A stretch of DNA of 24,624 bases from a virus. This document shows, one piece after another, positions 1-24,624 of the stretch. Each line of letters opens with the position of its first letter. Within the stretch, counting starts at the first letter, position 1. The position numbers and the translations under genes are program-made. Where the stretch lies: positions 1 through 24,624 of IMG/VR virus record IMGVR_UViG_3300042402_002201; one strand, given 5' to 3'. Below the pieces are notes generated by a model. The model did no database searches. It was not told the origin of the DNA and saw only the letters and a program-made list of their open reading frames with translations.

Positions 1-340
1 TCTCGCATTCATCTTGCATCCAACCATGTTCCTCAAGATCAAGCCAACTATTACCTTCTTCAAAGAATTCTTCTAACCATTCTTGTGTTTCATCATCACA
101 ATCATCAAAGTCATGTTCTTCCCAGCACCCATCATCAGTTTCAACTAACTCACTTTCATATCCGCAGTCATAGATATCTACACCTGCTTCAATATTAGGA
201 GGATTGTCATCCTCAGTTTCAACTGTGAACTCTCCCCAGCGCCAGCCAGTTTCCACCATAACTGTATTACCATCTTTGGTAAGATAGTTGCGCTCAATAA
301 TTGATTTCTTCCAAGTGGGTTTAACACTCCAAGTTGCCAT
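1..340 (-). CDS. Conserved small acidic phage protein, 3' end cut off by the window edge
   Basis: The reading frame is open from an ATG at 340 to the window edge, giving 113 codons without a stop. The start begins MATWSVKPTWKKS and overlaps the stop of the upstream gene as TAATG, the coupling used throughout this window, so the start is well supported. The visible protein is rich in Trp, Asp and Glu, with an acidic stretch in its second half (roughly residues 65-105) that contains paired Cys and the segment ETQEWLEEF. From memory this resembles a conserved hypothetical protein of T4-like cyanophages and related phages; I know no function for it. It is the last gene of the transcription unit that starts at the promoter at 1613-1641 and carries queE. 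The C-terminus lies outside the window. Confidence 0.8.
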   Translation of the reverse strand, partial: MATWSVKPTWKKSIIERNYLTKDGNTVMVETGWRWGEFTVETEDDNPPNIEAGVDIYDCGYESELVETDDGCWEEHDFDDCDDETQEWLEEFFEEGNSWLDLEEHGWMQDECE

Positions 341-582
341 TATAACGTTCCTCTCAAACGTGAAATTAAAAATTCGTCCCTATGATACCATCTATCTTCA
401 TAGACAGGTTCGCCAGGACCAGTGTAACATCTAGTAGCACGATACGCATAATTAAACATTAGCAGTCTACCAGTGATACAACACCTACGGGGCCAAATAG
501 ACAATTTTAATTCTATTGTTGCCCTCTCTAACCATGTCTTGTCATTTAGTTCATCACTATTACGATATGATGCACCAAACAT
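340..582 (-). CDS. Conserved hypothetical phage protein, 80 aa
   Basis: This 80-residue protein starts with an ATG 9 bases after the queE stop and ends in a TAATG overlap with the next gene, so it sits inside a coupled chain. The sequence is basic and aromatic, with a central WPRRCCITGRLL segment, a TGPGEP turn near residue 56, and a C-terminal W-Y-H-R-D-E-F-L-I-x-R-L-R motif. I see no signal peptide or membrane segment. The two adjacent Cys near residue 34 could bind a metal, but there is no full zinc-finger pattern. It recalls a family of small proteins in T4-like marine phages whose function I do not know. Its place directly behind queE gives weak support for early or middle expression together with the base-modification genes. 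Confidence 0.75.
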   Translation of the reverse strand: MFGASYRNSDELNDKTWLERATIELKLSIWPRRCCITGRLLMFNYAYRATRCYTGPGEPVYEDRWYHRDEFLISRLRGTL

Positions 583-591
583 GGTTATACC

Positions 592-1443
592 TTAAGTACC
601 CCATTCATTTTTGAACAATGGAACTTGAAGCCTATCGCTATAACGTAGACCATGCTTCATAGCAAAGTCTGCGACATTACGATTGTTCATCTTGTAAACA
701 CTTTCAACGCCACCGAGTGGCATTACATATATTGGACCAGTAAACCCTGCATCACGATATAGTTTTGAAACTTCTAATACTTCTTGACCATCTTCTTCAC
801 TAGCAATAACAAACTTTAAGTATGCATGACCAACTTGTTCATATTGACAAATGACTTCGGGCTTGATTGCTTTCTCACGCTTTTCACCACTAACACTCAA
901 CTTAGCACTAACGCTGAATGTGATTTCACGGCCCATCTTAGCCCACTGCCACATAGTCAAGTAGTCAATTAGTTCTGCACTAAGTTTCTGCGTACCATTA
1001 GTTTCAAACGTAATCTCTTTGAGACCATGCATCAATGGATGTGCTAGTAATGCAGGGTAACTACGTTGCCAACCTAATAGAGGTTCACCACCTGTAATTA
1101 CTAAGTGTTCGTCACGCCACTCTTTGTATGGGAGTGTTTCAATGATTGCTTCTGCGATACTATCCGTTGTAAGAAACGGCGAAAGATGTTTGAACCTAGG
1201 ATCCCAACTAGCATAAGAATCGCAACCGGAATTAACAAGAGGTAAATCTCTATACTGCTTAAACCCCTTACTATTGCTTGCAATACTGTGTCGTTCATTA
1301 CTCTTTTCTCCTTTAGGCATACCAAAGCCATCACATGTAAAGTTACAACCGAACGTTCTTAAAAACACGGAAGGCACACCCATGTATCGGCCTTCACCCT
1401 GAATACTATAGAATAGTTCGCTTATCTTAATCTTTTTTGTCAT
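592..1443 (-). CDS. queE: QueE-like 7-carboxy-7-deazaguanine synthase (radical SAM)
   Basis: QueE is a radical S-adenosylmethionine enzyme that rearranges 6-carboxytetrahydropterin into 7-carboxy-7-deazaguanine (CDG), the third step of the preQ0 pathway. Counting from the ATG at 1443 (283 aa), the protein opens with ISELFYSIQGEG, a typical QueE N-terminus, then has Fe-S cluster cysteines C33 and C37, and C74 in a SGCDSYASWD segment. The TGGEP motif for SAM binding is at 117-121 and FETNGT follows. The normal spacing is CxxxCxxC; here about 36 residues lie between the second and third Cys. I recall similar insertions in phage and marine QueE-like proteins, so the enzyme is probably active. The frame stays open to 1500, but the ATG at 1443 has a GGA about 10 bases upstream and matches the family N-terminus. 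It overlaps the small membrane-protein gene upstream by 17 bases. Confidence 0.9.
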   Translation of the reverse strand: MTKKIKISELFYSIQGEGRYMGVPSVFLRTFGCNFTCDGFGMPKGEKSNERHSIASNSKGFKQYRDLPLVNSGCDSYASWDPRFKHLSPFLTTDSIAEAIIETLPYKEWRDEHLVITGGEPLLGWQRSYPALLAHPLMHGLKEITFETNGTQKLSAELIDYLTMWQWAKMGREITFSVSAKLSVSGEKREKAIKPEVICQYEQVGHAYLKFVIASEEDGQEVLEVSKLYRDAGFTGPIYVMPLGGVESVYKMNNRNVADFAMKHGLRYSDRLQVPLFKNEWGT

Positions 1444-1591
1444 TATCTGTTTTCCAACCATGTCGCCATGGGTCAAATCCATGCTTTTTTCTAAATTCAT
1501 ATCTGTCCTTTAGCATTAAGTATTGTCCATAAACAATAAGCATTGCTACTGACATTACCACGCAGATGAATAATACTTCAATAATTGTCAC
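1427..1591 (-). CDS. Small single-span membrane peptide, 54 aa (GTG start)
   Basis: A GTG at 1591 opens a 54-codon frame that ends in TAA at 1427, inside the start of queE. The first ~24 residues are strongly hydrophobic (IIEVLFICVVMSVAMLIVYG) and would form one transmembrane helix; the tail is polar and basic with an FRKKHGFDPWRHGW segment. An AAGGA sequence about 10 bases before the GTG could be its ribosome binding site. It is the first gene after the TTGACA promoter at 1613-1641, which fills the space between promoter and queE and supports a real gene. Translation probably couples to queE, because the stop lies 17 bases past the queE start. I recognise no family. It could be a small inner-membrane effector. 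Confidence 0.65.
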   Translation of the reverse strand: MTIIEVLFICVVMSVAMLIVYGQYLMLKDRYEFRKKHGFDPWRHGWKTDNDKKD

Positions 1592-1612
1592 AATCTTATG
1601 ATCCTTAGTATA

Positions 1613-1641
1613 ACTTTAACACCTAATGCTATATTTGTCAA
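1613..1641 (-). promoter_or_regulatory. Sigma70-type promoter before the membrane peptide and queE
   Basis: On the minus strand a perfect TTGACA -35 box (1641-1636) is followed by a 17-base spacer and a TAAAGT -10 box (1618-1613, four of six consensus bases). It begins directly at the stop codon of the phosphoribosyltransferase gene and lies about 22 bases before the GTG of the 54-aa peptide. It should drive that peptide, queE and the two genes after it using host RNA polymerase. Confidence 0.7.
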
Positions 1642-2139
1642 TTAATTTTTCCACCAATTTTCCCAAGGGAAAACTACCCATCTAGGATCATCTAGTTTAT
1701 TAATATCGATGCCAGCATAGTCTACACATTCAAATGCTGAATTCTCGTTATTCACAAGAACAGCGAACTTAACACTATGATTCCATGTGCGTGACCATGT
1801 TTCATCAATGGGTAACGAAACAGACTTTTCCCAATCTTCTACAATCCAATTTAACGTAGCACCGCTATCATTGATATCATCTACGATAAGAATGTTTTTA
1901 CCAGTGTACGCTTCCTCAGCCATCCATAAATTGCTTTCGCAATGGTCATCATCACGCAGACTTACCTTTAGTGTGTGCATGGGAATCTCTAGATAATGGC
2001 TAATCATTAGTGCAGGATTTAATCCACCTCGGGTCAATCCAACAACATAGTCTGGCCTAAAGCCATCTAATACCATGTCTCTAATAATAGAATGTACAAA
2101 ACCGTTAACATCTTTCTCTGTAAAGTAAATCTTCTTCAA
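1642..2139 (-). CDS. Xanthine/guanine phosphoribosyltransferase-like protein
   Basis: Enzymes of this type join a free purine base (guanine, xanthine or hypoxanthine) to PRPP to give the nucleoside monophosphate. The 165-aa protein has the type I phosphoribosyltransferase signature ILIVDDINDSGATL at residues 83-96, an N-terminal VVGLTRGG loop (33-39) as in Gpt, and a C-terminal WVVFPWENWW that matches the W-x-x-P-W end of xanthine-guanine phosphoribosyltransferases. I place the start at a TTG at 2139: it overlaps the stop of the upstream oxidoreductase (TTGA) and has a GGAG eight bases before it. A longer frame to 2187 would overlap that gene by about 50 bases. It is the third gene after the queD promoter. 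Base specificity cannot be read from sequence alone; guanine fits the context. Confidence 0.85.
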   Translation of the reverse strand: MKKIYFTEKDVNGFVHSIIRDMVLDGFRPDYVVGLTRGGLNPALMISHYLEIPMHTLKVSLRDDDHCESNLWMAEEAYTGKNILIVDDINDSGATLNWIVEDWEKSVSLPIDETWSRTWNHSVKFAVLVNNENSAFECVDYAGIDINKLDDPRWVVFPWENWWKN

Positions 2140-3329
2140 GCAATTAACTCCGATAATAATTTTGCAGTAGCAGGGGCATATGTCCAACCTAAATGACCGT
2201 GACCTGTATGATAATATACTTTAGGATTCTTGGCACTTTGTTTAACAATAGGCATCATGTTAGGAGTCATAGGTCTTAAGCATGCCCAACTAGTATAATC
2301 ATGTGTGTTGATTTGTGGGAAATTAGTATGAACCCAATTTAATAAAGGCTCAATACGATCCTTACGAATGTCGTAATCTTCGCCGTCTAGTTCAGCAGTT
2401 CCTGCTACTCTAAATCTATTACCTAATCTTGCTGTTACAATCTTTGCTTCATCATCTAGTAGACTAACATGAGGTGCAAATTTTTGACTTTCTTCGTCTA
2501 AGTTAATAGTAATACTATATCCCTTTACAGGATAGACTGAAATACTATCTCCAATTGATGATGCGATTTTAGTAGACCCTACACCATTAGATACAATAAT
2601 TGTATCAAAATCAGACAGTTGGTCAATGTTATCAATGGTCGTATCAAACTTAAATTGTACTTTATATTTTTTAGTTAGAATCTTTTGCATTTCAATGCAG
2701 AACTTGTGAATGTCGCCGGTATAATCATTGGGAGTCCACACGCCACCTAAAACACCTTTGGTATTTTCTAGTGCAGGTTCTAAAATATCGATAGTAGTAG
2801 AGTCTACAACATTCCATTCATTTATTGCATTCGCACTTGCATACAAGTCTTTTGCACTCCATGCGTCTTTAACATAATTGTCGTTTTTGTAAAAATGTAG
2901 AATACCGCATGGGCTGTAATCATACTTGATCTTTTCTTCTTTACGAATTTCTTCATAAAGTTTACGTGATTTAAGTCCATACTCAATTGATTTTTTAGTA
3001 TTTCTTACATAACTATTTCTGAACGTATGATATAAAAATTTAATCAACCAAACAATTTTTTTATACTCGAAAGAAGGACGAATCAATAGTGGGGCGTCTT
3101 TTTTAAACATCCACTTGATGCCCTTCTTTACATTACTCCATGTATTCCATGTTTCTGAATTGCTAACGGAGATTTGACCCCCGTTAGCAAAACTAGTTTT
3201 CATAGCAGAATAATGTTCACTCTCAAATACAGTGACATTATATCCTTTTTTAGCAATATAGTATGCTGCCATGATGCCAGTAATACCTGCACCAATTACA
3301 GCGACACTTTTACTTTTAGTATTTTCCAT
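2136..3329 (-). CDS. DadA-like FAD-dependent D-amino acid dehydrogenase/oxidase
   Basis: This 397-aa protein belongs to the DAO/DadA family of flavoproteins, which oxidise the carbon next to an amine. The Rossmann GxGxxG for FAD is at 12-17 (VIGAGITG) with an acidic residue ending beta-2 near E36. The NGGQISVSNSETW and IKWMFKKDAPLLIRP segments match the DadA signature (NAGQ..., KWMFxxxAPL), and the C-terminal GHGHLGWTYAPATAKLLSEL is the family FAD-binding end. E. coli DadA has 432 residues. The ATG at 3329 lies one base after the queD stop, with a GAGGA sequence upstream; an in-frame start 69 bases earlier would overlap queD. Its stop overlaps the TTG of the phosphoribosyltransferase gene. 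No signal peptide is visible, so it probably acts in the cytoplasm. The substrate is unknown; its position inside a deazaguanine unit suggests either a role in base modification or use of host D-amino acids. Confidence 0.8.
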   Translation of the reverse strand: MENTKSKSVAVIGAGITGIMAAYYIAKKGYNVTVFESEHYSAMKTSFANGGQISVSNSETWNTWSNVKKGIKWMFKKDAPLLIRPSFEYKKIVWLIKFLYHTFRNSYVRNTKKSIEYGLKSRKLYEEIRKEEKIKYDYSPCGILHFYKNDNYVKDAWSAKDLYASANAINEWNVVDSTTIDILEPALENTKGVLGGVWTPNDYTGDIHKFCIEMQKILTKKYKVQFKFDTTIDNIDQLSDFDTIIVSNGVGSTKIASSIGDSISVYPVKGYSITINLDEESQKFAPHVSLLDDEAKIVTARLGNRFRVAGTAELDGEDYDIRKDRIEPLLNWVHTNFPQINTHDYTSWACLRPMTPNMMPIVKQSAKNPKVYYHTGHGHLGWTYAPATAKLLSELIA

Positions 3330-3330
3330 T

Positions 3331-3828
3331 TCAAGCAAATAAATCCTCGTTCCATTCACGGTGACCTTCACGGTATGCCATGTTACTCTGTGTCTCACGC
3401 ACTTCTACACGATAGCACCATAGTCTAGCAGCCTCGCTTGGACCCCAGTAATCAGGAATGTAAACGCCATTGATATACTTGTAAATCTGATCTGCTAGAC
3501 TTTCACATCCTAATCTTGGAAGAATAGTTAGTTTAGCCATGTTCTTTTGTTCTAGTAACTTAAATGTTTCTAGTTCAGGATCATCTTCTGCTACAAGTAA
3601 CGTATGATCGAATTGATCTTCTAATAGACCCTTGAGTTCCTTTAGACCACCGTAATCAGCGGCCCAGTTACGAACATCAAGTTCATCGGTTCCGAAATAT
3701 ACTTTAATACTGAAACTATAACCGTGAATTAAATTACAATGACTGTCGGCACGCCACTGTCTGTAGGCACATGGAAATGAATCGTGATACTCTTTGGTAC
3801 TTGTGTACTTATATGTTACTGATTGCAT
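3331..3828 (-). CDS. queD: QueD-like 6-carboxytetrahydropterin synthase
   Basis: QueD converts dihydroneopterin triphosphate, the product of FolE, into 6-carboxytetrahydropterin. The 165-aa protein keeps the catalytic residues: C31 in SHCNLIHGY, the D74-H75 pair in QFDH, E109 in CESLAD, and E145 in VEVRET, the pterin-binding Glu. Two of the usual zinc-binding His are replaced: the family AAH is CAY (Y22) and HGH is HGY (Y37). I recall a bacterial and phage QueD-like branch with the same FPCA..RQW and IHGY pattern, so this is probably a variant metal site and not decay. The ATG at 3828 follows an AGGAG sequence and a strong promoter; a longer frame to 3876 would start inside the promoter. The next gene begins one base after the stop. 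Confidence 0.88.
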   Translation of the reverse strand: MQSVTYKYTSTKEYHDSFPCAYRQWRADSHCNLIHGYSFSIKVYFGTDELDVRNWAADYGGLKELKGLLEDQFDHTLLVAEDDPELETFKLLEQKNMAKLTILPRLGCESLADQIYKYINGVYIPDYWGPSEAARLWCYRVEVRETQSNMAYREGHREWNEDLFA

Positions 3829-3847
3829 GCTTATTTCTCCTATGTTA

Positions 3848-3876
3848 ATATTAGCATAGGCGGCAGAATTTGTCAA
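3848..3876 (-). promoter_or_regulatory. Strong sigma70-type promoter for queD, the DadA-like gene and the phosphoribosyltransferase gene
   Basis: On the minus strand a perfect TTGACA (3876-3871), a 17-base spacer, and TAATAT (3853-3848) preceded by TGC, which gives an extended -10. Transcription would start near 3841, leaving a very short leader with AGGAG before the queD ATG at 3828. Confidence 0.75.
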
Positions 3877-3898
3877 GCGGGATGACGCCGAGACCGCT
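3876..3898 (-). repeat. GC-rich inverted repeat next to the queD promoter
   Basis: A 5-bp dyad (AGCGG at 3876-3880, CCGCT at 3894-3898) with a 13-base loop sits between the end of the 74-aa gene and the -35 box, in a short GC-rich patch of an AT-rich genome. No T-run follows on the minus strand, so it is not a good intrinsic terminator. It may be an operator or a weak pause site, or chance. Confidence 0.3.
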
Positions 3899-3915
3899 GT
3901 CTTTATTTACCAAAA

Positions 3916-4140
3916 TTAATCTTTATCTGTAACAATTACTGCTACCTTATTAACCCAAACCATGCGGCCGTGGCAGGCAATGTTCCATTTGGTCTGTCCG
4001 TATTCTTCGGTGCATTCAGTAAAGGTTTCACCGATGATGCGAACATCTGTAGCCAGATGCTCTACACCATTTTCAAAAACACGCCAAACTAAATCGCTTC
4101 CTGCATGCTTGGTATTGAATCTTACATGATACTTATTCAC
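3916..4140 (-). CDS. Conserved hypothetical phage protein, 74 aa
   Basis: This 74-residue protein starts with GTG at 4140, and its start overlaps the upstream stop as GTGA. The sequence begins MNKYHVRFNTKHAGSDLVWR and contains VFENG, ATDVRI and a late WVNKVAVIV strand, giving a mostly beta-strand, soluble appearance. It has no membrane segment and no clear catalytic motif. From memory, small proteins with the same opening (RFNTKH...VWRVFENG) occur in T4-like cyanophages as conserved hypotheticals. It is the last gene of the coupled chain that runs down from folE, and the next promoter (for queD) follows at once, so it probably ends that unit. No function can be assigned. Confidence 0.75.
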   Translation of the reverse strand: MNKYHVRFNTKHAGSDLVWRVFENGVEHLATDVRIIGETFTECTEEYGQTKWNIACHGRMVWVNKVAVIVTDKD

Positions 4141-4994
4141 TTAAGACCCATTTCTTTCCTGATCTTAGTAGCACTGATTGAATGTGTAGCATCGTCAAAT
4201 ACCTCTTGTTCAATCTTGTATCCAACATCACGCCCATATGTAATGTTTACAATGTTTGGTACTACTAAAATTTCATACTGACCCTGATATAATGGATCAA
4301 GATCACGCTTGATAAAGTTCTTTACTTGTTCGATAGCAAATGGATTGCTACCATTCCAGCCTTGACAGTCACGAATCATAATAGCAACTTGTCCAGTCTT
4401 AGCAATAGCACGTTCGAACAATGCACGATGACCCGGGTGCCATGGTTGCCAACGTCCTAGCATCTGTACAGTTTCTTTCTGCCAATCAAATGTAGGTCTG
4501 CGGCGATTGTCTAGAATATGCTGACCTACGAACTCAACCCATTTCTCAGCATTTTGTTCGGTGATACGGAAGTCATATACTTCGGGTGGAGTAAATGCTT
4601 TGTTAGTATCTTCGTATCGCCCCGCTTCGATAGTGTCAATCCAAATAGTCCAGTCTGCCTTGAAATTATGACGCATCTCAGGGAGAGGTGCGACAAAATC
4701 ACAAATAACAAAATCACCGGTACATTTAATAGCAAATTCAAACATTCGTAAACTTTGACGAATGCGCCCTTCTTTACTAAAGTCCCAATCATTGTAACGC
4801 TTACGAATTTCATCTGCGTTAAACCAGTCTACCTTAGCACTCCAATCATTTGGAGGCCACTCTAAATGTATCATACGCTCTAAAGGCATATGATCTATTG
4901 TGCTATTCTCTTCTAAGTATTTCTTTAGTCTTTCTGCGAAATACGTTTTGCCCGCACCGGGCAGGCCCATAATTAAAATTCTTTTTGCTGTCAT
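4137..4994 (-). CDS. Fusion of an APS-kinase-like P-loop kinase and a HxGH nucleotidyltransferase
   Basis: The 285-aa protein has two parts. Residues 1 to about 165 form a P-loop kinase with Walker A GLPGAGKT (10-17), FNADEIR (58-64) and a GRIRQSLRM helix (76-84), the pattern of adenylylsulfate kinase. Residues about 176-285 form a nucleotidyltransferase of the HxGH class: LGRWQPWHPGH (179-189) and the C-terminal ISATKIR (273-279). The GRWQPWHPGH form is close to NMN adenylyltransferases of the NadM/NadR kind. Thus it could make PAPS (pairing with the sulfotransferase at 14728-15327), work in NAD salvage, or activate a sugar or polyol phosphate. Similar fusions are annotated in T4-like marine phages. 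The ATG at 4994 overlaps the upstream stop as ATGA. The fold assignments are firm; the substrate is open. Confidence 0.85.
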   Translation of the reverse strand: MTAKRILIMGLPGAGKTYFAERLKKYLEENSTIDHMPLERMIHLEWPPNDWSAKVDWFNADEIRKRYNDWDFSKEGRIRQSLRMFEFAIKCTGDFVICDFVAPLPEMRHNFKADWTIWIDTIEAGRYEDTNKAFTPPEVYDFRITEQNAEKWVEFVGQHILDNRRRPTFDWQKETVQMLGRWQPWHPGHRALFERAIAKTGQVAIMIRDCQGWNGSNPFAIEQVKNFIKRDLDPLYQGQYEILVVPNIVNITYGRDVGYKIEQEVFDDATHSISATKIRKEMGLK

Positions 4995-5173
4995 GTGTAA
5001 TCCTTTAACATCTTTTTTCTTCCTTCCTCTCCTAAATGGCTTTCAAAAATTTCAACTGCACGTTGTAGCATGGCACATGCTAACATCAATTCATCGGCAA
5101 CATCTTGACATAAGAACAATTGCTGATCAATCGGTTGCATCATTTGTTTCATACGTTCTTCAATCTCATTCAT
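4991..5173 (-). CDS. Small helical hypothetical protein, 60 aa
   Basis: I place the start at the ATG at 5173, which overlaps the stop of the Smr-domain gene as ATGA with an AGAG about eight bases upstream, giving 60 residues. A longer frame to 5224 would lie largely inside the upstream gene. The protein is predicted to be almost fully helical (MNEIEERMKQMMQPIDQQ..., then AMLQRAVEIFESHLGEEGRKKML), with two amphipathic helices joined near the Pro-Ile-Asp. It has several Met and no membrane segment. Its stop again overlaps the next ATG. I recognise no family; the size and coupling suggest a small partner protein of its neighbours. Confidence 0.65.
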   Translation of the reverse strand: MNEIEERMKQMMQPIDQQLFLCQDVADELMLACAMLQRAVEIFESHLGEEGRKKMLKDYT

Positions 5174-5382
5174 ATGATTTCTCTTACTATTATTTTCCCA
5201 TACTGAAAACTGTGAGTTTTGCATCCTATTCTTTCTACTACTTTATTTACCAAATCTATCATTGTCTTAGAATTACCGCAAACGATAGTTAACGGTAAAG
5301 TATTTTGATTCATTAGAATAAAATTCTCTACCATTCTATCTACTTCGGAATGTCTAATACCATGTAAATCTAGTGTTGTCAT
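5170..5382 (-). CDS. Minimal Smr-domain protein, 70 aa
   Basis: The 70-residue protein is little more than an Smr (small MutS-related) domain. It begins MTTLDLHGIRHSEVDRMV, matching the LDLHG....EA opening of the domain, and has LTIVCGNSK at about 31-39 where family members usually show I-I-x-G-x-G. Smr domains bind and sometimes nick nucleic acids (MutS2 C-terminus, SmrA/SmrB); the LDxHG motif takes part in nuclease activity. The second motif is changed (CGNSK instead of HGKG), so activity is uncertain. ATGA overlaps at both ends place it firmly in the folE chain. A role at RNA or branched DNA is possible; SmrB-type rescue of stalled ribosomes is another known family role. Confidence 0.75.
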   Translation of the reverse strand: MTTLDLHGIRHSEVDRMVENFILMNQNTLPLTIVCGNSKTMIDLVNKVVERIGCKTHSFQYGKIIVREII

Positions 5383-5852
5383 TGATTTAATTTGTTAATA
5401 ATTTGTGCGTCTGCTACACGCTTGCGCAAACTTGAACTACTAAACGAATGATCTCTTCCGTTGAATACAATCTCAATATTACGTTGATTGCATTCCCATC
5501 GTCCTGTAAACTCTTTATTTTCGTACTCTACTCCAAGAATGCGAACATCTACTGGTAGAATAAGCAAAAGGTCAATCAAGTCTTGTTCGGTTTGATATAC
5601 AACAACTTCGTCTACAAAACGGCATGCACTAAGTTGAATTTGTCGTTCAACAATACTTTGTACTGGAGGATTCTTTGTATCAGGTCTATCGATAGTAGGA
5701 TCAGTCTGAAGCCCTGCGATTAGATAATCACAATGGTTCTTTGCTTCACTAAGCATGGCTATATGCCCGGCATGCAATAAATCGAAGGTACTGAACGTGA
5801 TACCGATTTTAAGACCTTGTGCCTTTAGTTCTTTAATCTTGTTGAAAATCAT
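5379..5852 (-). CDS. Cytidylyltransferase-like nucleotidyltransferase (TagD/RfaE type)
   Basis: This protein of about 157 residues matches the glycerol-3-phosphate cytidylyltransferase/RfaE family, which joins CMP or AMP to a phosphorylated alcohol or sugar. The IGITFSTFDLLHAGH segment carries the HxGH motif that binds the nucleotide, ERQIQLSACRFVDEVVVY matches the family helix-strand after it, and a late SFSSSSLRKRV takes the place of the usual ISTTKI. I chose the ATG at 5852, which overlaps the upstream stop as ATGA; a GTG at 5870 with an AGG close by would add six residues. It is one of three HxGH proteins in the window. The product (CDP-glycerol, ADP-heptose-like, or another) cannot be told from sequence. 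Confidence 0.82.
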   Translation of the reverse strand: MIFNKIKELKAQGLKIGITFSTFDLLHAGHIAMLSEAKNHCDYLIAGLQTDPTIDRPDTKNPPVQSIVERQIQLSACRFVDEVVVYQTEQDLIDLLLILPVDVRILGVEYENKEFTGRWECNQRNIEIVFNGRDHSFSSSSLRKRVADAQIINKLNQ

Positions 5853-6085
5853 GTTTGTAATGTTCTCCACATAACCTTTTGTTCATTCTCTTTTAAGAAT
5901 TCTTCCTCTTCGGAAAACTCTCCACTATCTTTTAAGATAGCGTCAACAAGCCATTTAATACGATACAAATCTTGTTTGATAGCCCATTGATTGTATCCGT
6001 CATTGTAAGGACTGTGTAGTTCTACACCCGCAGTGTAGATTTGATGACTTACTGAATTATAATCCATTGGTTTACGAAATCCCAT
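5849..6085 (-). CDS. Conserved hypothetical phage protein, 78 aa
   Basis: The 78-residue protein starts at an ATG that overlaps the upstream stop (TAATG) and ends in an ATGA overlap. It carries MDYNSVSHQIYTAGVEL, SPYNDGYNQWAIKQDLYRIKWLVD and an acidic SEEEEFLKENEQ tail. I recall closely similar proteins (NSVS..IY, SPYNDGF...KQDLYRIKWL) in T4-like cyanophages, always unannotated. The likely structure is an all-helical soluble protein. A second possible start, MDYNS at residue 7, is also in frame. No enzyme motif is visible. Confidence 0.75.
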   Translation of the reverse strand: MGFRKPMDYNSVSHQIYTAGVELHSPYNDGYNQWAIKQDLYRIKWLVDAILKDSGEFSEEEEFLKENEQKVMWRTLQT

Positions 6086-6210
6086 TATTTGCTCCTACAG
6101 TTACATGGTCTACGACCTTGATTGCAATCACCTAAACATCCACCGGGCAATCTGCGAACGATAGATAATGCGATTCCAGCAATTACTAGAACAATTAACA
6201 AACTTAGCAT
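6085..6210 (-). CDS. Small membrane peptide with a Cys-rich tail, 41 aa
   Basis: A 41-codon frame fills the space between folE and the 78-aa gene. It starts at the ATG at 6210, seven bases inside the 3' end of folE, and its TAA shares one base with the next ATG. The first ~18 residues (MLSLLIVLVIAGIALSIV) make one membrane helix, followed by two Arg (positive-inside anchor) and a tail rich in Cys and Gly: GGCLGDCNQGRRPCNCRSK. The GDCNQGR..CNC pattern recurs, from memory, in very small phage membrane proteins of unknown role. The four Cys could bind a metal or make disulfides if the tail is outside. It is easily missed because of its size, but overlaps on both sides support it. Confidence 0.72.
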   Translation of the reverse strand: MLSLLIVLVIAGIALSIVRRLPGGCLGDCNQGRRPCNCRSK

Positions 6211-6887
6211 GTCTTACCCATTCTAGCAATTGCTAAGAATTCTGCACGTGCGGCAGGATCATCCTTGAATCCGCCACCTAGACGGCAAGTAACTGTTGAA
6301 CTACCTGTATCTTCAACACCGCGGCTCTTGACGCAATAATGTTGTGCGTCAATCATAACAGCAACATCCTCTGTGTCAAGGATAAACTGTAGTGTGTGAA
6401 AAATTTGTTCTGTAAGACGTTCTTGAATCTGCGGACGCTTAGAAAAATATTCTACGATACGATTAATCTTAGATAGTCCCAACACCTTGTTCTTAGGCAC
6501 ATATGCAACAGTAGCGGTGCCATCAATGATAACAAAATGGTGCTCACAATTGCTTTGTACATTGACGTTCCTTTCAACTACCATTTCGTTGTACTTCATC
6601 TTATTGTCAACTGTGGTACATTTAGGGAATGCATCATAATCAAGACCCCAAAAGATTTCATTGACATACATTTTTGCCACACGTTTGGGAGTATCGATGA
6701 GACTATCATCGGTTAAGTCTAGTCCCAAGGCCCTCATGATTTCAGCAAAGTTACCTTCGATGATATCAATCTGTTCCTTACGGTCTAGATTACGCTTTTT
6801 AATGGGAGTTTCGACACCGACTTTTACAAGATGATCATGGACTAGTTGGCCCAATTCGGGATCGGTTTTAGTTTTGTTAAATGACAT
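6204..6887 (-). CDS. folE: GTP cyclohydrolase I
   Basis: FolE opens GTP and recyclises it to dihydroneopterin triphosphate and formate. This is the first step of folate synthesis and of the 7-deazaguanine pathway. The 227-aa protein is full length (E. coli 222). The zinc ligands are visible: C114 and H117 in NCEHH, and C185 in QHYCVKSRG, matching C110, H113 and C181 of E. coli. VLGLSKINRIVEYFSKRPQIQERLT is the family signature around 136-160, and RGVEDTGSSTVT follows. An AAGGAAGGAA sequence lies directly before the ATG. With queD and queE in the same window the likely role is to supply pterin for base modification, although folate support for nucleotide synthesis is also possible. It shares seven bases with the membrane-peptide gene after it. 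Confidence 0.95.
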   Translation of the reverse strand: MSFNKTKTDPELGQLVHDHLVKVGVETPIKKRNLDRKEQIDIIEGNFAEIMRALGLDLTDDSLIDTPKRVAKMYVNEIFWGLDYDAFPKCTTVDNKMKYNEMVVERNVNVQSNCEHHFVIIDGTATVAYVPKNKVLGLSKINRIVEYFSKRPQIQERLTEQIFHTLQFILDTEDVAVMIDAQHYCVKSRGVEDTGSSTVTCRLGGGFKDDPAARAEFLAIARMGKTC

Positions 6888-6949
6888 ATATTTCCTTCCT
6901 TACACGGATATGTTAGTTTGTAGTTGTCACCGTTGTGTGACATAATTAT

Positions 6950-7156
6950 TTATGCTGACTTCTTCTTTCGAGGCTTTTTTGCGGGATTTTCAACACTAGC
7001 AATTGCTTCCCTAACCTCTTTAAGAAGTTGTTCATCATCCCAAAGTAGTTCAGTTCTACCATCGGGATGAGTAATCACTGTTAAGTGAGAACCCACAACT
7101 ACTGTGGGTTCGCCCCTTGCTTTTAGTTCAGCGATTTGTTTTTTGCGTGAGACCAT
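6950..7156 (-). CDS. Small basic hypothetical protein with a Lys-rich tail, 68 aa
   Basis: The 68-residue protein begins MVSRKKQIAELKARGEP, has a central beta-strand pair (VVVGSHLTVITHPDGRTELLWDDEQ), a helix, and ends in PAKKPRKKKSA. The basic tail would suit nucleic acid binding. It starts 2 bases after the stop of the Hc1-like gene with a GGGA ahead of the ATG, and is the last gene before folE. I do not recognise the family. A TAAATA motif overlaps its stop codon but it is unclear whether this matters. Confidence 0.7.
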   Translation of the reverse strand: MVSRKKQIAELKARGEPTVVVGSHLTVITHPDGRTELLWDDEQLLKEVREAIASVENPAKKPRKKKSA

Positions 7157-7158
7157 TA

Positions 7159-7347
7159 TTATCCCTTGGCTAGTTTACGCTCGTTCTTAACCGCAGTAAT
7201 TTCATTGCGACGGGCCTTAACTGCCTTAGCAAGTTCACCTAGTGCCTTACGGGCACGTGTACCGGCTGCGTTGTTACCCTTTTCGAACTTTTCATGTTCT
7301 GCGAGGTATGCTTCTAGATGTGTGTTAATATCATTGTGTGCTGACAT
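7159..7347 (-). CDS. Histone H1-like (Hc1-type) small protein, 62 aa
   Basis: This 62-residue protein is helical and positively charged in its second half: GNNAAGTRARKALGELAKAVKARRNEI. The GTRARKAL.EL segment matches Hc1-type histone H1-like proteins known in Chlamydia and commonly annotated in T4-like cyanophages. Such proteins bind DNA and may compact it. A strong AAGGAG sequence lies before the ATG at 7347, and the SGNH-like gene ends 11 bases upstream. A related reading is a general small helical phage protein that shares the Ala/Lys/Arg pattern by composition alone, so the DNA-binding role is only likely. Confidence 0.7.
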   Translation of the reverse strand: MSAHNDINTHLEAYLAEHEKFEKGNNAAGTRARKALGELAKAVKARRNEITAVKNERKLAKG

Positions 7348-7358
7348 ATATTTTCTCC

Positions 7359-8120
7359 TTATGTTAATATATCATAAACTAGTTTATTTTCAAGTAAAAA
7401 GGGAATTAATACCTTTTCTACCATTGCTTTGTGTTGCTCTGTGCTAGGATGAGGATCAGGGGGTCTGGCATGCTTAAATCCAGACTTTTCTTTAGCATAC
7501 TCATACATGTTATTAATTGGTAACCACTGTGACCTATCAATTTGATTGTATAAGAATGTTAAATCTTTATCCGAGTTGAGTAGTTCTTTTTTGAATGGAG
7601 CAGAATCAAACGTATCATAATCGTATTCGGTCATGAAATACTTTACATTATTCAACTTCAATAGCCATTGAATTCTTAATACATGCTCTAATGTAATCAT
7701 TAGAGAATCCTCACGGATATATGCATGCTTTACAAAGTTTGTAGTTAAATTATCATTCCAGTGAACATTGACAATATGATAGTTATGTTTATCTACGATC
7801 TTTACCGGGTTCTGATATACTTCGGTTCCGTATTCAATTATTGTGGTATCTAATCTATTCTTAGAATAGATTTCTCTACGATTGTGACCACTCCACATGA
7901 CACCGACTAAAATTTCTTCTGGCTTATAAGTTTCTAATGCTTCGGTTAAAGCATGCACCACTTTTCTACTAATAATTCCATTGCCGGCCGCGCCTTGTCC
8001 TAAATAGTATACCTTTTCGGGATTTAACCACTCATTTAAATGAACGGGCCAAGTAGTATCCCTATTTGGTACTTGACTGTAACTACAGCCTGCTGTAATT
8101 AAACATTTGATATTTTTCAT
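7359..8120 (-). CDS. SGNH-like protein 1
   Basis: The 253-aa protein has the layout of the SGNH/GDSL hydrolase superfamily, enzymes that cleave esters on lipids, glycans or other acylated molecules. An early GCSYS (11-15) takes the place of GDS, with S13 as the likely nucleophile. Block II/III is GQGAAGN (41-47), block III-like is VMWSGHN (74-80), and the C-terminal DPHPSTEQH (222-230) could give the catalytic Asp and His. No signal peptide is seen, so it probably works inside the cell or on the virion. Its ATG overlaps the stop of the GMP reductase gene (TAATG). It shares its motif order with the proteins at 11772-12662 and 19230-19814. Similar proteins occur in marine phage genomes without a known substrate. 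Confidence 0.72.
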   Translation of the reverse strand: MKNIKCLITAGCSYSQVPNRDTTWPVHLNEWLNPEKVYYLGQGAAGNGIISRKVVHALTEALETYKPEEILVGVMWSGHNRREIYSKNRLDTTIIEYGTEVYQNPVKIVDKHNYHIVNVHWNDNLTTNFVKHAYIREDSLMITLEHVLRIQWLLKLNNVKYFMTEYDYDTFDSAPFKKELLNSDKDLTFLYNQIDRSQWLPINNMYEYAKEKSGFKHARPPDPHPSTEQHKAMVEKVLIPFLLENKLVYDILT

Positions 8121-9163
8121 TACTTTGTAAAAATCCTATTATATTGATTATTTACTCTTACAAAAGTAGTACACTTACTTAACTGCTTTAAACTACTTGC
8201 ACCTACGTATGTGCAGGTACTGCGGATACCACCTAGAACATTTAATACGGTACTCTTCACAGGACCTTTATAGGGAACTTCTACAGTACGCCCTTCGCTA
8301 CTGCGATAATCAGCGATACCACCGTGGTGTTTTTCCATAGCAGTATCACTGCTCATGCCATAAAATCTGACATAAGTATTTCCGTCTTCCTTTTTAAATC
8401 GTTCGCCCCCACCTTCATCATGTCCGGCAAACATTCCGCCTAACATTACAAAGTCAGCACCCGCACCGAAAGCCTTACTAACATCACCAGGACAAGTACA
8501 TCCACCATCAGCAATAATATGACCACCAAGACCGTGAGCGGCATCGGCGCATTCAATAATAGCACTAAGTTGAGGGTACCCTACACCAGTTTGAATGCGA
8601 GTAGTACAAACGCTGCCAGGCCCAATACCCACTTTAACAATATCTGCTCCTCGTAAAATCAACTCTTGTGTCATATCACCAGTAACAACGTTACCAGCAA
8701 TGATTGTATGTTTGGGATATTTATTACGAACCTTGGCAACAAAATCTCCAAAGTGTTCACTATACCCGTTCGCTACATCGATACAAATGAAATGTATTTC
8801 AGGATAAGTATTTAGAATTTGTTGTAATTTACTCCAATCATTGTCGCCGGTGCCTGTACTAATAGCACAGAAGTTTCCAAATCGTAAAATATTTTCGCCG
8901 GAGTTTTCAATGAAGTCATGTAAATTATAACTTTTAACAAGACAGGTAAACATCCTATGTTCATGTAACGATGCAGCCATTTCAAACGTACCAACACCAT
9001 CCATGTTAGCAGCCATGATAGGAACGCCTGTCCATTCCCATCCTGAATGCTTGAACTTGAAAGTACGATTCAAATCAACTTCTTTGCGACTACTTAAAGT
9101 GCTACGTTTTGGACGAATTAATACGTCACTAAAATCTAATTTGATTTCAGATTCAATTCTCAT
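8120..9163 (-). CDS. guaC: GMP reductase
   Basis: GuaC reduces GMP to IMP with NADPH and releases ammonia. The protein has 347 residues, the same length as E. coli GuaC. The catalytic loop [11 protein letters not shown] puts the active Cys at residue 186, the same position as in the known enzymes. [47 protein letters not shown] and [13 protein letters not shown] follow as in GMP reductases, and there is no CBS insertion of the kind found in IMP dehydrogenase. It lies between a glycosyltransferase and an SGNH-like gene, starting 2 bases after the former. GMP reductase is rarely seen in phages. It would move guanine nucleotides towards adenine, and together with the phosphoribosyltransferase could recycle guanine. 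Confidence 0.95.
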
Positions 9164-9165
9164 TT

Positions 9166-10353
9166 TTAAAACTTTGATTCACGTGAATGCTTGCGATAGT
9201 CAGGTGACATACGCAATAGATGTTGACCGCGTCCTTCTAAAATATTGCAGATACGGTCGATAGTGCCATTGGTATGATCACTGATCTTACCAACATGTGG
9301 ATGTTGTACTGTTAACAACTTGTGCAGTTTTGTCATAGCATCTTCGATTGACCACGGCACATATAGACGTTCATGATCATTTGCAAACGTTTCTGGGAAA
9401 CTGCGATATGCTGGATATAATACATTACAATTCAATGCATCTGCTTCACTGACTGTATTACTTACCCAGTCTTGCAATGCACAGTTGAACAATACACGTG
9501 TATCATTCAACAACAAATAGTAATGTGTCTTGTCTAGATTTTCATAGACCTTGAGTTTACCTTCTTCCTGCATTTGCTTAGTACGTTCCATATAACTCTT
9601 GTTATTGCTACGTAGTGTGGAACCACTAAACACTGCAAATTCAACTTTACTATCTGGATTGCGTTCATGCCATGCATCAATCAAATCCATATAGAAGTCA
9701 GGTTGCTTTTCTTGATCCCAACGTGCGGCAAATGCAACACGCATATGTCTCTCTTCAAACGGCTTGATATTTTCGCCCTTGTCTAACACTCTACGGCGTA
9801 CTTCATCTTTACCAAATGCTAGCCCCGAAATATTATATAGAGGAGCAGTCCATCCAGCAACACGCATATGAGCGACCATCTCTTCATTTGAGGCGAGAAC
9901 TCCGTCCACGAATTGATTAACCATTTGTTCGTAGAGGCCCATCCATTTCGCCATACCCCATACGTGTACGAAATCATCAGGATCAATGGACTGAGCAAGA
10001 CAACGGACAAACACACGAGGACGCTTACTAGCAGGGATTTGATCCATGATGTAAGGTAAACTTTCGATGCCGGGCTGAAACATGTCCTCAAAGTAGATAA
10101 CATCTTCATTGTTTACTTCCCCTTCTTTCATCATTTTAACTAAGTTCATCATCTGACTCATGCCAAAATATGAACGACCATGAGCATCCAATACTTGCCC
10201 GGTTACAATTGACTTTGTACTATCTAGTGTATCACCGGGTACTACAACATAATCAATCTTTCTACGCTTAAAGACTTCTGTGTTCCAGTCTGTAAGTTGT
10301 AGTGTATAACGATCCTTATAAGGCTCAAGGCCCATGTAAAATAGTTTGCGCAT
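9166..10353 (-). CDS. GT-B-type glycosyltransferase (GT4-like)
   Basis: This protein of about 395 residues has the look of a GT-B glycosyltransferase. The C-terminal half carries [20 protein letters not shown], matching the G-R-x-x-x-x-K motif region of GT4 enzymes, then [20 protein letters not shown], where the ...E-A... segment takes the place of the E-x7-E nucleotide-sugar site, and [11 protein letters not shown]. The N-terminal half ([20 protein letters not shown]) has no membrane segment. The ATG at 10353 overlaps the upstream stop as TAATG and follows GAGG; a longer frame to 10383 lies inside the upstream gene. Acceptor and donor are unknown; DNA, a virion protein or a host glycan are all possible. 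It directly follows a nucleotidyltransferase-cupin gene that could supply an activated donor. Confidence 0.75.
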
Positions 10354-11111
10354 TATTTCCTCACTATATCTTCTTCGATGCAATTTGTACCATATTGAAT
10401 TTCGATAATTTTTAATGGCTTATCAGATTCGTTAACTAACTGATGCCATTGACGTAATGGTACATGTAAATACTGATGTTCATTATACTTGCCTACTAAT
10501 TCAACGTCAGTACTAGATGGGTCAATTGTGTAAACAGTTGCTTGACCCTCACTTACGAACCAAAACTCAGCACGATTTTGATGTTTCTGCATACTTAAAC
10601 ATTTGCCGGGTTCTACTGTAAGTTCTTTTAGTTTTACACCGGGCCCATTCTCATGCAATATTCTATAATATCCCCATTGACGTAGTGTTTTGGGTGCTTT
10701 CCATTCTTCAAGAATCCAACTACTTGAATTCTTTTTGTCATCACCACCAACACTAAATCTAAATTCAATGTCCTTTACAGACATTTCAGGAATATTTGTA
10801 GCAGTTCTATCCCCTCCATTAGCAAAGATGATCTGTGCGTAGGGATAACTATTTTTTAAATCTTCTAATAAACTGATGGCTGAGCCATCACTATCATCAA
10901 ACGTCAATGTAGCGTCTACGTCTTTAAGACTACCTACAATCTCTCTACGTTCATGAAGTGGCATGAAAGGCTGGCCCTTTTTACGGACCAGCCACTCGTC
11001 ACTGTTAACACCTACAATTAGTTTATCACCTAATTGTCGTGCCGCTCTAAAGTATGCGATATGACCTGAATGTAACGGGTCAAATCCACCAGTGACAACT
11101 ACAATTTTCAT
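10353..11111 (-). CDS. Nucleotidyltransferase-cupin fusion
   Basis: The 252-aa protein joins an N-terminal HxGH nucleotidyltransferase of the RfaE/TagD type with a C-terminal cupin. VVVTGGFDPLHSGH (4-17) carries the HxGH motif, followed by the GVNSDEWLVRKKG loop and LHERREIVGSL helix. From about residue 160 a cupin follows: LKELTVEPGKCLSMQKHQNRAEFWFVSEG, very like the C-terminal domain of type II mannose-6-phosphate isomerase/mannose-1-phosphate guanylyltransferase (ManC), with candidate metal or substrate residues in K-H-x-x-R-A-E. The order suggests one protein that both activates and epimerises or isomerises a sugar phosphate. Similar fusions occur in marine phages. It overlaps both neighbours (ATGA upstream, TAATG downstream) and probably works with the glycosyltransferase. 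Confidence 0.82.
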   Translation of the reverse strand: MKIVVVTGGFDPLHSGHIAYFRAARQLGDKLIVGVNSDEWLVRKKGQPFMPLHERREIVGSLKDVDATLTFDDSDGSAISLLEDLKNSYPYAQIIFANGGDRTATNIPEMSVKDIEFRFSVGGDDKKNSSSWILEEWKAPKTLRQWGYYRILHENGPGVKLKELTVEPGKCLSMQKHQNRAEFWFVSEGQATVYTIDPSSTDVELVGKYNEHQYLHVPLRQWHQLVNESDKPLKIIEIQYGTNCIEEDIVRK

Positions 11112-11320
11112 GTGCGAGGTTTAGCATCCAACGACCAATTGTCCTTAACAGGCTTGCCTGCTACGAACTTTTGAAACTGACGGAACACATAACTCTTAGT
11201 AGAGTATAGATCCTTCTCGTCAAAGACGTACCCGTAATCCTTACAGAATGTAAGGTAAGCATCTAGGTCATCAAAAACCTGACGGGTGCGTGGGTTATGC
11301 TTGATAGTTACTTTTGCCAT
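11108..11320 (-). CDS. Conserved hypothetical phage protein, 70 aa
   Basis: The 70-residue protein opens MAKVTIKHNPRTRQVFDDLDAYLTFCKDYGYVFDEKDLY and ends with FQKFVAGKPVKDNW. I recall nearly the same pattern (TIKHNP.TRQVFDDL...FC.DYGYVF) in T4-like cyanophages as a conserved hypothetical. It looks soluble, alpha/beta, and has no catalytic motif. A GGAG sequence precedes the ATG at 11320, and its stop overlaps the nucleotidyltransferase-cupin start as ATGA. Function unknown. Confidence 0.78.
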   Translation of the reverse strand: MAKVTIKHNPRTRQVFDDLDAYLTFCKDYGYVFDEKDLYSTKSYVFRQFQKFVAGKPVKDNWSLDAKPRT

Positions 11321-11332
11321 TTTGTTTTCTCC

Positions 11333-11785
11333 TTAAACGGCTAGTTGTTGATATGGAATGTGAGTGTTGTAGTAAATTGTGGCACCATTCTCTCCGTCCT
11401 CGCTTACGGTGATAGTAATGTCACGCCCAGGATAACGATCAGCGATTTGTTCATATAAGTCATCACTAATCATTTCACAACTCTTGAAATTCAATTCAAG
11501 TGTCCCGCCGGCATAAAGATTTTCTAGCCAACGTTTAAATTGAATGAACTCAATATCCCTGTCATTGTGAAATACTTGAATCCCCACATTGAAGTGGAAG
11601 ATATGTCTGTGAGGATACCCTAGAAAACTAACGTCATATTCATCGCCAGTTGCTAGATTAGGGTCAGTAGCAGCCGCTGGGTACTTATGAATTCCTTCTT
11701 TTCGAAAGGTAACCCAAATCATACGCTTTGCCTTATCTTTGATACGCAAACGCTTTTCTGCTAATGCTACATTATGTTCGTTCAT
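11333..11785 (-). CDS. Divergent QueD/PTPS-like T-fold protein (inferred)
   Basis: The 150-aa protein shows the motif order of QueD-type proteins, though weakly. HRHIFHF at 59-65 stands where QueD has HGHSF (zinc ligands), IEFIQFKRWL (78-87) matches IIDF..LK, SCEMISDDLYEQI (102-114) matches the TSE.LA..I helix with E104, and ITVSEDGENGATIYY (125-139) matches V.V.ET...G.IY with E129. The loop with the catalytic Asp-His pair is missing (only about ten residues lie between LENLY and SCEMI), and no catalytic Cys precedes HRH. Thus it is either not a catalyst or catalyses a different reaction. The ATG at 11785 overlaps the SGNH-like gene by 14 bases with AGGA upstream; a second candidate is MIWVTF at 11722. 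I recall relatives in T4-like cyanophages as hypotheticals. The gene is firm; the fold is my inference. Confidence 0.6.
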   Translation of the reverse strand: MNEHNVALAEKRLRIKDKAKRMIWVTFRKEGIHKYPAAATDPNLATGDEYDVSFLGYPHRHIFHFNVGIQVFHNDRDIEFIQFKRWLENLYAGGTLELNFKSCEMISDDLYEQIADRYPGRDITITVSEDGENGATIYYNTHIPYQQLAV

Positions 11786-12662
11786 TAAAAAAATTCCTTT
11801 TAGAAAGTTCAGGGATTAATACTTCTTTAGTCCATTTGTCAGCACCGTCTTTATTCGGGTGTATCATGTCTTTACTAAACCATTTTGCATATTCATCTTT
11901 ACGTAGTTTATCTATGTCCCAAAAATCATTATCGAAGGCAGAATTTTTAACTCTTCCGGGTCTTAAGTATTCGTACATTCCCACTGTAGATATGATATTA
12001 TCATGGTTCCATTGATTATACAAGTAATTTAGGTTCAAATGATGTTTATTTTGGTCAATATCATTATACACGTATGAACGATAAAAACTGTGATATAACT
12101 GTACTTTATTTACCTTACAAAAGTTTTCAAGAAAAATAATATTTTCTAGACTAACTGTAGCAGGTCCGACCGTAGACTTAGTAGATAAGACTATTTCTTT
12201 AATTAGGTTACTGTCATTCGCATGATGACTTGTTATATACCATCCACCGTTAGGATCATATTCAGTAAATCTGTCATCATCAATCTGAATTTGTATTCTA
12301 TCGTTGGAATGGCTGTTCAAGTTAAAGAATTGATATCCCCAACTAACTTTCTTCTTCTTCCATAAATGAATGATATTTTCAATATAGTCTTTATCATCTA
12401 TATAAAAAGATCGGCGATCAGTACCACTCCACATTGCAATTACAGCAATTTCGTTTGGTCCATAATTTTCTAACTCTTCTGTTACAGCAAGAGTTGCCTT
12501 CTTTTGAATTAATTCTTGCCCTTGACTACACATCCCAACATGTCTAAACTTTACATCAGGATAATGCTCAAGTATGAAGTCAGCCAGTTGAAAGGGCCAA
12601 GCCCATCTTGTCCATCTATCAGAAAAACTACAGCCAGTGGTGATAATAAGTTTAGGTAGCAT
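11772..12662 (-). CDS. SGNH-like protein 2
   Basis: The 296-aa protein is a larger relative of the SGNH-like protein at 7359-8120. GCSFS (10-14) takes the block I place, with S12 the likely nucleophile; VGMCSQGQ follows at the GN block; VIAMWSGTDRRS matches VMWSGHNRRE of the first protein; and DMIHPNKDGADKW near residue 268 has the D-x-x-H of block V. The middle part differs and is long. No signal peptide is visible. The ATG overlaps the upstream stop as TAATG. The substrate is unknown; the shared features with the other two proteins suggest a phage family with separate tasks. Confidence 0.75.
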   Translation of the reverse strand: MLPKLIITTGCSFSDRWTRWAWPFQLADFILEHYPDVKFRHVGMCSQGQELIQKKATLAVTEELENYGPNEIAVIAMWSGTDRRSFYIDDKDYIENIIHLWKKKKVSWGYQFFNLNSHSNDRIQIQIDDDRFTEYDPNGGWYITSHHANDSNLIKEIVLSTKSTVGPATVSLENIIFLENFCKVNKVQLYHSFYRSYVYNDIDQNKHHLNLNYLYNQWNHDNIISTVGMYEYLRPGRVKNSAFDNDFWDIDKLRKDEYAKWFSKDMIHPNKDGADKWTKEVLIPELSKRNFFNERT

Positions 12663-12898
12663 TAATAATTACGATTCAATGTAGTCCAAGTTAACCATGC
12701 ATGAAAGGCATTATATACCTTTTCTGCTTCTTCTTCATCTTGCTCTATCTTTACGCCACGGACATAAAATCCATCTTTTGCAATACGTAATAGTTCATCA
12801 CCATCACCCATATTAAAAGTAACATTGGGGTTAGTATTAAATTCTGTGGCTCCTAGACCTAATGAGTCTGTGTCAATAGTATAAAGATCGCCGTCCAT
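12662..12898 (-). CDS. Conserved hypothetical phage protein, 78 aa
   Basis: This 78-residue acidic protein starts MDGDLYTIDTDSLGLG, has a central ELLRIAKDGFYVRGVKIEQDEEEAEKVYNAFHAWL, and both its ends overlap neighbours as TAATG. The RIA.DGFYVRGVKIEQDE..A..VYNAF pattern is one I recall from small conserved proteins of T4-like marine phages. It seems soluble with a beta-strand first half and a helix at the end. Nothing points to an enzyme. Confidence 0.78.
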   Translation of the reverse strand: MDGDLYTIDTDSLGLGATEFNTNPNVTFNMGDGDELLRIAKDGFYVRGVKIEQDEEEAEKVYNAFHAWLTWTTLNRNY

Positions 12899-13107
12899 TA
12901 ACGCTCATCGTCCCATTCAACACGGTCGTGCTTATCTTCCCATTCTAGCCTACGTAGGCGTCGAATCTCGTCAAAAATCTTCATACGTTGGTCATTCAAG
13001 GACTTTGCCTTATCGCTAGTTTCATCGCCTTCTTTGCGCATTTCATCTAGCATCTTTGAAATTTCGTTAAACTTGTTTTCTAAAGTTTTAATCTGATTGG
13101 CGTACAT
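12898..13107 (-). CDS. Small coiled-coil protein, 69 aa
   Basis: The 69-residue protein is nearly all helix and rich in charged residues: MYANQIKTLENKFNEISKMLDEMRKEG, then AKSLNDQRMKIFDEIRRLRRLEWEDKHDRVEW. Heptad-like spacing of Ile, Leu and Met suggests two helices forming a coiled coil. AAGGA lies before the ATG at 13107, and the promoter at 13140-13168 precedes it, so it is probably the first gene of the long chain that leads to folE. Unknown function. Confidence 0.72.
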   Translation of the reverse strand: MYANQIKTLENKFNEISKMLDEMRKEGDETSDKAKSLNDQRMKIFDEIRRLRRLEWEDKHDRVEWDDER

Positions 13108-13139
13108 AACTAATCCTTAAAGAAAGTGATCATGTAAGT

Positions 13140-13168
13140 AGTATAGTAAACTTCTACAATGAATGCAA
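13140..13168 (-). promoter_or_regulatory. Possible sigma70-type promoter for the long chain after dpdA
   Basis: TATACT (13145-13140, five of six consensus bases) with a 17-base spacer to TTGCAT (13168-13163, three of six) on the minus strand, in the 74-base gap after dpdA. The -10 is good, the -35 weak. A TTGACC lies further upstream but has no suitable -10. Confidence 0.5.
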
Positions 13169-13181
13169 ACAATATGGTCAA

Positions 13182-14741
13182 TTATTCGATAATTTCAGAC
13201 ATTGCATCATCGCTATCTTCGATGACTTCATCCATTTCAGGATCGTCTTTAGTATCAGATTCTTCGACCTCAAACAACTGATTAAACATAGTATGTGCAT
13301 TGACAGTTTTCTTACCACTAAAGCCTTGACCGGCCTTAAACTGTTGCCAAAATCTATCATACTTATCAATCATAGCAAGGCTCTTTTCACGATCCTTGAG
13401 AGAGAAAATCTCGTCAACAATATCTGAGAAGTTAAGATGACCATGTGGATCCATAACCATCTTAGGCTTGATACCTTGATCGTAACGGCGATTTGCTTCC
13501 TGCACTGCAATCATATGCTGATATACATTGTGTGCTTGAATCAATGTATATGAAAGGGTATCCCAACTAGTCTTAGTTTCTTTACCATGCTGGCCTAAGA
13601 AACCGTGACCACGATAACAAATGTCTTTCATCAATAACTTGTCAGTTACTGGGCTGTCGGTAAACAACTTGTGAATACCATCTTGCAATACACCATCACT
13701 ATACTTGCGATTGTCTGTTGCATAGTTCTTATTTTCAGCAGTCTTTTCCATTGCATAAGTCCACTTAGTGTCATGCTCAAACGTATTATTATTATAAGCA
13801 AGACCCTTAGCAGCCGCAAAGAACGGACTAGCACAGTCAAATGTAATTTGTAGTTTTGGATTGTGATACTTACGAATTGCTCGTTGAATATCACTGAACA
13901 ATACAGCATATTCCATGATACTAGTGCCGAGACAGTGAATCAAATCTTGCTTACCTTCTTCAAGGAAGCCATCATGAATAATGCCTACAAGACGCTTCAA
14001 CATCAAGTGAATGTCAATCTTGTTTTGACCACCAAACGCCCAGCCATTGAATGCACGATCACCATAGATACTAGTGTCGCAATACTTCTTCATTTCTTCA
14101 TACCAGTCATCACTCTGTGTATGATTGCGTCCCTGTAACACGTTTAAGAACTTGCAACGACCATCTCGGTTCTGAATAAAGTATTCATTGTTAATATGAG
14201 TAGCAGTAATTGCTTCTTCAATCGTACTGATACCATGTGCTGATTTGCCGGTCTTCTTATCTTTGATATGATAAGTTGTTAGTGATTGTGAAGGAATATC
14301 AAGGCACATGCCATAATCCATGTACTCATCCATCCACTTAAGAACTTCTGTTCTCTTCTTCATTGCACGTGGGCAATTAGGGTCCTTCCAATCTGCTGGC
14401 CATTGACACTTAAGAATCTGAAACCCACCAGAGTCTCCTAGAAGAAATGTACCTTCTTCTCTCTTGCGAATGATAGATTCGTTATGGTCATCCTTAGTAA
14501 TATCAAGATTCGCATGACCAGCAGAATACAAGCCCCACTTATATGTGTATAAGCCTTGCTTGCTATTAAGGAAGTTCAAACATTCAACGTCACCGTTGAA
14601 ACTTGCAGGGATTCTAGCCTTGTCAAAATACTGTTCACCTTCACGTTGCTTACCTAAGCCACTAATGAAGAATGAACTGACTGCTGGCAGAAATAAGGCC
14701 CAATTAGGGTTGTGACTATTTGAAAGATTAATTTGATTCAT
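13182..14741 (-). CDS. dpdA: DpdA-like DNA guanine transglycosylase (TGT superfamily)
   Basis: DpdA enzymes exchange guanine in DNA for a 7-deazaguanine base, as TGT does in tRNA. The 519-aa protein has the TGT active-site blocks in order: GDSGGFQIL (102-110, D103 equals the TGT general acid/base Asp), FLNVLQG (198-204, like G-I-V-Q-G), GWAFGGQ (233-239, like GGLAVG), HCLGTS (269-274, like YLMGVG) and TFDCASPFFAAAKG (300-313), where D302 matches the TGT nucleophile in FDC..PTR. The TGT CxCxxC zinc site is not seen, as expected for a distant relative acting on DNA. An acidic tail ends the protein. FolE, QueD and QueE elsewhere in the window supply the base. The start at 14741 overlaps the sulfotransferase gene by 14 bases. 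Known phage DpdAs vary widely, so the subfamily remains open. Confidence 0.88.
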   Translation of the reverse strand: MNQINLSNSHNPNWALFLPAVSSFFISGLGKQREGEQYFDKARIPASFNGDVECLNFLNSKQGLYTYKWGLYSAGHANLDITKDDHNESIIRKREEGTFLLGDSGGFQILKCQWPADWKDPNCPRAMKKRTEVLKWMDEYMDYGMCLDIPSQSLTTYHIKDKKTGKSAHGISTIEEAITATHINNEYFIQNRDGRCKFLNVLQGRNHTQSDDWYEEMKKYCDTSIYGDRAFNGWAFGGQNKIDIHLMLKRLVGIIHDGFLEEGKQDLIHCLGTSIMEYAVLFSDIQRAIRKYHNPKLQITFDCASPFFAAAKGLAYNNNTFEHDTKWTYAMEKTAENKNYATDNRKYSDGVLQDGIHKLFTDSPVTDKLLMKDICYRGHGFLGQHGKETKTSWDTLSYTLIQAHNVYQHMIAVQEANRRYDQGIKPKMVMDPHGHLNFSDIVDEIFSLKDREKSLAMIDKYDRFWQQFKAGQGFSGKKTVNAHTMFNQLFEVEESDTKDDPEMDEVIEDSDDAMSEIIE

Positions 14742-15327
14742 GCCATTTTACCTGATCAAAAAATTTCTGATCCTCTGCAAGGTACTCCATCATGTCATTA
14801 TATATGTCTTTATCATTACGTGCAACATCTACTAGATGTTTAGGGCTTGAACCATCAGTCCAACATTTCCATTCAACAGGACCTTCTTTAAAATCGGGAA
14901 CCATTGGACGTAACAAGTTGTACATATCACTTCCCCAATCACTTCTATTCTCATACTTGATGTAAATTACATCATCTAAATTAACACCATTTAGAAATTG
15001 TAACTGTGTACAAGTATGAGGATCTGTTGGAAAATTATTAAAGATTTTTTCTCTACTATAGATTGTGTCTAAGTCAAAATCTTCAGGGGCATACATGCCA
15101 GAAATAATTCTTTCTAGCGGATCACGTAAAACAATAAGTTTTGTTTTGTTGCGTAAATTTTCGAAACTGTCTAGTGGTTTAAGATTTTCGATAGTCCCAA
15201 TACAATCAAAATTATTGTGTTCGAATACACTGCGTAACCAAGTGCTTCCGCACCTAGTTACGGGGATGTAAACAAAATCTACATCTTTACGTGAGTATAC
15301 TGCGTTACCGATATTAATCTTACTCAT
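14728..15327 (-). CDS. Sulfotransferase-family protein
   Basis: Sulfotransferases move a sulfo group from PAPS to a hydroxyl or amine. The 199-aa protein has a 5'-phosphosulfate loop at VYIPVTRCGSTWLRSVF (19-35; R25-C-G-S-T stands where K-x-G-T-T/S is usual) and a 3'-phosphate site VLRDPLERIISG (66-77; RDP..R..SG). These two motifs in this spacing are diagnostic. The usual Lys in the first loop is Arg, as in many Sulfotransfer_2/3 type members. The ATG at 15327 overlaps the upstream stop (TAATG). It lies directly ahead of dpdA, and a kinase with APS-kinase features is encoded at 4137-4994, so PAPS could be made by the phage. The acceptor is unknown; glycan, virion protein or DNA cannot be separated. 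Confidence 0.82.
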   Translation of the reverse strand: MSKINIGNAVYSRKDVDFVYIPVTRCGSTWLRSVFEHNNFDCIGTIENLKPLDSFENLRNKTKLIVLRDPLERIISGMYAPEDFDLDTIYSREKIFNNFPTDPHTCTQLQFLNGVNLDDVIYIKYENRSDWGSDMYNLLRPMVPDFKEGPVEWKCWTDGSSPKHLVDVARNDKDIYNDMMEYLAEDQKFFDQVKWHESN

Positions 15328-15719
15328 TATATACTTGTCTGTACTTCTTCACCATATGAATTGCGTTGATTTACTAGAGTCTTAACCATTGAGATTTGAT
15401 CATCAATAGTTTTACGTTGCTCTAATAAATCTTTAATAGCAACATTAGATTTTGCTAATGTTTGTATTTGCAATTCTTCATCACGTTTTTGTCGGGCCCA
15501 ATCAAGCAATGATTCTGCTTCGGCGTTTAATCCAACACTAGTATATCCTGTTTGAATTTGAACCCAATTATTACCGTCATATACTTCTAAATTTTGATTA
15601 GTAGTATTGTAACGTACATCGCCGACGCCTAATGCGCCGCTATAGTTGTTAATATAGGTGCTTCCGGGGCCACCGGTGACCTGCATATATCTACCTGTTG
15701 CACTAATACTCTTTATCAT
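15327..15719 (-). CDS. Virion-like small protein with a coiled-coil tail, 130 aa
   Basis: The first ~55 residues are beta-rich with Gly, Asn and Tyr: a TGGPGSTYINNY segment, then VRYNTTNQNLEVYDGNNWVQI, a repeat-like motif found often in phage tail and tail-fibre proteins (RYN....L.VYDG..W). From about residue 65 (LNAEAESLLDWARQKRDEE) to the end it is helical with many Gln and Leu, likely a coiled coil. I recall similar small proteins in marine phages. It overlaps the sliding clamp (ATGA) and the sulfotransferase (TAATG), an odd place for a virion protein, so it might instead be a small adaptor. No signal or membrane segment. Confidence 0.65.
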   Translation of the reverse strand: MIKSISATGRYMQVTGGPGSTYINNYSGALGVGDVRYNTTNQNLEVYDGNNWVQIQTGYTSVGLNAEAESLLDWARQKRDEELQIQTLAKSNVAIKDLLEQRKTIDDQISMVKTLVNQRNSYGEEVQTSI

Positions 15720-16447
15720 TTTGCCTGCGCGGGAAGTAGATAACGATATGTTGCTAGACCTGAATCTACAACAATCTCTGCGGCACCTGCATCACTGATA
15801 CGAACAGTCTTGTCACCTGGAAGATCCATGATTGACTGAAATACCTTGACGGGCCACATCCATTGACGGCTTAGTGTACCTGATACACCTGTGTGAAATA
15901 CAAAGTTACCACTGTGAGTTGATGGGTCACCAAAGTAAATCTTTAGATCACCGTTGTCAGTCTTAGTAGTAAAGTTGTTTTCTTCGCTGTTAGCACTAGC
16001 CTGCTTCTTAAGACGCATGATACCAGCAACAGTAGGTTCGAATTCAACGTTCCATGATGCACCTTTAAACGTTACGTTACGTACCTTTTCTTCGATAATG
16101 GTCTTGCTCATTAGTCGATAGTCGTTAACGAAATCGTTGCTTGATGTTTCAAAGTGAATTGCAGTAGGAGTATCTACTCCATCCTTGTTGACACGGGTAA
16201 CATTGATAGTTGCCTTGTCATCATAGTCATCAAAACCGAGAATAGTCTTGAGTTTGCCTAGATTAGGCATACCAAATGTGCCGATGAAATCTGCGATTGG
16301 AGTCTTGAATGTACCAGTTACGATAACACTCTTATCTTCTGCGATTGCGGCAATCTGTGTTTCCTGATCTGTGCCTACGACCTTGATTAGATCGATCACA
16401 CCTAGACCATGTGTGTGCTGAATTAAGTCCTGTAAATTATCTTTCAT
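15716..16447 (-). CDS. DNA polymerase sliding clamp (T4 gp45-like)
   Basis: The clamp encircles DNA and holds the polymerase on the template; in T4 it also activates late transcription. The 243-aa protein (T4 gp45 has 228) begins with MKDNLQDLIQHTHGLGVIDLIKV, followed by alternating beta-strands (SVIVTGTFKTPIADFIGTFGMPNLGKLKTIL) and ends with RISDAGAAEIVVDSGLATYRYLLPA, the strand pattern and end of T4-type clamps. It lies next to the polymerase gene, as in other T4-like phages. AGAAGGA precedes the ATG and a near-consensus promoter drives it. The polymerase ends in a clamp-binding type peptide, which supports the pairing. Confidence 0.88.
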   Translation of the reverse strand: MKDNLQDLIQHTHGLGVIDLIKVVGTDQETQIAAIAEDKSVIVTGTFKTPIADFIGTFGMPNLGKLKTILGFDDYDDKATINVTRVNKDGVDTPTAIHFETSSNDFVNDYRLMSKTIIEEKVRNVTFKGASWNVEFEPTVAGIMRLKKQASANSEENNFTTKTDNGDLKIYFGDPSTHSGNFVFHTGVSGTLSRQWMWPVKVFQSIMDLPGDKTVRISDAGAAEIVVDSGLATYRYLLPAQAK

Positions 16448-16462
16448 GTGTGTTTTCCTTCT

Positions 16463-16472
16463 TTAATATTTA
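16463..16472 (-). promoter_or_regulatory. TAAATATTAA element before the sliding clamp gene
   Basis: The 10-base TAAATATTAA on the minus strand lies 15 bases before the clamp ATG. The same 10-mer occurs at 22654-22663, before the outer-membrane barrel gene. It partly matches the T4 late -10 (TATAAATA). In AT-rich DNA this may be chance. Confidence 0.3.
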
Positions 16473-16488
16473 GGTAATGACAGTATGT

Positions 16489-16517
16489 ATAATAGTGGAT
16501 TTTATTACGTTTGTCAA
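16489..16517 (-). promoter_or_regulatory. Near-consensus sigma70-type promoter for the sliding clamp unit
   Basis: TTGACA (16517-16512), a 17-base spacer and TATTAT (16494-16489; five of six) on the minus strand, in the 78-base gap after the polymerase gene. It should drive the clamp, the 130-aa protein, the sulfotransferase and dpdA. It is among the best promoter matches in the window. Confidence 0.8.
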
Positions 16518-16525
16518 TAGCGAGT

Positions 16526-19243
16526 TTAACCGAAACTGAATAAGTCATCAAATGTTGAGTTAGTATCAGTATTTGCACGTAAATCCCATTCAAGTACACC
16601 TAATAGGTTTTCGATCTTTTCATCTACTAGAGTACGTTCCATTTCACTATCATCGAATGGAAGTTCTTTGAACCAATCGGGAAGTCGTAGTTCGTCTGTG
16701 GGATATGCAATACTTGTAAAGCCTAGTGGATTCTGTTTAAGTTTGCATACGATAACTTTCATACCATCGACCATCTTCATTGAATAGTTGTCGCTGTTTA
16801 CACGGCGTAGATAGTTCCAATTTAATGATGCACGAACATGGCCTGGCATATTTGCTTTACCAGTACTACTCTTCTTTTCAAGTTCTTCATAGTAAGTCAT
16901 CTTATTAGCACTCTTAGGCGAACCTTTAGTCCAACTATCTTGCTTACCTAGTTCTACTTTAAATTGTTTGACGGCTTCAATAACTTCATCACGGCCCTTA
17001 CCCTGTTGAATGACCATGCTCAATACATTCATCAAGAAATCTTGAACATACTTGGGAGTGTCAGCACGTTTCAAATCAAGACCCATAGCCTTGATATCAC
17101 CCAACTTGCCGTCTTGGTCCTTGCGTTTGCCTTCCTTATCAAAGATATTGATAGCATAGCGTTTCTTAGTGATAAAGATTGCACGATCACCAATCAGTTC
17201 ACGACCAGCCTTAATGATTGCACCGTTCTTTCTAGGAGCATGAAATGCTTTCTCCATGAATGCCGGGAAACTCTCATTCGCAGTATCAGCGATGCCATCA
17301 TACAAGCCGATGCAAGTTTCTTTACTCCACTCAACTTTACCACTTTCAATCTGTGACTTAAGAATAGGATATGCAGTAAAGTAGCATGAGTCAGTATCGC
17401 CATATACAATAGCATTGCCTTCATGTGAGTAAGTACCCTCAACAGTTTCATTGATAGTACTCATCATATGCTTAACAATCTGACGACCTGATAATGTTAC
17501 TGATTGACCGATACGCTTGTCGTAGAAACGGCAGTGTTCGTTCAACAATGCGCCATATGCTGAGTTAAGCAAAATCTTGCGAACCAACTGACGCTTATCA
17601 TAATACTCATACATGTCAGTTCCATAACTTTCCTTAGCCTGCTTTTGAATTGATTTACGTTCTGTATACCAACGTGTAAGCAGTCCTGGAATAACACCTT
17701 CTTTTTCATATGTAAAGATTGTGCCGTTCGCACTGATCATCCAAGGCTTATGACTATCAAAGACCATCTTCCAAATCTCTGCGGCACTCATCTCTACACT
17801 ACGACCATCTTCATAATCAACAGTAAGAATTGTGCCACGTTCTTGGCTCATGATTGCAGTATATTCAAGTGAGCCGAACAAGCCTTCCCATAGAATACTG
17901 CCTGTTACAGCATCATCACCTTCTTTATGACGCTTCTTTTCACGTGCTAGTTTGAGTCCCTTATCAAGCATGTACTGGTCAGTGAGTGTTTGTCTGACTT
18001 GAGCAATGATGGTTTCTGGCGCCATGTTAAGAGCGCGGATTGCTGACGGGTACAGTGAGTTAATGTCAACTGCTCCGACCCATTCGTGAATGCCCCTTTT
18101 GGGCGTAGCAACATAGGCACCTGCCGCTTGTTGTACATCTTCATCATGAGAACCCTTTCGTTTTTTATCAGGAACTACCAATCCACGTTCATGTGCTTCG
18201 TTCATGATTGCCATTTCAATCATTGCAACAGAACCCATGACTGTTGGCAACAAGACTGTATTCTCATGTGCTAGCGCATTTGCTAGGTCTAAGAATTTCA
18301 GTTTGTTGTGGATCTTAACCAACAACATCGTATCCTGACGATTGTATTCTAAGAACTTGAGCCAGTCCTTATTGTACAATTGATCAAGTGTACCTTCATA
18401 TTGTGTCTTGTTCTCACCAACTTCCATCTCACCGATGAAGTCTAGTTTATAACTGTGACGGCTCTCGTAGTTGTACTTCTTATACAACTGTAGATAGTCC
18501 ATGTGAATACGACCAACAAGATCAAATGTCGTTTCTTCTTTACCAAAACGTTCATATGTTCTTGGCTTTGGAAGTTGACCCATCAAGCAAAACTTGCGAG
18601 TATCATCCTTACTCATTACACGTGTGACACGATTAACCATATATGGAATATCGTATCCTTCTGAGTTCCAACCAGTCAATACATCTGCATCTTCAATAAG
18701 TTGAAAGAATGTCTCAAACATTTCTGTTTCATTCTTAAAGATAATGCAGTTTTCAAATTGGCTTGCAATTTCTTTTGCAGTCTCGTCAGACATGTGACGG
18801 GGAGGAATGCAAAGTGTGACTAATTGATCAAGCCAATCTAAGTAAAGACTGATTGCTGTAACCGGGTTAAAAGGATCACTAGTGGGACTGAAACCCTTAT
18901 CAGGATCAAAGTCTACCTCAATGTCAAAGAAAACAGTGTGAAGTTTTGGAGGCTCCACACCGAGATAGTTTTCGCTGAGGCAGCGAAAGACTACGTTGAT
19001 ATCACTTTCAAAAAGTTTCTTACCACTATGGATCCTGCGTTCCTTCTCAAATTCACTACGCTTACGTGTACTGAATCTGCTTACAGGATCGTTGTAGATA
19101 CTGCGATGTTTACCCTTAGGGTCGCTGTAATAAAATGTATAATTTGTAGGGAACTCTTTATACGTGCGCTTGCCTTCTGGCGTACGCTCTACCACATAAA
19201 TGCGGTCACCATTGTTATCGTGAATCGCATCAACGTAAGACAT
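16526..19243 (-). CDS. Family B DNA polymerase with proofreading exonuclease (T4 gp43-like)
   Basis: The replicative polymerase of the phage, 905 aa (T4 gp43 has 898). Exonuclease motifs: Exo I FFDIEV (105-110), Exo II LTGWNSEGYDIPY (189-201), Exo III YNRQDTMLL (300-308). Polymerase motifs: A AVDINSLYPSAI (391-402, D393), B KILLNSAYGAL (557-567), C VYGDTDSCY (613-621) with the two metal-binding Asp. All key residues are present, so both activities should work. The last ten residues (STFDDLFSFG) look like the clamp-binding end of T4 gp43. The ATG at 19243 overlaps the SGNH-like gene upstream by 14 bases. The gene is intact, without the intron or split seen in some T4-like phages. Confidence 0.97.
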   Translation of the reverse strand: MSYVDAIHDNNGDRIYVVERTPEGKRTYKEFPTNYTFYYSDPKGKHRSIYNDPVSRFSTRKRSEFEKERRIHSGKKLFESDINVVFRCLSENYLGVEPPKLHTVFFDIEVDFDPDKGFSPTSDPFNPVTAISLYLDWLDQLVTLCIPPRHMSDETAKEIASQFENCIIFKNETEMFETFFQLIEDADVLTGWNSEGYDIPYMVNRVTRVMSKDDTRKFCLMGQLPKPRTYERFGKEETTFDLVGRIHMDYLQLYKKYNYESRHSYKLDFIGEMEVGENKTQYEGTLDQLYNKDWLKFLEYNRQDTMLLVKIHNKLKFLDLANALAHENTVLLPTVMGSVAMIEMAIMNEAHERGLVVPDKKRKGSHDEDVQQAAGAYVATPKRGIHEWVGAVDINSLYPSAIRALNMAPETIIAQVRQTLTDQYMLDKGLKLAREKKRHKEGDDAVTGSILWEGLFGSLEYTAIMSQERGTILTVDYEDGRSVEMSAAEIWKMVFDSHKPWMISANGTIFTYEKEGVIPGLLTRWYTERKSIQKQAKESYGTDMYEYYDKRQLVRKILLNSAYGALLNEHCRFYDKRIGQSVTLSGRQIVKHMMSTINETVEGTYSHEGNAIVYGDTDSCYFTAYPILKSQIESGKVEWSKETCIGLYDGIADTANESFPAFMEKAFHAPRKNGAIIKAGRELIGDRAIFITKKRYAINIFDKEGKRKDQDGKLGDIKAMGLDLKRADTPKYVQDFLMNVLSMVIQQGKGRDEVIEAVKQFKVELGKQDSWTKGSPKSANKMTYYEELEKKSSTGKANMPGHVRASLNWNYLRRVNSDNYSMKMVDGMKVIVCKLKQNPLGFTSIAYPTDELRLPDWFKELPFDDSEMERTLVDEKIENLLGVLEWDLRANTDTNSTFDDLFSFG

Positions 19244-19814
19244 TCATAATCCTCATGTAAAACTTTTCTTCTAAATATTTTTGAGTTTCTAGACCCATAT
19301 GGTAATTATCACATGCGTAATCTTTGTATTGTAACTCCTCAACGATACAATTGTCAACAATTATTTCGTCCGGTTTACTAATCGTAGCATCACGCACCTG
19401 ATGAATTACCGTTACGGGCTTCGTTTTTAAAAACAAATCGGCATGATGAATATGCAACCAATTTTTAAAATTCAATGCATAGTCGCTGTAAATTCTTAGC
19501 CAAGCATTATAATTATTTTTGCTGTCGGCTGTAATATGTATCACTTTATCCTTACTGTCGAAAATATCTTCTCTAGTAAAATGAGTCCATAATATTACAA
19601 CGATATCTTTTTCTTTGAATTCAAAATTGAGTATTTGTCTTAAGATGTTTATGTTGCTATTCCCTGGAATACCCAAGTTAACGCATTCTAGTTGCATGCG
19701 TTTTGCTAGAGCATTGGGCCATGCATAAACACTGGTCTTGTTGTTTTTTGGATACACATCTGGCAGGCTCATGCCGGTAATTGCCGAACAGCCAAATGCA
19801 ACCAATCTACTCAT
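19230..19814 (-). CDS. SGNH-like protein 3
   Basis: The 194-aa protein starts MSRLVAFGCSAITG, an SGNH block I of the GCS type (8-10, S10 the likely nucleophile). CVNLGIPGNSNINILR follows as the GN block, VVILWTHFTRED matches the W-S/T block of the other two SGNH-like proteins, and DNYHMGLETQKYLEE near residue 168 could give the catalytic Asp and His. It is the shortest of the three and lies between the DsbA-like gene and the polymerase gene, with 1 base to the former and a 14-base overlap with the latter. No signal peptide. The substrate is unknown. Confidence 0.7.
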   Translation of the reverse strand: MSRLVAFGCSAITGMSLPDVYPKNNKTSVYAWPNALAKRMQLECVNLGIPGNSNINILRQILNFEFKEKDIVVILWTHFTREDIFDSKDKVIHITADSKNNYNAWLRIYSDYALNFKNWLHIHHADLFLKTKPVTVIHQVRDATISKPDEIIVDNCIVEELQYKDYACDNYHMGLETQKYLEEKFYMRIMNVLR

Positions 19815-19815
19815 A

Positions 19816-20076
19816 TTAGAGAGTCTTGCCGACGGTCTCTAGAATAGTGTTAAGTTCTTCGTTTTCTTTATTAGTCTCACCTAGGCGTGACTTGTGAGCA
19901 ACACGAATTGCCTTCTTTAGTACGCTGGGCTTGATTTCTAGTTCTTCTGCGATTGCCTTGATCGTATCAGTCAGACCCTCATTTAGGGTTTCAATCTCTT
20001 GCATCACTGCCATACCCTCGTTTACAAGTTGGGTAAGTTTGATTTTTGCTTCATTGTTAAATGTACGTGTAGTCAT
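19816..20076 (-). CDS. DsbA-like small DNA-binding protein, 86 aa
   Basis: T4 DsbA is an 89-residue double-stranded DNA-binding protein linked to late promoters. This 86-aa protein has a similar size and layout: an N-terminal helical half (NEAKIKLTQLVNEGMAVMQEIETLNEG), a TDTIKAIAEELEIKPSVLKKAIRVAH segment that looks like the helix-turn-helix part of the family, and an acidic ENEELNTILETVGKTL tail. The match is by pattern, so it remains a likely assignment. A CAGGAG site precedes the ATG, and the promoter at 20106-20134 drives it. The SGNH-like protein and polymerase genes follow in the same unit. Confidence 0.7.
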   Translation of the reverse strand: MTTRTFNNEAKIKLTQLVNEGMAVMQEIETLNEGLTDTIKAIAEELEIKPSVLKKAIRVAHKSRLGETNKENEELNTILETVGKTL

Positions 20077-20105
20077 ATAGGTTACTCCTGTATTGTGACT
20101 TTGTT

Positions 20106-20134
20106 AGTATAGTTCAAAAAGCAGGCATAGTCAA
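20106..20134 (-). promoter_or_regulatory. Strong sigma70-type promoter for the DsbA-like and polymerase unit
   Basis: TTGACT (20134-20129), a 17-base spacer and TATACT (20111-20106) on the minus strand, each five of six consensus bases. The start of transcription near 20099 leaves a leader of about 23 bases before the DsbA-like ATG. The -35 box lies inside the loop of the terminator hairpin at 20116-20141. Confidence 0.78.
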
Positions 20135-20141
20135 TAGCCTG
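20116..20141 (-). terminator. Intrinsic terminator after the glycosyltransferase-like gene, overlapping a promoter
   Basis: On the minus strand CAGGC (20141-20137) pairs with GCCTG (20126-20122) around a 10-base loop, followed by CTTTTT (20121-20116). The stem is only 5 bp but GC-rich and has a good T-run. It would end transcription of the gene at 20153-21265. The loop contains most of the -35 box of the next promoter. Confidence 0.55.
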
Positions 20142-20152
20142 TTTAGCCATTA

Positions 20153-21265
20153 TCAATAATGACCGGTTTCTCTATTATACTGTTGAATCTCTGCGTGGTG
20201 TTCAATGATTGATGCTATCAAACTATAGGGTGCTTGTACAGCGGAAAGGAAATCATTTATGTCTTTTCGGGCAAGTTGCATAAAACGGTCAAAATTATAG
20301 TCTACGTCTTGTTTAATCTTTTCCCGTAATACGGTATTTTGATCTTCAAGTTGGTTTCGGAAATCAACGGCATTGATCACCACAGCATCTAGTCTATCTT
20401 CAAGTTCTTCCCTTTGATGGTAATCCTTAACCTTTAAATAATTTTCAAATGTTCTAAATCCCATATTCTGTAACATTATAATGTTATTAACAGGACCAAC
20501 TATAATAAACGGGTGTTTATTAACAATGGCTTTCCAAATCTTTTCAGTAAACAGGTATTGTTTACCTTGAGACCATGTTTCACTTACGATACTAAATGCA
20601 GTATCTTCATATAGTTTAACATCATATGGGAATCCATAATGACTGAATGTTTCCAATGGATGAACTGAATATTCAGGTTTGTAATCCAAGGTCCTTACAG
20701 TTTCATGTAAAAAATGTTCATACTGTTCATCAGAATATTCATTGAAATAATTTTCTCTAATTGAGTTAACAGTATTAGTTGGATTATAAAATGACCAAAC
20801 TAAATTATTCAATGAATTAGTTTCATAAAATCTTTTTAACAAACCAATTCTATGAGGTTTATCTGCTTTACCGCATAGAAATAATCCTTTACCATTCTTT
20901 GGATTATATTCATTTGATACGGGGTGTTTATTATCATGTACATGATGATATGTGTACATCATACCCCAATTCAAGGTAGTTATACATTCAGGGTTGATAA
21001 GTTGATGCTCGTTTTTATATGCACCGTCTAATACAAAATAGTATTTTATATCAATTCTCTGTAAGATTGTTCTGAAACATTCAATTGCAATTGAATTATA
21101 TGATGTAAATTCTAGGTTTTCAAAAATGTGAATTAGTAATACAGTCTTATTTGGATATCTATGTTTGATATCATACATGTCCAAATAGAATTCTTCTACA
21201 TTTACTGTAGAAAATAATTTGTTATTAGAATATTTTGATAGGTGTATTAACTGATAATCTGACAT
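20153..21265 (-). CDS. Glycosyltransferase-like protein, 370 aa
   Basis: The C-terminal half has AFSIVSETWSQGKQYLFTEK, IWKAIVNKHPFIIVGPVN and MLQNMGFRTFENYL. The pattern S-E-T-x(n)-F-[ST]-E-K-x-[WI]-K-x-[IL]-x-x-x-H-P-F-I-[IL]-V-G is shared by exostosin-like and fucosyltransferase-like (GT-B) proteins common in marine phages and viruses, where the Glu-Lys pair helps to bind the sugar nucleotide. The N-terminal half (LLIHIFENLEFTSYNSIAIECF) has no known motif. It is AT-rich, soluble and starts in a TAATG overlap with the HExxH gene. A terminator follows. The family assignment is by motif, so the donor and acceptor stay unknown. Confidence 0.62.
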   Translation of the reverse strand: MSDYQLIHLSKYSNNKLFSTVNVEEFYLDMYDIKHRYPNKTVLLIHIFENLEFTSYNSIAIECFRTILQRIDIKYYFVLDGAYKNEHQLINPECITTLNWGMMYTYHHVHDNKHPVSNEYNPKNGKGLFLCGKADKPHRIGLLKRFYETNSLNNLVWSFYNPTNTVNSIRENYFNEYSDEQYEHFLHETVRTLDYKPEYSVHPLETFSHYGFPYDVKLYEDTAFSIVSETWSQGKQYLFTEKIWKAIVNKHPFIIVGPVNNIIMLQNMGFRTFENYLKVKDYHQREELEDRLDAVVINAVDFRNQLEDQNTVLREKIKQDVDYNFDRFMQLARKDINDFLSAVQAPYSLIASIIEHHAEIQQYNRETGHY

Positions 21266-21969
21266 TACTGAAATATATGTCGGTTGCCTTCACCATATAT
21301 TTTAATATACTTACCGGCAAGCATGTCAGCCATTGCTTCAATTGGACTTCCGGGATAACTATCACCGGACTTAATCATGTTTAGTTCACCTTGACGAACA
21401 TGTACCAATTCATGGAAAACTGTGCGTAGAATGTCAACAAGGTTTCTGTTAGCAGTGTATACCCAAATGCTATCAGATCCATCGACATGCCCACCTGTAT
21501 GATGATTCTCTTGTGCTTCTTTTGTATCCATACTCAATTCAATTTTTGGCAAATTCTTAATGTTTAATTTGTCACCTGCCCATTGAGCAAACTTGTCTAC
21601 TTCATGTGCTAAATCATCGTCAACATTTTCAACTTCGTCAAGTTTGTTTTTAATCCAACTATCAGGAGTTTTCTTGAATTTTTTGACGAATAGGTCATGT
21701 AATGCCTTACCGGTTATATGGTGTTTCTTAGAAATCTTTCTCATCAATAAATCAATAGTATTATAGTCATGCTTTTTTAATGAAGGTAATTCTTTGGCTA
21801 ACTCTGATACTGCTGTTTCATGGATGCTCTCACCACCTGCGTCCCCGCCGGCATCACCCGACTCACTACCACCAAACCCATAGTAAGCAAAGCCCGGAAA
21901 AAAGTACTTTCTTAATGCACTTTTCTTGCGCTTTTTCTTTCGTTCAGTAATAAATTCAGTGGCTCTCAT
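21265..21969 (-). CDS. HExxH zincin-like protein, possibly virion-associated, 234 aa
   Basis: Residues 181-193 (LRTVFHELVHVRQ) hold the zinc metalloprotease motif HExxH (H186, E187, H190), and E211 in SPIEAMAD about 20 residues later fits the third ligand of gluzincin-type enzymes, so a metal site looks complete. The N-terminus is MRATEFITERKKKRKK, then a Gly-rich linker (GGSESGDAGGDAGGES). Short MRA.EFI-type starts are common in virion proteins of marine T4-like phages. It could be a protease acting on virion or host-surface proteins. The gene follows the barrel gene terminator and lacks a clear Shine-Dalgarno site; an ATAAATA motif lies only 8 bases before the ATG. The motif is firm, the target unknown. 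Confidence 0.75.
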   Translation of the reverse strand: MRATEFITERKKKRKKSALRKYFFPGFAYYGFGGSESGDAGGDAGGESIHETAVSELAKELPSLKKHDYNTIDLLMRKISKKHHITGKALHDLFVKKFKKTPDSWIKNKLDEVENVDDDLAHEVDKFAQWAGDKLNIKNLPKIELSMDTKEAQENHHTGGHVDGSDSIWVYTANRNLVDILRTVFHELVHVRQGELNMIKSGDSYPGSPIEAMADMLAGKYIKIYGEGNRHIFQ

Positions 21970-21976
21970 AGTCTAG

Positions 21977-21983
21977 TATTTAT
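21977..21983 (-). promoter_or_regulatory. ATAAATA, possible T4-type late promoter element
   Basis: ATAAATA on the minus strand matches seven of the eight bases of the T4 late consensus TATAAATA. It lies directly after the barrel-gene terminator and just before the HExxH gene. Transcription would begin about at the ATG, so the mRNA would be leaderless or nearly so, which is unusual and lowers confidence. Confidence 0.35.
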
Positions 21984-21986
21984 CCC

Positions 21987-22018
21987 AAAAGTAAGCCCGA
22001 GATAAACTCGGGCCTACT
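21987..22018 (-). terminator. Strong intrinsic terminator after the outer-membrane barrel gene
   Basis: On the minus strand AGTAGGCCCGAG (22018-22007) pairs with CTCGGGCTTACT (22001-21990) around the 5-base loop TTTAT: 12 bp with one G-T pair and a GC-rich core. TTTT follows (21990-21987). It lies 22 bases after the barrel-gene stop and is the clearest terminator in the window. Confidence 0.82.
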
Positions 22019-22039
22019 CTCAAACAACTAAATTCTAAA

Positions 22040-22612
22040 TTAGAACTTTGTTGTAAGACCTACACCAATTGCATCAACATCGTTACCACCACTACGTGTA
22101 CGATAATAAGTGACACCTGCATTGGTCTTTTTGGTTAGTGCGTAAGAAACGCCGCCGTGTAGACGATCTTCCTTAAGGTTACCGTCGCTAAAACCTTCAC
22201 GATGGCGATAGCCAGTGTTTAGGGTAAAGCCGGCTGCTAGTGGACGAGCAACTTCAAGGCCTGCGCCCCAAAATTTAAAGTTTCCACCTGAGGCACTGTC
22301 AGCAAGACGCTGTCCAACTTCTGCGTAGGCTACTGGCTTGAATCCAGCAAATTTACGTACTTCAGTTCCAGCCTTAACTGAAACTAAAGAATTCAACTTG
22401 CCTTCATTTGCTGGCTGAATGGCCTGCAATTCTGCACCTAGAAGTACTGAGCCAAAAGCCTTCTTCCATGCTTCGACACGATACTCTGTGGAGTCAGCCT
22501 TGTTTGAACGTGGGTCAGCAATACGAACTTCACCGGTTAGTGAAGATGCAAATGCTGTTACGGGCAAAGCGGCTGTTGCTGCCAATAGTGCTACTGTTAA
22601 AAGTTTCTTCAT
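22040..22612 (-). CDS. Phage-encoded outer-membrane beta-barrel protein
   Basis: The 190-aa protein starts with a typical Sec signal peptide, MKKLLTVALLAATAALPVTAFA, with likely cleavage after residue 22. The mature part alternates polar and hydrophobic residues in strands that end in aromatic residues (EYRVEAWKKAFGSVLLGAEL, PVAYAEVGQRLADS, FKFWGAGLEVARPL, FTLNTGYRHREGF, RLHGGVSYALTKK, AGVTYYRTRSG), and it ends in GVGLTTKF. A final Phe is the signal for BAM-driven insertion into the outer membrane. I count about eight strands, which suits a small barrel of the OmpX/OmpW size. AGAGGAAAAA precedes the ATG. It is likely to change the host surface, for example to block superinfection, change uptake, or replace a host porin. 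It strongly indicates a Gram-negative host. Confidence 0.85.
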   Translation of the reverse strand: MKKLLTVALLAATAALPVTAFASSLTGEVRIADPRSNKADSTEYRVEAWKKAFGSVLLGAELQAIQPANEGKLNSLVSVKAGTEVRKFAGFKPVAYAEVGQRLADSASGGNFKFWGAGLEVARPLAAGFTLNTGYRHREGFSDGNLKEDRLHGGVSYALTKKTNAGVTYYRTRSGGNDVDAIGVGLTTKF

Positions 22613-22635
22613 ATAGTTTTTCCTCTTTTTAAAGA

Positions 22636-22652
22636 ATCGTATTGTCTACGAT
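22636..22652 (-). repeat. Inverted repeat in the leader of the barrel gene
   Basis: ATCGTA and TACGAT form a perfect 6-bp dyad around a 5-base centre (TTGTC on the plus strand), 24 bases before the barrel ATG. It could be an operator or an mRNA-stabilising hairpin. No T-run follows it directly. Confidence 0.4.
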
Positions 22653-22653
22653 A

Positions 22654-22663
22654 TTAATATTTA
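22654..22663 (-). promoter_or_regulatory. TAAATATTAA element before the barrel gene
   Basis: The same 10-mer found before the sliding clamp gene (16463-16472). Here no good sigma70 promoter is visible in the 77-base gap, so this element, like the T4 late -10, may be the promoter of the barrel gene. AT-rich context makes chance possible. Confidence 0.35.
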
Positions 22664-22689
22664 AGTCATGTCTCTGTGTGTAAATTTTT

Positions 22690-23247
22690 TTATCTATTTG
22701 CTAATGGGTTGTCCAATGCTTGCTTGATCTTACCTTCTAATTTACGTTCCAAAGCCTGATTCTCACGCTTTAGTTCATTAACTGTAGCCTGTACTTCACG
22801 ACCATTGGCTTTTAATGTGCCTTCCATATCGCCTCTAATTGAACGGACCTCTGTGCGCAAATCTCTGACACTGTTGTCGGTTTCACGCTGGCTCATCTTT
22901 GCGGTTCGTTCTACGTCAGCAACTACGTCATCTAAACGACGGACATCGTTCTTTAAGTCAATTTTGATATCACGTGTATATTCTAGTTGCTTTTGGCTAT
23001 TCTCTTCAATAACTGCTAATCTCTTGTCAAAGTTTGTCAAGTCAGGCGCAACATATTTTTCAATCTTCATCTTCATATTGCGATAGTCATTGTAGAATTC
23101 GAATGCACCCCAACTTGCACCACCTAATGTAGTAAGTACAGGAATTGCTACAGCAAGAAATGTGCTGTTTAGTTTTAGTTTGAAGCCGGCAATACTGAAT
23201 TCATATGGCTTTGCCTCTTTCACGGATTGTTCGTCAATAATACTCAT
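22690..23247 (-). CDS. Membrane-anchored coiled-coil protein, 185 aa
   Basis: The protein begins MSIIDEQSVKEAKPYEF and has one hydrophobic segment at about residues 28-46 (NSTFLAVAIPVLTTLGGASWGAF), then a long charged helix to the end (KRLAVIEENSQKQLEY, DVRRLDDVVADVERTAKMSQ, VRDLRTEVRSIRGDMEGTL, ELKRENQALERKLEGKIKQAL), a clear coiled coil. This would sit in a membrane with the coiled coil on one side. An ATG 18 bases earlier (23265) overlaps the upstream gene and has a weak ribosome site; I prefer 23247, which follows GGAG and lies 1 base past the upstream stop. It lies between a repetitive surface-like protein and the outer-membrane barrel gene. It could be virion structure, a spanin- or holin-partner type membrane protein, or an exclusion factor; none can be shown. 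Confidence 0.75.
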   Translation of the reverse strand: MSIIDEQSVKEAKPYEFSIAGFKLKLNSTFLAVAIPVLTTLGGASWGAFEFYNDYRNMKMKIEKYVAPDLTNFDKRLAVIEENSQKQLEYTRDIKIDLKNDVRRLDDVVADVERTAKMSQRETDNSVRDLRTEVRSIRGDMEGTLKANGREVQATVNELKRENQALERKLEGKIKQALDNPLANR

Positions 23248-23248
23248 T

Positions 23249-24622
23249 TTATTTTTTTTCTCCATATTGTTGGTTCACCATTTCTTGGTGTTTTAATTCG
23301 CTAGCAAAGTTTAACAAACGAACTGCTTGCTGATTATCTATAACTCTTTGGTTTCTATAGATTTCTTTTGGTGCATAAAAAGCAACATCTCTCAACGCTA
23401 ATTGAAGATATGCGTTATATCCAACCGGCTGTACAGCCATTCTTTCTAAATTTACTCCGCCTGCTAATTCATTATTTTGTGCGGTTTTGTTCAATACGCT
23501 TTCTTTTTGTTCTACTGTATTGTTTGATGGTCTTGTATTATTCTCTACAATCTCAGTTAAAGGATTAGTACGATTAGTTAGGAAGTTGTTTGTAAAAACT
23601 ACTAAATCAGTGTCTTGAACTAATCTCATATCTGTAATTGCAGACTGCATTGTAGGTCTAGGTGCTTCTGTTATTGTTGGTCCTTGCAACACACTAATAG
23701 AGGATTCAGCAACTACTGGTTGAAAACTTGATTGCTGAACATTAGTAGTTTGAGTACGACTTGCTGAACTTACGGTAATAGAGTCATTGTTAGTAGTTGC
23801 TTGAACTGTAGTAGCAACACGAGGTGCCAACTGCGGAGTCATCATTACTTGAATTGATTGACTGCTAGCGGTTGACACTGCTACTGTAGGATTACTAGTC
23901 GCAACAATCATTGATTGTGTTGATGTACTTGCAGTCTGTGTTGATGAACTTGCAGTCTGTGTTGTGGTAGCAGATGCCATGCTTGATGCACTTGAAGTAG
24001 TAGCAACAGATATTGCTGTTTGTTCTGCTGCCTGAACTGCGGCTTGTGCAGTTTCATTCGCACTTGCAACTGCGGTTGCAACAATTGCCTGCTCTCTCTT
24101 TTCATTGTTTCTAATGGTTGATAGTGCTAAAGAAACTGAAGGTGATGAACTAGTTGAACTTGATGAACTACTAGTTTGCTGTGTTGTTTGCGTTTGTACT
24201 GAAGGGGTAACAGTTGCTACAGTTGCTACGGGTGTTGCACTAGCAGTGTTAGTGGTTGTTGAGGTTGTTGATGTAGTCGAGGTAGAAACAGGGGCAGAAA
24301 CAACTTCAGTGGTTGCCGCTACTGTGGCTGGTTGTGTAACTGTTGATTCTTGTGTAACTGGTTGGCTTGCCGCAGTTATAATTTCATTGATAGTGTTAGT
24401 AGTTGTATTATTAGTGGGCGCTGTTGGGGTAGTTGTATTATTGGTAGGTGCTAAACTATAGTTAAAACTGACATTTACATCTCTTAGTCTAGGACCATAA
24501 TAACCACTCCAAAATAAACTATCTGAACCAGTAGCACTAAATTCTAGTGATCCTAATGTATCAAATTTATGAGCAGTAGAAAAATTACTTGTACCAGAAA
24601 TCAATTCCCAGTTTTTTGGCAT
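23249..24622 (-). CDS. Ser/Thr/Ala/Gln-rich repetitive protein, probably 5'-truncated at the window edge
   Basis: The frame stays open to the right window edge; the Met at 24622 may be internal, so the true start is unknown. The visible 457 residues start with a beta-rich part (LGSLEFSATGSDSLFWSGYYG), then a long low-complexity region made of Thr, Ser, Ala, Val, Gln and Asn (about residues 58-300), including poly-Ser and Thr-Asn repeats, and end with a better ordered helical part (AYLQLALRDVAFYAPKEIYRNQ, LLNFASELKHQEM). Short tandem repeats at 23916-23964 and 24399-24452 lie inside. Composition like this is typical of extended stalks in adhesins and phage surface fibres. A virion or host-adhesion role is the best guess. 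No lipobox, signal peptide or catalytic motif is visible in the part present. Confidence 0.8.
   Translation of the reverse strand: MPKNWELISGTSNFSTAHKFDTLGSLEFSATGSDSLFWSGYYGPRLRDVNVSFNYSLAPTNNTTTPTAPTNNTTTNTINEIITAASQPVTQESTVTQPATVAATTEVVSAPVSTSTTSTTSTTTNTASATPVATVATVTPSVQTQTTQQTSSSSSSTSSSPSVSLALSTIRNNEKREQAIVATAVASANETAQAAVQAAEQTAISVATTSSASSMASATTTQTASSSTQTASTSTQSMIVATSNPTVAVSTASSQSIQVMMTPQLAPRVATTVQATTNNDSITVSSASRTQTTNVQQSSFQPVVAESSISVLQGPTITEAPRPTMQSAITDMRLVQDTDLVVFTNNFLTNRTNPLTEIVENNTRPSNNTVEQKESVLNKTAQNNELAGGVNLERMAVQPVGYNAYLQLALRDVAFYAPKEIYRNQRVIDNQQAVRLLNFASELKHQEMVNQQYGEKK
23916..23964 (-). repeat. Tandem 21-bp repeat in the repetitive protein gene
   Basis: Two 21-base units (23916-23936 and 23937-23957, differing at one base) and a partial third unit. 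They encode a seven-residue repeat of the type TQTAS[ST]S. The unit length keeps the frame, so copy number could change without breaking the gene. Confidence 0.8.
24399..24452 (-). repeat. 30-bp tandem repeat coding for APTNNTTT
   Basis: Two imperfect copies with a 30-base period (starting at 24399 and 24429) encode the ten-residue unit APTNNTTT plus two residues. It lies at the border between the beta-rich part and the low-complexity stalk. Confidence 0.7.
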
Positions 24623-24624
24623 TG

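Follow-up and report, generated by a model that had tools for sequence, protein, structure and literature searches.

A QueD-like T-fold protein of phages that may decarboxylate 7-carboxy-7-deazaguanine in place of QueC

The product of QueD is 6-carboxy-tetrahydropterin, and the zinc ion of the Escherichia coli enzyme is held by H16, H31 and H33. Cui et al. (NAR, 2023) reportedly found 2'-deoxy-7-deazaguanine and predicted a decarboxylase of 7-carboxy-7-deazaguanine (CDG), named DpdL. CDG is the product of QueE and the substrate of QueC (PMC13329287). An earlier survey found that QueC is almost always present in phages with QueE (PMC6884629). In tubercidin biosynthesis a CDG-derived carboxylate has been proposed to be removed, after ribosylation, by the UbiD-type protein TubF (PMC6112128), so other solutions to CDG decarboxylation exist.

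The window analysed here is a virus record of 24.6 kb (IMG/VR record IMGVR_UViG_3300042402_002201, 24,624 nucleotides). It contains an intact open reading frame on the minus strand, the coordinates of which (11333–11785) were exactly confirmed, that encodes a protein of 150 amino acids; a Shine-Dalgarno-like AAAGGAA lies directly 5' of the ATG. This protein, referred to below as the T-fold protein, was studied through its PHROG match, an AlphaFold2 model, Foldseek, conservation and its sequence. It matches PHROG 17812 (E=5.9e-36), to which no function is assigned, and nothing above cut-off in Pfam, NCBIfam or PADLOC. The gene was found by tblastn in 26 GenBank phage records, all of which label it 'hypothetical', and it is present in at least about 600 IMG/VR stretches, so what an earlier note on this DNA had called a small conserved phage protein left as hypothetical is a large viral family. 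Carriers include PA5oct/Paride, ACP17 and Cellulophaga phage phiST. The plasmids that were searched contained no relative.

Some members of the family differ in architecture. The protein of Bakedbeans has an N-terminal extension, and in Chryseobacterium phage MA9V-3 (L091, 6431–7312) an endonuclease VII/HNH domain is followed by the T-fold domain in a single fused protein; neither fusion is informative on function. In another locus (L274, 7956–8888) the frame with the T-fold domain runs on C-terminally for approximately 200 amino acids that have a MazG-like look. In Cellulophaga phage phi13:1 (L090) the gene immediately upstream of the T-fold gene is a MazG gene.

The AlphaFold2 model, built with 69 aligned relatives as input, has a pLDDT of 93.6 and a pTM of 0.83. 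Its elements follow the order strand 21–33, strand 59–71, helix 80–92, helix 103–117 and strands 123–129 and 133–139, and this beta-beta-alpha-alpha-beta-beta arrangement is the T-fold order. In a Foldseek search of the PDB all matches at E<=0.001, ranks 1 to 24, were QueD or 6-pyruvoyl-tetrahydropterin synthases (PTPS), with E-values from 2e-5 to 9e-4 and E. coli QueD as the best match (4ntk, E=2.2e-5). In a viral structure library relatives from the same family ranked first and viral QueDs next. On the strength of this model the protein almost certainly has a T-fold, as the earlier note had predicted in relating it to QueD.

The relationship is also detectable between profiles. Aligned with hhalign to a small QueD profile, the family gave a probability of 86.8% and a score of 41.8, and the scores of 100 column-shuffled QueD profiles averaged 13.1 and never exceeded 27.3. 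The Pfam PTPS family (PF01242) does not match the T-fold protein and matches five of 69 relatives, at E=0.02 or worse. Single-sequence and profile searches of the PDB returned chance matches only (bacterioferritin, E=0.05); QueD was thus found by fold search and not by sequence alone. Four motifs that had been compared with those of QueD are all present in the protein. Three of them are aligned by HMM-HMM comparison, IEFIQFKRWL on IIDFAELK, SCEMIS on TSEVLA and ITVSEDG..ATIY on VMVKETC..CIY, whereas the pairing of HRH with HGH is not fixed by the alignment. The top match to the PTPS family is accompanied by corresponding Glu residues and, by motif position in the predicted structure, by corresponding His residues.

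Conservation was scored over 84 representatives sharing less than 80% identity. The residues H33, L55, H59, H61, F63, V71, R76, E79, F80, S102, C103, E104 and E129 are the same in all of them, and H73, D130 and E132 are near-invariant. According to hhalign E104 corresponds to E86 of E. coli QueD and E129 to E110, and both are invariant in 84/84 representatives; their counterparts in PTPS are the glutamate of the TxE motif and the one that anchors the pterin. In the model H33 ends the first strand and H59 and H61 begin the second, as do H16 and H31/H33 in QueD. A forced global hhalign alignment did not pair the N-terminal histidines of the two proteins, and H33, H59 and H61 are putative zinc-ligand positions by motif and strand position.

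The catalytic residues of QueD have been lost. The nucleophile Cys27 is replaced by the invariant Leu55, four residues before HRH, and the Asp-His loop (Asp70-His71 in QueD), already reported as missing from this protein, is absent in all 84 representatives, a deletion throughout the family. The loss of the nucleophilic Cys, and H73, R76, S102, C103, D130 and E132 as new near-invariant residues, were not mentioned in the earlier note. As the His and Glu sites are kept while Cys and Asp-His are lost, binding and a putative metal site appear to be retained and the chemistry of QueD to be gone.

The window also encodes enzymes of the deazaguanine pathway. QueE (7-carboxy-7-deazaguanine synthase) is at 592–1500 (minus strand; PHROG 2076, E=4.3e-53) and FolE (GTP cyclohydrolase I) at 6204–6887 (minus strand; PF01227, 1.2e-61; NF006824, 327.7 bits, above cut-off). 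A canonical QueD with C..HGY and FDH motifs is found at 3331–3876 (minus strand; PF01242, 60.8 bits; PHROG 2389), so the T-fold protein is indeed the second QueD-like protein of the window. This phage QueD has HGY where E. coli QueD has HGH, which changes a zinc-ligand His to Tyr, and the HGY type also occurs in ACP17, BUCT-ZZ01, phi13:1 and RHph_I1_18. The product of 13182–14741 (minus strand) is unrecognised by Pfam, PHROG and NCBIfam models and was identified by structure only as a DpdA-type transglycosylase: its AlphaFold2 model (pLDDT 88.9) matches TGT (E=1.6e-7) and the preQ0 insertase DpdA (7ui4, E=1.6e-6) in Foldseek, and it has DSGGFQ at 103–108 and D302 in FDCASP.

Other genes in the window encode a member of a GT-B-like glycosyltransferase family (9166–10383, minus strand; family A6, homologues of which match Glycos_transf_1), GMP reductase (8120–9163, minus strand; TIGR01305, 565.8 bits, above cut-off) and a phosphoribosyltransferase (1642–2187). 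The last two are the same pair as TubD and TubE of tubercidin biosynthesis (PMC6112128). Directly downstream of the T-fold gene is a gene for a 70-aa protein with no function assigned (11108–11320, minus strand). A fusion of a nucleotidyltransferase with a kinase that weakly resembles APS kinase (4137–4994, minus strand) and a weak sulfotransferase match (14728–15327, minus strand) are possibly sulfate-transfer functions. We surveyed 114 loci of at least 9 kb from viruses and phages; genes within 8 kb of the T-fold gene include FolE in 79%, a DpdA of the type in the window in 76%, the 70-aa protein in 66%, the glycosyltransferase in 65% and the phosphoribosyltransferase in 19%.

The T-fold gene and QueC exclude one another. 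We compared 24 carriers with 14 other phages. The carriers were 11 phage genomes in GenBank, whose hosts differ, and 13 long contigs of IMG/VR; the comparison phages were 13 QueE-positive phages without the T-fold gene and the control CAjan. QueE is present in 24/24 carriers, FolE in 22/24 and QueD in 21/24, and profile searches found full-length QueC in 0/24. Short QueC matches barely above the Pfam cut-off in D479 (profile positions 133–201) and in one contig (3–61) were not counted. QueC was above the Pfam cut-off in all 14 comparison phages, the weakest being Moby (partial, 4e-9) and Illi-2 (3e-20), with 1.7e-76 in CAjan, and none of these QueE- and QueC-positive phages has the T-fold gene. 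For the 11 and 14 GenBank phages Fisher's test gives p = 2e-7, or 3e-6 with Moby taken as QueC-negative, values that are uncorrected for relatedness.

The same exclusion is seen among phages of Cellulophaga, where phi13:1 and phiST carry the T-fold gene but lack QueC, and phi47:1 shows the reverse combination. DpdA2 (PHROG 10773) accompanies QueC in nt-1, KVP40, pf16, 6E35 and Moby, and its partner in ACP17, X1 and BUCT-ZZ01 is the T-fold gene. This is a natural swap of partner in which the transglycosylase family is unchanged. A scan of cellular genomes found 22 loci with the T-fold gene. Three of them, in Amycolatopsis (L284, L286 and L287), have the order DpdA-like, T-fold, QueD, QueE, FolE, and terminase- and portal-like genes follow FolE in L286, which is therefore a prophage. 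No QueC was found in the whole Amycolatopsis genomes, in which the only matches were short and inside unrelated frames of 646–968 amino acids. A frame at L089, 5700–6950, considered as a glycosyltransferase, proved to be DpdA2 instead. The Pfam TGT model was tried as a detector of DpdA and matched in none of the phages studied here, including CAjan, which has DpdA; absence of a Pfam TGT match is therefore uninformative.

These results support the earlier suggestion of recruitment to a new task, perhaps deazaguanine binding, through the clusters with FolE, QueD, QueE and DpdA and the exclusion of QueC. That suggestion named no step, and the evidence points to the CDG branch point. The T-fold protein likely acts at or after CDG, replacing QueC. 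Against this reading, preQ0 could in principle come from QueC of the host in most of the phages. A substitute for QueC should use CDG, as QueC does, and amide or nitrile formation is unlikely for the T-fold protein because it has no ATP-binding motif. We therefore propose, with a probability of about 0.6, that it is a CDG decarboxylase giving 7-deazaguanine.

In the proposed route FolE, QueD and QueE would lead to CDG, which the T-fold protein would bind at the point where QueC would convert it to preQ0. A pocket of the QueD type sets a carboxylate beside zinc, so that CDG, its 7-carboxylate lying next to the metal, would be a natural ligand. The side of E104 and E129 would grip the 2-amino-4-oxopyrimidine ring, as QueD grips pterin, and the 7-carboxylate would face the putative metal on H33, H59 and H61. 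H73, R76 and D130/E132 may then aid protonation of C7 and loss of CO2, which is simple chemistry on an electron-rich pyrrole, and DpdA would insert the product 7-deazaguanine into DNA. Binding of a metal and of CDG at this site, the decarboxylation itself and action on the free base are what we infer from these observations. To our knowledge no T-fold decarboxylase has been described.

The T-fold protein might instead be a non-catalytic adaptor that binds either CDG or 7-deazaguanine and passes it to DpdA, which we consider unlikely. The loss of the entire catalytic triad of QueD would suit an adaptor, as would the arrangement in some of the cellular loci. The T-fold gene adjoins or overlaps DpdA in Amycolatopsis and in Magnetospirillum, where the order is glycosyltransferase, T-fold, DpdA and then QueD. 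The T-fold gene is, however, accompanied by at least three DpdA types that can barely be aligned with one another (that of the window and PA5oct, DpdA2 and that of Amycolatopsis), a variety not typical of a dedicated docking partner, and the family conserves more residues (the metal-site His residues, H73, R76, E79, S102, C103 and D130) than a simple carrier needs.

The glycosyltransferase family of the window is present in 17/24 genomes with the T-fold gene and, weakly, in 1/14 phages with QueC, which suggests that the base is further glycosylated in most T-fold phages. This co-occurrence would also fit a substrate other than free CDG, either the base already in DNA, as in a decarboxylation of dCDG there, or a nucleotide, or the making of another C7 derivative, possibly with the glycosyltransferase. 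Ribosylation has been proposed to precede decarboxylation in tubercidin synthesis (PMC6112128), and the phosphoribosyltransferase and GMP reductase of the window could be seen in the same light. On the other hand, pockets of the QueD type take small free bicyclic substrates, seven of the 24 carriers lack the glycosyltransferase and the phosphoribosyltransferase accompanies the T-fold gene in a minority of loci (19%, as above), and there is only a small chance that this alternative is correct.

An upstream action on a pterin, such as assisting QueD or standing in for it, is improbable, since 21/24 carriers have a separate QueD and the excluded gene is QueC and not QueD. The QueD-like fold and Vibrio phage D479, which has no PTPS match, are in its favour, as is a diverged homologue in Streptomyces sp. 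NEAU-Y11 (L288, 7938–11584) that has lost the VSEDGE motif and E129. The neighbours of this homologue are QueD, FolE, a cytidine-deaminase-like protein and an FAD-binding enzyme, and QueE was not found in the genome; a relative may therefore act on a pterin, which counts against a strictly CDG-only role, and the cluster possibly makes a pterin product of a new type. It is very improbable that the T-fold protein is a relative of Tad6 (PF25188), an inhibitor of Thoeris, and serves as an anti-defence sponge. The Pfam match of the protein that prompted this lead (E=0.06) scores 13.8 bits, well below the cut-off of 27, and the lead was dropped after a check over 69 relatives: four matched (best E=0.011), no more commonly than PTPS does (5/69), and neither strict linkage to the deazaguanine pathway nor exclusion of QueC would be expected of a sponge.

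If the T-fold protein is a CDG decarboxylase, fold and step would be assigned to a family that carries the label 'hypothetical' in at least 600 stretches of viral contigs and also in phages that have been studied well, and the completion of the 7-deazaguanine pathway in phages without QueC would be explained. The predicted base in their DNA would be 7-deazaguanine or a derivative and not preQ0, and the T-fold gene could serve as a marker from which the restriction systems evaded by such phages could be predicted. The family would also offer a test of the conversion of a T-fold into a decarboxylase. A bolder scenario, to which we give little weight, is that a duplicated T-fold enzyme of QueD descent evolved into a metal-dependent decarboxylase and displaced QueC in many phages, in most of which the glycosyltransferase makes a sugar-bearing 7-deazaguanine new to DNA.

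Among known proteins QueD/PTPS (PF01242; E. coli QueD, 4NTK) shares with the T-fold protein the fold, the pathway and the aligned glutamates, and its zinc ligands H16, H31 and H33 have putative counterparts, by motif and strand position, in three histidines. It differs in that the T-fold protein has Leu for Cys27, no Asp70-His71 loop, approximately 17% identity and no Pfam PTPS match above cut-off, and in that the T-fold family has an HNDR insertion with the near-invariant H73 and the invariant R76. The predicted DpdL would likewise take CDG as its substrate in phages that have FolE, QueD, QueE and DpdA and lack QueC, and it is in such phages that the T-fold family is present, as expected of DpdL. 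The two may well be the same family. The T-fold protein fills the slot of QueC (PF06508), which uses CDG (PMC13329287) and is, in contrast, an unrelated Rossmann-type ATP-dependent enzyme. TubF resembles the T-fold protein in its proposed removal of a CDG-derived 7-carboxylate (PMC6112128), whereas it has a UbiD fold and a likely prenyl-FMN cofactor and is thought to use a ribosylated form.
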